DNA from: Thiofilum flexile DSM 14609
Lineage (GTDB): Bacteria; Pseudomonadota; Gammaproteobacteria; Thiotrichales; Thiotrichaceae
Reading direction: 5' to 3'
Length of the DNA stretch: 64,000 nt
Assembly: GCF_000380185.1 (NCBI RefSeq)
Contig: NZ_KB904780.1
Location: 62,001 to 126,000 of the forward strand
In this document: positions 1 through 64,000 of the stretch, piece by piece
Layout of the letters: each line of letters opens with the position of its first letter
How positions within the stretch are numbered: position 1 is the first letter of the stretch
Made by a program: the position numbers and the translations under genes
The notes under the pieces: model-generated
Told to the model about the DNA's origin: nothing
The model's input: only the letters and a program-made list of their open reading frames with translations
The model's database searches: none

Positions 1-106
1 AATTAGAGCCTATTTTTTCAATGCGGTGATTATTGATATACACATCGCCTTGGCTGATGAGTCCTTCATTAACGATATTAGCGTTCAGGATAAGTATCGA
101 GGCCAT
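1..106 (-). CDS. Dihydroorotase-like amidohydrolase, N-terminal fragment
   Basis: Only the first 35 codons are in the window; the gene runs off the left edge. The peptide starts MASILILNANIVNEGLISQG and continues with a GDVYINNHRIEKIG stretch. This is the small N-terminal beta domain typical of cyclic amidohydrolases of the dihydroorotase/allantoinase type (pattern ILIKNARIVN...GDVLIxxGRIxxIG). The metal-binding HxH motif would lie beyond the edge and cannot be checked. It starts 27 nt after the folA stop on the same strand, so it is probably the last seen gene of sspA-sspB-folA. If it is a true dihydroorotase it would act in pyrimidine synthesis. Another amidohydrolase is possible. Confidence 0.6.
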   Translation of the reverse strand, partial: MASILILNANIVNEGLISQGDVYINNHRIEKIGSN

Positions 107-133
107 ACAATGCACTCTATATGTTGAGGGGGG

Positions 134-628
134 TTAGGATAGACGATCTAAAATAGTAAACGAGCATGCTAATGATTGCTCATTTAAGGGGGAACAATAA
201 AGACTAAATTGGGAAACCCATTCTTGAGGATTAATAGCAGGGAAATAGGTATCACCATGAGTGTGGGTATGAATAGTGGTTAAATACAAACGCTGAGCCA
301 AAGGCAAAGCCTCACGATATAACTCACCTCCCCCAATAATCATCACCTCTGGCTCATGAGCCACTAATGCTAACGCTTGCTCCACAGAATGAGTCACTGT
401 AGCACCAGCTAATACTAAGGACGTTTGACGTGTGACCACAATATTATGCCGCTGTGGGAGTGCGCGTCCTATTGAGTCCCACGTTGCCCTACCCATAATC
501 ACGGGTTTATGGAGGGTATTTTCTTTAAACCAACGCAGATCAGCAGACACACGTCCATGCCATGGCATTTTACCTTGCCAACCTATCACACGCTCAGGGG
601 TCATCGCGACAATGAGCGAAAGCAGCAT
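134..628 (-). CDS. folA: Dihydrofolate reductase
   Basis: Reduces dihydrofolate to tetrahydrofolate with NADPH, supplying one-carbon carriers for thymidylate, purine and methionine synthesis in the cytoplasm. The 164-aa length is normal for chromosomal DHFR. Visible signatures are the N-terminal LSLIVAMTPERVIGWQGKMPWH region (I-G-x4-[LM]-P-W, split here for reading), the acidic active-site segment DLRWFKENT near residue 30, VIMGRATWDSIG near 43-54 and the glycine-rich MIIGGGELY near 96, which binds NADPH. It begins 3 nt after sspB and so is co-transcribed with it. Confidence 0.95.
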   Translation of the reverse strand: MLLSLIVAMTPERVIGWQGKMPWHGRVSADLRWFKENTLHKPVIMGRATWDSIGRALPQRHNIVVTRQTSLVLAGATVTHSVEQALALVAHEPEVMIIGGGELYREALPLAQRLYLTTIHTHTHGDTYFPAINPQEWVSQFSLYCSPLNEQSLACSFTILDRLS

Positions 629-631
629 AGG

Positions 632-1108
632 CTATTTCACGACACGTAAAGTGGGACGTGTACGTGGAGGAGTAGGATCATTGCTATCCTCGGTTTTATG
701 CCCCTCTACCACTTCTAAACGTTCAGTGGCACTTTCTTTCGCTTTTGCTGGCTCTTCCATACCGTATTCAGAATCATAGAAACTTGCACCTTGTTGATTC
801 TCACGCGCATAAATGGCTTTAAGCGCTGGCATCGGTAAATAAACGGAAAAAGAAGCTCCATTAAAACGAGCGCTAAAGGTCACCGCATCATTATCCATAT
901 GTAAGGAATGCACCGCCCCTGGGCTGATATTCAGCACGATGCTACCATTTTTTACATACTGACGGGGAACGACTACATTCTCATAATTGGCATCTACCAA
1001 TACATGAGGTGTTAAACCATTATCGACAATCCACTCGTAAAACGCCCGCAGCAAATAAGGGCGTTTTGGGGTCATAGTCGGCTCATTATTAGGGTTGTGC
1101 GTACTCAT
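632..1108 (-). CDS. sspB: Stringent starvation protein B (ClpXP specificity factor)
   Basis: SspB is an adaptor that binds ssrA-tagged and some other substrates and delivers them to the ClpXP protease. The body starts with PYLLRAFYEWIVDNGLTPHV and contains the conserved VVVPRQYVKNGSIVLNISP block. A flexible acidic and proline-rich tail follows from about residue 115. The tail ends PTLRVVK, the short hydrophobic/basic peptide with which SspB docks on ClpX. The length of 158 aa is normal. Its start overlaps the sspA stop by 4 nt. An internal ATG at residue 12 (MTPKRPYLL) is a possible alternative start. Confidence 0.94.
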   Translation of the reverse strand: MSTHNPNNEPTMTPKRPYLLRAFYEWIVDNGLTPHVLVDANYENVVVPRQYVKNGSIVLNISPGAVHSLHMDNDAVTFSARFNGASFSVYLPMPALKAIYARENQQGASFYDSEYGMEEPAKAKESATERLEVVEGHKTEDSNDPTPPRTRPTLRVVK

Positions 1109-1734
1109 GGGCGTATCGACTTTTCAATTTTGCTAAGCGACTGTTGGAAAGCATCGCGTGAAAACACCCGATCCATATAACGTAAAATCGGCTTAGCTTG
1201 TTTTTCAGGTACATCAATGCCGTACTTAGGCAAACGCCATAAGATAGGGGCAATGGTGCAATCCACTAGCGAAAACTCATCACTCAAGAAATAAGGCTTA
1301 ATCGCAAATACTTCCACCGCAGATAATACACTCTCGCGTAAAATTTTACGGGCTTGAGTCACTTCTTGTTGATCACCGTGTTCAATATCCTGAACCAATG
1401 AAAACCAGTCACGCTCAATCCGATATAAGGCTAAACGCGAGTGAGCACGGGTCACTGGATCCACTGGCATTAACGGAGGATGAGGAAAACGCTCATCTAA
1501 ATACTCCATAATAATGCGGGCATCATACAACACTAGATCACGATCAATGAGTGTAGGAGTCGTGTTATAAGGATTCAGTTCGGCTAGGTCTTCCGATTTA
1601 TCGTTAGGGCCCAAGTTCAAAACATCATAAGTAATATCTTTTTCTGCTAATACAATGCGCACACGATGACTATCCGCCGAGTCAGGTGACGAAAACAATG
1701 TCATTACTGACCGACGACTGGATAACGAAGCCAT
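1105..1734 (-). CDS. sspA: Stringent starvation protein A
   Basis: SspA is a glutathione-S-transferase-fold protein that binds RNA polymerase and alters promoter choice under starvation or acid stress; it has no GST activity in studied members. The thioredoxin-like half opens with MTLFSSPDSADSHRVRIVLAEK and contains NPYNTTPTLIDRDLVLYDARIIMEYL in two adjoining motifs. The helical half contains SLVDCTIAPILWRL. The GST-like start suggests initiation at residue 11 (MTLFSS, about position 1704) is also possible, since SspA proteins are usually close to 200 aa. It is the promoter-proximal gene of sspA-sspB-folA and lies just after the petABC terminator. Confidence 0.93.
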   Translation of the reverse strand: MASLSSRRSVMTLFSSPDSADSHRVRIVLAEKDITYDVLNLGPNDKSEDLAELNPYNTTPTLIDRDLVLYDARIIMEYLDERFPHPPLMPVDPVTRAHSRLALYRIERDWFSLVQDIEHGDQQEVTQARKILRESVLSAVEVFAIKPYFLSDEFSLVDCTIAPILWRLPKYGIDVPEKQAKPILRYMDRVFSRDAFQQSLSKIEKSIRP

Positions 1735-1761
1735 TAATAAACTCCCTACACTACCTAAAGT

Positions 1762-1795
1762 AAAAAGGCTACCTTGGATTTAACCAAGGTAGCCT
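1762..1795 (-). terminator. Rho-independent terminator of petABC
   Basis: A perfect 12-bp stem (AGGCTACCTTGG with its complement at 1766-1777 and 1784-1795) has a 6-nt loop. On the minus strand it is followed by a run of five T. It lies 22 nt after the petC stop and separates petABC from sspA. Confidence 0.88.
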
Positions 1796-1816
1796 ATATG
1801 TTATACCAGACTGTTC

Positions 1817-2620
1817 CTAATGAACATCCTTCCAGTATTCTTTCTTCAAGAAGTACGCAACTACCCCAAAGAGCACCATAAACAATAAGACAAAAATACC
1901 AATCGTTTTACGGTGTAATTGTGCGGGTTCTGATACATACACTAAGAAAGCGGTGATATCTCGAACGATCTGATTGTACTCAGGGCCAGAGATTTTACCG
2001 GGCTTCATATTGACTAAGTGCTCAGTACAATGCGGTGCCTCAGCATGCGCCCCATCAGCCGCTGCTTTACCCTGTTCGCCACCGGCAGCAGGAGTACAAT
2101 TCTTCTCAAGTTTTTGCCAACCCTGTAATTCCCATAAGACATGTGGCATACCCACATTGGGGAATACCGTATTATTCACCCCCATTGGGCGAGTGGGGTC
2201 GACATAAAAGGCTTTGAGATAACTGTAAATCCAATCACCACCGCGTAACCGTCCGGTTAAAGACAAATCAGGAGGTGCTGCACCAAAGCCCTCTTCTACG
2301 TCATCAGGACGCATGGCATTCACCATATTATCCCCAACCTTACTCATTTCACCATCTTTACCACTCGTAAAGATGAGGTTTTCTTGGACTTGTTTATCTG
2401 TCAGTCCCGTATCGGCAGCAAGGCGGTTATAACGGCTAAAGGCTACTGAATGGCAACCCATGCAGTAGTTCACAAAATACTTCGCACCACGAATGACACT
2501 TTCTTGATTGTGAACATCGATATTGGCCTTATCCAAAGGTACTGTATCCCCTGAGGCCAACAAAACCTGACTAAATAGAGCGGCTGTTGATAAAACAATA
2601 CCTGCTAGAAGCTTTTTCAT
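1817..2620 (-). CDS. petC: Ubiquinol-cytochrome c reductase, cytochrome c1 subunit
   Basis: Membrane-anchored c-type cytochrome of the bc1 complex; passes electrons from the Rieske protein to soluble cytochrome c on the periplasmic side. The chosen start (MKKLLAGIVL at 2620) has an AAGGAG ribosome site and gives a signal peptide ending near VLLASG; the longer open frame runs back into petB. The heme motif CMGCH is near residue 57 and GVNNTVFPNVGMPHVLW supplies the axial-methionine region. A C-terminal membrane helix (IGIFVLLFMVLFGVVAYFL) is followed by a basic tail. An alanine/glycine-rich insert flanked by two cysteines lies near 177-200. 267 aa; starts 12 nt after petB. Confidence 0.95.
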   Translation of the reverse strand: MKKLLAGIVLSTAALFSQVLLASGDTVPLDKANIDVHNQESVIRGAKYFVNYCMGCHSVAFSRYNRLAADTGLTDKQVQENLIFTSGKDGEMSKVGDNMVNAMRPDDVEEGFGAAPPDLSLTGRLRGGDWIYSYLKAFYVDPTRPMGVNNTVFPNVGMPHVLWELQGWQKLEKNCTPAAGGEQGKAAADGAHAEAPHCTEHLVNMKPGKISGPEYNQIVRDITAFLVYVSEPAQLHRKTIGIFVLLFMVLFGVVAYFLKKEYWKDVH

Positions 2621-2631
2621 ACGGCTACTCC

Positions 2632-4056
2632 TTAATCTGTAACACGATCTGGAACAGGTTTTTCCATATTCCACTTCGATACGAAGGCTGGCAACAACAA
2701 GGTAATAGCCAGATAGGCCAAAGGCCAAATGAACTGAACTAGAATTTGATGAGCCTCATCTTTAACCTCGCCGTTATAGCGCCACAAATCAATACCCACC
2801 ACTAAACCTAATAAGAGGCCAAACCACAGTAAATAATTAACAGTAGCAGGACGACTATGTACCCAAATCACGATGAAAAATAAGAAGTAAATTTCAGTCA
2901 TTCGAGTGCCTAGCTCTTTATAAACCGGAGTAACCGTTTCAACTCCCATCCAGCCTAAGACAATAAATACTAAGGCAAAGATGATTAGATTGGCTTTATG
3001 AGCCAGAGTGCGATAACGCCATGATTTAATTGGGTTCTGATCTAACCAAGGTAAGAGGAAGAGCACAATGATGGCTGAGAACATCGCCAACGTACCATAC
3101 CAAGGATCAGGAACAGCCCGTAATACAGTATAAAATGGAGTGAAGTACCATACAGGGGCAATATGCAACGGTGTTTTTAAAGCATTAGCGGGTTCAAAAT
3201 TAGGTTTTTCTATGAAATACCCACCCATTTCTGGGCTGAAAAACACAATAGCAAAGAAGAAGAACAAGAATACCGCCACACCAACAATATCTTTGACAGT
3301 GTAATAAGGATGGAAAGGAATACCATCGGTAGGAGCGGTTGGACTCCACATATTACCTTTCGGGCCTTGTTTAATTTCCACACCATCGGGATTATTAGAA
3401 CCGACCGCATGTAACGCTACGATATGAACGAAAACTAAGGCAGGAAGAATTAAGGCAGGTAAGAAGAAATGCAATGCAAAGAAACGGTTTAAGGTCGCAT
3501 CGCCTAAAACGAAATCACCCCGAATCCAAGTAGATAACTCATTACCCACATAAGGTACGGTATTGAATAGGTTGATAATAACCTGAGCACCCCAGTAAGA
3601 CATTTGTCCCCAAGGTAATAAATAACCCATAAAGGCTGTCGCCATAAGCACAACATAAATCGCCATACCTATGAGCCAAATCAGCTCGCGTTTACCTTTA
3701 TATGATCCGTAAATCAACGCACGATACATATGCAGATAAACCACAATAAAGAAGGCCGAAGCCCCTGTAGAGTGCATATAACGAATAAACCAGCCACCCG
3801 GTACATCACGCATAATGTACTCAACCGATGCGAAGGCATAAGCCGCATCAGGCTTATAGTTAAACGCTAAAAATAAACCGGAAACAATCTGAATCACTAA
3901 CACTAAAATGGCTAGTGATCCGAAGAAATACCAAAAGTTAAAGTTTTTAGGTGCATAGTACTGTGCTAAGTGGTAGTTCCACGTTTCCATCATCGGGAAA
4001 CGGTCTTCTACCCAACCTAAAAAACCTTTGTAATTATGAGCGGGACGATCTGCCAT
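2632..4056 (-). CDS. petB: Ubiquinol-cytochrome c reductase, cytochrome b subunit
   Basis: Core quinol-oxidising subunit of the bc1 complex, spanning the inner membrane with two b hemes. It has the N-terminal YYAPKNFNFWYFFGSLAI segment, histidine-containing helices (SAFFIVVYLHMYRAL and FALHFFLPALILPALVFVH), the Qo-site GQMSYWGAQVI segment and a PEW-type variant, PVWYFTPFYTVLRAV. There are about eight to ten hydrophobic segments, and the C-terminal helices beyond residue 320 are those of the longer bacterial form. 474 aa is somewhat long but within the range of proteobacterial proteins. It overlaps the petA stop by 1 nt (TAATG). Confidence 0.96.
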   Translation of the reverse strand: MADRPAHNYKGFLGWVEDRFPMMETWNYHLAQYYAPKNFNFWYFFGSLAILVLVIQIVSGLFLAFNYKPDAAYAFASVEYIMRDVPGGWFIRYMHSTGASAFFIVVYLHMYRALIYGSYKGKRELIWLIGMAIYVVLMATAFMGYLLPWGQMSYWGAQVIINLFNTVPYVGNELSTWIRGDFVLGDATLNRFFALHFFLPALILPALVFVHIVALHAVGSNNPDGVEIKQGPKGNMWSPTAPTDGIPFHPYYTVKDIVGVAVFLFFFFAIVFFSPEMGGYFIEKPNFEPANALKTPLHIAPVWYFTPFYTVLRAVPDPWYGTLAMFSAIIVLFLLPWLDQNPIKSWRYRTLAHKANLIIFALVFIVLGWMGVETVTPVYKELGTRMTEIYFLFFIVIWVHSRPATVNYLLWFGLLLGLVVGIDLWRYNGEVKDEAHQILVQFIWPLAYLAITLLLPAFVSKWNMEKPVPDRVTD

Positions 4057-4658
4057 TATACCGCCTCCTTAGCATCATTTAAGCCTATTACAATAGTGCT
4101 ATCATCTTTAAAATAATAAGGAGGCACTTCTAAATTGCTACCTGCTGGAACATTCTTGTATACCCGACCCGCCAAATCAAAGCGTGAGCCATGGCAAGGA
4201 CAGTACCAGCCGCCAATCCAATCGGCACCCAAATCAGCAGGAGCTACCTCAGGGCGATAAGAAGGAGAGCAACCTAAATGCGTACAAATCCCGACTAATA
4301 CTAAATATTGCTCTTTACGTGAGCGATAAAGATTTTTAGCATACTCAGGTTGTTGAGTAAGGATATTAGAATCGGGATCTTTCAGACGATCATTTAAAGA
4401 GGCTAATCCCTTCACCATTTCAGGTGTGCGATTAACCACCCAGACGGGTTTACCGCGCCACTTCACACGTACCTGCTGACCTGCCTCCACCTTACCTAAG
4501 CCGTACTCCACCGGTGCACCTGCGGCAAGCGCCCGCGCACTAGGAGACATCGAAGTAAGAAATGGAGTTGCAAGCGCGACCGTTCCAGCTCCCCCTACTA
4601 CCGAGGTAGCAGCGATTAGGAAGCGGCGGCGGCTTTTATCTACTCCTGAATTTGCCAT
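4056..4658 (-). CDS. petA: Ubiquinol-cytochrome c reductase, Rieske iron-sulfur subunit
   Basis: 2Fe-2S subunit that takes the first electron from ubiquinol in the bc1 complex. A twin-arginine signal (SRRRFLIAATSVVGGAG) doubles as the N-terminal membrane anchor. The two cluster-binding loops are CTHLGC (near residue 124) and CPCHGS (near 153), with the usual Cys/His spacing. The 200-aa length is typical. It is the first gene of petA-petB-petC. The 265 nt upstream to the Nif3-family stop must hold its promoter; I could not assign a convincing -35/-10 pair there. Confidence 0.96.
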   Translation of the reverse strand: MANSGVDKSRRRFLIAATSVVGGAGTVALATPFLTSMSPSARALAAGAPVEYGLGKVEAGQQVRVKWRGKPVWVVNRTPEMVKGLASLNDRLKDPDSNILTQQPEYAKNLYRSRKEQYLVLVGICTHLGCSPSYRPEVAPADLGADWIGGWYCPCHGSRFDLAGRVYKNVPAGSNLEVPPYYFKDDSTIVIGLNDAKEAV

Positions 4659-4923
4659 CGTTAGCTCACTCCAAAAATAATCAAAACCAAAGCCCCTGTA
4701 TAACGTATTAATGTGTTAAACAAGTAACTAAATCTGCATAATGTGGTGGCGGTGGCACTCGGCTATCTTAGCCTACACGAAACGAGGCTATAGGCTTAAC
4801 TACAATAATTTGAATGCTAATGAACACTCAACCGTCCTTAGAACAACCTCAACAGCTCCTAATCCTTAACCACAGATAACTGGAGTCGCATAATACCACA
4901 AAAAAATACGGTAATAATGTGTT

Positions 4924-5682
4924 TTATGCAGGGTTATCTAAATCCAAAAAGATATGCTTTAACCCAAAACGCTCAGCCAAATGCTCACCTAAGGCCTGTA
5001 CACCATAACGCTCGGTTACATGGTGACCGGCTCCAATATAATGGATACCTAATTCGCGCGCGCTATGGGTTGTTTGCTCTGAAATCTCACCACTAAGATA
5101 AGCATCAACCCCCAATTCGGCGGCACGATCTATATAATTTTGCGCTCCTCCGGTACACCATGCAATGCGCTTAATCAAATGTGCGCCCCCACTGACTAAG
5201 ATAGGCTCACGTTGCAAGGTTGACGCAACCTGTAAAGCGAAAGCCTCCAAAGTCATCGGCTCTGCTAAAACACCGATATTACCCACCCCTTGTAACTCGC
5301 GTGCATCCATCACGTTCTCTACTTCTATACCAAGACGTTGAGCTAGTTGAGCATTATTACCCAGTACGGGATGAGCATCTAAGGGTAAATGATAGGCTAA
5401 TAAACTCATATCTTGCTTAAGGAGGGTAGCCAAACGCTTTTTCTTCATCCCACGCACCACAGGATTCTCACCACGCCAGAAATAACCGTGATGCACTAAT
5501 ACCGCATCTGCCTTTAAATTCACGGCCTGATCCAAAAGTGTTTGGCTTGCCGTTACACCAGAAACTATAGTGCTAATCTCGGCTTTGCCTTCCACTTGAA
5601 TACCATTAGGACAATAATCCTTAAACTTACTGACGCCTAATAAGTCTGCTAGATATTGCTCTAATTCATATAAATTTATCAT
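4924..5682 (-). CDS. Nif3-family dinuclear metal-binding protein
   Basis: Member of the Nif3/YbgI (DUF34) family: toroidal hexamers with a two-metal centre. The E. coli homologue YbgI is a GTP cyclohydrolase 1 type 2 homologue of uncertain role. The signature DYCPNGIQVEG is near residue 23, VLVHHGYFWRGENPVVRGMK is near 61 (metal His-His), and AYHLPLDAHPVLGNNAQLA is near 96. The C-terminal metal site is GAGHHVTERYGVQALGEHL, near 217. 252 aa is normal for the short form. It starts 1 nt after the hisC stop, so the two form a unit. Biochemical function is not established. Confidence 0.92.
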   Translation of the reverse strand: MINLYELEQYLADLLGVSKFKDYCPNGIQVEGKAEISTIVSGVTASQTLLDQAVNLKADAVLVHHGYFWRGENPVVRGMKKKRLATLLKQDMSLLAYHLPLDAHPVLGNNAQLAQRLGIEVENVMDARELQGVGNIGVLAEPMTLEAFALQVASTLQREPILVSGGAHLIKRIAWCTGGAQNYIDRAAELGVDAYLSGEISEQTTHSARELGIHYIGAGHHVTERYGVQALGEHLAERFGLKHIFLDLDNPA

Positions 5683-5683
5683 G

Positions 5684-6751
5684 CTAGCCCACCAATTGCT
5701 TAAGCTGCTTTATTAGCTCATTCATTTCAGCCTCTGTACCAATCGTAATTCGCAAATACTCATTCAAACGCGGTTTATTAAAATAACGCACTAAAATGCC
5801 GCGAGCTTTTAGTTGCTGATATAAATCCTGCGCTTGCCCTAAGGGGGGGCGGGTAAAAATAAAATTCGCACTAGAGGGTAATACCGTAAAACCCAATTGC
5901 TCTAAGGCCTGCACAGTATGCGTGCGCGTCTGCGTAATCGCCTCACATACTGTATGCAAATGCTCGCGATCCAGAATAGCTGCCGCGCCAGCCACCAAAG
6001 CCAAGCGGTCTAACGGATAGGAATTAAATGAGTTTTTAACCCGCTCTAGGGCTTCAATTAAATCCGCCTGCCCTATGGCAAACCCCACCCGTAAACCGGC
6101 TAATGCGCGTGATTTTGACAGCGTTTGTACTACCAATAAATTAGCATACTGTTTTACTAAACTAACCGCACTCTCTGCGCCAAAATCGACATAAGCTTCA
6201 TCCACCACTACCACCGAGTGTGGATTACGCTGCAATAAGGTTTCAATCGATGCTAGGGATAAAGCGATTCCTGTTGGGGCATTAGGATTAGGAAAAATAA
6301 TTCCCCCATTCGGGCGCTGATAATCATCAATATTTAATGTGAAATCGTCGCGCAAAGGAATTACATCGGCTTTGATCTGATATAAATTGGCATAAACCGG
6401 ATAAAAGCTATAGCTAATATCGGGATAAAGTAGCGGTAAATCGTGTTTTAATAAGCCACAAAAAACATGCGCGAGCACTTCATCCGAGCCATTGCCCACA
6501 AACACTTCTGACCGTGTTAGACCATGCTCCTTAAAATACTCCAGCACCGCATCCTTCACGACATCGCCATTCGGGTCGGGATAAAGCCGTAAATGCTCTA
6601 AATTAGCCTCACGGAGTGCTTGAAGCGCTTTAGGCGAAGGGGGATAGGGGCATTCATTGGTATTGAGCTTAATATAACGTTGATCCTTGGGTTGCTCACC
6701 AGGCACATAGGGATCGAGGTCGTGAACGTGGGCACTCCAAAATTGGCTCAT
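5684..6751 (-). CDS. hisC: Histidinol-phosphate aminotransferase
   Basis: PLP-dependent enzyme that transaminates imidazole-acetol phosphate in histidine synthesis. The start [21 protein letters not shown] and the [13 protein letters not shown] substrate loop are typical of HisC. The cofactor-binding part has NPNAPTG near 152, [10 protein letters not shown] near 183 and the PLP lysine in [14 protein letters not shown] near 213. [18 protein letters not shown] closes the C-terminal domain. 355 aa is the normal length. It is divergent from rlmC, with 79 nt between. Other proteobacteria often carry more than one hisC, and whether this is the only copy cannot be seen here. Confidence 0.94.
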
Positions 6752-6830
6752 GACAGAAATCTTTGTGAAAACTAAACCTTAAGTATACCATCGACTTCCT
6801 CAACTTGACGACCTCTACTTAGTACGCTGT

Positions 6831-7970
6831 ATGACTGCTCTATCCTGCCCTCATTATCAAGCTCAACGTTGCCAATCCTGCCGTTGGCTCGACCTCCCCT
6901 ACCCACAACAAATTCAACAAAAGCAACAGCATTTAGAGCAAATACTCGCTCCTTATCCCGTCAAAGCTTATGAGTCAGCCATCACCAGTCCTATTCATGC
7001 ATTTCGCAATAAAGCCAAAATGGTGGCCTTAGGTGCAGCCCATCAACCTCTGTTAGGTATTATTAGCCCGCAAGGCGAACATACCAGCCTAGTGGATTGC
7101 CCCTTATACTCGGACACTATGCAAGAGGTATTAAATTATTTAGAGCAGTGGATTCAAAAAGCGGGTATTCCACCTTATCGTATTGATAAACAAAAAGGCG
7201 AATTAAAATATATCCTACTCACACAAAGCCAAGCGAGCGGCGAGTTCTTATTACGTTTTGTGCTCCGTAGTGAAAATGCCCTAGCTCGTATTCAAACACA
7301 CCTAGACACGCTACTAACCCGATTTTCCGCCATTAAGGTAGTCTCTGCCAATATTCAACCTATTCATATGGCGGTATTAGAAGGCGAGCACGAAATTTTT
7401 CTGACTGAGGCTAAGGTACTAGATGAACAATTTAATGATGTACCCTTAAAAATTCGCCCCAAAAGCTTTTTTCAAACCAATCCCTTTGTTGCAGCCCAAC
7501 TTTATCAAACGGCTAGAACATGGACACGAGAATTACCAGTTACACACGTATGGGATTTATTTTGTGGCGTGGGCGGTTTCGGTCTACATTGTGCTACACC
7601 CGATACCTATTTAACGGGTATTGAAATTGAGGCCGAGGCGATTGAATGCGCTAAACAATCCGCGCAACAACTAGGGTTAAAACATGTAACCTTTAAAACG
7701 CTTGATTCAGGTACTTTTGCACTAGAACAAAATACGCCCCCTGATTTAGTGATTGTTAATCCTCCGCGCCGTGGCATCGGACAGGCTTTAGCTCAACAGC
7801 TTAATCAGTTTGCCCCTCAAGCGATTTTATACTCAAGCTGTAATCCTGAAACATTAGCCAGTGATCTGAGCTATCTAGATCGATATCGCATTGAGAAAGT
7901 ACAACTTTTCGATATGTTTCCGCATACCGCGCACTATGAGGTGTTGTGTTTATTAGTCCTTCACAAATAA
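6831..7970 (+). CDS. rlmC: 23S rRNA (uracil-747-C5)-methyltransferase
   Basis: SAM-dependent RNA m5U methyltransferase of the RumA/TrmA family. The N-terminal cysteine pattern C-x7-C-x2-C within residues 6-17 (CPHYQAQRCQSC), together with the cysteine in VDCPLYSD near 88, is the 4Fe-4S set seen in RlmC. The subfamily opening YQAQRCQSCRWLDLPYPQQ points to RlmC rather than RlmD. The SAM-binding loop is DLFCGVGGFGLH near 242, with NPPRRGIG near 312 and the catalytic cysteine in LYSSCNPETLASDL near 336. 379 aa, normal. It is a single-gene unit divergent from hisC, ending in a shared terminator. Confidence 0.92.
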   Translation: MTALSCPHYQAQRCQSCRWLDLPYPQQIQQKQQHLEQILAPYPVKAYESAITSPIHAFRNKAKMVALGAAHQPLLGIISPQGEHTSLVDCPLYSDTMQEVLNYLEQWIQKAGIPPYRIDKQKGELKYILLTQSQASGEFLLRFVLRSENALARIQTHLDTLLTRFSAIKVVSANIQPIHMAVLEGEHEIFLTEAKVLDEQFNDVPLKIRPKSFFQTNPFVAAQLYQTARTWTRELPVTHVWDLFCGVGGFGLHCATPDTYLTGIEIEAEAIECAKQSAQQLGLKHVTFKTLDSGTFALEQNTPPDLVIVNPPRRGIGQALAQQLNQFAPQAILYSSCNPETLASDLSYLDRYRIEKVQLFDMFPHTAHYEVLCLLVLHK

Positions 7971-7992
7971 TTAGCAATCTCGAAAAATAAGA

Positions 7993-8017
7993 AAGGCCAG
8001 ACTAGCTGGCTGGCCTT
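7993..8017. terminator. Hairpin between convergent rlmC and amtB
   Basis: An 8-bp stem (AAGGCCAG / CTGGCCTT, 7993-8000 and 8010-8017) has a 9-nt loop. It sits between the converging ends of rlmC and amtB. The flanking A/T runs are short, so strength is uncertain in either direction. Confidence 0.55.
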
Positions 8018-8050
8018 AAGTATCATTGCGATACCTTGAGAGAGGGAGAG

Positions 8051-9412
8051 TTATAAGTTATAAGCGCGTTCACCATGACTGACGGTATCTAGACCTTCAC
8101 GTTCTTGTTCACTATTCACCCGTAATCCCATCGTCACATCAATTAATTTAAATAACACAAAACTCACTACCCCAGACCAAACAATAGCGGTCAAAACCCC
8201 CCAAGATTGGCTGATAAATTGTGCCATCATATTATATTCGGCGACGGCATTGGTGGTGTAATCAAATACACCAGAACCACCTAACGCTGGGCTAGCCACC
8301 ACCGCAGTGCCTAGCGCACCAACTACCCCACCAATACCGTGGACACCGAATACGTCGAGTGAGTCATCATAGCCAATCCAACGCTTCATGCCGGTTACAC
8401 CCCATAGGCAAGCAGCACCTGCTACCGCACCTAATACAATGGCACCCATAGGGCCTGAGAAGCCTGCCGCTGGTGTCACTGCGACTAATCCAGATACGGC
8501 ACCGGATACAATACCCAACATTGAAGGCTTACCACGAATCAACCACTCAATAAACATCCACGCTAACGCAGCGGCAGCGGTCGCAACAATCGTATTCAAC
8601 ATAGCAAGCACTGCTGTTCCGGTTGCTTCAAGGTTAGAACCCGCATTGAAACCAAACCAACCCGCCCATAATAAAGAACCACCGATCATGGTCAGGGCTA
8701 AATTATGTGGAGCCATCGCTTCTTTGCCGTAACCAATCCGTTTACCGATTACCATCGCACCCACTAATGCCGCAATCGCTGCATTAATATGTACTACTGT
8801 ACCACCCGCGAAATCTAAGGCACCGTGACTAAATAAGAATCCAGCCGGAGCAGAAGGTGCAGAAGGACCACCCCAGAACCACACCATATGAGCCATGGGT
8901 AAATAAGAAAAAGTAAACCATAACATGGTGAATACAATTAAAGCTGAAAATTTAATCCGCTCGGCAAAACCACCCACAATCAAAGCCGCTGTGATACCTG
9001 CAAAGGTTAACTGGAAGATCATAAAGACCATTTCAGGAATCACTACCCCTTTAGAAAAGGTTTCCACCACTGCTGCGGTATCAACGCCACTCAGGAAGAG
9101 CTTGTCAAAACCACCAATAAAGCTATTGAGTGCTCCCCCTTCTGTAAAGGCTAAGCTATAACCATAGACCACCCATAAAATGGCAATCACACAAAAAATA
9201 GCAAATACTTGACTGAGTACGGACAGCATATTTTTAGCGCGGACTAAGCCACCATAAAATAACGCTAAGCCGGGCAAAATCATTAAAATAACAAGGACGG
9301 TTGAAATCATCATCCAAGTGGTATCACCCTTATCCGGTACTGGCCCATCAGCCAACGCGATACCCGAAGCACCTAATAAAGCCATTAAACTCATTAACCG
9401 CAAATACTTCAT
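8051..9412 (-). CDS. amtB: Ammonium transporter
   Basis: Trimeric inner-membrane channel for ammonium. A signal peptide ends near GIALADGPV, as in AmtB proteins with a processed N-terminus, followed by about eleven membrane helices. The signature ALFYGGLVRAKNMLS is near residue 50. The two pore histidines lie in GTVVHINAAIAALVGAM (near 206) and VFGVHGIGGVVGALG (near 354). The phenylalanine gate region is not individually verifiable by eye. 453 aa. It follows glnK by 13 nt with an AGGAG ribosome site, so it is co-transcribed from the sigma-54 promoter at 9827-9842. Confidence 0.96.
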   Translation of the reverse strand: MKYLRLMSLMALLGASGIALADGPVPDKGDTTWMMISTVLVILMILPGLALFYGGLVRAKNMLSVLSQVFAIFCVIAILWVVYGYSLAFTEGGALNSFIGGFDKLFLSGVDTAAVVETFSKGVVIPEMVFMIFQLTFAGITAALIVGGFAERIKFSALIVFTMLWFTFSYLPMAHMVWFWGGPSAPSAPAGFLFSHGALDFAGGTVVHINAAIAALVGAMVIGKRIGYGKEAMAPHNLALTMIGGSLLWAGWFGFNAGSNLEATGTAVLAMLNTIVATAAAALAWMFIEWLIRGKPSMLGIVSGAVSGLVAVTPAAGFSGPMGAIVLGAVAGAACLWGVTGMKRWIGYDDSLDVFGVHGIGGVVGALGTAVVASPALGGSGVFDYTTNAVAEYNMMAQFISQSWGVLTAIVWSGVVSFVLFKLIDVTMGLRVNSEQEREGLDTVSHGERAYNL

Positions 9413-9425
9413 CTTTCAGTGCTCC

Positions 9426-9764
<339 letters not shown>

Positions 9765-9826
9765 TTACTATAACTCCATAACCGTCAGTGGAATGGACCT
9801 TAAAAACGTCCGGTTGATGAAGTCAA

Positions 9827-9842
9827 TGCAATTGATATGCCA
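9827..9842 (-). promoter_or_regulatory. Sigma-54 promoter of glnK-amtB
   Basis: Minus strand reads TGGCATATCAATTGCA. It matches the -24/-12 consensus TGGCAC-N5-TTGCA at all but one of the fixed positions, with the required 10 nt between the GG and GC dinucleotides. The predicted transcript start is near 9816, about 50 nt before the glnK ATG. Confidence 0.88.
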
Positions 9843-9871
9843 ATCCCATCCTAGCTCTCTCTATAAAGCAA

Positions 9872-9912
9872 AGTACCTAAATAGTGCATCGTTTTAGCAC
9901 CAAATAGGTGCA
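9872..9912 (-). promoter_or_regulatory. Two NtrC-binding sites upstream of glnK
   Basis: Two dyads match the NtrC site TGCACC-N5-GGTGCA. The distal one (9896-9912, AGCACC-AAATA-GGTGCA on the plus strand) matches 11 of 12 positions; the proximal one (9872-9888, AGTACC-TAAAT-AGTGCA) matches 9 of 12. They are 24 nt apart centre to centre and lie roughly 60-90 nt upstream of the predicted sigma-54 start, the usual enhancer arrangement. Confidence 0.85.
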
Positions 9913-10164
9913 AAAACTATTGCGCTGCACCATGGCAATAAATACTTGAGCCAAAGTCGTCAGGTATTTCTTCCGCAGCCGCTATGAATACATCCTTGTA
10001 CACTACAAAGCAGCATCCCTGCCGCCAAGACTGCTCCAAAAATACCCGCTGGCTTTGGTATATCTACTTCCTTAGTACATTTTATAATCATAAAATCACT
10101 GAACAAGGGTTTTGCTTGGGAAAATATTAGAACTTGTCTATAGTTAGGGAAAACTTAGATGGGG
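9913..10164. other. Rest of the glnK / SPOR-gene intergenic region
   Basis: Together with the promoter and NtrC sites this is about 405 nt between the divergent glnK and SPOR genes. Beyond those sites I see no open frame, repeat or hairpin worth naming. The promoter of the SPOR gene should lie here, but I could not pick out a convincing one. Confidence 0.5.
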
Positions 10165-10169
10165 ATAGC

Positions 10170-10892
10170 ATGTCTCAGCCAGTGAAAAGTTCCCAAGGAC
10201 AAAAAGGGGGCATTCGTTTATATCATGTATTATTGATTGTCATCTTAGTCGTAGGCACCGTTTTGCTTTATAAAAAAGGTTTGATTCCCGGTATATCTAG
10301 TTTGCCGACTATGAGTCAAATTACTGAAAAACTGCCCACTGTTAGCCTTCCTACATTGTCATCCAATAATACTAATACTCAACCGGGGGTCAATGTCTCA
10401 GTAGGTGTCCCTGAGGGAGAGTTATTGAATGATGAATGGGTGCCACCGAGTGATGATAACTCCGTCTATCAAGATAATAATGAGTCCTCTATTTCACTGA
10501 TGACTCAAGAGCCTGCACCCGTTACTAAAACTCAAACAGTCCAAGAACCCAAACCTGTCACACGTCCCAAACGCGTGACACCCCCAGCACCCGTCAAAGT
10601 TAAGAATCCACCGCCTGAGTTTCCGGCTAATTTGGCTAATGGTTATTACACGGTACAGGTATACGCAGGCTATAACTCCAAAACGGCCTATAGTATCCGG
10701 CGCTCTTTAGAGCAAGATGGTTATTTAGTCTATATTTATCGCATAGAAGATCGTACAGGGATGTTATTTAGAGTACGGATTGGGCGTTATGCCAATCTAA
10801 ATAGCGCTCGTGCGGTACGTGATCAAATTCGCCGCCGCTATCCTAAGCATCTGAGCCAGAGTTTTGTGATGATGCGCCAGTCCACTTTGTGA
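10170..10892 (+). CDS. SPOR-domain membrane protein
   Basis: Single-pass inner-membrane protein of 240 aa with a short cytoplasmic N-terminus, a membrane helix (YHVLLIVILVVGTVLLY, near 19-35), a proline/threonine-rich periplasmic linker, and a C-terminal SPOR domain from about residue 160. The SPOR hallmark YYTVQVYAGYNSKTAYSIRR is followed by the RIED...FRVRIGRYANLNSAR half. SPOR domains bind denuded peptidoglycan at the septum, so a role in division or wall remodelling is likely, but the specific gene is not recognised. Start: the ATG at 10170 has GGGGA 5 nt upstream and is preferred over an in-frame TTG at 10134. Confidence 0.82.
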   Translation: MSQPVKSSQGQKGGIRLYHVLLIVILVVGTVLLYKKGLIPGISSLPTMSQITEKLPTVSLPTLSSNNTNTQPGVNVSVGVPEGELLNDEWVPPSDDNSVYQDNNESSISLMTQEPAPVTKTQTVQEPKPVTRPKRVTPPAPVKVKNPPPEFPANLANGYYTVQVYAGYNSKTAYSIRRSLEQDGYLVYIYRIEDRTGMLFRVRIGRYANLNSARAVRDQIRRRYPKHLSQSFVMMRQSTL

Positions 10893-10895
10893 TGT

Positions 10896-10921
10896 GACGC
10901 CTAGTTTATTCCCTAGGCGTC
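10896..10921. terminator. Hairpin between convergent SPOR gene and HNH gene
   Basis: A perfect 9-bp stem (GACGCCTAG / CTAGGCGTC at 10896-10904 and 10913-10921) has an 8-nt loop, right at the convergent junction. There is no U-run on either side, so it is either a weak terminator or a simple transcript-end structure. Confidence 0.4.
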
Positions 10922-10935
10922 CTTGAGCGGTTTAC

Positions 10936-11523
10936 TTATTGCAAACGCCCACGTAACCGGCTACTACGGGGAAAATGAGCGCATAAAAACTCCATCTGAT
11001 CTACTAAAATATGTCTACCTTGTAAATAGACATATTCCGCATAGGTAGGCTGAAAAGGAATGGCTAAGAGTGGCATATGTGCCTGCTCTGGCGTACGCCC
11101 CCCTTTGAGACTATTGCAATGACGGCAAGCGGTCACAACATTAGTCCATGTATCCTGCCCTCCTTGCACGAGCGGACGAATATGATCACGGGATAAATGC
11201 CGCTCACTAAAGGTTTGACCACAATACATACAAGTATGGCTATCCCGTCTAAATAAGGCCGGATTATTTAGAGGCGGTATATATTGCTGACTATTAAGCC
11301 CATGCTGACTACCAATAGTTGCGATAATAGAATTGATTTCAAGCAAACTTTGTTCACCTGTACGCGCATTAACGCCCCCATGTATCACTAATAGTGATGT
11401 GCCACAGGTATAGGCGACTTGATCGGTACAATATAATTTTACTGCGGTTTGGAAGTGAATCCATTCAAGTGGTAACCCACTGATATCCGTTCGCAAAATA
11501 GCTTGATTTAAGTTTTGTTCCAT
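10936..11523 (-). CDS. HNH endonuclease family protein
   Basis: The C-terminal half is a typical HNH nuclease module of the HNH_5 kind. A zinc knuckle CMYCG (near 106) and CRHCN (near 142) brackets the ββα-metal core RDHIRPLVQGGQDTWTNVVTAC; the catalytic His is in RDHI. The N-terminal 95 residues (GLPLEWIHFQTAVKLYC...) match the housekeeping HNH proteins of proteobacteria that are found outside mobile elements. Their function is not established. Start: ATG at 11523 has AAGGA 7 nt upstream, whereas the in-frame ATG at 11541 has none. Isolated gene, 195 aa. Confidence 0.85.
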   Translation of the reverse strand: MEQNLNQAILRTDISGLPLEWIHFQTAVKLYCTDQVAYTCGTSLLVIHGGVNARTGEQSLLEINSIIATIGSQHGLNSQQYIPPLNNPALFRRDSHTCMYCGQTFSERHLSRDHIRPLVQGGQDTWTNVVTACRHCNSLKGGRTPEQAHMPLLAIPFQPTYAEYVYLQGRHILVDQMEFLCAHFPRSSRLRGRLQ

Positions 11524-11643
11524 ATCGTTATCCTTATGCATTAGTCTGTCAGCACTGATAGGCTCCTATCCTACTGAGTAAGTGAGTAAAAAAGTTAAAG
11601 CACATGACAAGCACTTAACGAGCATATTAACGAAACCTAATGC

Positions 11644-11673
11644 TTGTCGGTTAGACCTCGATTGGATTATGCT
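11644..11673 (+). promoter_or_regulatory. Candidate sigma-70 promoter of the 34-codon gene
   Basis: TTGTCG (11644-11649) and TATGCT (11668-11673) are spaced 18 nt apart, pointing at the small gene that starts at 11707. This would give a leader of about 27 nt. Confidence 0.5.
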
Positions 11674-11706
11674 CTACATTAGTTAATCTGTGAAAAGGTA
11701 AATAGT

Positions 11707-11811
11707 ATGTTTAAATTAGATTTCGGCTTTGGTTTACCTATGGCTATTGTGGTGGCATTGATTGCATGGTCATGGTTTTCCTTCTTTTCGGTGGTATTCT
11801 TTGGTAATTAA
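11707..11811 (+). CDS. Small membrane protein, 34 aa
   Basis: A short reading frame with the marks of a real gene: a promoter-like pair at 11644-11673, a ribosome site (AAAGGT, 7-8 nt before ATG) and a strong terminator 18 nt after the stop. The peptide begins MFKLDFGFGLPMAIVVALIA and ends WSWFSFFSVVFFGN, so it is one hydrophobic helix from about residue 9 to 32 with aromatic residues at its end. Such micro-proteins are often subunits or regulators of membrane complexes. No family is recognised and no partner is encoded next to it. Function unknown. Confidence 0.6.
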   Translation: MFKLDFGFGLPMAIVVALIAWSWFSFFSVVFFGN

Positions 11812-11828
11812 GCCCTTTTGAATAGACC

Positions 11829-11858
11829 AAAAAAAAGCCGCTGAGTGCGGCTTTTTTT
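11829..11858. terminator. Bidirectional terminator between the small gene and rpoH
   Basis: GCCGC (11837-11841) and GCGGC (11847-11851) form a GC core, extended by A-run/T-run pairing on both sides, with a 5-nt loop TGAGT. A U-run follows on each strand, so it can end both the 34-codon gene and rpoH. Confidence 0.88.
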
Positions 11859-11871
11859 ACGGAAGTGATGG

Positions 11872-12738
11872 TTATACTTCCAAAGCGACCGCCTGTTTCA
11901 ATTTCTTAACCGCTACATTTTCTAGCTGACGTATCCGTTCAGCCGAGACATTATAACGTTCTGCTAGCTCTTGTAGGGTGGCCTTTTCTTCAGCCAACCA
12001 ACGACTTGCTAAAATATCACGGCTACGATCGTCCAACTCCGCCAATGCAAGCGCAAAGCGTTCACGCGTAAACTCTTCCCATTCCTCGTTTTCGAGAACC
12101 TCAGAAGGATCATACGTGCTACTGGCTAAATATTGTTGCGGCGCATAATGCTGCTCACTGTCTTCTTGATCCGGTGACAGATCAAACGCCACATCTTGTG
12201 CGCTCATGCGCTTTTCCATCTCTAACACATCCGCTGTTGTGACCCCTAGATCATTAGCAACGGATTGAGCCTCTTGATGAGTCAGCCAACCTAAGCGATT
12301 TTTACTACTACGTAAATTAAAAAATAGTTTACGCTGAGCTTTGGTAGTCGCAACCTTAACAATCTTCCAATTTCGCAGGATAAATTCGTGAATTTCTGCG
12401 CGAATCCAATGAACAGCAAACGAAATCAGGCGCACATTCACCTCAGGATCAAAACGTTTGACCGCTTTCATGAGGCCAATGTTCCCTTCCTGAATTAAAT
12501 CACCTAATGCTAGACCATAACCATTATAGCCCCTAGCTACTTTCACCACAAAACGCAGGTTATGTAATACCAAACGCCGGGCTGCATCTAAGTCATCATA
12601 TAAGCGTAGGCGTGTAGCTAATTCTTTTTCTTCGTCGGCCTCCAATACGGGAATCGCATGAATGGCATGAACATAGCTCTCCAAGCTCCCCACGGGGCTT
12701 GGTAAAGTCTGTCCACGAAGCATCAATGCTTGACTCAT
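11872..12738 (-). CDS. rpoH: RNA polymerase heat-shock sigma factor (sigma-32)
   Basis: Directs RNA polymerase to heat-shock promoters. 288 aa. Region 2 is seen as [15 protein letters not shown] ... [18 protein letters not shown] ... [19 protein letters not shown]. It is followed by the RpoH box QRKLFFNLR (residues 135-143), unique to sigma-32. Region 4 carries the helix-turn-helix near [19 protein letters not shown]. Start: ATG at 12738 has AAGGAG upstream. An exact CIRCE element overlies its likely promoter (12791-12820), suggesting repression by HrcA. It is divergent from a long coiled-coil gene and ends in the terminator at 11829-11858. Confidence 0.96.
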
Positions 12739-12790
12739 AATGGGGTAATCTCCTTAAGATAAATTATATTTTAGTACTTGACTTTGGCTT

Positions 12791-12820
12791 ATTTTAGCAC
12801 TCTTTAATTAGGAGTGCTAA
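12791..12820 (-). promoter_or_regulatory. Candidate rpoH promoter inside the CIRCE element
   Basis: On the minus strand TTAGCA (12820-12815) and TAAAAT (12796-12791) are separated by 18 nt. The -10 matches 5 of 6 and the -35 matches 4 of 6. The start would fall near 12784, giving a leader of about 45 nt. The pair is almost congruent with CIRCE, so bound HrcA would block it. Confidence 0.5.
12794..12820. promoter_or_regulatory. CIRCE element (HrcA operator)
   Basis: TTAGCACTC-N9-GAGTGCTAA: all 18 arm positions equal the CIRCE consensus and the spacer is the required 9 nt. It lies 55 nt upstream of the rpoH start and 124 nt upstream of the divergent gene. CIRCE is the operator of the heat-shock repressor HrcA; no hrcA gene is in this window. 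Confidence 0.93.
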
Positions 12821-12944
12821 TTTTTTTAGTTAAAATCACTTGACAGCTCGTAAACAGAATTGCTACCTCTGTACTCCTCATCCTTTAGCTACCTTTTAAG
12901 TGCTTTTATGATCAAACGATCTTATCACTTAGAGTAGTTCTACT

Positions 12945-14468
12945 ATGCTTGGCCCTACAGATCATTCCACTGACGCTCATGCCACTGGCAATGCTCTCAA
13001 AGCAAACTCTGGCTTAGTCAATATATCCCTCGATGACCGGGGTACTGAACAACATATTCAAGTACTAGAGGCCGAACTCGCTAAACGCAATCAACTGATT
13101 GAAGAGTTCGAGTACCTACTAGAAACACGTACTAAGCAAATTAACGATAAAGACTTGCAACTACAAAACAAAATACGTGAATTGCAAAGCCATCTAGAAC
13201 AACAAGAATATAGCTATGTTCAGGATAATAAATCCGCCCCCGACATCGTTAATCAAATTAATAATTTACGCAAACAATTAGTCAATAAAGATCAAGACCT
13301 TTATCAGCTTAAGTCACAGTATGAAGAAAACTTACAGCAACGGGATAAGCAACTCGAAGCACGCGAACGTCTACTTGCTAAACGCCATCGTGAAATTGAA
13401 ATTCGTGATCAACAACTCGCCAAGCGTGACGAGATCATTACTGCTTTAGAGTCAAAGTTACTCGAACTGAATCGTTGGACACACGAGCACCAAAAACAAC
13501 AAGCCCAAACCGCCAATATTGTCGCCGATCACCAACAAATGATTAGCGAACAAGAGCAACACCTCTTACAACGCGATCAGCAACTAGCGGAGCGGGACAA
13601 ACAAATTGCTCAACGTGATCAAGAAGTTAGCGCTAAAGCAGAGCTTTTGTCTCAACGCGACTCGCATTTAACCGCACAAACTTCACAGCTCACTAGTCGT
13701 GATCAGGCCATTCAGGAGCGTGATAAAACTATTCAAGAATTACAGCAACATATTGAAAAACTGGATGCTATTTTGCAAGCTCGTCAGGATAAATTAGAGT
13801 CTTGCCACCATCAGTTTGTTAAATTAGAAAAACTCTTACTGACTAAATCACTCTATACTGAACACCTAGAGCGCCAACTACAAGAATGGCAATTACATCT
13901 GCACGAACGTGAACAGGCACTCACTCAGCAACAACAACAGGTAGTTCAGTTACAAAATAGCTTATTGGAAAAAGACCACCTAATTGCTGAAAAAGATCAA
14001 ACCTTACTCAAACAGGGGCATAGCCTAGAGCAACACACGTTACAGCTTCAGGATCGGGAAAAACAGTTGAGCCAACGCGAGCAAAATGTAGAGCAGCGTC
14101 AACAGAGTGTGAGTACCTTAGAGGCAGAACTCAAAACACAATTAGGCAAACTAGGTGAGCTATTAATAGCACCGCAACATCCTCTCACAGGACACACCGA
14201 GCTACTCAGACAAGCCCAACACCGTATAGAACAACGGGAGCAACACCTACAGCGCTTAGAACAACAACTGGCGCAGCGTTTAGAAAGCTTACAAAGCTAT
14301 CAGGAGTCAGAAAGCAACCGTTACAATGAAGCACTCAAACAACGTGAGAAAGTCATTCAGATCAAAACGCAAATGATTGAACAGCTCAATCAGCAATTAC
14401 TAGTTAGAGACAAAATCTTACGCCAGCGTGATCAACAACTGCATAAATTACGCTCACCCGTGTATTAA
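12945..14468 (+). CDS. Long coiled-coil protein of unknown function
   Basis: A 507-aa soluble protein that is almost entirely predicted coiled coil from about residue 35 to the end. It is built of loosely repeated units of the type QQLAxRDxxI / ERDKxIxxR (for instance DQQLAKRDEIITALE and DQQLAERDKQIAQRD). It is very rich in Gln, Glu, Arg and Leu. There is no signal peptide, membrane helix or enzymatic motif. The first 30 residues are low-complexity and polar. The gene is divergent from rpoH and shares its upstream region, including the CIRCE element. Structural or scaffolding roles are typical for such proteins, but none is shown here. The ribosome site is weak. Confidence 0.8.
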   Translation: MLGPTDHSTDAHATGNALKANSGLVNISLDDRGTEQHIQVLEAELAKRNQLIEEFEYLLETRTKQINDKDLQLQNKIRELQSHLEQQEYSYVQDNKSAPDIVNQINNLRKQLVNKDQDLYQLKSQYEENLQQRDKQLEARERLLAKRHREIEIRDQQLAKRDEIITALESKLLELNRWTHEHQKQQAQTANIVADHQQMISEQEQHLLQRDQQLAERDKQIAQRDQEVSAKAELLSQRDSHLTAQTSQLTSRDQAIQERDKTIQELQQHIEKLDAILQARQDKLESCHHQFVKLEKLLLTKSLYTEHLERQLQEWQLHLHEREQALTQQQQQVVQLQNSLLEKDHLIAEKDQTLLKQGHSLEQHTLQLQDREKQLSQREQNVEQRQQSVSTLEAELKTQLGKLGELLIAPQHPLTGHTELLRQAQHRIEQREQHLQRLEQQLAQRLESLQSYQESESNRYNEALKQREKVIQIKTQMIEQLNQQLLVRDKILRQRDQQLHKLRSPVY

Positions 14469-14496
14469 CGAAGTCGCTGATACGCTCTGATTTGGC

Positions 14497-15435
14497 TTAA
14501 GGCTCAATATCGATAGCTCGACTCTTTTTATGCTTTAAGGGCGCAATAGCTTGCAACCAGTCTTGCGCTTGCTCCGTAATAGCACGCACGGCGGGATGGG
14601 TAATACGGCGCTCTACTGAAATGGCATAAAAATTTTCCCACATATCCCTTGGACTACCAATCAGCTCAATCCCTTCACTTTTCAGTGCCTCAGCCAAAAC
14701 GGTAGGGGCAGTGAAAACACCGCGTCCAGCTAAACCAAAAGCCTTCATTAAGGCACTATCATCAAATTCACCGACGATTCTAGGCTCAATATTTTGGTCA
14801 TAAAACCAACGCATGAGTTGAGTACGAATAGCCGCGCCCTCATTAGGCATTAATAAGGGAGCTTGATGTAAGCACTGAGGAAACTCGCCTATTAGTTCTT
14901 GTTTAACTTCTTTACTGCTAAAAAAACTAATACTACTGGCTCCTAAAGCGTGACTAAAACCCTTTACATTCATAGTAGCGGGCATGGGACTATCTGCGAG
15001 AACTAGTTCCATGCGATGTACGGCTAACTCACCTAATAAGTCGGGTAGCTTGCCCTCGGTACAAATAATATGAATGGGCTTGGCTAAAGTCATAGCAGGT
15101 TCGAGAATTTTGTAGGCAATGGACTTGGGAACTAAGTCCGACACCCCCACTCTAAAAAGTTGGGCTTTGCCTTCGGGATAATGTTGCAATAGCTCACGCA
15201 TTTCAGCACCGAGGGCAAAAATTTCATCTGCATAATCGAGAGCAACCTGTCCAGCTTCGCTGAGTTCTAAATTGCGGCCTCGCCGATGGAAGAGTTGAGT
15301 ACCTAAATCTCCCTCTAACATTCCTAGCTGCATACTGATAGTTTGTGGGGTAATATGTAGCCTATCACTAGCGCGAGCAATACTTCCCGCCTTGGCGACC
15401 TCTCGAAAATAATACAGATGTTTATAATTCAACAT
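14497..15435 (-). CDS. nhaR: LysR-family regulator, NhaR type
   Basis: DNA-binding regulator. The N-terminal winged helix-turn-helix (LNYKHLYYFREVAKAGSIAR ... PQTISMQLGMLEGDLGTQLF) and the ligand-binding half match NhaR. Good signs are LYYF and PQTI near the start, and GEFDDSALMKAFGLAGRGVF near 225-244, which parallels the GEFDDAALMKAFG of E. coli NhaR. In E. coli NhaR activates the sodium/proton antiporter nhaA under sodium stress and also the pga biofilm genes. No antiporter gene is adjacent here, so targets are unknown. 312 aa. It is divergent from the Rrf2-family gene, with 112 nt between. Confidence 0.85.
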   Translation of the reverse strand: MLNYKHLYYFREVAKAGSIARASDRLHITPQTISMQLGMLEGDLGTQLFHRRGRNLELSEAGQVALDYADEIFALGAEMRELLQHYPEGKAQLFRVGVSDLVPKSIAYKILEPAMTLAKPIHIICTEGKLPDLLGELAVHRMELVLADSPMPATMNVKGFSHALGASSISFFSSKEVKQELIGEFPQCLHQAPLLMPNEGAAIRTQLMRWFYDQNIEPRIVGEFDDSALMKAFGLAGRGVFTAPTVLAEALKSEGIELIGSPRDMWENFYAISVERRITHPAVRAITEQAQDWLQAIAPLKHKKSRAIDIEP

Positions 15436-15547
15436 TGAGAACCATCAACTTTAAACTGACAAAAGACCAAGATAATCGACTTTTCAATCTTACCTTTTAG
15501 ACCTATAGTTGATATTAAGATAAATAGAAAATTAGGGAGAAAGTATT

Positions 15548-16036
15548 ATGACACTTTCGGAACACGGATGGAACGCTATCATGACCATGGCAACTCTCGC
15601 CACCCACATGGGTGCTGAGGCGCTACGCTTGAAAGACATTCGCGCTCAAGTTAAAGTTTCTCGTCCTTATATGGAGCGTACTCTCGCTAAATTACGTCAG
15701 GCGGGCTTAGTCGAGGGCATTCGCGGCACAGGGGGCGGTTATTACTTAAGTAAGCCTGCGCATCAAATTACCTTAGCTGAGATTGTCACGGCGGCTGAAT
15801 CGCCAGAGCCTCATGCACAATGGCTCGATATGCAACCGACTACCGTTGAACAATTAGTCACGCAAGAAATTTGGCGCGAAATGGATAATAAACTACACGG
15901 TTTATTAGCCAGTGTAACCTTAGGTAGCTTATTACGCATTGAGCAAAGACGTCCTAGTTATAAACCCGGACTCACTGCTCGCCTGATTGCTAAGATGTTT
16001 CCACCACGTCTACCTGAAACCGGCATGGCTTATTAA
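15548..16036 (+). CDS. Rrf2/IscR-like regulator lacking cluster cysteines
   Basis: Rrf2-family transcription factor of 162 aa. The winged helix-turn-helix (LRLKDIRAQVKVSRPYMERT, then LVEGIRGTGGGYYLSKP) is well kept. The stretch LVTQEIWREMDNKLHGLLAS near 108-127 and VTLGSLL align by eye with the IscR dimer helix. The segment where IscR holds its 2Fe-2S cysteines is present as a linker but the protein contains no cysteine at all. So it cannot sense through the usual cluster. AGGGAGA precedes the ATG. Targets are unknown; the divergent nhaR-type gene is one candidate. Confidence 0.88.
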   Translation: MTLSEHGWNAIMTMATLATHMGAEALRLKDIRAQVKVSRPYMERTLAKLRQAGLVEGIRGTGGGYYLSKPAHQITLAEIVTAAESPEPHAQWLDMQPTTVEQLVTQEIWREMDNKLHGLLASVTLGSLLRIEQRRPSYKPGLTARLIAKMFPPRLPETGMAY

Positions 16037-16196
16037 AGCGTATGAGTTAGGATATGCACAAAATTGCACATCTTATTCATTATTCTTGCACGGTTGCCGA
16101 CTAGACTCTAAGCACTGACACAAAATGACGACTTAGTAAACGACAATATAAAAAATTCCTCCATGCCTCATTTAACAATTGACGAATAGAGGATTC

Positions 16197-16236
16197 CCCG
16201 CGTTGTACCTATCAACTCACAACGCGGGTTTAACTT
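16197..16236 (+). terminator. Hairpin with T-rich tail downstream of the Rrf2 gene
   Basis: A perfect 10-bp GC-rich stem (CCCGCGTTGT / ACAACGCGGG at 16197-16206 and 16219-16228) has a 12-nt loop, followed on the plus strand by TTTAACTTTTT. It lies 160 nt after the Rrf2 gene stop and may also shield the convergent rhomboid gene. Confidence 0.6.
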
Positions 16237-16265
16237 TTTAACACGTTTTAAATCAAAAAAATAGC

Positions 16266-16856
16266 TTAGCTTTCTGATTTATTGCGTTTTAAAAATAACC
16301 AAGCGACTAGCGCTCCGGCAATGGCACCAAATAAATGACCATCCCAAGACACACCACGCTGACCCGGCAAAACACCTAATAGTAATGTACCACCATACAT
16401 AAAAACCACAATAGCACTGAGTATTAAAGGTACAACACGGCGCTCTAATAACCCAGAGATAATGACAAAGCTTGCCAGACCAAATACTAAGGCACTCGCC
16501 CCAATGTGTAACGCAGTACGTCCAAATAGCCATAGTAATAAGCCACTTAAGAGCATAATCCCTACCACTACCCAACGTGTATCTGCTCTAGAGCCGGCTA
16601 ATAGCACCAATAAGATTACTAAGGGCACGGTATTATTCAGTAAATGTGTATAGCTACCATGTAAAAAAGGCATGGTTACAATGCCAACTAAGCCTTCTCC
16701 CTCACGGGGTACTAATCCCCATTGCTCCAAGGGTAAAAAGCGGTCTAAGGCAAATACAACCCAAATAGCGGCAATAAATATAAAGACTAACCATAATTCA
16801 TCCTTAATACGGTGTATATGACTTTGCCCAGCCTTATTATTAAAAAAATTCGTCAT
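16266..16856 (-). CDS. Rhomboid family intramembrane serine protease
   Basis: Six hydrophobic segments in 196 aa, the basic rhomboid layout. HGSYTHLLNNTVPL (near 66-79) is the helix-2 HxxxN oxyanion region. The catalytic serine would be in HIGASALVFGLASF (G-x-S-x, near 117-130), and the catalytic histidine is in WDGHLFGAIAGALVAW near 171-186. Rhomboids cut substrates within the membrane; substrate unknown. It is the last of three genes (PqiA-like, DUF1415, rhomboid) with short gaps, on the same strand. Confidence 0.85.
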   Translation of the reverse strand: MTNFFNNKAGQSHIHRIKDELWLVFIFIAAIWVVFALDRFLPLEQWGLVPREGEGLVGIVTMPFLHGSYTHLLNNTVPLVILLVLLAGSRADTRWVVVGIMLLSGLLLWLFGRTALHIGASALVFGLASFVIISGLLERRVVPLILSAIVVFMYGGTLLLGVLPGQRGVSWDGHLFGAIAGALVAWLFLKRNKSES

Positions 16857-16892
16857 GGATTAGCCTCTGTTAGTTATTAATCATGGATAGTA

Positions 16893-17465
16893 TTAATCAC
16901 GTTTGCATTGAGCGAGCAATGTTCGCATATGCTCAATACCTAAATTACGCACATGTTCGATATTGCGTATCGGTATGGCATCAATATTAGGATGATAGTC
17001 GATAGCCTGCTCAATGCTAGCCTCTCTGATCAAATGCAACATAGGATAAGGTGAGCGATTGGTAAAATTCTCCACATCGTCATAATCGGTATCGGCAAAT
17101 TGATAGTGAGGATGAAAGGAGGCCACTTGAATCTCCCCTTCTAAATCCAGTTCTAGCAATAAATCATCCACTTGATCTAGAAAAGCGTTATAGACCCCAA
17201 AATCCTGCAAGACATTAGGGTGAATTAAGAGGGTCGTTTCCAGTTCCTGCACGGGTGTATGCGCTAAGTGTTCTAAGGCTTGGGTCAGATCGGACAATAA
17301 TTGCTTGGGGCGCTGAGCATGACTGACCTGATACAGCACACGATTTTCCCGCACAGGTTTACCCGCAAAGGGGCATAAATTTTCTTTTACCACCCACTGC
17401 TCTACCCAGCAGCGCGTTGCTTGCAGCACAGCGGCGTGCTCATTTTCTTGTTCAGACATATCCAT
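16893..17465 (-). CDS. DUF1415 family protein
   Basis: Matches the DUF1415 family of proteobacteria: TRCWVEQWVVKENLCPFAGKP near 17-37, the LYQVSHA strand, and a C-terminal block HPNIDAIPIRNIEHVRNLG. 190 aa, no signal peptide or membrane helix, so cytoplasmic. The family has no established function. The kept cysteine in NLCPFA is noteworthy. It starts 6 nt after the PqiA-like gene, so the two are probably translated from one mRNA. Two ATG codons (residues 1 and 3) are equally possible starts. Confidence 0.85.
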   Translation of the reverse strand: MDMSEQENEHAAVLQATRCWVEQWVVKENLCPFAGKPVRENRVLYQVSHAQRPKQLLSDLTQALEHLAHTPVQELETTLLIHPNVLQDFGVYNAFLDQVDDLLLELDLEGEIQVASFHPHYQFADTDYDDVENFTNRSPYPMLHLIREASIEQAIDYHPNIDAIPIRNIEHVRNLGIEHMRTLLAQCKRD

Positions 17466-17471
17466 TACTCA

Positions 17472-17987
17472 CTAGGATTTTAGAATAGTTAAGTCGCGTG
17501 ACTGGCTGATTTTAGCTTGACGCTTTAACACCCAATGGAGCCACACGCTCAAAAACTGCATTAATAATACCGCCCCAGTAAATAAATACACGCCTTGATG
17601 TACCACCACATGCGCCAATGGCCCTAACTTTACCGCCACCAGCATTAGGGCTACGACAAACACATCCAGCATCGACCACTTGCCCCAAATTTCTAGAAAG
17701 CTAATCCAAAGATGATGGCGTTCACGATACCCCTGTGAGGTATTCACTACTAAACCTAATACCACTATTTTAATAATCGGGGTCACAATACTAAACAAAC
17801 CCAATACCGCAAATAAGGCAAACTCACGCTCAGCCCATAATGCTTCTAGGCTAGAGGCTAAGGAAAAAATATTTTTAAAAATCCATAGCTTTTCTAATTC
17901 GATCAACGGTGCGAACACACCTGCCAGAAATAGCCCTAATGCCAGCAACAGTAAAGCGTTAAATATCAAACGTGGTATTAAAGTCAC
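17472..17987 (-). CDS. PqiA-domain inner-membrane protein
   Basis: Single PqiA domain of 171 aa with four membrane helices (NALLLLALGLFLAGVFAP, LFAVLGLFSIVTPIIKI, MLDVFVVALMLVAVKLG, YLFTGAVLLMQFLSVW). The hallmark EIWGKWSMLDVFVVALMLV near 104-122 is clear. Full PqiA proteins have two such units and zinc-binding cysteines; here there is one unit and no cysteines. PqiA acts with PqiB/PqiC MCE proteins in lipid movement between membranes, but no MCE gene is nearby. It heads the three-gene unit with DUF1415 and rhomboid genes and is divergent from the DUF2797 gene. Confidence 0.85.
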   Translation of the reverse strand: MTLIPRLIFNALLLLALGLFLAGVFAPLIELEKLWIFKNIFSLASSLEALWAEREFALFAVLGLFSIVTPIIKIVVLGLVVNTSQGYRERHHLWISFLEIWGKWSMLDVFVVALMLVAVKLGPLAHVVVHQGVYLFTGAVLLMQFLSVWLHWVLKRQAKISQSRDLTILKS

Positions 17988-18061
17988 AAACCTTGTCCTA
18001 TTAAACCATCAAGGGCTGAGCCATGTTATGATCTAAGCGATTGAAGCAACCAGAGGGTACT

Positions 18062-18874
18062 ATGCACATTATCGGTAATCTATCCAAAATGCACACGCAA
18101 GCGACGACGCCTGTTAGTTACTCCTTAGTACTCAATGATACCCCTATCCTACTGAATCCTCTGTTAGGTCATGCCTTAAGTTTAGAATTTACCGGGCAAA
18201 TTAACTGTATTTACTGTGGACGCAAAACCAGCAAAAGCTTTAATCAGGGCTATTGTTATCCCTGTTTTACCCGTTTAGCGCAGTGTGATACTTGTATTGT
18301 GAAACCGGAGCTATGCCATTATGCCCAAGGGACGTGTCGTGAACCGGAATGGGGCGAACAACATTGTATGCAGCCGCATTATGTGTATTTAGCCAACTCA
18401 TCGGGTATCAAAGTGGGTATCACCCGCCATACTCAACTGCCTACCCGCTGGATAGATCAGGGTGCTACCCAAGCCTTACCTATACTCAAAGTCCCCACGC
18501 GCCATCAATCCGGTTTAATAGAAAATACCTTAGCTCAACATATCTCTGATAAAACCCAATGGCAGAAAATGCTCAAAGCAGAAGCTGATAAGGCCGATTT
18601 ACGCACTAAACGCGATGAGCTGATTACCCTAACACAGTCTGATATTAATGATTTAGCGCTGACTGAGCTTGAATATCTAGATGATCCACTCACTGAACTC
18701 ACCTATCCCATCGATACCTATCCCACTAAAGTCACTGCCCATAATTTTGATAAAACCGCACAGATTAGCGGCATCCTACAAGGCATTAAGGGGCAATATT
18801 TATTGCTCAGTACGGGGGTATTAAATATTCGTAAATTTGGCGGGTATCAAGTGAAATTTAGCAGTGAGATATGA
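18062..18874 (+). CDS. DUF2797 family protein
   Basis: 270 aa. Cysteine-rich N-terminal part: CIYCGRKT near 51, CYPCF near 67, CDTCIVKPELCHYAQGTC near 77-94, together a plausible zinc-binding set. This is followed by a GIY-YIG-like segment (HYVYLANSSGIKVGITRHTQL, shown here in part; near 108-127) and RWIDQGATQALPI, as in DUF2797 proteins. The family has no assigned function. Start: ATG at 18062 has AGAGGG 5 nt upstream; a TTG at 18041 would add only seven residues. Confidence 0.85.
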   Translation: MHIIGNLSKMHTQATTPVSYSLVLNDTPILLNPLLGHALSLEFTGQINCIYCGRKTSKSFNQGYCYPCFTRLAQCDTCIVKPELCHYAQGTCREPEWGEQHCMQPHYVYLANSSGIKVGITRHTQLPTRWIDQGATQALPILKVPTRHQSGLIENTLAQHISDKTQWQKMLKAEADKADLRTKRDELITLTQSDINDLALTELEYLDDPLTELTYPIDTYPTKVTAHNFDKTAQISGILQGIKGQYLLLSTGVLNIRKFGGYQVKFSSEI

Positions 18875-18884
18875 AGAGGCTAAT

Positions 18885-18912
18885 TGCCTAGAAAGTATTC
18901 ACTCTCTAGGCA
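18885..18912. other. Hairpin between convergent DUF2797 and thioredoxin genes
   Basis: TGCCTAGA (18885-18892) pairs with TCTAGGCA (18905-18912) across a 12-nt loop. No U-run follows on either strand. It may serve as a transcript-end structure for both genes. Confidence 0.4.
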
Positions 18913-18925
18913 TACAAAAACAACC

Positions 18926-19303
18926 TTAAGCCTGATTCGCTGAATCTTGTTGGGCAGCGATTTCAGCATGTACTTTTGCCATATCTAGCTCACGTACTTT
19001 GCTAATCACTTCCTCTAATTGCGACTCACCTAAAGCTCCGGGCTGAGCAAATAGCACAACCTGCTCACGGAAAATCATTAAGGTAGGAATCGAGCGAATT
19101 TGAAAATGTTCTGATAGTTCTTGTTCATCCTCAGTATTCACTTTAGCAAAGGTAATATCAGGATGCTTTTCAGACACTTTTTCAAAAGTAGGGGCAAATG
19201 AACGGCAAGGGCCACACCAAGGTGCCCAAAAATCGACGATTACAATGTCATTTTCAGTAATAGCATCATTAAAACTATCTGCGGTCACTTCAATAGTTGC
19301 CAT
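18926..19303 (-). CDS. Thioredoxin
   Basis: Thiol-disulfide reductant of the cytoplasm. Active site WAPWCGPCRSFAP near residues 27-39, cis-proline in IRSIPTLMIFREQ near 73-85. 125 aa, a little longer than TrxA because of a charged C-terminal extension (SKVRELDMAKVHAEIAAQQD). The SFAPTFEKVSEKHPDI and FREQVVLFAQPGAL wording belongs to a widespread second thioredoxin type in proteobacteria rather than to the essential TrxA, but this is by eye. Single gene, convergent to the DUF2797 gene. Confidence 0.93.
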   Translation of the reverse strand: MATIEVTADSFNDAITENDIVIVDFWAPWCGPCRSFAPTFEKVSEKHPDITFAKVNTEDEQELSEHFQIRSIPTLMIFREQVVLFAQPGALGESQLEEVISKVRELDMAKVHAEIAAQQDSANQA

Positions 19304-19404
19304 GACAACTCCTATATCAATTCTAATAAAGATTAATCAAAGCAACACGTTTAGGTTGTCCGATCAATTGACTTAAGGGTAACACACGAAGTAGTGAGAG
19401 CACA

Positions 19405-20022
19405 CTACCCCCTATTGCTGCCCCATTTAGGTTGTAATATATGGGCAATATTCAAATGATCCAAGACCCGCGCCACCATAAAATCAATTAAATCTTCAAT
19501 GGTTTGGGGGCGATTATAAAATCCGGGGTTAGCTGGCATAATCACCACGCCCATACGCGAGAGTTTGAGCATATTTTCTAGGTGAATATCCGAAAAAGGT
19601 GTTTCGCGTATCACTAAAATAAGCTTTTTGCGCTCTTTTAACGCCACATCAGCGGCACGCTCGATTAAATTACGGCTACTACCACAGGCAATAGCAGACA
19701 AGGTTGCCGTCGTACAAGGACATACCACCGTAGCATCAGCCACACCGCTACCACTGGCAATCGGTGCCATCCATTGCTCACGCTCAAACACTTGTAGCTG
19801 CCCCGCTTCGGCCTGATAGAGCTGAGTAAAATACTCGGCTATCTCGGCGGCCCGTCCGGGGAGATGATGGTCGGTTTCGGTATTAATGACTAATTGTGCT
19901 GGGCGTGATAGCAATAAATAGATGCGGCACTTTGCTTGAATAAGCTGTTCGAGCAGGCGCAAACCGTATTGAGCACCGGATGCACCTGTCATGATGAGAG
20001 TAATAGTAGGCGTTTGAGTCAT
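19405..20022 (-). CDS. ubiX: Flavin prenyltransferase UbiX
   Basis: Makes the prenylated FMN cofactor needed by the UbiD decarboxylase in ubiquinone synthesis. N-terminal flavin-binding motif MTGASGAQYGLRLLEQL near 11-27, VCPCTTATLSAIACGSSRNLIERAADVALKE (shown in part) near 101-125, and the C-terminal LSRMGVVIMPANPGFYN near 155. 205 aa, normal. It lies 7 nt after mpl on the same strand. The ubiD partner is not in the window. Confidence 0.95.
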   Translation of the reverse strand: MTQTPTITLIMTGASGAQYGLRLLEQLIQAKCRIYLLLSRPAQLVINTETDHHLPGRAAEIAEYFTQLYQAEAGQLQVFEREQWMAPIASGSGVADATVVCPCTTATLSAIACGSSRNLIERAADVALKERKKLILVIRETPFSDIHLENMLKLSRMGVVIMPANPGFYNRPQTIEDLIDFMVARVLDHLNIAHILQPKWGSNRG

Positions 20023-20029
20023 TTACGGG

Positions 20030-21397
20030 TTAGGTTAAAGTCAAAGAGCGTAATAGCTTCTCATGAATCCCGCCAAAACCACCATTACTCATTACTAATA
20101 TATGGTCACCACTTTGTGCCACTTGAGCAACGGTTTGGGCTAACTCCTCAATATTATACAGTACAATACCCTTGCCTTTTAATTCCTCTACTACCCCCGA
20201 TAAGTCCCAATCCAGCCCAGCCGGTTGATATAGAAAAACTCGATCTGCCTGTTGCAGCGCTTGTGCCAATTGCTCTTTATGTGTCCCCATACGCATAGTG
20301 TTGGAGCGTGGCTCTAATAAAGCAATAATCCGAGCTTTGCCCACCTTAGCGCGTAAGCCTGCCACAGTGGTAGTAATAGCGGTGGGGTGATGCGCGAAAT
20401 CATCATAAACCGTCACATTCCGTACCACACCGCGCTGCTGCATACGACGTTTTACTCCTTGAAACTCCGCTAAGGCTTGAATCGCAACATTAACCGGCAC
20501 ACCGACATGACGCGCAGCAGCTAGAGCAGCCAAAGCATTATTCACATTATGCTCACCTAGCATCGACCATCTGACCGTACCCACTTCTTTGCCCTGATGC
20601 AGTACTTTAAACATACTACCATCGGCTTGAACGAGTTCAGCCCTCCACTCACCTTGCCCCGCAAAATATTCAACCGGCGTCCAACAACCTTTATCGAGCA
20701 TAGTCTGTACCGTACTCTCCACCCCATTAGCTACGATTAAACCATTACGCGGCACGATACGGATTAAATGATGGAATTGGGTTTGAATCGCTTCCACATC
20801 GGGGAAGATATCAGCGTGATCATATTCAATATTATTCACAATTAAGGTACGAGGATGGTAATGTACAAATTTCGAGCGCTTATCAAAAAACGCCGTATCA
20901 TACTCATCAGCCTCTACCACAAAGAATGGGCTTTCAGCACTTAAACGCGCGGAAATATCAAAATTTTCTGGTACGCCACCAATTAAAAAGCCGGGTCTTA
21001 ATTGCGCATATTCTAGTATCCATGCGACCATGGTTGAGGTAGTCGTTTTACCGTGTGTGCCTGCTACTGCAATCACCCAGCGATCTTTCAAAATATGCTC
21101 ATATAAAAATTGCGGGCCAGAGGTATAGGGGATATTCCGCTCTAGTAGGTATTCGACTACTTCTAGTCCGCGCTTCATCACATTACCGACTACGACTTGA
21201 CCCACATCGGCGGGAATATTCTCTGGTTTATAGCCTTGGCTAATAGTAATCCCCTGCTCTTCTAGCATAGTGCTCATCGGGGGATACACATTGGTATCAG
21301 AACCCGAAACTTGATAACCACACTCACGGGCTAAAAGTGCCAAACTGCCCATAAACGTACCACAGATACCTAAAATATGAATATGCTTCACTGTCAT
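20030..21397 (-). CDS. mpl: UDP-N-acetylmuramate:L-Ala-gamma-D-Glu-mDAP ligase
   Basis: Recycling enzyme that joins the tripeptide released from old wall directly to UDP-MurNAc. A Mur-ligase fold with the N-terminal HIHILGICGTFMGSLALLAR that separates Mpl from MurC, ATP loop [14 protein letters not shown] near 111-124, EADEYDTAFFDKRSKF near 172, and the substrate motif DDFAHHPTAITTT near 332. 455 aa, normal. Its presence implies active peptidoglycan recycling. It is followed closely by ubiX. Confidence 0.95.
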   Translation of the reverse strand: MTVKHIHILGICGTFMGSLALLARECGYQVSGSDTNVYPPMSTMLEEQGITISQGYKPENIPADVGQVVVGNVMKRGLEVVEYLLERNIPYTSGPQFLYEHILKDRWVIAVAGTHGKTTTSTMVAWILEYAQLRPGFLIGGVPENFDISARLSAESPFFVVEADEYDTAFFDKRSKFVHYHPRTLIVNNIEYDHADIFPDVEAIQTQFHHLIRIVPRNGLIVANGVESTVQTMLDKGCWTPVEYFAGQGEWRAELVQADGSMFKVLHQGKEVGTVRWSMLGEHNVNNALAALAAARHVGVPVNVAIQALAEFQGVKRRMQQRGVVRNVTVYDDFAHHPTAITTTVAGLRAKVGKARIIALLEPRSNTMRMGTHKEQLAQALQQADRVFLYQPAGLDWDLSGVVEELKGKGIVLYNIEELAQTVAQVAQSGDHILVMSNGGFGGIHEKLLRSLTLT

Positions 21398-21422
21398 AGC
21401 CCTAATGTTACGGTTGAAATAC

Positions 21423-23246
21423 TTATTTAATAATATGACTTTCGATGACTTGCTTCAGCGGAATCGGTCGACTAATACCATAGCCCTGCCCATACTCCAC
21501 CCCAATATCTTGCAATAGCCGCATAATATGCTCATTCTCGACATACTCGGCAATGGTTTGCACCATCATCTTTTGTCCGACTTGATGAATAGCCTGTACC
21601 ATGGTCAACGCTACCCCATCATTGAGAATGTCTTTAATAAAACTGCCATCAATCTTTAGATAATCGACGGGTAATGATTTCAGATAGCTGAACGAACTGA
21701 CTCCCGTGCCAAAATCATCCAAAGAAAAGCGACAACCTTGGGCTTTTAGCGTTTTAATAAACTTTTGCGCCCACTCTAAATTGCTAATCGCCACCCGTTC
21801 AGTAATTTCAAAACACAACATATGCGGATCAATACGAGCTGCTTTAATTTCCTGCTGCACAAACTCCAAAAAGGTGGCGTCATCCACACTTTGCCCGGAT
21901 AGATTAATGCTGAATATCGGTGCGGGGTTACGTTGATTAATGCGCCGTAACTCCTGAAGTACCGCATGCACTACCCAACGATCGAGACGGGGCATCATAG
22001 AATAGTACTCAGCCGCCGGAATAAATTCATCCGGTGAAATAGGCTGCTCATTTTCGTCAAATAAACGCAGTAATACCTCGTAGTGATGAAAAGGCTGCTT
22101 AAATTTTTCGGCTTCCAGTGATTGAATAGGCTGCGCCACTAACCTAAATTGCGTGGACTCAAACGCCTTTTTCAGTCTTCCTAACCACACTAACTGTCCA
22201 CGGTGCTTTTTGACCTCAGTATCATCGGGGCGATAAAGATGCAGATGATTACCCCCCTTAGACTTTGCCACTCGGCATGACGCATCGGCTAGAGACAGGA
22301 TGCGATTAGGTGTACCGGAGCGCTTATAAATCGGTACAAAACCAATACTCGCGGTAATATTATGGGTTTGGGTATTCCAGTAAAATACATAAGACTCAAT
22401 CTGACGACGAATACGCTCTGCTCTTCTTAAAGCCTCTAAGGGTTCAGTTTCCCGAAATAAAATACCAAATTCATCCCCCCCAATCCGCGCTAAAATATCC
22501 CGCTGCGGAGTGATGGAAGCTTTGAGCAAATCCGCAATACGCTCAATAAAAGCATCACCGGCGTTATGCCCAACGGTGTCATTGATCATTTTAAATTGAT
22601 CCAGTGCGACATGGATAAAGGCGTGTTTAACACCTTGTTGTCTAGCGGCCTCTAATGCATTTTTTAAATGTAGCTCGAAACACTTACGATTCAACAAGCC
22701 AGTACGTTGATCGTGCATCTCTAGATAATCTAGCTTAGCCTGCAACGCCCGCACTTCAGCATAATCACGCAATAATAGGAGTGTGAATAAGTTCTTATTC
22801 CCCTCTAAACGTATAGAACGTACTGTATAGTGGGTGCGTAATTCACTAATGCCTTTAGTATTTAAGATACAAGACTTATAGACATTCATTGAGGACTGGC
22901 TAGCGCTAGGAGCAGACCAAGGAATAGGTAGGCGCTTTATCGGATCAATGAGTTCAAAAATAGAGCGATACGGTTTATTACGGGTATTCATCCAACGATA
23001 ACGCATCAGCTTTTCCGCCGCTGGATTCATAAACTCCACACACTCACGGTGATCGACCAACACCGCAATCTCATCAATATCAATCAGTGAATTGGCTAAA
23101 ATATCCAATTGTAAAAGATGTAGACGACGCTTAGTACTGTGTTTCAGCCACACTGCTAACAGTGCAAGCAGCAGTCCTAAAGCTAGTACTACACTAATCA
23201 AAACGCTGGTAGCAACAGTTGCGGGTAAAAATGACCAGCTATCCAC
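21423..23246 (-). CDS. PAS-GGDEF-EAL cyclic-di-GMP enzyme
   Basis: 607-aa membrane-anchored protein with both cyclic-di-GMP modules. An N-terminal helix (ATSVLISVVLALGLLLALLA, 9-28) is followed by a PAS-like region (about 45-170). The GGDEF domain has an intact IGGDEF (256-260) but no RxxD inhibitory site before it. In the EAL domain the signature is EVL (390-392); NLSG near 448, EITE near 480, DDFG (510-513) and KIDGSFI near 531 are all present, so phosphodiesterase activity is plausible. Which activity dominates cannot be told. Single gene downstream of the rpsP-operon terminator. Confidence 0.92.
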   Translation of the reverse strand: MDSWSFLPATVATSVLISVVLALGLLLALLAVWLKHSTKRRLHLLQLDILANSLIDIDEIAVLVDHRECVEFMNPAAEKLMRYRWMNTRNKPYRSIFELIDPIKRLPIPWSAPSASQSSMNVYKSCILNTKGISELRTHYTVRSIRLEGNKNLFTLLLLRDYAEVRALQAKLDYLEMHDQRTGLLNRKCFELHLKNALEAARQQGVKHAFIHVALDQFKMINDTVGHNAGDAFIERIADLLKASITPQRDILARIGGDEFGILFRETEPLEALRRAERIRRQIESYVFYWNTQTHNITASIGFVPIYKRSGTPNRILSLADASCRVAKSKGGNHLHLYRPDDTEVKKHRGQLVWLGRLKKAFESTQFRLVAQPIQSLEAEKFKQPFHHYEVLLRLFDENEQPISPDEFIPAAEYYSMMPRLDRWVVHAVLQELRRINQRNPAPIFSINLSGQSVDDATFLEFVQQEIKAARIDPHMLCFEITERVAISNLEWAQKFIKTLKAQGCRFSLDDFGTGVSSFSYLKSLPVDYLKIDGSFIKDILNDGVALTMVQAIHQVGQKMMVQTIAEYVENEHIMRLLQDIGVEYGQGYGISRPIPLKQVIESHIIK

Positions 23247-23375
23247 TCTATATACCCCAGTAGTTTTTTAGATAATTAATCACGTTGGGCTGAGTCTAGA
23301 CTCTGAGTAGCTTTTAAAGGTACTAGTTTACTTAAATGCTCAGGTAAATAGGCAATGAGCTGGCTAAGCGGTGTT

Positions 23376-23417
23376 CATAAAAAAAGCCACTTGATTGCTC
23401 AAGTGGCTTTTTTATGA
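23376..23417 (-). terminator. Rho-independent terminator of the rpsP operon
   Basis: A perfect 19-bp stem (23376-23394 with 23399-23417, 4-nt loop TTGC) with GCCACTTGA core and A/T outer part, giving a long U-run on the minus strand. It lies 27 nt after the rplS stop. Confidence 0.92.
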
Positions 23418-23443
23418 GTGATCCAAGAATCAAAGAACTGTCA

Positions 23444-23791
23444 TTAAACTTTTTCTTTAATCCGTGCTGCACGACCTGTTAAGCCACGGAGATAGTACAG
23501 TTTTGCACGACGTACATCACCACGACGCTTCACTTCAATCGAGTGAATGGATTGGCTATAGGTTTGGAATACACGCTCTACGCCTTCACCATAGGAAATT
23601 TTGCGTACTGTGAAAGACGAATTTAAACCGCGTTTACGCATTGCAATAACAATCCCTTCATAGGCTTGTAAACGCTCTTTATTTTCGCCCTCTTTAACAC
23701 GTACATTCACGACTACTGTATCACCCGCTTGGAAAGCAGGGATTGTTTTAGTCATTTGTTCTTGTTCAAGTTGTTGGATAATGTTGCTCAT
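23444..23791 (-). CDS. rplS: 50S ribosomal protein L19
   Basis: Large-subunit protein at the interface with the 30S subunit. The chosen start [13 protein letters not shown] at 23791 gives 115 aa, exactly the usual length; the open frame upstream adds 16 residues that overlap trmD and are not L19-like. Signatures: [37 protein letters not shown] (in part), and the end [18 protein letters not shown]. The first 26 nt overlap the 3' end of trmD. Last gene of rpsP-rimM-trmD-rplS. Confidence 0.97.
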
Positions 23792-24542
23792 GGGATAAAA
23801 CCTCTGCTGAAGCTTGTTGTTCCTGTCTATATTCCTCAAGCAAAACTTTGTCCGCTTGAGCTAACGTTTTAGCTTGTAATAAATCAGGGCGGCGTTGCCA
23901 TGTCCGACCTAATGATTGTTTTCTACGCCATCGTGCAATAGCAGCATGGTTGCCACTTTTCAGTACCTCTGGGATAGCTAATCCTTGTACCACTTCAGGG
24001 CGTGTATAATGAGGGCAATCGAGCAAACCGTCACTAAACGAATCCTGTTCAGCAGACTCAGTATGTCCTAAAGCACCGGGAACTAATCGAGTAATGGCAT
24101 CCATAATGACCATAGCACCCAACTCGCCACCACTTAATACGTAATCGCCTAAGGAGCATTCTAAATCAACGGCTAATTCAATAACGCGCTCATCAATCCC
24201 CTCATAACGACCACACACTAAAATCAGACTTTGCTCTTGAGCAAGCTGCTTAACTAGCGTTTGATCTAGCACTTTGCCTTGTGGGCTGAGATAAAGCACT
24301 TTACCTTGATTGTTTTGTTTAGCGTCATTAATCGCTTGTAACAAACAATCCGAGCGCACCACCATCCCAGGACCACCGCCATAAGGGCGATCATCTACCG
24401 TTTTATGCACATCGGTGGCATAGGCTCTAGGATTAATACAATTTAATGATACCAACCCTCGATTAACCGCTCGCCCTGTTACACCTGACTCCACTAGACT
24501 AGACACTAGCTCTGGAAACAGGGTAATAACGTCAAATTGCAT
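23766..24542 (-). CDS. trmD: tRNA (guanine-37-N1)-methyltransferase
   Basis: Methylates G37 of tRNAs reading CNN codons, preventing frameshifts. SPOUT knot enzyme: [19 protein letters not shown] at the start, [12 protein letters not shown] near 50, [12 protein letters not shown] near 114, and the knot [20 protein letters not shown] near 137-156. 258 aa, with a slightly extended C-terminus ([12 protein letters not shown]) that overlaps rplS by 26 nt. It starts 2 nt after rimM. Confidence 0.97.
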
Positions 24543-24544
24543 AG

Positions 24545-25057
24545 CTAAAAATCAGCATCCCAATCCACCGTAATCACACCTTGCTCTAAAGAAACGTGGA
24601 TAATGACCTGCTCCAAAATCCAAGGCACTAAGCGCTCGCGCTCACCTTGAACTACTAGAACATCATTAGCACCTGTTTCTACTAATGAAGCCACTTGACC
24701 AAACTCAATACCCTGTTGATTTACTACTTTAAGACCGACTAGATCCGACCAATAGTATTCATTCTTATCTAACTGAGGTAAGTGCTGGCGCTCAATCGCT
24801 ATTTCATAGCCATTCAGCAATTCAGCTTGAGTGCGGTCATCCACTCCATCAAGCCATGCAACTAAGACCTTACCATGGGGTCTACCTGCTTTTAACTTAA
24901 CCTGTTGGGGTTGGCCTGCTTTTAAGAGATGCCACGGACGATAGCGTAATATCTTCTCAGGTGGATGAGTAAAAGACATTATCTTTACCCACCCCTTAAT
25001 ACCATAAGCTCCCGCAATCTTACCCATTACTAATAAGGGTTGTGGAGAGGAGCTCAT
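24545..25057 (-). CDS. rimM: Ribosome maturation factor RimM
   Basis: Assists assembly of the 30S head by binding S19. N-terminal beta barrel [20 protein letters not shown] (8-27), the [21 protein letters not shown] linker (in part) and a C-terminal PRC-barrel with [15 protein letters not shown] near 132 and [10 protein letters not shown] at the end. 170 aa, normal. Second gene of the rpsP operon, 23 nt after rpsP. Confidence 0.96.
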
Positions 25058-25080
25058 CGTTTAAATACTCAACTAGCTAA

Positions 25081-25335
25081 TTAAGCTGCTGCTACAGGAG
25101 CAGGTTCTTTCATTAACTTAGCAACACGATCAGACGGTTGAGCACCTTGTGATAACCAATAGCTAGCACGCTCTGAGTTAATATTTAAACGAATCTCACG
25201 ACCACGCGCTACAGGGTTATAAAAACCAATGCGCTCAATATAACCACTGTCCCGTGGTTTGCGGCTATCACTGACAACGATGTGATAGAAAGGACGTTTT
25301 TTAGCGCCGCCGCGTGCTAAACGAATAGTGACCAT
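25081..25335 (-). CDS. rpsP: 30S ribosomal protein S16
   Basis: Small-subunit assembly protein. [20 protein letters not shown] and [20 protein letters not shown] are textbook S16, followed by [20 protein letters not shown]. 84 aa, normal. First gene of rpsP-rimM-trmD-rplS; its promoter should lie between the terminator at 25465-25495 and 25335, but I could not pinpoint it. Confidence 0.97.
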
Positions 25336-25464
25336 GCGTTAAACCTTTATAAAATCCAAACTATTTTCCCAACTGTGAACCAGCCGGTCAAAGTAAACGG
25401 GCAATTGTACTGAGTTTCGCAAAAAAAGAAAGGTCTTTTGATCCAGATACCCGCCTCAATAATG

Positions 25465-25495
25465 AAAAAAGCCTTGTAAAAACTTACAAGGCTTT
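25465..25495 (-). terminator. Terminator of the DUF1287 lipoprotein gene
   Basis: A 12-bp stem AAAGCCTTGTAA / TTACAAGGCTTT (25468-25479, 25484-25495) with loop AAAC and a run of six T on the minus strand, 31 nt after the stop. Confidence 0.87.
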
Positions 25496-25526
25496 CTCGA
25501 AACATTGCAAAGATGCTATCTGTTGA

Positions 25527-26843
25527 TTACATCGATACTAACTGTGTCGTACCGGCTCCACCTAAATAACGATAATGACCAGTAATAGGTAAGGTAAATA
25601 GCATATCTTCCATTTTAACCCCTCGTGCATCAATGTGATGTACAACTAAGGGTCGTCTTGGGTCAGCATCGGAGTAACGATCAACAATCACACCAATATG
25701 CTCTTGATCACCCCCTAAACTCCAAGTGACTAAATCACCAGGGCGATAATCGCTAGGGTTCTGACTATTAGGCAAACGTTGACCATATCGAGCAAAAAAT
25801 GCTTTTAGATTATGTACCCGACGATGATCAATATTAGGATCAGGAGCACTCAAGCCCCATTTAGGTAAATTAGGATACGCGTTAAAGTTATACGTCATAT
25901 CCTCATGGACTAAGCGCTGTAGATCAATTCCAAGCTGGCGATAAGAACGGATAACCACATCACTACATACCCCGATACTAGGAGGTACATCCCCATTTGG
26001 ATAGCCTAGAGGAATATAGCGCCCATCATACATAACGCTAGTCCGTAGCCTATTCATAGCTGCATTGGATAAGCGACCAGCATCAATAACGGGTGCCATT
26101 GCAATTTGAATATATTGCTGTCTTGGCGCTGGTGCTGCTGGTGTATCTGCCCAAGCCCGTGCGGGAGCAGGATTACTACGCCAGTTTTGCTGTTGTCTTA
26201 CCTGAGCGACTTGGGTACGGGTAACTCGTGCAGTATTATTATACTGAGCTACTCGAGCACTCGCCTGAGCACGCTTCCTAGTTTGCTCTTGTTCCCACTT
26301 GCGTTGGTAATTTAGCCACTCCTCTTCTCTAGCATTTATACGCGCTTGTGCAGCCGCTGCAGAGGCATAGGCTGCTGATGCATAGGCGTTATTCGCTTGA
26401 GGCGCACGCGGTTGTGGTCGTTGCACACGTCTTGCTGCTACAGGAGCGGGACGACGATAGGTAGGTGTCTCCCGTATTTCCCGTACTCTAGGCGTGACAA
26501 CGGCTATTCTAGTTGGTCTAGTAGGAGTACTACCTATTTGAGCCTTAGTTATTTTAGTTGTCGTAGTGGTAGTTGATTTATTCCCTACCGAATTATTTCT
26601 AATCTCACCAAAGCTGGTGTCTGATAATACTGAGCTTCCATCACTTAGCTCGTTTTTACTTTCACTTAGCTCGTTTACAATTAGCTTAGATGTGTTAGAA
26701 AGTGTGTTGGTCGCAACGGTTTCGTCAGCGACTTTGGCAGGCGCAGGCGCAGAACAGCCGGAAAAACTACCCACCACCACCACAGACGTTACTAAGGTAA
26801 CCCCTGTGCTAAATGCTCTTTTCATGAACATATCAATATCCAT
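25527..26843 (-). CDS. Lipoprotein with C-terminal DUF1287 domain
   Basis: A predicted lipoprotein: hydrophobic signal TGVTLVTSVVVVGSFSGC, then a long low-complexity stalk (Ser/Thr/Asn-rich, then Pro/Arg/Ala/Gln-rich) to about residue 240. The C-terminal 190 residues match DUF1287, an NlpC/P60-like family seen in YijF-type proteins: YDGRYIPLGYPNGDVPPSIG, GVCSDVVIRSYRQLGIDLQ, VHEDM, DPNIDHRRVHNL and DLVTWSLGGDQEHIGVIVD. The Cys of GVCSDV and His of QEHIGV are the likely catalytic pair. Role probably at the cell wall or surface; substrate unknown. Start uncertain between ATG at 26843 (GGGTGG nearby), 26831 and 26825. Confidence 0.8.
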   Translation of the reverse strand: MDIDMFMKRAFSTGVTLVTSVVVVGSFSGCSAPAPAKVADETVATNTLSNTSKLIVNELSESKNELSDGSSVLSDTSFGEIRNNSVGNKSTTTTTTKITKAQIGSTPTRPTRIAVVTPRVREIRETPTYRRPAPVAARRVQRPQPRAPQANNAYASAAYASAAAAQARINAREEEWLNYQRKWEQEQTRKRAQASARVAQYNNTARVTRTQVAQVRQQQNWRSNPAPARAWADTPAAPAPRQQYIQIAMAPVIDAGRLSNAAMNRLRTSVMYDGRYIPLGYPNGDVPPSIGVCSDVVIRSYRQLGIDLQRLVHEDMTYNFNAYPNLPKWGLSAPDPNIDHRRVHNLKAFFARYGQRLPNSQNPSDYRPGDLVTWSLGGDQEHIGVIVDRYSDADPRRPLVVHHIDARGVKMEDMLFTLPITGHYRYLGGAGTTQLVSM

Positions 26844-26953
26844 TATCCACCCACTGGTCAATGCCTCTACCCTGAGAAGCCCGTTGATAATTACTTTCGC
26901 CTGTTATAATCAACAGGCACCAAATGTTCACTGAATTTAAGCCAACTTAAACC

Positions 26954-28192
26954 TTAATAAGTAGGGCAAGTAGGTTTATAAGGGGTTTTCACTAACCCCC
27001 ACCGATATTCCAGTGGCGCGTGTGGATCTGATACTAACAATTTATCTTCCACATTTTTCCGTAAATCGCGCAGCGTCATATAGTATTCTTCGCCTAGCGT
27101 CATTTGAACCATGCAGAATTTATTGAGTAGATCCATTTCACTTTTAGGTGGTTTGTCACGTGAGAACACCGCCTTGGCCCAACGTGCAGGCACAGAGTGC
27201 GGATCAAAGCGACCAATACGATCTAAATGATGGCGTACGGAGTCAAAAAACATCGTTAAACGTTTATCACGTCCGGGTGTCGAGTGATCATCGTATTCTC
27301 TAGCAGTCAAGCATTGACGCCCTTCACGACGGACTTTTTGTAGATACCATAAGGCATCATACACATACACACTACGATCATTAGCATACATACATAGCGC
27401 TAATAATAAACGCAGTGTTTTTTCGTCAGGCTTCTCTGCACGCTTGCCTAATTTGCGTGAAATCACATCTGTAAAAGCTACATAGTCAAAATTTAAATCT
27501 CTCGCTAGCTGGAACTGCTCGGTACTAAATCCGGGTTGCTGGCTTTGTGAGAGTCTAATATTTTGCGGCTGTTTAAAGCGGCGATAACCGTCTGCAAAAT
27601 TCTTATCTTCCGGTACATAGAAAGGGAAAGAAGGTGTTCTTAATAAGTAACGTGCCGATTTTGGAGTAGTAGACGCTTGTACCTCTGCAATACCGGGGTC
27701 AGTCACATTAACGATTTGATAAGAGTGAACCCCCGGAGCTACATAAAGATCACCAGGGCGAATCTCTGCTAAGGCAATAGGATAAGTATCCTGACGCAAT
27801 GACTTGGTACTGGTCATATCCGCTACGTAGTCCATAAACTTACGCACCCGCACAGGTGGAGGTAAGTTATCCCAAGTTTTCATATCATTGCTGATAAGCT
27901 TGCCAGGTGATTGTTGGTTATTGACAACAAACGGTAAGTTATTTTCATATGAAAACATTAAACGCATGGCATAAACAGCATCCGCGCAATCATTTTCAAA
28001 CTTATAGTAGATAGGTTTAGCGGGGTTCATAAAAATATCATCTTTTAGATTAGTTTTTACCCACGCACGATAACGTTCCTCCCATGTATCGTCCCATTGA
28101 TTTACTGTATCCCATACCGCAGCATTCGCAGAATGCGATAAAACGGACAGGCTGGTAATACACAGCAGCGCAAAGTATTTGATTTTTTTCAT
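26954..28192 (-). CDS. Secreted protein, possible NlpC/P60-like amidase fold
   Basis: 412 aa. A clear signal peptide (MKKIKYFALLCITSLSVLSH, cleavage after SANA near residue 24) exports it. No named family is recognised. Cys69 in FENDCADAVYAMRLMF, at the start of a helix, and His156 in RPGDLYVAPGVHSYQIVNV, after a GDL-type strand, follow the order and spacing of NlpC/P60-like enzymes; this is an inference. The remaining half is basic and aromatic-rich, with no repeats. It has its own ribosome site, stands between the DUF1287 lipoprotein (111 nt away) and the PYV-repeat lipoprotein, and is on the same strand. Function unknown. Confidence 0.72.
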   Translation of the reverse strand: MKKIKYFALLCITSLSVLSHSANAAVWDTVNQWDDTWEERYRAWVKTNLKDDIFMNPAKPIYYKFENDCADAVYAMRLMFSYENNLPFVVNNQQSPGKLISNDMKTWDNLPPPVRVRKFMDYVADMTSTKSLRQDTYPIALAEIRPGDLYVAPGVHSYQIVNVTDPGIAEVQASTTPKSARYLLRTPSFPFYVPEDKNFADGYRRFKQPQNIRLSQSQQPGFSTEQFQLARDLNFDYVAFTDVISRKLGKRAEKPDEKTLRLLLALCMYANDRSVYVYDALWYLQKVRREGRQCLTAREYDDHSTPGRDKRLTMFFDSVRHHLDRIGRFDPHSVPARWAKAVFSRDKPPKSEMDLLNKFCMVQMTLGEEYYMTLRDLRKNVEDKLLVSDPHAPLEYRWGLVKTPYKPTCPTY

Positions 28193-28310
28193 AGATCCTA
28201 AAGACCACCTGGCAAAATGAGCGACTAAGTGCCTAATCTTAAGCGGATATTCAATGCTCAGAATTAGCTAAAACGCCTAGACTAATTGCCAGACTCAATA
28301 ATTTCAAGCC

Positions 28311-28346
28311 AAAAAAAATGCCTGGTTACTCGACATAACCAGGCAT
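28311..28346 (-). terminator. Terminator of the PYV-repeat lipoprotein gene
   Basis: An 11-bp stem ATGCCTGGTTA / TAACCAGGCAT (28318-28328, 28336-28346), 7-nt loop, followed by a run of T on the minus strand. It lies 57 nt after the stop. Confidence 0.87.
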
Positions 28347-28403
28347 AATCACTACATAAACGATTTAATAGCTTAGCGAATTATCACCTAGCCTGTTACA
28401 TCA

Positions 28404-28991
28404 TTACTCGTCTTGCATTTGCATGATAGCTTCACGAGTCGCAGGTGTTAATACAACTGGTCCTTTGTAGTTACCTTTCGCTTTAATAGAAGGTACAACA
28501 ACCTCAGGGACAATGACTTGTACTGGGCGTGGTTGTACATATGGACGTGGTTGTACATAAGGGCGTGGTTGCACATAAGGACGTGGTTGTACTGGACGCA
28601 CATAGGGGCGTTGTACTGGACGTACATAGGGGCGTTGTACTGGACGTACATATGGACGTGGTTGTGGACGTACATAAGGACGTACAGGACGTGGTTGTAC
28701 ATAAGGACGTGTATTACATTGACTGCAATCGTATTTAATGATGGTTTTAACTTCTGGCTCAACTGTTTCTGTTTCAACAACTTCAGTTGTAGTTGTTGTA
28801 GTTTCAGCAGTATCAATAGCAGTATCAATAACCTCTGTAGAGCCTTGAGAAGCTTGTTGAGAAGATTGTTGGCTACCTGTGGTTTGTTGAGCAGGGCTGG
28901 CGCTTGCATCTGCTGATTGTTGGCTACAACCTGTAGCAAACATACCCATCACCATCAATGCGGCTAGTGTTAATTGAGTTTTAATTTTCAT
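28404..28991 (-). CDS. Lipoprotein with PYV(R/Q)P repeats
   Basis: 195 aa. Lipoprotein signal (MKIKTQLTLAALMVMGMFATGC, split as seen; lipid Cys22), then a Ser/Gln/Thr-rich linker, a CxxC pair (Cys89, Cys92), eight PYVRP/PYVQP units from residue 96 to 156, and a C-terminal block VPSIKAKGNYKGPVVLTPAT. The first 38 residues and the IKAKGNYKGP block are nearly the same as in the neighbouring lipoprotein at 29673, while the middles differ, so the two are paralogues. No family or function recognised. A Pro-Tyr-Arg arm could span the wall or bind polyanions, which is only inference. Confidence 0.8.
   Translation of the reverse strand: MKIKTQLTLAALMVMGMFATGCSQQSADASASPAQQTTGSQQSSQQASQGSTEVIDTAIDTAETTTTTTEVVETETVEPEVKTIIKYDCSQCNTRPYVQPRPVRPYVRPQPRPYVRPVQRPYVRPVQRPYVRPVQPRPYVQPRPYVQPRPYVQPRPVQVIVPEVVVPSIKAKGNYKGPVVLTPATREAIMQMQDE
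28524..28706 (-). repeat. Tandem coding repeat, eight PYV(R/Q)P units
   Basis: Eight units of mostly 18-24 nt encode PYVRP or PYVQP with short PR, VQR or Q spacers. The repeat makes long spurious frames on both strands. It could change length by slippage or recombination. Confidence 0.9.
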
Positions 28992-29581
28992 GAGTCTTCG
29001 TCTCTTTGTTGTTTAAATGAAAGCAGCTTCAAATAATACCAAGAAGTTGTGGTTGCTAAGCAACAAAATCAGATCAAGCGACATTATATAGTATAAATTT
29101 TTATAATATCAAGGACTTAAGTTTACAGGTAGATACCGCAATTATCTTAGACAATCGACGTGTTACCTATTAATCACTTAGTTTGAATGAGCTGTGTGAA
29201 TACAGCCACATAGATTAAGATGACTGACACAATCTCACTCTATTATCTAAGTTAACAAATAGATAGCAGTTGTATTGTGCTTAGAAATCCTGAAATGCTT
29301 TTAGTCCCAATCTGTTTATTGCCCCGGCTTCTTTAGAAGCCTAATTTAAGTACTAAAGCAATCCCTTACGTTTTTAACTATGTACCAGCGCTCCCTCTCT
29401 AGTACACAAATCTAATCAAAAACCACACTCAAATAGTATAATTACTGATTAGTATGTCTCATATTTACCACATAAACAAGCAATTTACAGATAAGCTGGC
29501 GTCTTTTTAATGAGCTTATCCTTTTCGCTAGGCACTGCTTGCCCAGCAACACCCCCTTAGTGCTAGTGTCTTAATGCAAAC
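28992..29581. other. AT-rich intergenic stretch between the paired lipoprotein genes
   Basis: About 590 nt without a plausible gene. The first 45 nt next to 28992 are the leader of the PYV-repeat lipoprotein and resemble the leader of the second lipoprotein (shared TTGAA..TGCTTTC..TTAAACAAC and AAAGAGAC on the minus strand). I see nothing definite in the rest; the promoter is not obvious. Confidence 0.6.
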
Positions 29582-29621
29582 CAAAAAAAACGTCCAGCCT
29601 TATCTGCTAAGACTGGACGTT
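29582..29621 (-). terminator. Terminator of the His-repeat lipoprotein gene
   Basis: A stem AACGTCCAG / CTGGACGTT (29589-29597, 29613-29621), extended inward by CTTA/TAAG with one mismatch, loop TCTGC, and eight T on the minus strand. It lies 52 nt after the stop. Confidence 0.88.
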
Positions 29622-29672
29622 AACACATCTGAGCTGAACTCAGATTATCTAACTACTCTAAGAATAATTAAA

Positions 29673-30548
29673 TTACTGAGCTTGTTGATAATCGCTCATC
29701 ATTTTTAAAGTAGCTGGATTGTAGCCGATTGGGCCTTTGTAGTTACCTTTTGCTTTAATAGGTGGAATAGCAATAGTTGGTACATCTACTACTGGAGGTA
29801 AAGGACGTGGCACAGGACGTACTACTGGTGGACGCACCATTACTGGTGGACGTACATATACGGGTGGGCGTGGACGTACTGGCGGACGTGGACGTACTGC
29901 TGGACGTGGACGAGCAGTGCGGCAGCCATACGCATGAGTATGGTTACGGTTAGTGAAAGGATGGCTGTGAGTAACAGAATTGGTACAACCAGGAATAGCT
30001 GGATGCATATGTAACCATTTATTACCCGCTTGACGACGTGGAGCAACAACTCGACCACCGCCTCTTCTTGGAGGAGGACGTTTAATGATTGGGCGAGAAC
30101 CACCTTTACAACTGTAATGATGAGAGTGATTACGGTTAGTGAAAGGATGGCTGTGAGTAATAGAGTTGGTGCAACCAGGAATAGCTGGATGGGTATGTGA
30201 CCACTGACCACCACCGCCTGATGGACGACGACCAGGACGATTAACAGGACGTCTACCGCATTTGCTGCAGTCAACAACTGTACGTACTACTTCTTTAACA
30301 ACAACAGACGGTGTTGTTGGCTCTACAGGCTCAACGACAACTTTTTCACCTTCTTCACCCACTACTGCTGTTGCTTGTTGAGAAGTTTGTTGCGAAGTAG
30401 TTTGTTGAGAAGTTGTTTGTTGAGAGGTGGCTTGTGTTGTTTGCTGAGCTGGGCTAACGCTAGCATCGGCTGATTGTTGGCTACAACCCGATGCGAACAG
30501 ACCCATAGCCATTAATGCCGCCAATGTGAGCTGAGTCTTGATTTTCAT
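29673..30548 (-). CDS. Lipoprotein with duplicated His/Cys-rich module
   Basis: 291 aa. Signal with lipid Cys22 (LFASGC), a linker of SQQTT units, a CxxC pair (Cys94, Cys97), then two 32-residue modules (116-147 and 178-209), a Pro/Arg/Val-rich arm (about 211-256), and the block IPPIKAKGNYKGP near 262-273. Each module has nine or ten potential metal ligands: H-x-H at its start, PGCTNS, THSHPFTNRNH, and a final cysteine. Paralogue of the lipoprotein at 28404. Start: the ATG at 30548 aligns with the paralogue; the longer frame begins in the leader. Metal or surface binding is likely but inferred. Confidence 0.8.
   Translation of the reverse strand: MKIKTQLTLAALMAMGLFASGCSQQSADASVSPAQQTTQATSQQTTSQQTTSQQTSQQATAVVGEEGEKVVVEPVEPTTPSVVVKEVVRTVVDCSKCGRRPVNRPGRRPSGGGGQWSHTHPAIPGCTNSITHSHPFTNRNHSHHYSCKGGSRPIIKRPPPRRGGGRVVAPRRQAGNKWLHMHPAIPGCTNSVTHSHPFTNRNHTHAYGCRTARPRPAVRPRPPVRPRPPVYVRPPVMVRPPVVRPVPRPLPPVVDVPTIAIPPIKAKGNYKGPIGYNPATLKMMSDYQQAQ
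29922..30017 (-). repeat. His/Cys module, copy 2
   Basis: Codes residues 178-209. It shares HPAIPGCTNS and THSHPFTNRNH with copy 1 at 30108-30203 and is close to it in DNA sequence, so it is a recent internal duplication. Confidence 0.92.
30108..30203 (-). repeat. His/Cys module, copy 1
   Basis: Codes residues 116-147, 32 residues, the same length as copy 2 at 29922-30017. Separated from it by a 30-residue Arg/Pro/Gly-rich spacer. Confidence 0.92.
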
Positions 30549-31022
30549 AATCTTAAGTCTCTTTCGTTGTTTAAGGGAAAGCATTTCAAATATAGTCAAT
30601 ACTTATTATCAACTACGTCATAAATATTTAGCACGAACCGAACACCTTAAGCCTAACCATCATAAGCTGGCTAATTCGACGCACTCCATGCTTCTTGGGG
30701 CGATGTGGAATCCCCACCTGCCTAAGTTGCCTTGAATAAATGAAAAGTTCAATAGCAAAATACAACAAAGTTGCGAGAAAACACATTTTTGAGCGCAAGA
30801 AGTGCTTTTATACAACAAACTAACTAAACTGGAGCTAAAGCAAATAAAATTTATTAGCTTTTGGATAAGATTAGTCGATAAGGTGTCTGTCCTAGTGTAC
30901 TAAATCTTTTTGGTAACAAAGGTAAGGTGCCCTCGTCAATATCTTACGATAGTAAAGCGTTCATAGGAACTACAACTTAATACCATCAAAAATACTAATT
31001 AGCCTACTCGCTCTAGGAGCGC
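30549..31022. other. Intergenic stretch between the His-repeat lipoprotein and ffh
   Basis: About 474 AT-rich nt. The leader of the lipoprotein gene occupies the first 45 nt. A weak 5-bp hairpin (31009-31021) lies just before the ffh stop side. I see no gene here; a 65-codon plus-strand frame starting inside the lipoprotein is not convincing. Confidence 0.55.
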
Positions 31023-32399
31023 TTATCCCCCGATGGGTGGTGAGCCACCACCATTAAAAGGTAAACGTCCTTTCATAGTCTGCATTAGCTTACGCATTCC
31101 TCCTTTGGAAAATTGCTTCATCGCTTTACTCATTTGCATATGTTGTTTGAGTAAGCGATTGACATCCTGCACTTGCAGACCACTCCCCGCTGCAATACGC
31201 CGCTTGCGCGATGCCTTAATCACCTCTGGATCACGCCGCTCCTGAGGTGTCATGGAGTTAATAATAGCAATCATTTGCCGAATTTCACGGTCATTAGCTC
31301 GATTTTTTACTTGCTCTGGCACATTACCCATGCCCGGCAGCTTATCCATTAGGCTAGCAATGCCGCCCATTTTCAGCATTTGCTCCATTTGCTCTTTGAG
31401 ATCTTCAAAGTCAAAGCCTTTGCCTTTATTCAGCTTTTGAGCGAGTTTTTTAGCTTTCTCATGATCTACCTGACGCTGAGCATCCTCAATCAAGCTCAGC
31501 ACATCACCCATACCTAAAATACGAGAAGCCATCCGATCGGGATGAAACGGCTCTAAGGCATCTAATTTTTCGCCAACACCAATAAACTTAATCGGTTTAC
31601 CCGTAATATGACGGACTGATAGAGCTGCCCCTCCGCGTGCATCCCCATCCGCTTTAGTCAACACGACCCCCGTGAGAGGTAAGGCATCATTAAACGCTTT
31701 AGCTGTATTCGCAGCATCCTGTCCGGTCATGCTATCGACAACAAACAAGGTTTCAATGGGATGAACAGCCGCATGTAGCTCCTGAATCTCTCCCATCATC
31801 TCCGCATCAATATGCAAACGACCTGCGGTATCGATAATCAATACATCAAAATATTTTAGTTTAGCTTCATTATAGGCGGCTTTAGCAATAGCTACAGGCT
31901 TTTGATCAGGCTGACTGGGGAAAAATACGCCGCCGGTTTGTTGCGCAACCGTTTCTAACTGCTTAATCGCTGCCGGACGATACACATCACAACTCACCAC
32001 CATGACGCTTTTCTTTTCCCGCTCTTTGAGAAAACGGGTTAACTTACCTACCGTCGTGGTCTTGCCCGCCCCTTGCAAACCTGCCATTAAAATCACCGCA
32101 GGTGGCTGACTATTGAGTGCTAGAGCCTCATTTGCCTTACCCATGACCGCCACTAACTCGTCATTGACGACTTTAATTAAGGCTTGTCCGGGTGTTAGGC
32201 TGGTTAAAACCTCCTGCCCTACCGCACGGGTTTTAACATTTTCAATAAAACTTCTTACTACAGGTAGAGCGACATCGGCCTCTAGCAAAGCCATTCGCAC
32301 ATCACGTAGCGCTTCTTTAATATTATCCTCTGTTAAACGTGCTTGGCCACGCAACTTTTTAACAGTCTGAGAAAGACGGCCACTTAAATTTTCAAACAT
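31023..32399 (-). CDS. ffh: Signal recognition particle protein Ffh
   Basis: GTPase that, with 4.5S RNA, brings nascent membrane proteins to FtsY and SecYEG. N domain (FENLSGRLSQTVKKLRGQAR), G domain with GLQGAGKTTTVGKL near 107, DTAGRLHID near 190 and TKADGDARGG near 247, and a methionine-rich M domain after about 300 (GMGDVLSLIEDAQ, then SGLQVQDVNRLLKQHMQMSK). 458 aa, normal. It is divergent from ypjD, the arrangement known in E. coli. Confidence 0.96.
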   Translation of the reverse strand: MFENLSGRLSQTVKKLRGQARLTEDNIKEALRDVRMALLEADVALPVVRSFIENVKTRAVGQEVLTSLTPGQALIKVVNDELVAVMGKANEALALNSQPPAVILMAGLQGAGKTTTVGKLTRFLKEREKKSVMVVSCDVYRPAAIKQLETVAQQTGGVFFPSQPDQKPVAIAKAAYNEAKLKYFDVLIIDTAGRLHIDAEMMGEIQELHAAVHPIETLFVVDSMTGQDAANTAKAFNDALPLTGVVLTKADGDARGGAALSVRHITGKPIKFIGVGEKLDALEPFHPDRMASRILGMGDVLSLIEDAQRQVDHEKAKKLAQKLNKGKGFDFEDLKEQMEQMLKMGGIASLMDKLPGMGNVPEQVKNRANDREIRQMIAIINSMTPQERRDPEVIKASRKRRIAAGSGLQVQDVNRLLKQHMQMSKAMKQFSKGGMRKLMQTMKGRLPFNGGGSPPIGG

Positions 32400-32517
32400 G
32401 ATTTGTTCTTCTGCTAGTCCGAGTCGGGTACATCTTGGTATGATAACACCAAATGTGCTATTTCATTCCACTGGTCACGAAATAGCTTGCTAACCTTTAA
32501 AACACTTATACCGTACA

Positions 32518-33330
32518 ATGACAATAATGACGACCCTGTTGGCTATGATAGCTTGGTCTTTAGTTTGGCTTACTCTATTTCTCCAACTATACAAAGCCCC
32601 AGATCAACCAACACCACGCCTACTGCAACTTAAATGGTTAAAACCATTAATGTTAATAGCACTCGCTGCACATGGCTTGAGTTTACTATGGCTAATGCGT
32701 ACCCATATGGGCTTTGCTTTAAGTTTTAACTTAGCCGCGTCTTTAGTCATGTGGCTTACCAACCTATTACTCTTCTTTGCCCAACTCAAACGTCCGGTAC
32801 AAAGCCTAAGTTTATTCACCCTCCCTTTCACCTTAATCAGCCTCCTCATTCAGATGTTTTCTCAACCTACCGGCTATATGATTAGTTTAAATAATGGCTT
32901 GGATATTCATATTATTATTTCACTACTGGCTTATAGCATGCTAACCTTAGCCGCTTTTCAAGCTATCTTACTCTCTATCCAAAACCATTATCTGCATAAA
33001 CGCCAATCTATTTTAATTCTAAAATCATTACCTCCCTTACTCGACATGGAAGATTTATTGTTTCGGCTGATTTTTACCGGTGTAATACTACTAACCCTAG
33101 GTCTACTCACGGGCTTTATTTATTTAACTGATTTATTTGCTCAACATGTTGCACATAAAACAGTTCTATCCCTAATCGCTTGGCTGATATTTACTACTTT
33201 ATTAATCGGACATTGGCGCTATGGCTGGCGGGGACGTATTGCGATACGATGGACATTGATAGGAAGTGTTATTTTAATGCTGGGTTTCTTAGGCAGTAAA
33301 TTTGTTATTGAATATTTGGTGCAACGTTAA
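32518..33330 (+). CDS. ypjD: CcsA-like inner-membrane protein YpjD
   Basis: 270 aa with about eight membrane helices (for example AALAAHGLSLLWLMR-type and IISLLAYSMLTLAAFQAILLS segments), matching the YpjD/CcsA-HemX-like family next to ffh. The family's function in this position is unsettled; CcsA relatives handle heme in cytochrome c maturation, and YpjD has been linked to the CorB-type neighbour. Ends in the stop that overlaps the yfjD start (ATG at 33330). A second in-frame ATG at 32527 is an alternative start. Confidence 0.86.
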   Translation: MTIMTTLLAMIAWSLVWLTLFLQLYKAPDQPTPRLLQLKWLKPLMLIALAAHGLSLLWLMRTHMGFALSFNLAASLVMWLTNLLLFFAQLKRPVQSLSLFTLPFTLISLLIQMFSQPTGYMISLNNGLDIHIIISLLAYSMLTLAAFQAILLSIQNHYLHKRQSILILKSLPPLLDMEDLLFRLIFTGVILLTLGLLTGFIYLTDLFAQHVAHKTVLSLIAWLIFTTLLIGHWRYGWRGRIAIRWTLIGSVILMLGFLGSKFVIEYLVQR

Positions 33331-34625
33331 TGAGTATAGATAGTATCCCTATTAGTATATTAGTGATAGCTTTAGTAGGATTATTCAGCTTATCTGCGTT
33401 TTTTTCTGGCTCTGAAACAGCCTTAATGACCCTTAATCGTTATCGCTTACGGCATCTAGCCGATCAAAATCATAAAGGTGCCCTATTAGCTCAAAAGCTA
33501 CTAGACGATCCAGAACGCCTAATCGGTATGATTTTATTAGGCAATAACTTTATTAATATTATTATCACGCAATTAGCCACCCTATTAGGCTTGCGTTTAT
33601 TTGGTGATGCGGGTTTAGCCTTAGCGACGGGTATTTTAACCTTATTATTACTCATCTTTGGTGAGGTCATGCCTAAGACAGTAGGAGCCTTGCACCCTGA
33701 GCGTATTGCTTTTCCGGCTGCTTATATTTACTCGGCAATGCTTAAAGTCTTATGGCCTTTTGTCTGGATTGTTAATAGCCTAGTGAGTGCTTTACTGAAA
33801 CTTTTCGGCTTAAGCTCAGACAGTAGTAATCGCATTGCACTCAGCCGTGAAGAACTGCGTAGTGTCGTAACAGCAGCCGGCACTACTATTCCCAAAAACC
33901 ACGTTGATATGTTAGTGAGTGTATTAGATTTAGAGTCTACTACTATCGAAGATATTATGATTCCACGCAGTCAAATCTATGCTATCGATTTAGAAAGCGA
34001 CTGGAGCGATATTGAAGATCAACTCTCTAGAAGTAACTTTACCCGCATTTTAGTTTATCGTGATAGTTTAGATCAGGTCGAAGGCTTTGTGCATGTACGT
34101 AAAATATTTCCTTTATTACGCGATGGCTATTTAACTCGTGAGCGTTTAGAAAGTATTATTCGTCCTGCTTATTTTGTCCCAGAAGGGGTCAGCTTAACTC
34201 AGCAGCTTATTAATTTCAGAGAAGAAGCGCGTAGAATTGCCGTGGTAGTGGATGAATATGGTGAGGTACAGGGCTTAATTACCATGGAGGATATTCTAGA
34301 GGAAATAGTCGGTGAGTTTTCAACGGTTCCGCCGAGTTTATCACGAGAGATTCTGCATAGAGAAGATGGTAGCGCGAGTGTCGATGGTAGTTTACATTTA
34401 CGTGAAATTAATCGCCTCCTTGAAATTAATCTACCTACTGATGGTGCCAAAACTTTAAATGGTTTAATTACCGAGCATTTGCAAGAGATACCTGTGCCTA
34501 GTATGACGGTATTAATTAATGATTATCCGATAGAAATTCGTAAAACTCGCAATAATGCGGTGAAGACCGCTATTATTTACCCACGTTTAATTCGTGATTC
34601 AGAGCAAGATAATCCTAATGGCTAA
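33330..34625 (+). CDS. yfjD: CorB/CorC-type CNNM and CBS-domain membrane protein
   Basis: 431 aa. N-terminal CNNM membrane domain with SAFFSGSETALMTLNRYRLR near 23 and LLLLIFGEVMPKTVGAL near 100, then two CBS domains (IMIPRSQIYAIDL near 208; VVDEYGEVQGLITMEDILE near 303), and a C-terminal CorC/HlyC domain (DGSLHLREINRLL near 351). Likely involved in magnesium or other cation movement. The ATG overlaps the ypjD stop by one base, and the radA start overlaps its stop by 8 nt, so the three genes are coupled. Confidence 0.92.
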   Translation: MSIDSIPISILVIALVGLFSLSAFFSGSETALMTLNRYRLRHLADQNHKGALLAQKLLDDPERLIGMILLGNNFINIIITQLATLLGLRLFGDAGLALATGILTLLLLIFGEVMPKTVGALHPERIAFPAAYIYSAMLKVLWPFVWIVNSLVSALLKLFGLSSDSSNRIALSREELRSVVTAAGTTIPKNHVDMLVSVLDLESTTIEDIMIPRSQIYAIDLESDWSDIEDQLSRSNFTRILVYRDSLDQVEGFVHVRKIFPLLRDGYLTRERLESIIRPAYFVPEGVSLTQQLINFREEARRIAVVVDEYGEVQGLITMEDILEEIVGEFSTVPPSLSREILHREDGSASVDGSLHLREINRLLEINLPTDGAKTLNGLITEHLQEIPVPSMTVLINDYPIEIRKTRNNAVKTAIIYPRLIRDSEQDNPNG

Positions 34626-35985
34626 ACCTAAAACACAATATGTTTGCTCTCAATGCGGTGCTATTCAAAGTAAATGGATTGGACAATGCCCTGATTGTGA
34701 GGCTTGGAATACCTTAGAAGAAACGGTTGCCATCAGCGTCTCGGCAGCTAAACCGCAAAGCTCACGTTTTAGTGGGTATGCGGGTGATAAAATACAAATT
34801 CAATCCCTTAAGGATATTAGTGTCCAAGAAGATCCACGCCTACCGACCAGTATGCCGGAATTAGATCGGGTCTTGGGTGGCGGATTGGTAAATGGCTCGG
34901 TGGTATTGATCGGTGGTGATCCGGGCATTGGTAAATCCACTATTTTATTGCAGGCTTTATGCGGTTTACCGGAGATATCTAGCTTATATGTCACCGGCGA
35001 GGAGTCCATGCAGCAAGTGGGTTTACGAGCACATCGCTTAAATCTACCCGCTGGGCACCTCAGGCTTTTGACTGAAACCTGTGTGGAAACTATTATTGCA
35101 TTGGCGATGATTGAAAAGCCTAAAATTATGGTGGTAGACTCCATTCAAACGATTTTTACCGAGCAATTACAATCAGCACCCGGTTCAGTAAGCCAGATTC
35201 GTGAGGCTGCCGCACAATTAGTGCGTTTTGCCAAACAAACCCAAACCTCCTTGTTTATTGTGGGTCATGTGACTAAAGAAGGAACTTTAGCAGGGCCTCG
35301 TGTATTAGAGCATATGGTTGATACCGTACTCTATTTTGAAGGTGATCCGGGAGGACGCTATCGTATTTTGCGTGCGGTGAAAAATCGTTTTGGGGCAGTG
35401 AATGAGTTAGGCGTATTTGCTATGACAGAAACGGGTTTGCGAGGTATTAATAACCCATCAGCCATTTTCTTATCACGCCATGAGGAACCCGTCGCAGGTA
35501 GTGTTATTATGGTGACACGCGAGGGTACTCGCCCTTTACTGGTGGAATTACAAGCATTAGTAGATAGTAGTCATGGCGGACATTCACGGCGTTTAACACT
35601 AGGGCTAGAGCAAAATCGTCTAGCTATGTTATTAGCCGTCTTGCATCGTCATGGACAAATATCTATGTTTGATCAAGATGTATTTATCAATATCGTAGGT
35701 GGTGTTAAGATCTCAGAAACAGCAGCTGATTTACCATTGTTATTAGCCGCTTTATCTAGTTTTAGAAATCGCCCCTTACCTGCCGACTTAATTGTATTTG
35801 GAGAAGTGGGTTTAGCGGGTGAAATCCGCCCAGTACCCAATGGCGAGGAGAGACTACAGGAAGCTGTAAAACATGGCTTTAAACGCGCAATTATACCTAA
35901 GGCTAATAAGCCGCATCATACTATTCAGGGTATGGACATTATCGCCGTGCCACGATTAGATAAAGCTATTGAGATTTTGATGTAA
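34618..35985 (+). CDS. radA: DNA repair protein RadA
   Basis: Branch-migration ATPase acting with RecA in recombinational repair. The chosen start MAKPKTQYVC places the four-cysteine zinc finger (CSQCGAIQSKWIGQCPDC, residues 8-25) at the N-terminus; the longer frame adds eight residues. The RecA-like core has Walker A GGDPGIGKST near 97 and the RadA signature KNRFGAVNE near 258. The Lon-like C-terminal domain has GEVGLAGEIRPV near 396. 455 aa, normal. It overlaps yfjD by 8 nt. Confidence 0.95.
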   Translation: MAKPKTQYVCSQCGAIQSKWIGQCPDCEAWNTLEETVAISVSAAKPQSSRFSGYAGDKIQIQSLKDISVQEDPRLPTSMPELDRVLGGGLVNGSVVLIGGDPGIGKSTILLQALCGLPEISSLYVTGEESMQQVGLRAHRLNLPAGHLRLLTETCVETIIALAMIEKPKIMVVDSIQTIFTEQLQSAPGSVSQIREAAAQLVRFAKQTQTSLFIVGHVTKEGTLAGPRVLEHMVDTVLYFEGDPGGRYRILRAVKNRFGAVNELGVFAMTETGLRGINNPSAIFLSRHEEPVAGSVIMVTREGTRPLLVELQALVDSSHGGHSRRLTLGLEQNRLAMLLAVLHRHGQISMFDQDVFINIVGGVKISETAADLPLLLAALSSFRNRPLPADLIVFGEVGLAGEIRPVPNGEERLQEAVKHGFKRAIIPKANKPHHTIQGMDIIAVPRLDKAIEILM

Positions 35986-36177
35986 ATTTACCACACATTT
36001 AGCTCAGAGCTGTTGACTAGATGCAACATATATAATAGTTTAAAGTCAGTGTTGAGGTCGCAATTTCAATTTCACAAATCTGGGTCTTGTGCGGCTATTT
36101 ACGAAGGCTCCTAATGCTAATTTCCCCTTTTTAATGTCTAAAGAAAAGGTTCTAACGCTACCTAAGCGTACTCATCC

Positions 36178-36194
36178 GGGGAGTATATGTCTTG
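36178..36194 (+). promoter_or_regulatory. Ribosome site deciding a TTG start
   Basis: GGGGAG (36178-36183) lies 8 nt before the TTG at 36192, which begins MSFEDLGL. An ATG at 36187, only 3 nt from the same site and in another frame, would encode just seven residues (MSCLLRI). No in-frame ATG exists upstream. Confidence 0.7.
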
Positions 36195-37697
36195 TCTTTT
36201 GAGGATTTAGGTTTAAATAAAGAATTTGTAACTAGTGTACAAGCGGCTGGTTACGAACATCCTACCGAGTTACAACAACAACTCATCCCTTGTATTAATA
36301 AGGGTAGTAGTGTATTGGTATGGACACAATCCGCTTCAGGGAAAACAGGATCATTTTTGATACCTGCGATAAGCTATATCTTATCTAATCCTTTAGAAGA
36401 ACATCGCGGCGCTCGGGTACTAATCCTTACCTCTCGTCGTGACCGTGTGAATCAAATTACTTACACGATCAAACGCTTGTTAGGAGAACAGTCCATCCGC
36501 ACGGGTTTTATCGTCAGTGGTCGCCCCTATCAACCACAAATGCGTCTCTTGCGTCGCCCCTTAGATTTAATGATTGCGACACCAGGACGTTTAAATGATT
36601 TAGTGGATAACAATAAGGCGAGCTTTAATAGCTTAGAAATGCTGATTATTGATGACCTGACTGCTATTTATAAAAAGGGCTTGCATCCTTTAATCGACAA
36701 AATTCTTGCTCAGCGTACCAACCCTTATCCCATTATTGCGTTTGTACGCCATGATGATCAAGTGACCCCTTATGCCAGACAAATGCTAACGGGTGCAGAA
36801 GAGATCACTATTCAAGATGAGAAAACCCAGCTACTCCAACTCAAGCAACAGATTTATCTCGCTGATGATTACACCCATAAGATTGCACTGATGGATCATC
36901 TCCTTGATCAGCGCCAAGTGATTCCGACCATTATCTATACAGTGAGCGCTAAGACCGCCAAGTCATTAGCCGATAGTCTAGCCAATCATGGTCATACTGC
37001 AGATGCTGTTCATCTCTTAGCCGAAGAGGAACGCAATACCGAAGCCTGCCCTATTCTCATCGTCGCGGATCAAGAAGGTATTCAAGCTGAAGTGAATGGT
37101 GGCGAGCGCGTGATTCATTTTGATGTGCCCGAAAAGGTCGAACACTATGTTAGTCGCCTACAAGAGTTCTTAGATGAACCTAATGTCACGCCTATTGTGA
37201 TGTTAGTAGGACGTCAAGAACGGGAACAATTGAAGAAAATTGAAGAATATTTAGGTGAAGCCTTTGAGCAACGGACAGTGGTAGGATTAGAACCCTCCAA
37301 CCGCCCCGTTAATCGCAATAAAACCGAGCGTGAACCACGCCATGGTGCGCAACCTTATGCGAAACGCCCACCTCGGACTAATGGCAGTAATGACTCACGC
37401 CCTCAGCGTCCTAATTACAATCAAGGACAAGGGGCTAATGGTCAAGAGGAACGTCGCTCTAATCAAACCAACAATCGTAAAGGCCCTTATGGTCGTACGA
37501 ATGGTGGTGGTCAGAACACCAATCCAGCACGCAAACGCACCGACACTATGCGCTCTAACCCAGCCTCAGGTCATGATGCTCCCTATGCCATAGGTGATTG
37601 GGAAAACCAAACCGACTATATGCCTGCTAAGACTGCCAACCCAGACAAAAAGGTCGTGATTCGTTATAAAGAAAAGCGGCGCACCTTGTTAAAATAA
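36192..37697 (+). CDS. Degenerate DEAD-box helicase-like protein
   Basis: 501 aa. The fold of a DEAD-box RNA helicase is clear: Q motif (FEDLGLNKEFVTSVQAAGY, then PTELQQQ), Walker A-like SASGKT (47-52), TPGRL (130-134), and a C-terminal domain starting near 247. Several active-site motifs have drifted: motif II is DDLT (154-157) instead of DEAD, motif III is VRHDD, motif V is VADQEGIQA and motif VI reads HYVSRLQEF, having lost arginines. A basic, Asn/Gly/Arg-rich tail (360-470) could bind RNA. It may be an RNA-binding pseudo-helicase. Single TTG-start gene after a 200-nt leader region. Confidence 0.88.
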   Translation: MSFEDLGLNKEFVTSVQAAGYEHPTELQQQLIPCINKGSSVLVWTQSASGKTGSFLIPAISYILSNPLEEHRGARVLILTSRRDRVNQITYTIKRLLGEQSIRTGFIVSGRPYQPQMRLLRRPLDLMIATPGRLNDLVDNNKASFNSLEMLIIDDLTAIYKKGLHPLIDKILAQRTNPYPIIAFVRHDDQVTPYARQMLTGAEEITIQDEKTQLLQLKQQIYLADDYTHKIALMDHLLDQRQVIPTIIYTVSAKTAKSLADSLANHGHTADAVHLLAEEERNTEACPILIVADQEGIQAEVNGGERVIHFDVPEKVEHYVSRLQEFLDEPNVTPIVMLVGRQEREQLKKIEEYLGEAFEQRTVVGLEPSNRPVNRNKTEREPRHGAQPYAKRPPRTNGSNDSRPQRPNYNQGQGANGQEERRSNQTNNRKGPYGRTNGGGQNTNPARKRTDTMRSNPASGHDAPYAIGDWENQTDYMPAKTANPDKKVVIRYKEKRRTLLK

Positions 37698-37709
37698 CCA
37701 ATATTGATC

Positions 37710-37919
37710 ATGCTAACCCAACCACCCCAACACGAACTACGTGAACAGCTTGCCAAAATGCGCTACGAACACCGTGAATTAGATGAGCAAATCAATGCTT
37801 TAATAGCGAGTGGTTCTTACGATCAGCTACAAGTTTCACGCATGAAAAAACGCAAACTTCAGCTTAAAGATATGATTCAAAAGCTCAATAGCGCATTAAT
37901 TCCAGATATGAATGCCTAG
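37710..37919 (+). CDS. DUF465 (YdcH-like) small protein
   Basis: 69 aa helical, charged protein. YEHRELDEQINALIASGSYDQ and MKKRKLQLKDMIQKL match the DUF465/YdcH family, whose function is not known. It starts 12 nt after the degenerate helicase gene and is probably translated from the same mRNA. A TTG at 37704 would add two residues. Convergent to mutT. Confidence 0.85.
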   Translation: MLTQPPQHELREQLAKMRYEHRELDEQINALIASGSYDQLQVSRMKKRKLQLKDMIQKLNSALIPDMNA

Positions 37920-37971
37920 CACATCAATGAACTTAAAAGGCGAAGATAACAGCTAATAGCGCTTTAAAGGA

Positions 37972-38397
37972 CTAACTATTAAGCGCTACTAAACGCTGTA
38001 CTATGGGTAGATTGGCCTCTGGAAACGTTAGGCTACTCAAGGTCGACCAAGTAAACCATTGTACTTCTTGGTCTTCTAAGCCTTGGGGAGTCCCATGAAA
38101 ATCATGCACCCACCAAAACTCTAAATGCACCTGTTTTTCTGGGTAGCAATATTCTATTTTATGAAAAAGCTGCAAGGTATTAGGATTAGCTTGAATCCCT
38201 AGCTCCTCAGCTAGCTCGCGTGCTAAAGCCTCAGTAGGTAATTCATGAGGCTCGACTTTACCGCCCGGAAATTCCCATTTGCCCCCTTGATGCTTATGCA
38301 TGGGACGTTTAGCAAGGAGCACCTGACGGCTATCATTGCTCACAATAATAGCCGCCACGACATGAATAATGGGCAGATTAGCTGCGGTATTCGGCAT
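37972..38397 (-). CDS. mutT: 8-oxo-dGTP diphosphatase MutT
   Basis: Removes oxidised guanine nucleotides from the pool. The Nudix box GGKVEPHELPTEALARELAEELG (shown in part; G-x5-E-x7-REL-x-EELG) is near 43-65. The opening IIHVVAAIIVSNDSRQVLLA and the end WSTLSSLTFPEANLPIVQRL are typical of MutT. 141 aa, normal for the short form without the thiamine-phosphate-synthase fusion. Its start overlaps the argJ stop by 20 nt. Confidence 0.93.
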   Translation of the reverse strand: MPNTAANLPIIHVVAAIIVSNDSRQVLLAKRPMHKHQGGKWEFPGGKVEPHELPTEALARELAEELGIQANPNTLQLFHKIEYCYPEKQVHLEFWWVHDFHGTPQGLEDQEVQWFTWSTLSSLTFPEANLPIVQRLVALNS

Positions 38398-39586
38398 TGA
38401 TTTTTACGTAGTCAAAGGAAAAATCACAAGTCCATACATTTGCCATGGCAGTACCACGCCCCAAAATAATACGAATTTTAATCTCGTCTTTTTTGGTTTC
38501 AGCTTGGCCTTGAGCCTCGGTATACTCTGGTGATGGCTGTCCACCACTGACTAGCAAAGTATCCCCTAGATAAATACTCACGCGTGATACATCTAAGGCC
38601 TCAATAGGACTGCGCCCCGCAGCGGCTAAGATACGTCCCCAATTAGGGTCACTGGCAAATAGTGCCGTTTTTACCAATGGCGATAAGGCCACGGTATTAG
38701 CAACAATATGTGCCTCTTCTCGGCTCCGCGCTTCTTCGACTTGAATATCAATAAACTTAGTCGCCCCTTCGCCATCGCGTACAATCGCTTGAGCAAGGAA
38801 CATACAAACCTCTTTTAAAGCGGCTTGGAAGGCAGCTAGTTCTGCCTTACCTATAGCTACACCCGATGCACCCGTAGCAATTAATACTAAGGCATCATTG
38901 GTTGAGGTATCCCCATCAATGGTAATGCAGTTAAAGGTATCATCCACCACATTAGTTAATGTCTGTTGTAATACACTGGCTTCAACTTGGGCATCGGTAG
39001 CAATATAGCTCAACATGGTTGCCATATTGGGATGAATCATCCCCGCACCTTTGGCAATACCCGTAATAGTCACAGTATTGCCACCGATATCGACCTGTTT
39101 ACTAATACCCTTAGGCAAGGTATCGGTCGTCATAATGGCACGCGAGGCGCGCATCCAATTATCTTCAGTGAGCAGCGAAAAAAGTTCAGGTAGGGCTGCA
39201 GTGACTTTATCCACTGGCAATTGCACACCGATCACACCCGTTGAAAACGGTAACACTTGCTCAGGATTAACACCCGCTACATCGGCTAGGGCACCACAAG
39301 TATTCGTAGCCGCAATTAACCCCTGACTGCCTGTACCCGCATTCGCATTACCCGCATTCACTAATAAATAGCGAATGGGTGCTTGAGCCAAATGTTGACG
39401 CGCCACAGTCACGGGAGCCGCACAAAATGCATTGCGGGTAAATACCGCCGCCACTGAACTCCCCTCGGCGGCTTCAATCAGTAGCATATCATCACGATTC
39501 TTATAGCGAATGCCTGCATTGATCGCGGCAAGACGAATACCTTTTATCGGTAATAGATACTCTGGAACCTGTAAATGAACGGCCAT
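38378..39586 (-). CDS. argJ: Bifunctional ornithine acetyltransferase / N-acetylglutamate synthase
   Basis: Recycles the acetyl group in arginine synthesis. The autocleavage site is in AKGAGMIHPNMATML near 182-196; the threonine after ANMAT-type sequence is the new N-terminal nucleophile of the beta chain. FTRNAFCAAPV near 50 and SDPNWGRILAAAGRSP near 308 are standard. 402 aa, normal. It is downstream of secA (15 nt gap) and upstream of mutT on the same strand, an order known in several gammaproteobacteria. Confidence 0.96.
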   Translation of the reverse strand: MAVHLQVPEYLLPIKGIRLAAINAGIRYKNRDDMLLIEAAEGSSVAAVFTRNAFCAAPVTVARQHLAQAPIRYLLVNAGNANAGTGSQGLIAATNTCGALADVAGVNPEQVLPFSTGVIGVQLPVDKVTAALPELFSLLTEDNWMRASRAIMTTDTLPKGISKQVDIGGNTVTITGIAKGAGMIHPNMATMLSYIATDAQVEASVLQQTLTNVVDDTFNCITIDGDTSTNDALVLIATGASGVAIGKAELAAFQAALKEVCMFLAQAIVRDGEGATKFIDIQVEEARSREEAHIVANTVALSPLVKTALFASDPNWGRILAAAGRSPIEALDVSRVSIYLGDTLLVSGGQPSPEYTEAQGQAETKKDEIKIRIILGRGTAMANVWTCDFSFDYVKINAEYRS

Positions 39587-39601
39587 AACATCCCCCTTTT
39601 T

Positions 39602-42313
39602 TTAAGCCAATTGACCATGACATTGTTTATATTTTTTGCCCGATCCACAAGGGCAAGGATCATTCCGCCCCACTTTGGTTTTATCAATACGATAAGGTTT
39701 CTCTGGCGTCATCGCATCCACCACCTCATCCTCCTCTTCGGCCTGAAGAGCGCTCGTTACGCGTGGATGGGAATACTGGCGATATTGTGGCTCAGGGGTT
39801 GGCTCTGGTTCTGGTGCGGTGGTATTGACCTGAATCCGCGCGAGGAAGGAAATAACCTCATGTTTAATCCGCTCCAACATTTCTTGGAACATCTCAAACG
39901 CTTCACGCTTATATTCTTGTTTAGGATTCTTTTGGGCATAACCACGCAATCCCACACTTTGACGCAGATAATCCATCGCCGCCAAATGATCTTTCCAATG
40001 CGAGTCGACAATATGCAGCATCACCTCACGCTCTAAGCGGCGCATATTCTCCGTACCAATTAAGGCTTCTTTATCCTGTAAAACCTTCTCTACTTCGATT
40101 TGAATACGCTCGCGTAAGGTTTCTTCATATAAGTTTTTATCACTATCCAGCCATTCCTGTACAGGTAAGGTCAAAGCAAAGTCTTCATTAAGCTGCTTTT
40201 CTAAGCCGGGAATATCCCACTGCTCAGACATACTACCCACCGGAATATGCTTACTAATCACGCTATCAACAACATCCGCTCGAATCGATTCAATCATTTC
40301 GTGAATGTCTTGTACTTCTAGCAGATCAGAACGTTGCTCATAAATCACCTTACGCTGATCATTCGCCACATCATCGTATTCTAATAAGTGTTTACGAATA
40401 TCATAGTTATGAGCCTCGACTTTAGCTTGAGCGCTTTCAATCGAACGTGATACTAGACCTGCCTCAATCGCCTGTCCTTTTTCCATACCTAATTTTTGCA
40501 TCAGACCTTTCACACGGTCAGAGGCAAAAATACGCATTAAATTATCTTCTAAGGATAGATAAAAGCGCGATGACCCCGGATCGCCCTGACGTCCAGAACG
40601 TCCACGGAGCTGATTATCAATCCGGCGTGACTCATGACGCTCAGTCCCTACAATGTGCAAACCACCCGATGCAATCACAGCATCATGGCGTTTTTTCCAC
40701 ATGGCTCTGATCTTTTCTACGGCCTCCGGTGTGCGATTATCGCCGAGCATATTCAGCTCTTCTTCCAGACTACCGCCGAGCATAATATCCGTACCACGCC
40801 CCGCCATATTCGTCGCAATCGTGACCGCTCCAGGGCGTCCTGCATTGGCAATAATATGCGCCTCACGCTCATGTTGCTTGGCATTCAATACTTCATGGGG
40901 AATACGTAGGGCTTTTAATTTATCTGATACTAATTCTGAGTTTTCAATCGACGCCGTACCGACTAAGACCGGACGTCCTTTTTCCACGCACTGCTGAATG
41001 TCTTTAATAATCGCATCGTATTTTTCATCGATAGTCATATAGATCAAATCATTAGAATCGACACGAATCATGGGTTTATTCGTCGGAATCACCACTACTT
41101 CAAGGTTATAAATTTGTTGTAATTCAAACGCTTCGGTATCGGCTGTGCCCGTCATACCCGAAAGTTTTTTATACAGACGGAAGTAATTTTGGAAGGTAAT
41201 AGAGGCTAGGGTTTGGTTTTCTGCTTGAATATCCACCCCTTCTTTAGCTTCAATCGCTTGGTGTAGACCTTCTGACCAACGCCGACCGGGCATAGTGCGT
41301 CCGGTAAACTCATCAACAATAACGATTTTATTATCGCGTACTATGTAATCGATATTACGCTGGAACAGGGAGTGCGCACGTAAGGCCGCATTTAAATGGT
41401 GTAGGATAGTGATACTAGCTGCATCGTACAGACCTGCATCCGTTAATACTCCTGCCTCTTGTAGGAATTGCTCGGCATGCTCTTGGCCTTCTTCCGTCAA
41501 ATAGACTTGGCGTGCTTTTTCATCAACATAATAGTCGCCCTCGCCCTCATCTTTTTCCCCACCCGGTTTACGTTTGAGCTTTGGCACTATGATATCTAAT
41601 GCACGATAGAGATCTGAAGCATCTTGGCTAGGGCCGGAGATAATTAACGGGGTACGCGCCTCGTCAATCAGGATGGAGTCGACCTCGTCCACAATGGCAT
41701 AGTTAAGTTCGCGTTGAACGCGCTCTTCTTTACTAAAGGCCATATTGTCGCGCAGATAATCAAAACCAAATTCATTATTAGTGCCATAGGTAATATCCGC
41801 ACCATAAGAATCACGACGTTGATTAGAGTCTAATTCACTAATAATGACGCCGGTCGTTAAACCTAAAAAGCCATAGAGCTTAGCCATGGTATTGGCATCA
41901 CGTTGTGCTAGATAGTCGTTGACGGTAATGACATGCACCCCTTTATCGGAGAGCGCATTCAGGTAAGCGGTGAGTGTTGCTACTAAGGTTTTACCCTCAC
42001 CTGTACGCATTTCCGCAATTTTACCATCATGTAGCACCATACCCCCGATTAGCTGCACATCGTAGTGGCGCATGCCTAATACCCGTTTGCTGGCCTCACG
42101 CACGGTCGCAAAGGCTTCTGGCAATAGGGCATCAAGGGTTTCTCCTTTAGCATACCGAGCCCGAAACTCTGTTGTTTTAGCCTTCAATTGCTCATCGCTC
42201 AGAGCGACAAATTTATCCTCTAAGTCATTAATCATTTTAACGACTTTTGAATATCCTTTAATCAGTCGATCATTGCGACTTCCGAATAACTTTCTGGCAA
42301 CAGAACCGAGCAT
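39602..42313 (-). CDS. secA: Protein translocase ATPase SecA
   Basis: Motor that drives preproteins through SecYEG. 903 aa. DEAD motor domain with [13 protein letters not shown] near 102 and [20 protein letters not shown] near 208; second motor domain with [14 protein letters not shown] near 507 and [20 protein letters not shown] near 574. The C-terminal zinc-binding tail [14 protein letters not shown] (885-898) contacts SecB and phospholipids, so SecB is expected elsewhere. Followed by argJ. Confidence 0.97.
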
Positions 42314-43092
42314 ACGCTTTATTATCTCCTATTCATCCACCTAACTGGGTGGAAACAGCGCCATATTACTAAAGGTCAAGGTTATATTTCTTGAGTAGGC
42401 TAGACATCTTAGACCTTATATGGGTCTATCAACGGCAAATACAAGCCCCTTGTACATAGATATCATCTTGCTAGCTGGCTAATCATCAACATCAAAACCC
42501 TATACTTATATTAAGCTATAAGCGGTGCTTTATTATGGCATCTTAATTTCGGGCTGAATTCTAGCGTAAAAGCATAGACGTAATGTGAATTAATTAGCAA
42601 CAGATGAATCCATACCACTTTCACACCACTATCTTTGTTTACCCTCCACTCTAAACCTTATTGTCAAGCCCTGCAAAACTTACTCTACCCATCTATGACT
42701 TGACAAAAAAACTACCGCCATGGTTCCAACCCTAGCTCCTGAGCGGAGCATCCATAGCTTCATGGCGAATCATGACCCACCTTTTAAATAATTAATAGAA
42801 GCTATCGAAAATACTACATTGACGCCGATGGTGAAGCTGAGTAGTGTTTAAGGGGAGTCATCAGCACAGAGGTTTAGGGGATCTGGCTGATTAGCTCAAT
42901 AAAGCGATTAGGTGACGCGGGTTAGTCTTCTTAAGCTGCTGTATTAACAGCAAATACTACTCCTAGTAGTTTACGATTCACTATTGGTAACACTAGTTTT
43001 TAACTAGCACATTATAATGTGTTGGGTGTTTATTTTTCAGCAAAATGGTAGTTGTGCCACTCTGAGCACAATGGGATTTTATTGGGTCAGTC
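42314..43092. other. 779-nt intergenic region between divergent secA and the DUF721 gene
   Basis: No frame long enough to be a persuasive gene; a 23-codon plus-strand frame at 42720 lacks support. The stretch holds an inverted repeat TTGTCAAG/CTTGACAA at 42661-42668 and 42699-42706 (30 nt apart), with TTGACA boxes facing both ways, and the palindrome at 43008-43021. The secA and DUF721 promoters must both lie here. Confidence 0.6.
43008..43021. promoter_or_regulatory. Perfect 14-bp palindrome over a TATAAT box
   Basis: CACATTATAATGTG is a perfect palindrome centred on a TATAAT (43013-43018), 72 nt before the DUF721 gene. A second dyad, CTAGTT-TTT-AACTAG, lies immediately upstream (42992-43006 region). 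This could be a -10 box inside an operator. There is no good -35 at 17 nt. Confidence 0.45.
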
Positions 43093-43521
43093 ATGAAAAA
43101 AGCTTATACGTCTGTATACTCTCAACTACAAGAAAAATTGGTTGAAATTGACCAGATCACGGCCTGCTTACAGCCTATTTTAGCTAATGCTGAACCCGAG
43201 CGGATTTGGCCTATTATTCAAAGACAAACATTGTTATTGATGACTGATGATGTTGTTTTAGCCACTCAAGCCCGTTTTCTGCATAGGAAAATTTGTAAGG
43301 AATTAAACGCTAAGCTACACCTCAATCTGCTGCAAGTTGAGATCAAATTACTCAGCTTGCCGTTATACATTCCAGCTCGTCCACCTAAGCGTGTGAAAAT
43401 AACCTCGCAAACGCTCACGATTATGAAGAGCATTGCCTCGGATATACCTGATAAAGATCTAGGGTTGGCTTTGGGGCGATTGGCAGAGGCCATCACGGAG
43501 CCTGCACTACGTCAGGCTTAG
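43093..43521 (+). CDS. DUF721 / DciA-like protein
   Basis: 142 aa. The central segment (LQPILANAEPERIWPIIQRQ, then TQARFLHRKICKELNAKLHL and VEIKLLSLPLY) fits the DUF721 domain, which in DciA loads the replicative helicase DnaB. In gammaproteobacteria a DUF721 gene commonly lies between secA and lpxC, and this one does. The identity match is weak by eye, so the family call rests partly on position. The C-terminus is a helix-rich extension. It reads opposite to lpxC and secA. Confidence 0.62.
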   Translation: MKKAYTSVYSQLQEKLVEIDQITACLQPILANAEPERIWPIIQRQTLLLMTDDVVLATQARFLHRKICKELNAKLHLNLLQVEIKLLSLPLYIPARPPKRVKITSQTLTIMKSIASDIPDKDLGLALGRLAEAITEPALRQA

Positions 43522-43610
43522 ATCGACACTCCAAATTCAAATATGAGGCTGGGATTAGGGATTATTTCAGCCTTGCTGGTTTTAGCTACTAAAGTTAAAG
43601 CCTATCTCTA

Positions 43611-44531
43611 TTACAAAGGTGCAAGCGTATAATTGTCTGCAAAAATAGCTTTTTCTTTTTGAGTATGCCCTAAAGTGACAATCTCCCAAGCATCTGCTTG
43701 TTGGAGTAGCTCACGCACTAAGAGGTTATTAATAGCATGACCTGACTTAAAGCCATGATACGCACCAATAATGCCATGCCCTAAGGTATATAAATCACCG
43801 ATAGCATCCAACATTTTGTGGCGTACAAACTCATCGCTATAGCGCAAACCCTCACGGTTTAATACCCGATAATCATCCAATACAATAGCATTTTCTAGAC
43901 TACCGCCTAAGCCGAGGTTTAAAGAGCGCAGCTTTTCAATATCACGCATAAACCCAAAGGTACGAGCGCGTGAAATTTCGCTAGCATAAGCTTGATGGGA
44001 GAAATCTACTTCAAGAAATTGAGCGGTTGCATCCACAGCAGGGTGTTTGAAATCAATTTCAAACTTCATTTTAAACCCCTCATAGGGTTTCAAAGTCGCC
44101 CATGCTCCCTTGCCATTATCATACTGGATAGGTTTTTTAATTCGGATGAAACGCTTAGGTGCGGATTGCTCTTGTATCCCTGCGGATAAGATCAGATACA
44201 AAAAGGGGGAAGCACTCCCATCCATAATGGGAATTTCAGGCGCATCCAGATCAACATAGAGATTATCAATCCCTAATGCAGCCAAAGCGGAAAGTAAATG
44301 TTCAATAGTTGAGACTTTTACCTTACCACTCACTAGGGCAGTACATAACATAGTCTCACCCACCCGCTCAGGGTGGAGTTCAATAATAGCATCGGCTCCT
44401 AAATCGACCCGCCGAAATACAATACCTGTGTCACTTGGAGCGGGGTTTAGAATAATCGAAACTTTTTTACCAGAATGCAGGCCAATGCCAACCGTAGAGA
44501 CGGCTTCTTTTAGAGTACGTTGTTTTAGCAT
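43611..44531 (-). CDS. lpxC: UDP-3-O-acyl-N-acetylglucosamine deacetylase
   Basis: Committed step of lipid A synthesis, zinc-dependent. [20 protein letters not shown] at the start, the zinc histidine in [17 protein letters not shown] near 75, and [20 protein letters not shown] (zinc His and Asp) near 233, then [19 protein letters not shown] near 258. 306 aa, normal. It follows ftsZ at the end of the dcw cluster but beyond a terminator, so it has its own promoter in 44532-44680. Confidence 0.96.
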
Positions 44532-44680
44532 AATCGCCCAATGCCCTTAATAATCTGTGCTAATGAGGTAAATGGTAAGCATGCAGTTTTTAGGACAAAT
44601 TGTAACGTGAATAGTTAACGTGGTGCTGAATAATTTTATCACGGTTTAAAAAACCTAGACACCCATTGACACTACCCATA

Positions 44681-44705
44681 AAAAGTGGCTGCAAAACAGC
44701 CACTT
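44681..44705 (-). terminator. Terminator after ftsZ
   Basis: A 9-bp stem AAGTGGCTG / CAGCCACTT (44683-44691, 44697-44705), loop CAAAA, followed on the minus strand by TTTTTA. It lies 31 nt after the ftsZ stop and closes the dcw cluster. Confidence 0.88.
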
Positions 44706-44736
44706 ACACGGGCATGTGTATCAAGGAATTGCTCTA

Positions 44737-45939
44737 TTAATCCGCTTGATTCCGTAAAAATGCCGGGATGTCTAGAATACGCTCGCGGTCATAGGAGCGG
44801 CCATTGCTGCTGCTATTACCACGATCTTTGATAGGCAAATTCTCGGTATTAGTATCAATAACAACCGGACGCAACGTGCGAATTTTATCTTGACGACTCG
44901 GTGCAGGTGCAGCAGCTTGTTTTGGAGCTGCTTGAGCTTGGCCTTGACCATTAGGACGCTGCGCAACACTAACGCTAGAGGGCATATCCTCTAAGCCTGT
45001 TGCGACTAAAGTAACACGTACTTCATCACGCATATCATTATCAATCGCTGTCCCTACAACCACAGTGGCCTCATCTGAAGCGAATTGGCGAATCACTTCA
45101 CCTACCTCTTCAAACTCATGGATACCCATATCCATACCCGCTGTAATATTGACTAGGATACCTTTAGCACCATCTAGACGAATATCTTCTAGTAAGGGGC
45201 TAGAAATAGCTGCTGCTGCCGCTTTAGCCGCACGATCTTCACCCTGAGCACGACCCATACCCATCATGGATACACCCATGCCAGACATTACGGTACGTAC
45301 GTCGGCAAAGTCAACGTTGATCAAGCCGGGGTTAGTAATCAGCTCTGCAATCCCTTGTACCGCATTGAGCAGCACATTATTAGCCGCTTTAAATGCCTCT
45401 AATAGAGAGACATTTTTGCCCAAGGAAGTCAGTAGCTTTTGATTCGGGATAGTGATTAAAGAGTCAACATGCTTAATCAACTCCGCAATACCCGCCTCAG
45501 CAGCCCGCATACGTTTAGCGCCTTCAAAGGGGAAGGGCTTGGTGACTACCGCAACCGTTAAGATCCCCATATCACGCGCAATTTCAGCGACCACAGGAGC
45601 CGCACCCGTACCGGTACCACCACCCATACCAGCGGTAATAAACAGCATATCACTGCCGCTAATCATATCTTTAATACGATCACGATCATCCATAGCCGCT
45701 TCACGCCCTACCTCTGGATTGGCACCCGCGCCTAACCCTTTAGTCAGCGATCCACCTAATTGGATAACCGATTTAACACCTGTACCATGCAATGCTTGGG
45801 AGTCTGTATTGGCGCAGATAAACTCTACCCCTTCAATGCCAGACTCCAGCATATTTTTAACTGCATTGCCACCGCCGCCACCCACACCAATTACTTTTAT
45901 GGTGGCGCCCTTTTCAAAAGCGTCCATCAATTGGAACAT
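44737..45939 (-). CDS. ftsZ: Cell division protein FtsZ
   Basis: Tubulin-like GTPase that forms the Z ring. Start [11 protein letters not shown] at 45939 has AGGAG upstream; the longer frame runs back into fts[18 protein letters not shown] near 15, the G-box [10 protein letters not shown] near 105, and [11 protein letters not shown] near 204 are standard. After a variable Gln/Ala/Pro linker comes the C-terminal peptide [12 protein letters not shown] that binds FtsA and ZipA. 400 aa. Lies 16 nt after ftsA. Confidence 0.97.
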
Positions 45940-45955
45940 GCCCGTTCTCCTACTG

Positions 45956-47194
45956 TCAGAAATTTCCGTTAAACCAACTTTTAATACGCTCCCATACACC
46001 ATCGGAGGCTACAGAAGTATCATAAGTACGTCGTTCTCCGTAAGACTGTTGTGCAATACCGTATAATAATAACCCTACACCTGTCGAGTGAATGGGATTT
46101 TCCACTTCACCCCGTAGGCCACCTATATCGCGCGGCATACCAATTCGCACTGGCATATGAAACACTTCTTCAGCCAAAGTGACCGCGCCACGCATCTTAG
46201 AGGTACCACCAGTCAGCACAATACCGGCTCCAATGCGTTCCTCATAACCACTACGGCGTAACTCTTGCAACACCAGTGAAAACAATTCCTCATAGCGCGG
46301 CTCAATCACTGAGGCTAGTGTTTGTTTAGATAAGCTGCGGGCTTCTCTTTCACCCACACCCGGTACTTCTATTAGCTCATCATCATCCACTAATTGGCGT
46401 AAAGCACAACCATACTTAATCTTAATCGCTTCGGCATGTTGAGTAGGCGTCCTAACTGCTACTGCAATATCGTTAGTGACCTGATCACCTGCAATAGGAA
46501 TGACAGCAGTATGGTGAATTGAGCCATTTAAAAACACGGCAATATCACTCGTGCCACCACCAATATCTACCAAGCAAACACCCAGCTCTTTTTCGTCCTC
46601 TTCTAATACTGCATAACTAGAAGCAACTTGTTCGAGGATAATGTCTTCTACTTGTAGGCCACAGCGCTCAACACACTTAATAATATTTTGTGCCGCACTA
46701 TGGGCGGCGGTTACCAAATGCACCCTTGCCTCAAGACGCACACCCGACATGCCGACTGGCTCACGAATGCCTTCTTGTTGGTCAATAATGTACTCTTGGG
46801 GCAACACATGCAGAATACGCTGATCAGCGGGTATCGCTACTGCGCGTGCCGCATCCATGACTCGATCTACATCATTATCGGTGACTTCTTTATCTTTAAT
46901 AGCCACAATACCATGTGAATTTAGGCTACGTACATGACTACCCGCAATACCTACATAGACAGAATCGATTTGCACACCGGCCATCAGCTCTGCTTCTTCA
47001 ATCGCGCGCTGAATAGATTGAATGGTAGATTCAATATTGACTACCACCCCCTTTTTCATACCCCGCGAAGGGCAAGAGCCAATACCAATAATCTCTAAGC
47101 GACCATTATCATTAATATCACCTACCAATGCCACCACCTTGGACGTTCCAATGTCCAAAGCGACTATACGATTAGGGTCATTTTTTCTCGACAT
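45956..47194 (-). CDS. ftsA: Cell division protein FtsA
   Basis: Actin-like protein that tethers FtsZ filaments to the membrane. [19 protein letters not shown] near 8, [18 protein letters not shown] near 202, [14 protein letters not shown] near 333, and a C-terminal amphipathic end ([14 protein letters not shown]) for membrane binding. 412 aa, normal. It starts 3 nt after ftsQ. Confidence 0.97.
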
Positions 47195-47197
47195 AAA

Positions 47198-48121
47198 TTA
47201 ACTCCCGATCCTTTTAGAGATGTCTGACCCTAAAAAGCTGGTTGGGATTTGCTTCCATTCAACGGCGAAACCATTTGTGTAGCGTAAATCGATACTACGA
47301 ATCTGAGAAAACTTATCTTTTAATGCTTGCACATAGCCTACTTTAAGACGGCTCAAACGTTTTTCATAGTCTTTTCGTCCAATAATCACTTCAGGACCAT
47401 CTTTAAAACGAATAGCCCAACTACCTGCTGCATCTTCAGTTAATTCAGAAATTTCTAACGAAAGATTACTTAACAGCCGAGTTAACTCAACATAACGCTC
47501 AGCTAATTCACGCCCATTTTCACTAGGACTATATAAATACGGAAATATACCTTGTTTTTCTAGTAAATTTCCGGTGAATATTTCACCATATTGATTTAAC
47601 AACTGATCTTTTCCCCAAAAAGCAACCGGCACTTGCTCTTCTAACAAAATCTCCAGACGATTAGGCCATATTTTACGCAAGCTGGCCGCTCTAATCCAAG
47701 ATTGTTGCTCTAAAAACTGCTCTAAACCTACCTCATCCAATAAGAATAAATTAGTGTCGGTATAAGGCTTTATCTGTACCCCTAACTGTTCGGGATTAAT
47801 ATAATGAAATTGCCCTTGAATATCGACCTGTTTAATCGTGAGATTAGTAGGTTTTAGCAACCAGCTATAAATAGACAACACTAAACCGATGACTATTAAC
47901 AAGCTGGCGACAACTGTTAAACGTTGAATATTTTTAGGGCTTAGTTCAGTGATTTTCTTCCAATCAACTAACGCTTGCCAAGGAAGCACCTTTTTAGCAG
48001 CCAAAACGCGCCGCCGCTGAGCAGCACGAGCATGCTCAGCAGAACGTTTTAAACTTTTTTGACGTGGGTTTGTAGTTGTTATTATGGACGCCTTCTTCCT
48101 TGAAATTGGCGTTCGGGTCAT
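47198..48121 (-). CDS. ftsQ: Cell division protein FtsQ
   Basis: Bitopic divisome protein. A basic cytoplasmic N-terminus, one membrane helix (LTVVASLLIVIGLVLSIYSWL, near 68-88, shown in part), then a POTRA domain (IKQVDIQGQFHYINPEQL) and the FtsQ beta domain (WIRAASLRKIWPNRLEILLEE). 307 aa. Overlaps ddlB by 4 nt. Confidence 0.93.
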   Translation of the reverse strand: MTRTPISRKKASIITTTNPRQKSLKRSAEHARAAQRRRVLAAKKVLPWQALVDWKKITELSPKNIQRLTVVASLLIVIGLVLSIYSWLLKPTNLTIKQVDIQGQFHYINPEQLGVQIKPYTDTNLFLLDEVGLEQFLEQQSWIRAASLRKIWPNRLEILLEEQVPVAFWGKDQLLNQYGEIFTGNLLEKQGIFPYLYSPSENGRELAERYVELTRLLSNLSLEISELTEDAAGSWAIRFKDGPEVIIGRKDYEKRLSRLKVGYVQALKDKFSQIRSIDLRYTNGFAVEWKQIPTSFLGSDISKRIGS

Positions 48122-49038
48122 ACCAAGGTTGTCTCCAATACTTTGACTACTAGTTGTGAAAAGCTCATGCCGGCCTGTCTAGCCGCCATGGGTACTAAGC
48201 TGTGATCGGTCATACCCGGATTGGTATTCACCTCAATTAACCAAGGACGTTGCTTGTTATCTAACATCATATCGACCCGTCCCCAACCACTGCCACCTAC
48301 TGCTTGAAAAGCTGACAATGCTAGTTGTTGCAATTGCGCCTCCAGTGCAGGTGTTAAACCACAAGGGCAATGATATTGGGTTTCATTAGAAATGTACTTA
48401 GCATCATAGGTGTAAAACTCACCCGGCACCTCCACCCGAATTAAAGGCAAGGGTGTCAAATCCAAAATACCTGCAGTAAATTCTTGTCCAGTAATCCATT
48501 GCTCTGCAATAACCACCGGGCAGCACTCTGCTGCTTTGTGGTAAGCAGCCGCTAATTGATTGGCTTCTTTGACCTTAGTCATTCCAATACTAGAGCCTTC
48601 TTTAACAGGTTTTACCATTAAAGGTAAACCTAGCTCCGCCACTACTGCATCGAAATCACTCTCTGCAGTTAATACGCGGTAATTAGGTGTCGGTAATCCC
48701 ATGCCTAACCAGAGCCGTTTTGTCACTAGCTTATCCATACTAATCGCTGAGGCCATTACACCACAACCCGTATAAGGAATACCTAATAACTCCAAAGCAC
48801 CCTGAATAACGCCATCCTCTCCACCACGACCGTGCATAATATTAAATACGCGGTCGTAATGTCCTGCTTTCAAAACATCAATAATATCGCGCCCTGCGTC
48901 AATACCCTGCGCATCAACGCCCGCCTCTAATAAGCCTTGCAAAACCTGAGCACCGCTTTTCAGCGACACTGGACGTTCTGCAGACCAACCACCGTATAAA
49001 ACCGCCACTTTACCAAAGCGTTTTTTATTATCATTCAT
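48118..49038 (-). CDS. ddlB: D-alanine--D-alanine ligase
   Basis: ATP-grasp enzyme making D-Ala-D-Ala for the peptidoglycan stem. [20 protein letters not shown] near 11, [18 protein letters not shown] near 98, [15 protein letters not shown] near 142, and [20 protein letters not shown], then [20 protein letters not shown] near 266. 306 aa, normal. Starts 8 nt before the murC stop. Placement between murC and ftsQ identifies it as DdlB; murB is not present between them. Confidence 0.96.
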
Positions 49039-50458
49039 CGCTTGCTACCCCTAAGCTACCCGGTAAACTATGCGCAAGTGCTCCCACACTTCCCGCCCCT
49101 TGAGTCAGGATGACATCGCCATCCTTTAAAATATTGTTTAGTGCGGCTGGCACATCCTCTGCCCCATTCACAAAAATGGGATCCACTTTACCACGCGTCC
49201 GAATGGCTCGCGCGAGGGTTCGCCCATCTGCACCGGCAATAGGCTCTTCACTCGCTGCATAAATATCCATCAGTATCAGTACATCCGGCTCGGATAATAC
49301 TTGAGCAAAATCTTCAAATAAATCACGGGTACGGGTATAACGATGAGGTTGGAATACCAATACCAAACGTCGATCAGGCCATACATTCCGTGCTGCGGCT
49401 AAGGTCACTGCCATTTCACGCGGATGGTGTCCATAGTCATCGACTAAAGTCACTGTGCCCGCTGCGGTCTTAATATCACCCGCAATTTGGAAGCGCCGCC
49501 CTACCCCTTGGAAATGTGCTAAAGCTTGTAAAATAGCCTGATCACTAATATCCAACTCCATAGCAATCGCTATAGCAGCTAAAGCATTGAGTACATTATG
49601 CCGACCGGGAATATTGAGTGCGACCTCTAACTGCCGCCCTGAACGGCGACAATGTAAAGTAAACAAGCTTTGCGTACCTTCATAACGCACATTGCTGGCT
49701 TGAATATCCGCATCATCGCTAAACCCGTAAGTAATAATAGGACGATTGACTTGCGGTAAAATTTCCCGCACATACTCATCATCCACACACAATACCGCTA
49801 AGCCATAGAAGGGTAAGTGGTGCAAAAACTCAATAAAAGTTTCCTTAAGCTTACCAAAATCACCGCCATATGTTGATAAATGATCTGCATCAATATTCGT
49901 CACTACCGCAATCATCGGTTGCAAATGTAAGAAAGATGCATCACTTTCATCTGCCTCCGCCACTAGATACTCACCCGTACCTAGACGTGAATTACTCGCG
50001 GAACTATTGAGCTTGCCACCAATTACATAGGTAGGATCTAACCCCCCCTCAATTAATAGACTGGTGGTTAAGCTAGTGGTCGTCGTTTTGCCATGAGTAC
50101 CTGCAATGGCAATACCATGGCGAAAGCGCATGAGTTCTGCCAACATTTCAGCGCGACGAATAATCGGAATTCGTAACTCACGTGCCGCAATAATTTCTGG
50201 GTTTTGCTCATTAATCGCGGTCGATACCACAATCACATCAGCCCCTTCAATTTGCTGTGCGGCATGCCCTTTAAATACTTTTACCCCAAGCTTACGCAAG
50301 CGCTCAGTCATAGCGCTTTCTGCTGCATCTGAACCGGAAACTTTATAACCTAAATTGGCAACCACTTCTGCAATACCGCCCATACCCGCACCACCGATAC
50401 CAATAAAGTGTAGTTGCTTAATTCGTTTACGGGTAAAATTTTGGCTGCCTAATTGCAT
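49031..50458 (-). CDS. murC: UDP-N-acetylmuramate--L-alanine ligase
   Basis: Adds L-alanine to UDP-MurNAc. [20 protein letters not shown] near 16 (UDP site), the ATP loop [16 protein letters not shown] near 118, [14 protein letters not shown] near 165 and [14 protein letters not shown] near 340. 475 aa, normal. Overlaps murG by 10 nt. Confidence 0.97.
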
Positions 50459-51573
50459 GGTGAGCTTGCTCCTTCAAGATTAAATGGGTAATTAGCATAA
50501 TGAGCACAAATAGCGGCGACTTGAGCCGTGGCTTTTGGCTTAGCTAAGGCACGAGCCTGAGTAGCCATGGCGATTAATGCTTCACGCTGTTTAGTAAAAT
50601 AAGTTAGTTTTTCTGCTAATTGCTCGGCGGTTAAAGTGGACTGCGGCATGAGTAAGGCAGCCCCTGCATCACTTAAATAGTGAGCATTGCCCGTTTGATG
50701 GTCATCAACGGCATGGGGATAAGGCACTAAAATAGCAGGCACACCGGCTGAGGCGAGTTCTGCTACGGTCAAAGCACCCGCCCGGCAAATCACCACATCC
50801 GCCCAAGCATAGGCTTCAGCCATATTCTCTATAAAAGGTAAAACTTTAGCCTCGACTTGAGCCTTGCTATAGGATTGCTCTGCATCAGCACTATGTTTAG
50901 CACCCGCCTGATGCTGTATGGTTGGACGTAATTCGGCAGGCATTAAAGCGATAGCTTGTGGTACCGTTTGATTTAATACTTGCGCCCCTAAACTCCCCCC
51001 AATAATCAATAGATTTAAGGGTTGCTGACGGCGAGCAGCTAAGCGCACGGCAGGATCGGGTAAATCGCCAATATCACGCCGTACGGGATTACCCACAACT
51101 TCTAATTTAGCACTCGGTTTAAACGCTGAGGGAAACCCTGCGAGTACTCGTTTACTCACTGCGGCTAATAATTTATTAGTTAAACCGGCTACCGAATTCT
51201 GCTCATGAATAATGACTGGAATGCCCATGAGCGCTGCGACAAACCCACCAGGCCCTGCGACAAACCCGCCCATCCCTAACACCGCGACAGGTTTATAGCG
51301 CCGCATTATTTGTAACGCTTGCCAGCAGGCTTTAGTGAGTTTAAAGGGGGCTAATAAAATAGGCTTAAGTCCTTTACCACGTAGACCAGATACATCCAGT
51401 AGCGCCATTTCAATACCAGTAGGTGGTATAATTTTAGACTCTAAGCCCTGAGGTGTACCCATCCAGATCACAGGAATACCCTGTGCTTGTAACTCACGTG
51501 CGACTGCCAACCCCGGATACACATGCCCCCCTGTGCCACCCGCAGTAATTAATAGAGGCCGCTTTGCCATCAT
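50449..51573 (-). CDS. murG: UDP-GlcNAc:lipid I N-acetylglucosaminyltransferase
   Basis: Makes lipid II at the inner face of the membrane. [17 protein letters not shown] near 10 (G loop 1), [24 protein letters not shown] near 103 (in part), [16 protein letters not shown] near 189, and [20 protein letters not shown] near 262. 374 aa. Overlaps ftsW by 4 nt and murC by 10 nt. Confidence 0.97.
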
Positions 51574-52817
51574 CCTGCTTTCTCCGCTGTTTTAGCTACT
51601 TGTCTTACCACACGCGAACGTGATGCAGGCTTAAGAGCAGGCTTACGCTCTGCCACTCCAAATAGTGCGACTTGTGTTTCCCGATGGACACGCATTAATA
51701 AAGCTAACGCGACTAAGGTAATTAAAATACTACTACCGCCGTAACTCATCAGCGGCAACGTTAACCCCTTAGGTGGCAAAATAGCTAAATTTACCCCAAT
51801 ATGCAGAATCACCTGAAACCCCATCCAAAAACCTACGCCATACGCCACATAAGCACCATAATGCTGCCCACCTTTATCCGCTTGGAAGCCAATATTAAAG
51901 GCTCGAAACACTAACCAAGCATACAAGGCTAAAACCAGCAACATGCCCATAAAACCAAACTCTTCGGCTAATACGGCAAAAATAAAATCATTATGCGCTT
52001 CAGGTAGATAAAATAATTTTTGTACCCCACCACCTAAACCTGCACCAAACCAGCCCCCGTCACCAATCGCCATTAAGGAGTGTACGGTTTGATACCCCTT
52101 ACCTTCTGCAAAGGCCCAAGGATTCAAATAGGCTTCCATACGCGCACCCCGATAGCCCATAAAAGCCGCAGGCACCATAAACGCTAAAGCACCCCCGAAT
52201 AATAACGCTAAACGTTTTAAAGGCAGTCCACCAATAAATAGTAGTACTAACCCCATACTAATAATAATAACGCTAGATCCGAAATCTGGTTGCAGCAATA
52301 GTAATGCCCCTACGACTCCTAATACCGCTAATGGGATAGCTAAAGGTTGGTAAGAGGCTGATGTAGCTAGATTTTTACCATGCCTGACTAAATATCCAGC
52401 TAAATATAATAACATAATAACTTTTATTAATTCTGAAACTTGTAAAGAAATTAAGCCAAAACCTAACCAACGGCTACTGCCATTAACAGCTTTACCTATA
52501 CCCGGCGTCAAAACTAATACTAATAAGAGCAATGCAACCGGTAAGAGCTTAATACCGAGATCTTGCCAGAATCCCAGTCGAACTTGATAAACTGCCACCG
52601 CTGCAACTAAGCCTATCCCCACAAAAAATAACTGTCGATTCAAATAGTAAAAGGCATCCTGATATTGCTTTTCTGCCACCCATAAAGAGGCAGATCCCAA
52701 CATAATAATCCCAATAGCCAGTAATGCCATGACCGCCACTAATAACTCACGATCAATATAGCGTGACCAATTGAGTGACTCCCAATAGGTTAACCAGCTA
52801 TCAAGCCAATGTTTCAT
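51570..52817 (-). CDS. ftsW: Peptidoglycan glycosyltransferase FtsW
   Basis: SEDS-family septal glycosyltransferase working with FtsI. About ten membrane helices. Key segments are GSSRWLGFGLISLQVSELIK near 112, LLQPDFGSSVIIISMG near 173, and the C-terminal NLAILPPKGLTLPLMSYGGSSIL near 349 (in part). 415 aa with a basic cytoplasmic tail. Overlaps murD and murG by 4 nt each. Confidence 0.96.
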   Translation of the reverse strand: MKHWLDSWLTYWESLNWSRYIDRELLVAVMALLAIGIIMLGSASLWVAEKQYQDAFYYLNRQLFFVGIGLVAAVAVYQVRLGFWQDLGIKLLPVALLLLVLVLTPGIGKAVNGSSRWLGFGLISLQVSELIKVIMLLYLAGYLVRHGKNLATSASYQPLAIPLAVLGVVGALLLLQPDFGSSVIIISMGLVLLFIGGLPLKRLALLFGGALAFMVPAAFMGYRGARMEAYLNPWAFAEGKGYQTVHSLMAIGDGGWFGAGLGGGVQKLFYLPEAHNDFIFAVLAEEFGFMGMLLVLALYAWLVFRAFNIGFQADKGGQHYGAYVAYGVGFWMGFQVILHIGVNLAILPPKGLTLPLMSYGGSSILITLVALALLMRVHRETQVALFGVAERKPALKPASRSRVVRQVAKTAEKAG

Positions 52818-54154
52818 GATGGCAACTCCAATACGGCTTGGACAAAGCAGTCTCCACGATGCCCATAATTTTTAAACATATCAAAGCTCGCACAAGCCGG
52901 AGATAACAATACATTATCCCCCTCTTGTGCGAGTTGGGCGGCCTTCTGCACAGCATCTGTCATACTCTCTGCGAAGACATAAGGACATTGTCCCTCAGCC
53001 ACCTTAGCAATCTTGAAGCGATCCTCACCTATCAATACTAAAGCGCGCGCTTTGCGAGCTAACACTTCACCTAAAGAACTAAAATCTGCTCCCTTACCCT
53101 GCCCACCAGCAATTAAGACCGTTTGATTAGGCATACCCGCTAAAGCGGCTAGGGTCGCACCGACATTTGTCCCTTTCGAGTCATCATAGTAAGTCACACC
53201 ATGCAATTTACGCACCCATTGAGTCCGATGTGGCAAGCCTGTAAAGCTTTGTAATGCCTCCAACATCGGAGCTAAGGGCAAACCTAAAGCTTCACCTAAA
53301 GCTAGAGCCGCTAATGCATTAGCGGCATTATGTAGGCCGGGCAGCTTCATTTGTGCAAGCGGCAAAAGCAGTTGCTCACCCTTAGCTAGATAACTCTCAC
53401 CCTCTCGTGTTTGAATACCATACTCATGAGAATGTTGTGGTGCATCTAAACCAAAGCTCACCCTCACCCCATCAGTAGGCATAGCCAGCACTAAAGCATC
53501 ATCACGGTTAATGACCGCAACCTCACAGCCTTGATACACAACCTGCTTAGCGGCAGCATAATCGGCATAAGAAGCATAACGATCCATATGATCTTCGCTT
53601 ACATTGAGCACCGTTGCGGCCTTTGCCTTGAGCGAATGAGTAGTCTCTAATTGAAAACTACTCAGTTCCATGACATAGACATCGGGTATGGGTTGGGTCA
53701 GAAAATCCAGCGCAGGCGTACCTAAATTACCCCCCGCATAAGCATTCCAACCCGCCCTTTCAGCCATTAGCCCTACCAAAGTAGTGACCGAGCTTTTACC
53801 ATTAGAACCCGTAATCGCTACAATGGGTGCTTTAGCCTCACGGATAAATAACTCAATATCACCAATAATATCGGCTTTGCGCTCAGCACACGCTTTAATC
53901 ACTGGTGTACTAACCGCAATCCCCGGACTCACCACTAAACAATCAGCATCGGCAAAGAATTGCGGATCAAATGCCCCAAATTGAGTTTGAATCGTAACTC
54001 CAAGCTGATTCAATGCCTCTTTTCCGGGAGGATCACTACGCGAATCGGCTACTTTAAAATTCAATCCTTTAGAGGCTAAATACTGTGCTATTGATAATCC
54101 TGTTTGCCCTAGGCCTACCACTAAAATAGAGCAATAATCCGTAATAGCTTTCAT
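52814..54154 (-). CDS. murD: UDP-N-acetylmuramoyl-L-alanine--D-glutamate ligase
   Basis: Adds D-glutamate to UDP-MurNAc-Ala. LVVGLGQTGLSIAQYLASKG near 11, ATP loop AITGSNGKSSVTTLVGLMAE near 113, ELSSFQLETT near 163, and YYDDSKGTNVGATLAAL near 319. 446 aa, normal. 1-nt junction with mraY. Confidence 0.97.
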   Translation of the reverse strand: MKAITDYCSILVVGLGQTGLSIAQYLASKGLNFKVADSRSDPPGKEALNQLGVTIQTQFGAFDPQFFADADCLVVSPGIAVSTPVIKACAERKADIIGDIELFIREAKAPIVAITGSNGKSSVTTLVGLMAERAGWNAYAGGNLGTPALDFLTQPIPDVYVMELSSFQLETTHSLKAKAATVLNVSEDHMDRYASYADYAAAKQVVYQGCEVAVINRDDALVLAMPTDGVRVSFGLDAPQHSHEYGIQTREGESYLAKGEQLLLPLAQMKLPGLHNAANALAALALGEALGLPLAPMLEALQSFTGLPHRTQWVRKLHGVTYYDDSKGTNVGATLAALAGMPNQTVLIAGGQGKGADFSSLGEVLARKARALVLIGEDRFKIAKVAEGQCPYVFAESMTDAVQKAAQLAQEGDNVLLSPACASFDMFKNYGHRGDCFVQAVLELPS

Positions 54155-55237
54155 TTAACGCACCTTTAAAGTCGCTAAACCAATCATGACTAAAATCACG
54201 GTAATAATCCAAAAACGCACAATCACTTTTGGCTCAGGCCAGCCTTTTTTCTCATAATGATGGTGTAAAGGTGCCATACGGAAAATACGCTTGCCTTTAG
54301 TGGCTTTAAAATAACTCACCTGCATAATGACGGATAACGCTTCTAAGACAAATACCCCACCCATAATCGCGAGGACAAATTCTTGGCGTGTTAATACCGC
54401 TACAATACCCAAAGCGGCTCCTAAAGCTAAAGCGCCAACATCCCCCATAAATACTTGGGCAGGATAAGCGTTAAACCATAAAAACCCTAAGCCGGCACCA
54501 AAAATAGCACTGCAAAAGATAAGTAACTCACCCACCCCCGGCACCCGTGGAATACCTAAATAATTAGCCATGACAGAGTTACCACTGACATAGCAAAATA
54601 CGCCTAAACCACCTGCTACTAAAATAGTAGGCATAATAGCGAGTCCATCTAAGCCATCCGTTAGATTCACAGCATTACTCGCACCCACAATAACCAGATA
54701 AACCCAGGGGATAAATAATAAACCCATTTGCCAATGGGCACCTTTAATCACGGGTAAGAATAAGGTCGTTTCTGTTGAGGTTTCGGCAGTAAAATACAAA
54801 TAAAACGCTACCGATAAACCAATGGCGCTTAAGCTAATATATTTTTGTTTAGCAGTAAGACCTAAATTACGGCGATTTTTGATTTTAATATAATCATCCA
54901 TCCAACCGACTAAACCAAAACCTAGGGTAACAAATAGCACTACCCAAATATAGCGATTAGTTAAATCTGCCCATAATAAGGTTGCGACTGCAATCGCTAA
55001 AATAATCATTACCCCACCCATAGTAGGCGTTCCAGCTTTACTATGTTGTTGGGTAACTTCTTCACGAATATATTGACCAATCTTCATACGGGTGAGCCAA
55101 CGAATCATCATCGGCCCCGTCCATAATGCAATACTTAATGCAGTCACTACCCCTAAAATGGCGCGTAGGGTTAAATATTGAAACACATTAAAGCCACTAT
55201 AAAAGTGGCTTAGAGAATTAAATAGCCAGACTAACAT
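54155..55237 (-). CDS. mraY: Phospho-N-acetylmuramoyl-pentapeptide transferase
   Basis: Transfers phospho-MurNAc-pentapeptide to undecaprenyl phosphate to give lipid I. Ten membrane helices. [18 protein letters not shown] near 65, [20 protein letters not shown] near 110, [17 protein letters not shown] near 189, and [20 protein letters not shown] near 323. 360 aa, exactly typical. Overlaps murF by 1 nt. Confidence 0.97.
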
Positions 55238-56583
55238 TAATGCACCTCGTCTAGTTGTGCTTGCATTAATGCAGCGACAACACGCTCCATTTTGGCTGAG
55301 CGCGAACCTTTAACTAAAATAACGGTATTATGGTCTAGAGCTTGTTGAGCTAAAGCCGTTAATAATGCTTCTAATTGAGTGAAACCTGTTTCTGGAGTAC
55401 CAAAAGCCTGACAAGCCTGCAGGCTTTTTTCGCCCAATCCATACAGTGCGTTAATATTCAGTGCTTGCGCTAGTTCGCCGATATGGGCATGTAATTGCAC
55501 CGCATCTGTACCTAGCTCACCCATATCGCCTAAAATAAATATTCTACGACCGGGTAAATCGGCTAATACTTTTAATGCCGCTTCCATAGAGGAAGGATTA
55601 GCATTATAGGTATCGTCAATCAGCCAAGTACCTGTTTTCGTCTTATAAGAAGCCAAACGTCCTTTAACCGGCTTTAATTGCTCTAAACCCTGTTTAATTT
55701 GCTCAAGTGAAATACCTAATGCTAATGCGCCAGCAGTTGCTGCTAATGCATTTAAGGCATTATGTCGACCTAGTAAAGCTAGCCTTAGATTAACCTCACC
55801 TTGAGGTGTACTAATACTTAACTGATTACCACTTAACCGGCCTTTAATATCTGCCTTATTATTTAGACCAAAACTTAAAATTTTAAAAGGCTTAGTAATA
55901 CTTTCCCAATACTCATAATAGGTGTCATCTGCATTTAAAATAGCCGCACCATTAGGCCTTAGGCCTTGAAAAATCTCACCCTTAGCTCGTGCGACTCCTG
56001 CAATATCACCAAATCCTTCTAAGTGCGCTGCCCCTGCATTATTTAAAATCGCGACATCAGGCTGAGCTAAATGGGTTAAGTAATTGATTTCGCCAAAATG
56101 GTTAGCCCCCATTTCAATCACAGCAAACTCGTGCTCCGCACGTAGGCGCAATAGAGTTAAGGGTACACCAATATCATTATTGAGATTACCCTCGGTGGCT
56201 AGGGTATGACCTGCTTGATTTAAAATCGCGGTTAGCATTTCTTTTAAGGTCGTCTTACCATTGCTACCCGTTAATGCGAGCAAGGGCTTAGTGAAATCAG
56301 TGCGCCAACTAGCGGCTAAGCGCCCTAGTGCTAAGCGCACATCATCCACCACGACTTGTGGTAAATCACAGTCAATAATACGAGATACTAAAGCTGCACT
56401 AGCCTTACCCACCACTTGTGGAACAAACTCGTGGGCATCAAAACGCTCACCCTTGAGCGCTAAGAATAAATCGCCCTGCTTTACTAAACGAGAATCACGT
56501 TGTACCGCATCGATAGCGACATCCGCCCCCACTAAGCGCCCACCACAACGCTGAGCGACTTCAGCAACAGTCATCCAACTCAT
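55237..56583 (-). CDS. murF: UDP-MurNAc-tripeptide--D-alanyl-D-alanine ligase
   Basis: Completes the pentapeptide with the D-Ala-D-Ala from Ddl. [26 protein letters not shown] near 28 (in part), ATP loop [18 protein letters not shown] near 104, [13 protein letters not shown] near 156, and [19 protein letters not shown] near 321. 448 aa. Overlaps murE by 4 nt. Confidence 0.97.
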
Positions 56584-58067
56584 AAGGCACGCTCCTTTAA
56601 AGCTTGCGTGGCTTGTATACGATCATCAAAATCGATCACTTTATTATTAAAGGTTTGTGTAGTCTCATGCCCTTTGCCAGCAATGAGCACAATATCGCCT
56701 ATCTGAGCCATTTGTATGGCTTGGCGAATTGCTTGGGCGCGATCATGTTCAAATAGCGCTTGTTGATCGGTCGCAAATCCAGCACGAATATCATCGAAAA
56801 CCTGTGTCGGTGATTCAGTGCGGGGGTTATCGTCGGTGACTATCACCTGATCGGCTAAGGTTGCCGCAGCATGAGCCATTAAGGGGCGCTTACCCCGATC
56901 CCGATCCCCACCACAACCAAACACACAAATTAATTTTTTTTGCGTATGGGTACGAGCGGCTTTTAATACCTGCCCTAAAGCACCAGGGGTATGGGCATAG
57001 TCGACTACCACTAAAATCCCCGTACCCTGATCCGCTACCCGTTCCATGCGTCCGGGCACCACTTGAACCTGAGCCATGGCGGCTAGTGCATCCTCTAGGC
57101 TCACCCCTTTGACTAATAAAACACCTAAGGCAGCTAGTAAATTATGCAGGTTAAATTGCCCTAATACCGGAGCATATAACTCGCCCTCGCCATAAGGCGT
57201 AATCACTTGAGCACGAATCCCTTGATGATTAAATACCGGATCAAACGCTACAATGGTATTCTCTGGATATTCATCCGGCTCACCGATGCCATACCCTAAA
57301 ACTGCTAACCCTTGCTCTTCCGCTTGCTCTAATAAATCATCGCCAAAAGAATCATCCAGATTCACCACAATGTGCTTTAAGGTAGGCCACTGAAATAACT
57401 TACGCTTAGCCTCTGCATAGGCTTGTACAGAACCATGGTAATCCAAATGATCGCGGGTCAGATTAGTGAGTACCGCTACATCAAACTTCACCCCATTAAC
57501 TCGCCCCTGATCGAGGGCATGGGAAGAAACCTCCATAGCGACTGCTTGAAAACCCTGCTCTTTAAGCTGAGCTAAACCATTATGTACACTCGCTGCATCG
57601 GGGGTAGTATGAGTGGCCTTGGCTAATTGTCCGGGTAAACCACTGCCTAAAGTACCCAATACAGCCGCCTTAATGCCTAATATTTGTAGCGCTTCGGCAA
57701 TAAAATGCGTAGTAGAGGTCTTACCATCAGTACCCGTCACACCCACCATGAATAAATGCTCTGAAGGTACATCATAGAAAGCTTTAGCAATATCCCCTAA
57801 ACGTTCGCGTAACTGTGGAACCACCACTATAGGTACGGATAAGGATGGCAAAACCAAGTGCTCAAGGGGTTCTGCTAAAATAGCGACCGCACCAGCCTTA
57901 ATTGCCGCGCCTGCAAACTCAATACCGTGGTGTTGACCGCCTTGTAAAGCGACAAACGCCATGCCCGGTTGGACATGGCGCGTATCGACTGCTAAGCCAG
58001 TGATAGTGAGATTAGGTATATCCGTTACCCAATCGGATAAGAGTGTCGTGAGGTTTTTAGTTATCAT
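56580..58067 (-). CDS. murE: UDP-MurNAc-L-Ala-D-Glu--meso-DAP ligase
   Basis: Adds the third residue of the stem. The specificity motif DDNPRTESP near 412 (DNPR) is that of meso-diaminopimelate ligases, so the wall is mDAP type. ATP loop GVTGTDGKTSTTHFIAEAL near 108, VAMEVSSHALDQGRVNGVKF near 175. 495 aa, normal. Overlaps ftsI by 4 nt. Confidence 0.97.
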   Translation of the reverse strand: MITKNLTTLLSDWVTDIPNLTITGLAVDTRHVQPGMAFVALQGGQHHGIEFAGAAIKAGAVAILAEPLEHLVLPSLSVPIVVVPQLRERLGDIAKAFYDVPSEHLFMVGVTGTDGKTSTTHFIAEALQILGIKAAVLGTLGSGLPGQLAKATHTTPDAASVHNGLAQLKEQGFQAVAMEVSSHALDQGRVNGVKFDVAVLTNLTRDHLDYHGSVQAYAEAKRKLFQWPTLKHIVVNLDDSFGDDLLEQAEEQGLAVLGYGIGEPDEYPENTIVAFDPVFNHQGIRAQVITPYGEGELYAPVLGQFNLHNLLAALGVLLVKGVSLEDALAAMAQVQVVPGRMERVADQGTGILVVVDYAHTPGALGQVLKAARTHTQKKLICVFGCGGDRDRGKRPLMAHAAATLADQVIVTDDNPRTESPTQVFDDIRAGFATDQQALFEHDRAQAIRQAIQMAQIGDIVLIAGKGHETTQTFNNKVIDFDDRIQATQALKERAL

Positions 58068-59914
58068 GTTCCACCCGCTGTTGCCCCTTTTGATCTGGTT
58101 CGTTCTGCTTGTTTTAAATCTGGTAGACTATCGGGCGCTATATCTAAGAGTCGGAGTGACTCCGCCATAATTTTGGCAAATACTGGTGCAGCAGCCCGTC
58201 CACCACTATCATTAATTTTTGGTTCGTCAATTTGTACCGCTACCACCAAACGCGGATTACTCGCTGGCGCAATACCAATAAAGCTGGTCATAAATTTATC
58301 ATTACGGTACTTGCCATTGATATATTTATAAGCGGTTCCCGTTTTTCCGGCGATACGATAACCATCCACTTCTCCTCTTTGTCCCGTGCCGCCGGTTTGT
58401 ACCACCGCCTCCATCATATGTAAGACGGCTTTCGCAGTTTCAGGACTAATCACCTGTTGACCATTGCTAGGAGGAGTATTGAGCTTATAAACGCTCACCG
58501 GATACAACATACCTTGGGCAGCAAAAGGCGTATAAGCATGGGTTAATTGTAAGAGACTGGTGGATAAACCATAACCATAACCATGAGACGCTCGGTCAAC
58601 TTGCCCCCAATCGACATAATTACTCAGCGTCCCCTCTGTTTCACCGACTAACCCAGATTCAGTAATACGCCCTAAACCCACCCGATTTAAAAACATCCAA
58701 TGATCACGCGGATTCATTAATAAGGCCAAACGACTAGCCCCCACATTACTGGATTTGGCTAGAATTTGTGCTATGGATAATACCCCATAATTAATGGGAT
58801 CTTTAACCTTATACTTACCAAAGTTCAAATATCCGGGTGAAGTATCCACCTCAATATCAGGACGAATAACACCGGACTCTAAAGCCGCCGCAACGGTCAA
58901 AGGTTTCAACGTAGAACCTGGCTCAAATTTATCAGTCACAGCCCGATTACGTAAGGCAGCAGACTCCACTTCTTTACGATTATTAGGATTAAAGGCGGGG
59001 TAATTAGTCATGGCTAATACTTCCCCCGTATGAGCATCCATCACGACCACAGAACCGGCTTTTGCCCTTAATAGCGTGACTTGTGCTAGCAAAGCTCGAT
59101 ACGCTAAATACTGAATACGCCGATCAATACTCAGTTGTACCGTTTGCCCCGGAACCATATCCTCAATGCGATCTACATCCTCTACTGAGCGTCGTTTACC
59201 GTCTAGCACTACCCGTTTACGCCCATTTTTTCCGGCTAAAATATCATTTTTAGCCTTTTCTATGCCCTCAATCCCCTTACCATCCACATCGGTCATACCC
59301 ACTAATTGGCTTGATGTTTCGGTCATAGGATAAAAGCGCCGATACTCTTGTGTGCTACCAACCCCATCGATATTTAAATCCAAAAACTCTTCCGCCAATT
59401 CGGGTGAGAGTAACCGGCCTAAATAAAAAAACCTTTTATCTTTGGCGTCATTTAAACGCTTTAATAACTCACCCGGAGCGAGTTCTAGCTCATTTTCTAC
59501 TTTAGCTAAGGCTTTTTCTAGGCGCTGAAAACGGGTGCCTGCGAGTTCTAAGGCTTTGGTTTTTTCTTCCTCTAGTGTACCCTTACGTGAATCAGCGATT
59601 TGCAAGGCTTGCTCATACTCTTTACGCAGTTGAGCACGTGCCTCAATGAGCTTACTAGGATTACACCATAAGGATTCAACAGGCGAACTAATGGCTAATG
59701 GATCACCATTACGATCCACAATCATCCCGCGTGAAGCAGGAATTTTAACAATACTGGTTTGGCGCTTATCGGCTTGCTCTTGTAGCCAATCGCCCTGATA
59801 GACCTCTAACCAAGCCGCACGTAACAGCAATACGCCAATCAAAGCTAGCAAAACCAGCATTAATAAAAACCGGCGACCTTGGAAAATAGGTGAAGAAGCT
59901 TTGCGGCGTTTCAT
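58064..59914 (-). CDS. ftsI: Penicillin-binding protein 3 (septal transpeptidase)
   Basis: Divisome class B PBP. One membrane helix (FLLMLVLLALIGVLLLRAAWL near 16, in part), dimerisation domain, then the transpeptidase: catalytic serine in FEPGSTLKPLTVAAAL near 307, SSN in LAKSSNVGASRLAL near 363, and KTG in IAGKTGTAYKYING near 500. An insertion with a Lys/Glu-rich coil (KGTLEEEKTKALELAGTRFQ, near 90-140) enlarges the N-terminal domain; 616 aa against about 580 in E. coli. Overlaps ftsL and murE by 4 nt. Confidence 0.96.
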   Translation of the reverse strand: MKRRKASSPIFQGRRFLLMLVLLALIGVLLLRAAWLEVYQGDWLQEQADKRQTSIVKIPASRGMIVDRNGDPLAISSPVESLWCNPSKLIEARAQLRKEYEQALQIADSRKGTLEEEKTKALELAGTRFQRLEKALAKVENELELAPGELLKRLNDAKDKRFFYLGRLLSPELAEEFLDLNIDGVGSTQEYRRFYPMTETSSQLVGMTDVDGKGIEGIEKAKNDILAGKNGRKRVVLDGKRRSVEDVDRIEDMVPGQTVQLSIDRRIQYLAYRALLAQVTLLRAKAGSVVVMDAHTGEVLAMTNYPAFNPNNRKEVESAALRNRAVTDKFEPGSTLKPLTVAAALESGVIRPDIEVDTSPGYLNFGKYKVKDPINYGVLSIAQILAKSSNVGASRLALLMNPRDHWMFLNRVGLGRITESGLVGETEGTLSNYVDWGQVDRASHGYGYGLSTSLLQLTHAYTPFAAQGMLYPVSVYKLNTPPSNGQQVISPETAKAVLHMMEAVVQTGGTGQRGEVDGYRIAGKTGTAYKYINGKYRNDKFMTSFIGIAPASNPRLVVAVQIDEPKINDSGGRAAAPVFAKIMAESLRLLDIAPDSLPDLKQAERTRSKGATAGGT

Positions 59915-60183
59915 TCCCGAATAACCCCTATAGCTGATGCAGACGGCTTTTGCATTTTTAGGCTGTCCCTAGCCCGCTGCTCAATACGTAAATGATGTAA
60001 CTGGGTGCTTTGCTCTAATTTCAGGCGGCTCCAATCGGAATTTAACCGATCACGTTCTTTTTCCAAGGTTTGCACTTGAACAAATAATTGACGAGCCTCA
60101 TGACGATTAGCGACTAATAAAATCGCCATCCCAATCACCGCTATATACAGAAAAGTTACGCTAAAAAACTGCCAGCGCTCCAT
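59911..60183 (-). CDS. ftsL: Cell division protein FtsL
   Basis: Small bitopic divisome protein that recruits and activates FtsWI with FtsB and FtsQ. 90 aa: a short N-terminus, one membrane helix (FFSVTFLYIAVIGMAILLV, 6-24), and a leucine-zipper-like periplasmic coil (LFVQVQTLEKERDRLNSDW onward). Assigned by size, topology and position between rsmH and ftsI. Confidence 0.93.
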   Translation of the reverse strand: MERWQFFSVTFLYIAVIGMAILLVANRHEARQLFVQVQTLEKERDRLNSDWSRLKLEQSTQLHHLRIEQRARDSLKMQKPSASAIGVIRE

Positions 60184-60191
60184 ACTATTTA

Positions 60192-61133
60192 TTACCTCAT
60201 ACGCTCTGCAACACGCAATAAAGCACTCCGTGCGCGTATATTAGTTGCAATTTCCTCTTCACCCGCTCTCACTGCTTTACCCAGCGTTTTCAGCGGGGGT
60301 ATTTCGGTTTGATCATCTAAAATGGGGAGGTTTTTAGGTAGACGCTTTGGCGTGGAATACTCCCGCATAAACTGCTTTACTATGCGATCCTCTAAAGAAT
60401 GAAAGCTAATAATCGACAAACGCCCACCAATCGCTAAGTAAGTCAATGATTTAGCCAAACAGGTTTCAATATCCTGCAATTCTTCGTTAATTTTAATACG
60501 GATGGCTTGAAAGCTACGGGTGGCAGGATGTTTATGGGGTTCTTTTTTAGGGAGGGTCTGAGCGATTAATTCCGCTAATTGTAGGGTGGTACTCAGAGGT
60601 TGCGCATGGCGTGTTTGGACAATCTTGCGGGCTATTTGGCGCGAAAAACGCTCTTCGCCATAACGCCATAATACATCAGCAATCTCGGCCTCTGCGGCAC
60701 TATTCAACCATGCGGCGGCACTCATACCCTGCTCAGGATTCATACGCATATCCAAAGCCCCTTGACGCATAAAGCTAAAGCCACGTTCTGCATCATCGAG
60801 TTGCGGTGAGGACACACCTAAATCTAGTAATAACCCATTAACAGGTTGTGATAACTGAAGAGCCGTGAGTGCCTGCTCAAAATCCTTAAAAGAGCCTTGC
60901 CAAATCTTAACCCGTGGGTCAGCGCCATAGATATGCTGAGCATGTGCAATAGCACTAGGATCCTTATCAATCACGACTAATTGACCTTGTGTACCCAATG
61001 CTTGCAGGATTAAGGCTGAATGACCGCCACGCCCATACGTACCATCAATGTATAAACCATCGGGTCGTATCGCTAGTGCTTCAACTGCCTCAAATAGCAG
61101 TACACTGTCATGTGTAAAGGATGCAGTCCTCAT
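60192..61133 (-). CDS. rsmH: 16S rRNA (cytosine-1402-N4)-methyltransferase
   Basis: First gene of the dcw cluster here. SAM-dependent enzyme: HDSVLLFEAVEALAIRPDG at the start, YIDGTYGRGGHSALIL near 29, NGLLLDLGVSSPQLDDAERG near 103 and RSFQAIRIKINEEL near 214, plus the FHSLEDRIVKQFM motif near 248. Start MRTASFTHDSVLL at 61133 gives 313 aa, the usual length; the longer frame to 61205 adds 24 residues not typical of RsmH. It is followed by ftsL after 8 nt. No mraZ precedes it. Confidence 0.96.
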   Translation of the reverse strand: MRTASFTHDSVLLFEAVEALAIRPDGLYIDGTYGRGGHSALILQALGTQGQLVVIDKDPSAIAHAQHIYGADPRVKIWQGSFKDFEQALTALQLSQPVNGLLLDLGVSSPQLDDAERGFSFMRQGALDMRMNPEQGMSAAAWLNSAAEAEIADVLWRYGEERFSRQIARKIVQTRHAQPLSTTLQLAELIAQTLPKKEPHKHPATRSFQAIRIKINEELQDIETCLAKSLTYLAIGGRLSIISFHSLEDRIVKQFMREYSTPKRLPKNLPILDDQTEIPPLKTLGKAVRAGEEEIATNIRARSALLRVAERMR

Positions 61134-61645
61134 AAAATTGCCAAACCCACCTATCCAAACGGCATTAAAATAAAATAGCCTACTCTTTTTATAATAAAAC
61201 ACCACGAGGCTAAGCTAAAACGTTCTTTGCTGGCTAGATACTATAAATTCAACATGCCTTCTTACTTAGTGATCTAATTATCGAATCATAATTAAATTTT
61301 AATGCCTATCTCAGCACGACTACTCCCTGTCAGAAACAGCAGAACACTCTCTTTTTAAATAAAAAAACAAACTACATCCAGCCCATTCAATAGACTATAT
61401 CTGGAGTAAAAACTAATTTAAAAAGGCTAATAATTATTGAAGAAAGCGGAACGCATTAGTTGAGTGTGGTGAATGAAAATACTCACAAAACGATGGCTAT
61501 CATCCCTGAATTATGCTTATTAGCTTTATAACTCCACTAATCAGGGCATGTTAAAAACTCCCCCTACTAGTGTCAATCTCAAAACCCTATTTATTGCTGC
61601 ATGTATTCACGAAATCATTTTCGTGTCATGGTAAAAAGATAAAAA
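61134..61645. other. Intergenic region between rnpB and rsmH; no mraZ
   Basis: About 510 AT-rich nt where mraZ is usually found. No frame resembles MraZ, and only one GTGGG motif is seen on the minus strand rather than the three regularly spaced TGGGN boxes of MraZ operators. A 7-bp hairpin CACGAAA-TCAT-TTTCGTG (61608-61625) lies just past rnpB. The dcw promoter must be here but was not pinned down. Confidence 0.65.
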
Positions 61646-61990
61646 TCGAGTCAATCTATAAGCCGGGTTCTGTCGTGGATAATCATTCATCTAGGATTAT
61701 TGTCACCAATAACCTCAAGCAACCTACCCGGACACAGTGCGGGTCACACCAATGTGTCCCTATTTGGTTTTGCTCCAGACGGGGTTTGCCCTGCCACTTC
61801 TGTTGCCAGAAGCGCGGTGCGCTCTTACCGCACCATTTCACCCTTACCTAAAACACGAATGCTTTAGGCGGTATATTTTCTGTGGCACTTTCCGTCGGCT
61901 CACGCCGCCCAGACGTTATCTGGCGTCTTACCCTATGGAGCCCGGACTTTCCTCCCTTCTTGCGAACGGCGATTACCCGATTGACTCGAT
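61646..61990 (-). ncRNA. rnpB: RNase P RNA
   Basis: RNA subunit of RNase P, matures the 5' ends of tRNAs. On the minus strand the hallmark GGAGGAAAGTCCGGGCTCCA follows the 5' domain, and the middle has CACCATTTCACCCTTACC in reverse (the CAGGTAAGGGTGAAA-type P8-P10 region), then AGACGGGGTTTGCCC in reverse. The 3' end reads CGACAGAACCCGGCTTAT. Helix P1 pairs GAGTCAATC (61979-61987 side) with GATTGACTC (61648-61656). About 345 nt, A-type layout. The ends are estimated from P1 and an extended -10 box at 61997-62005. Confidence 0.94.
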
Positions 61991-61996
61991 GCCCAC

Positions 61997-62005
61997 TTTA
62001 TACCA
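61997..62005 (-). promoter_or_regulatory. Extended -10 box of rnpB
   Basis: Minus strand TGGTATAAA: TATAAA (62002-61997) preceded by TGN, an extended -10. The start would be about 7 nt on, near 61990, matching the predicted 5' end of the RNA. No good -35. Confidence 0.6.
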
Positions 62006-62054
62006 GAAAATGCCCGGAAATAACTAATACTTCTAATTTTTGCTGTATGAAACC

Positions 62055-63047
62055 TTAGTCTTTTTTGCTATCAGGAATGGGTACAGGTTGTTTTAAGAGT
62101 ATTTCTAGTGCCGTTAAAAAACGCATTAAATCTGCATAATCTTGGTTCACGCCGACTAACTTAGTACGCACTAGTAATACGCTAATCTCGTTTTCCCAAT
62201 AATTATTTAGAGGAAAGCGTTTTACTTTTGGAAAACTGCTCAATACGGTGAGGGAGTCTACCTTATCAATCGTCGCTGATTTAAAAACGCGCTTTGCCTC
62301 GCGCAGCCAAGCAAAATCTGTCAAACGGCTATACAGTTGCACATCACTATCATCACTAGGCACAGCAGGTGCCAAAAACCCCCAATGGCTAGAGCTGGTG
62401 AAAGCATCGGGTAATAAAATCCCCGGCATCCATACAATGACTCGATCATGTTCACGCTCATCACGCTCTAATTGCTCTACATGAGCCTCGGTAGCCGCCA
62501 TAATCGTATCGGACAGGGTATTGGCATGATGCAGAAAAATAACAACTTCTAACGCTAATTTTTTATTAGTTTTGGTTTCTTGCTCTAAACGTTGTGCTAA
62601 CTCAATAATACCAGCAAGGGTTTTTGCCCCCTCCCAAGCTGGTTGGGTCGATAATACATGATGGATGACTAAGACTAAACGCGGTTGGGTCAGGGGGAAG
62701 CCGGGCTTGGGCATAGTCACCTTTACCTTACCGATTTGTAAATTAATTTGATGCAGACCGGTACTATAGCCCTTAGACTCAATGGTGCCGAAGTCTTCGA
62801 GGTGTTGAGTTAAATAGTCAGCGGTTTTAATAATGACATTATCTTCATCTTCTACCTGCGCTAAATCCCCTTTAAACTCACCTAATGCCAGCATATTTGT
62901 TTGTAATTTTTGGGCATCTAAGCGCAATAGGGTACTTTGGCTAGTAGGAGGAATAATGGGTTGAGTAATCACCCCCCAAATTAAGGCTGCCACAATGAGA
63001 AATGCAAAAATTAACTCTTGGGTACGGCGTGCCATCCATCTGAACAA
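62055..63047 (-). CDS. Membrane-anchored protein, degenerate M28-like fold
   Basis: 330 aa. One N-terminal helix (RTQELIFAFLIVAALIWGVI, near 8-27) anchors a large periplasmic part. The stretch RLVLVIHHVLSTQPAWEGAK near 121-140, then LAGIIELAQRLEQETKTNKK and LALEVVIFLHHANTL, follows the shape of M28 zinc aminopeptidases (VIVGAHYD...GADDNASG...LLELA). The metal-binding Asp and Glu positions are not evident, so a peptidase is doubtful. No other family is recognised. It is alone, 65 nt before rnpB on the same strand. Confidence 0.7.
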   Translation of the reverse strand: MFRWMARRTQELIFAFLIVAALIWGVITQPIIPPTSQSTLLRLDAQKLQTNMLALGEFKGDLAQVEDEDNVIIKTADYLTQHLEDFGTIESKGYSTGLHQINLQIGKVKVTMPKPGFPLTQPRLVLVIHHVLSTQPAWEGAKTLAGIIELAQRLEQETKTNKKLALEVVIFLHHANTLSDTIMAATEAHVEQLERDEREHDRVIVWMPGILLPDAFTSSSHWGFLAPAVPSDDSDVQLYSRLTDFAWLREAKRVFKSATIDKVDSLTVLSSFPKVKRFPLNNYWENEISVLLVRTKLVGVNQDYADLMRFLTALEILLKQPVPIPDSKKD

Positions 63048-63526
63048 GTTATATACTCCTTATGTTATTATGCTAGCTGACTAGACGAGAGGGGCTGCAC
63101 TTTGGTTTACTTAAAAAGAGCGCTGCTATGGCTAGGGTGGCGGTCAACCCTTGGTCGATCTTTTATTTTCTTCCGCGAATTTTAAGCGCTTGTTAATATC
63201 ATAGGGCTTAAGTATTGACAAGCAGTATGATTTCGTAGAAGAAAAGGTTTCACTCGTAAGTCTCTCTTGACCATTATTGCTTTATACCAAGCTACAGTTA
63301 TACAGCTTAACCACTCAGTATTAAAAAAGAGGCGGTTATGATGATCACTACGCAATAAACTAAGCAGCCTACTATAGGTATCTAGTATTAAACATCACTC
63401 TCAAAACCATGTAAAAAGTGAGCTATATTATCAGAATTATTCGGGCGTCCCCTACACCCACTTAGCTCACTATCTTAATCCACTTAACACTGCCCTACTG
63501 CGGCTGTTTTTGGTAAACTAAAGGTT
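63048..63526. other. 479-nt intergenic region at the right end
   Basis: Lies between divergent genes. I see no tRNA and no persuasive open frame. It contains the hairpin at 63413-63471 listed separately. Confidence 0.55.
63413..63471 (-). other. Long-loop hairpin with U-run; possible small RNA end
   Basis: On the minus strand AGTGAGCTA (63471-63463) and TAGCTCACT (63425-63417) form a perfect 9-bp stem around a 37-nt loop, and the stem runs straight into five T. No protein gene ends here. It could be the 3' part of a small RNA transcribed away from the gene at 63527, or a leader structure. Confidence 0.4.
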
Positions 63527-64000
63527 ATGGATCAAAGTCTCTCAATTACAATTACCTTAGAGGGTGGCTTGCCTAGCCTCTATTTAACGGTTCAGGACCA
63601 CTACAATAGCCCCTCTCAAGCCTTTAGTGCTCCGTTGGAGTTTATGGATTTAAGCGCACTGCTAAAAAGTGTACAGCAAGGTGGTGATTATTGGTTTATC
63701 ACCGCAAATCCCGAAAATCCACATACCACCTTAAATACGCCCATCTATGTGCGCCATCAAGACGGCAAGATTTTCTGGGATATTGTGTATGAGGACTATC
63801 AGATGTTCCTCAATATTGAATTAGAAGAGCCTGAAACGGCTGATTATGATGAAAATTTAATTACCCTGTCTTTCGATGCCTTTCAATATGTCAGTGCATT
63901 ATATCAAGGCTTTTTGCTCAGCCAACAGGTGCAAGTCGTCACATATAACTATACGGCTAGTGAACACGAAGAACCCTCTTTATTAGAGCAAATGAAAACC
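63527..64000 (+). CDS. Unknown protein, N-terminal 158 codons
   Basis: Open from an ATG at 63527 (AAAGG 3-4 nt upstream) to the right edge, 158 codons without a stop. The peptide begins MDQSLSITITLEGGLPSLYL and is acidic, with short strands and many Asp/Glu/Tyr; there is no signal peptide or membrane helix. The composition fits a small soluble accessory protein. No family recognised; the C-terminus is missing. Confidence 0.7.
   Translation, partial: MDQSLSITITLEGGLPSLYLTVQDHYNSPSQAFSAPLEFMDLSALLKSVQQGGDYWFITANPENPHTTLNTPIYVRHQDGKIFWDIVYEDYQMFLNIELEEPETADYDENLITLSFDAFQYVSALYQGFLLSQQVQVVTYNYTASEHEEPSLLEQMKT

Follow-up and report, generated by a model that had tools for sequence, protein, structure and literature searches.

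A predicted HrcA operator on the rpoH promoter of Thiofilum flexile and its conservation among hrcA-bearing Gammaproteobacteria

The window analysed here is a stretch of 64,000 nucleotides from Thiofilum flexile DSM 14609, and the gene for the heat-shock sigma factor sigma-32, rpoH (288 aa), lies on its minus strand at 11872-12738. The product passes both RpoH family models (412.8 bits for NF005143, with a cut-off of 241, and 393.2 bits for TIGR02392 rpoH_proteo, with a cut-off of 323.1). The initial annotation, which was made from the letters of the DNA alone, was therefore right to call this gene rpoH, and RpoS or RpoD is ruled out by the family cut-offs. A Shine-Dalgarno sequence, AAGGAG, precedes the gene at 12750-12755 (minus strand). 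Farther upstream, at 12794-12820 on the minus strand and 55 nt from the rpoH ATG (12738), stands a CIRCE element, the predicted operator of the repressor HrcA. It reads TTAGCACTC-N9-GAGTGCTAA without a mismatch at any of the 18 arm positions (0/18), just as was first noticed, and its 9-nt spacer is CTAATTAAA when read toward rpoH. The range originally given, 12791-12820, contains the element, and its remainder is the end of a -10 hexamer. In the window no other stretch matches CIRCE at three mismatches or fewer, where dinucleotide shuffles give an expectation of 0.02; this and a control with permuted palindromes, described below, rule out a chance origin. On the other side of the element, a divergent gene at 12945-14468 (plus strand) encodes a protein of 507 aa that consists almost entirely of coiled-coil repeats. 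Beyond the other end of rpoH, 10936-11541 (minus strand) encodes a 201-aa HNH-type protein, which matches the HNH part of IscB/Cas9d models weakly and well under their cut-offs.

Does this organism have a repressor to use such a site? In the genome examined (3.79 Mb in 71 contigs), there is one copy of hrcA, which scores 348.3 bits against a family cut-off of 197.2, so that the proposal of HrcA control does not fall for want of the repressor gene. Neighbours of hrcA are neither grpE nor dnaK. At two mismatches or fewer, the whole genome holds two CIRCE sites, both exact, one at rpoH and the other before groESL; the latter is the only further good site that the genome search suggested with the initial annotation has brought to light. 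It lies at G000:C17:8918-8944, 73 nt before the groES ATG. Thus, rpoH carries the same operator with exact arms as groESL, the usual target of HrcA, in the same genome. The two sites differ in placement: the groESL element directly follows a promoter-like TTGACA-N16-TATTAT, in the likely start region, whereas the rpoH element overlies the -35/-10 region. A third CIRCE-like site, with three mismatches, is inside a coding ORF of 435 aa and was treated as a chance match. No CIRCE at three mismatches or fewer was found before hrcA or before grpE-dnaK-dnaJ in this genome, and the latter genes are on another contig, which has no CIRCE. Since there are only two good sites, the predicted HrcA regulon consists of groESL and rpoH. 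In many genomes of the family, the second CIRCE, presumably that of groESL, has the same mismatch (GACTGCTAA or TTAGCAGTC; for example at G003:C2:1227833-1227859), and because the rpoH element is exact, the operator seems to be kept more strictly at rpoH than at groESL.

How widespread is this arrangement? The survey took as much as 450 nt of the sequence preceding rpoH, in 33 regions from within the family and in 149 from other families of the Gammaproteobacteria, most of these families being represented by one genome, and scored the best CIRCE in each; three mismatches or fewer define a site. All 33 regions of the same family have CIRCE (31 exact, two with one mismatch). In the other families, 99 of 109 regions from hrcA-positive genomes have it: 52 are exact, 33 have one mismatch, nine have two and five have three, while the remaining ten have six or more. 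Where hrcA was not detected, the count drops to 5/40. Thirty permuted palindromes searched in the same regions gave one match at three mismatches or fewer in 5460. The association between hrcA and the rpoH element, with the family excluded, has a Fisher p of about 1e-19, a value that ignores phylogeny. Exceptions exist on both sides, namely the ten hrcA-positive regions just mentioned and the site-keeping genomes without hrcA. Among the latter are fragmentary assemblies and genomes with an hrcA-bearing relative in their own genus (G051 against G184), so the absence of hrcA there may be an assembly gap. The element is present in Dyella, Methylocaldum, Haliea, Halothiobacillus and Pseudoalteromonas, as well as in many Betaproteobacteria (Nitrosomonas, Pandoraea, Trinickia, Herbaspirillum); it is degenerate in Xanthomonas pisi, and absent from the upstream regions checked in Kluyvera, Photorhabdus, Vibrio, Shewanella, Aeromonas, Haemophilus and Pseudomonas. 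One genome (G067) has two full rpoH genes, at G067:C325:258-1058 and G067:C289:38617-39417, and CIRCE at one of them only. Within the family, the arms show a pairwise identity of 0.99, spacer positions 1-3 one of 0.77, spacer positions 4-9 one of 0.32 and the flanks one of 0.31-0.38, as expected of an operator under selection on its arms. The element is lost where hrcA is lost. From these counts, HrcA control of rpoH is predicted to be near-universal in hrcA-bearing Gammaproteobacteria and to occur in many Betaproteobacteria too. What had first been taken for an unusual arrangement in T. flexile is rather the rule in the hrcA-bearing members of its class.

The promoter beneath the operator needs more caution. 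TTAGCA-N18-TAAAAT, at 12820-12791 on the minus strand, is the sole sigma-70-like site in 11750-13050. Its -35-like hexamer TTAGCA (12815-12820) is within the rpoH-distal arm of CIRCE, and its -10-like hexamer TAAAAT (12791-12796), preceded by TG (12799-12798), is on the rpoH-proximal arm. The promoter-like sequence pointed out earlier is thus present over CIRCE, while the number of such matches in the region is no more than chance (one, with a shuffle mean of 2.2), and the claim of a promoter has to come from conservation. Besides, the sequence of CIRCE itself resembles TTGACA-N18-TATAAT, and the overlap of operator and promoter may partly reflect the operator sequence. It might be supposed, then, that the operator serves another, unseen promoter of rpoH and that TTAGCA-N18-TAAAAT is a mere by-product of CIRCE, a view to which the unexceptional match count lends some weight. 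The bases that complete the -10 outside the arm speak against it. The three bases after the right arm show pairwise identity of 0.71 in the family against a background of 0.31, the final T of the hexamer is found in 121 of 136 related sites, and the continuation of the right arm completes a sigma-70 type TGCTAAAAT in many relatives; the groESL CIRCE of the same genome does not have these conserved bases. An unseen promoter is therefore unlikely, though it deserves to be kept in mind.

Two other explanations would take the element away from rpoH altogether. As a palindrome between two divergent genes, it might act mainly on the coiled-coil gene, or on both genes, and this gene, with weak relatives, is divergent from rpoH in six family members too. 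These are few, so the gene is unlikely to be the target. In many relatives the upstream neighbour of rpoH is FtsX, and CIRCE is retained beside FtsX or yet another gene; its conservation follows rpoH rather than the gene upstream, and it is therefore assigned to rpoH. In T. flexile, the distance of the element to rpoH is 55 nt, compared with 124 nt to the ATG of the coiled-coil gene, and the plus strand has no promoter-like site in the scan of 11750-13050. Regulation directed at the divergent gene is thus very improbable. The inverted repeat could also be an RNA hairpin or a terminator, for on the plus strand its stem is followed by seven T (12794-12827), which the scan scores as terminator-like. 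Against this, it is the sequence of the arms that is conserved (99%), with no compensatory changes, and the arms are gone when hrcA is gone. Moreover, the predicted start of rpoH is downstream of the stem, which would leave the stem outside the rpoH mRNA. We regard this explanation as very improbable.

We therefore consider it very probable that 12794-12820 serves HrcA as its operator at the rpoH promoter and that rpoH is repressed by HrcA in a way tied to GroEL. Observed are the operator, its position, the presence of hrcA, the second site at groESL, the conservation and the joint loss with hrcA; binding of HrcA, repression and regulation, the start site of rpoH and the dependence on GroEL are predicted from the sequence. 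That the activity of HrcA depends on GroEL is established in other systems. In unstressed cells, GroEL would keep HrcA active, and HrcA would bind the predicted operator, spanning -35 and -10 and shutting RNA polymerase out of the sigma-70 promoter, so that rpoH and groESL would both be repressed. Upon heat, misfolded proteins would occupy GroEL, HrcA would become inactive, and both rpoH and groESL would rise. Sigma-32 would then turn on the rest of the heat-shock genes, among them the CIRCE-free grpE-dnaK-dnaJ of this genome, and newly made GroEL would make HrcA active again and close the loop. The idea that the HrcA system sits above sigma-32 is supported at the level of prediction, with hrcA present and CIRCE conserved with rpoH and lost with hrcA.

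In many relatives, Halothiobacillus among them, a further element is woven into the operator. When about 136 gammaproteobacterial rpoH upstream regions (L008-L218) were aligned on CIRCE, a sigma-E type GGAACTT-N16-TCTNA appeared in register with it, the -10 of which is made up of the left arm's last bases and the start of the spacer. GGAACTT is the -35 box of E. coli RpoE (PMC8103513). At one mismatch or fewer, the box is found in about half of the relatives; it stands exactly at -16 from the CIRCE start in 55 of 136 sites, at -17 in ten and at -15 in two, and almost nowhere else. The spacer starts with T.A in 82 of 136 sites, so that the arm end and the spacer read TCTNA exactly 16 nt past GGAACTT. 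Pairwise identity of the box in the family is 0.63. The association between the box and the T.A spacer start is borderline (p = 0.056), and the case for a joint sigma-E element draws on the constant spacing of 16 nt, the T.A spacers and the pattern of E. coli rpoH P3. The same GGAACTT-N16-TCTNA precedes rpoH at P3 in E. coli (PMC8103513; PMC2215328), where P3 is sigma-E dependent (PMC2215328), and SigE of Bordetella transcribes rpoH in vitro (PMC3490749). The upstream regions checked in Kluyvera and other enterics have no CIRCE, and CIRCE-less relatives retain the sigma-E pattern, as in GGAACTT-N16-TCTGA of Kluyvera. T. flexile, on the other hand, has no recognisable sigma-E pattern. Although a true copy of rpoE is present in the genome, GGAACTT-N16-TCTNA was not found at -16 or in the 450 nt upstream of rpoH. 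At the usual place of the box (12828-12836, minus strand) the register 12836-12830 reads ATTTTAA, an AACT being displaced from it by 3 nt, and the CIRCE spacer starts with CTA. Since the sigma-70 element is intact, HrcA would act here on the sigma-70 promoter alone. We incline, by a modest degree, to the view that in hrcA-bearing Gammaproteobacteria a single HrcA operator and two promoters are interleaved as one conserved composite before rpoH. The sigma-E -10 would consist of the two final bases of the left arm with the spacer start, and the sigma-70 -10 of the end of the right arm with the three bases that follow. E. coli rpoH P3 would then be a remnant after the loss of HrcA, and T. flexile would have lost its sigma-E element secondarily.

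The link between CIRCE and rpoH is itself not new, as the initial annotation had rightly suspected, because an exact CIRCE before rpoH of Geobacter sulfurreducens has been published (PMC545781, Table 8). That element is the same exact TTAGCACTC-N9-GAGTGCTAA, lying at -51 as counted from the rpoH start, and groESL has a CIRCE there too. Geobacter sulfurreducens is a Deltaproteobacterium and, unlike T. flexile, also has CIRCE at its hrcA-grpE-dnaK-dnaJ (PMC545781). In the open literature, which covers the field in part, we found no report of HrcA on rpoH beyond Geobacter, and none of the interleaving of CIRCE with a sigma-E promoter or of class-wide joint loss with hrcA. Permina and Gelfand reportedly studied beta-, gamma- and epsilon-proteobacteria, and probably some rpoH sites were included.

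In teaching, repression by HrcA and activation by sigma-32 are usually kept apart as two heat-shock circuits, and E. coli serves as the proteobacterial model. The rpoH CIRCE is missing in the relatives of E. coli, Vibrio and Pseudomonas. The survey indicates that most Gammaproteobacteria that keep HrcA place this repressor above sigma-32, and that the well-known model organisms have lost HrcA. Interleaving with a sigma-E type promoter would give a precise and testable account of how the load on chaperonin and envelope stress could be weighed together: if the composite is real, both of these signals would come together with housekeeping transcription within a single stretch of about 45 bp.
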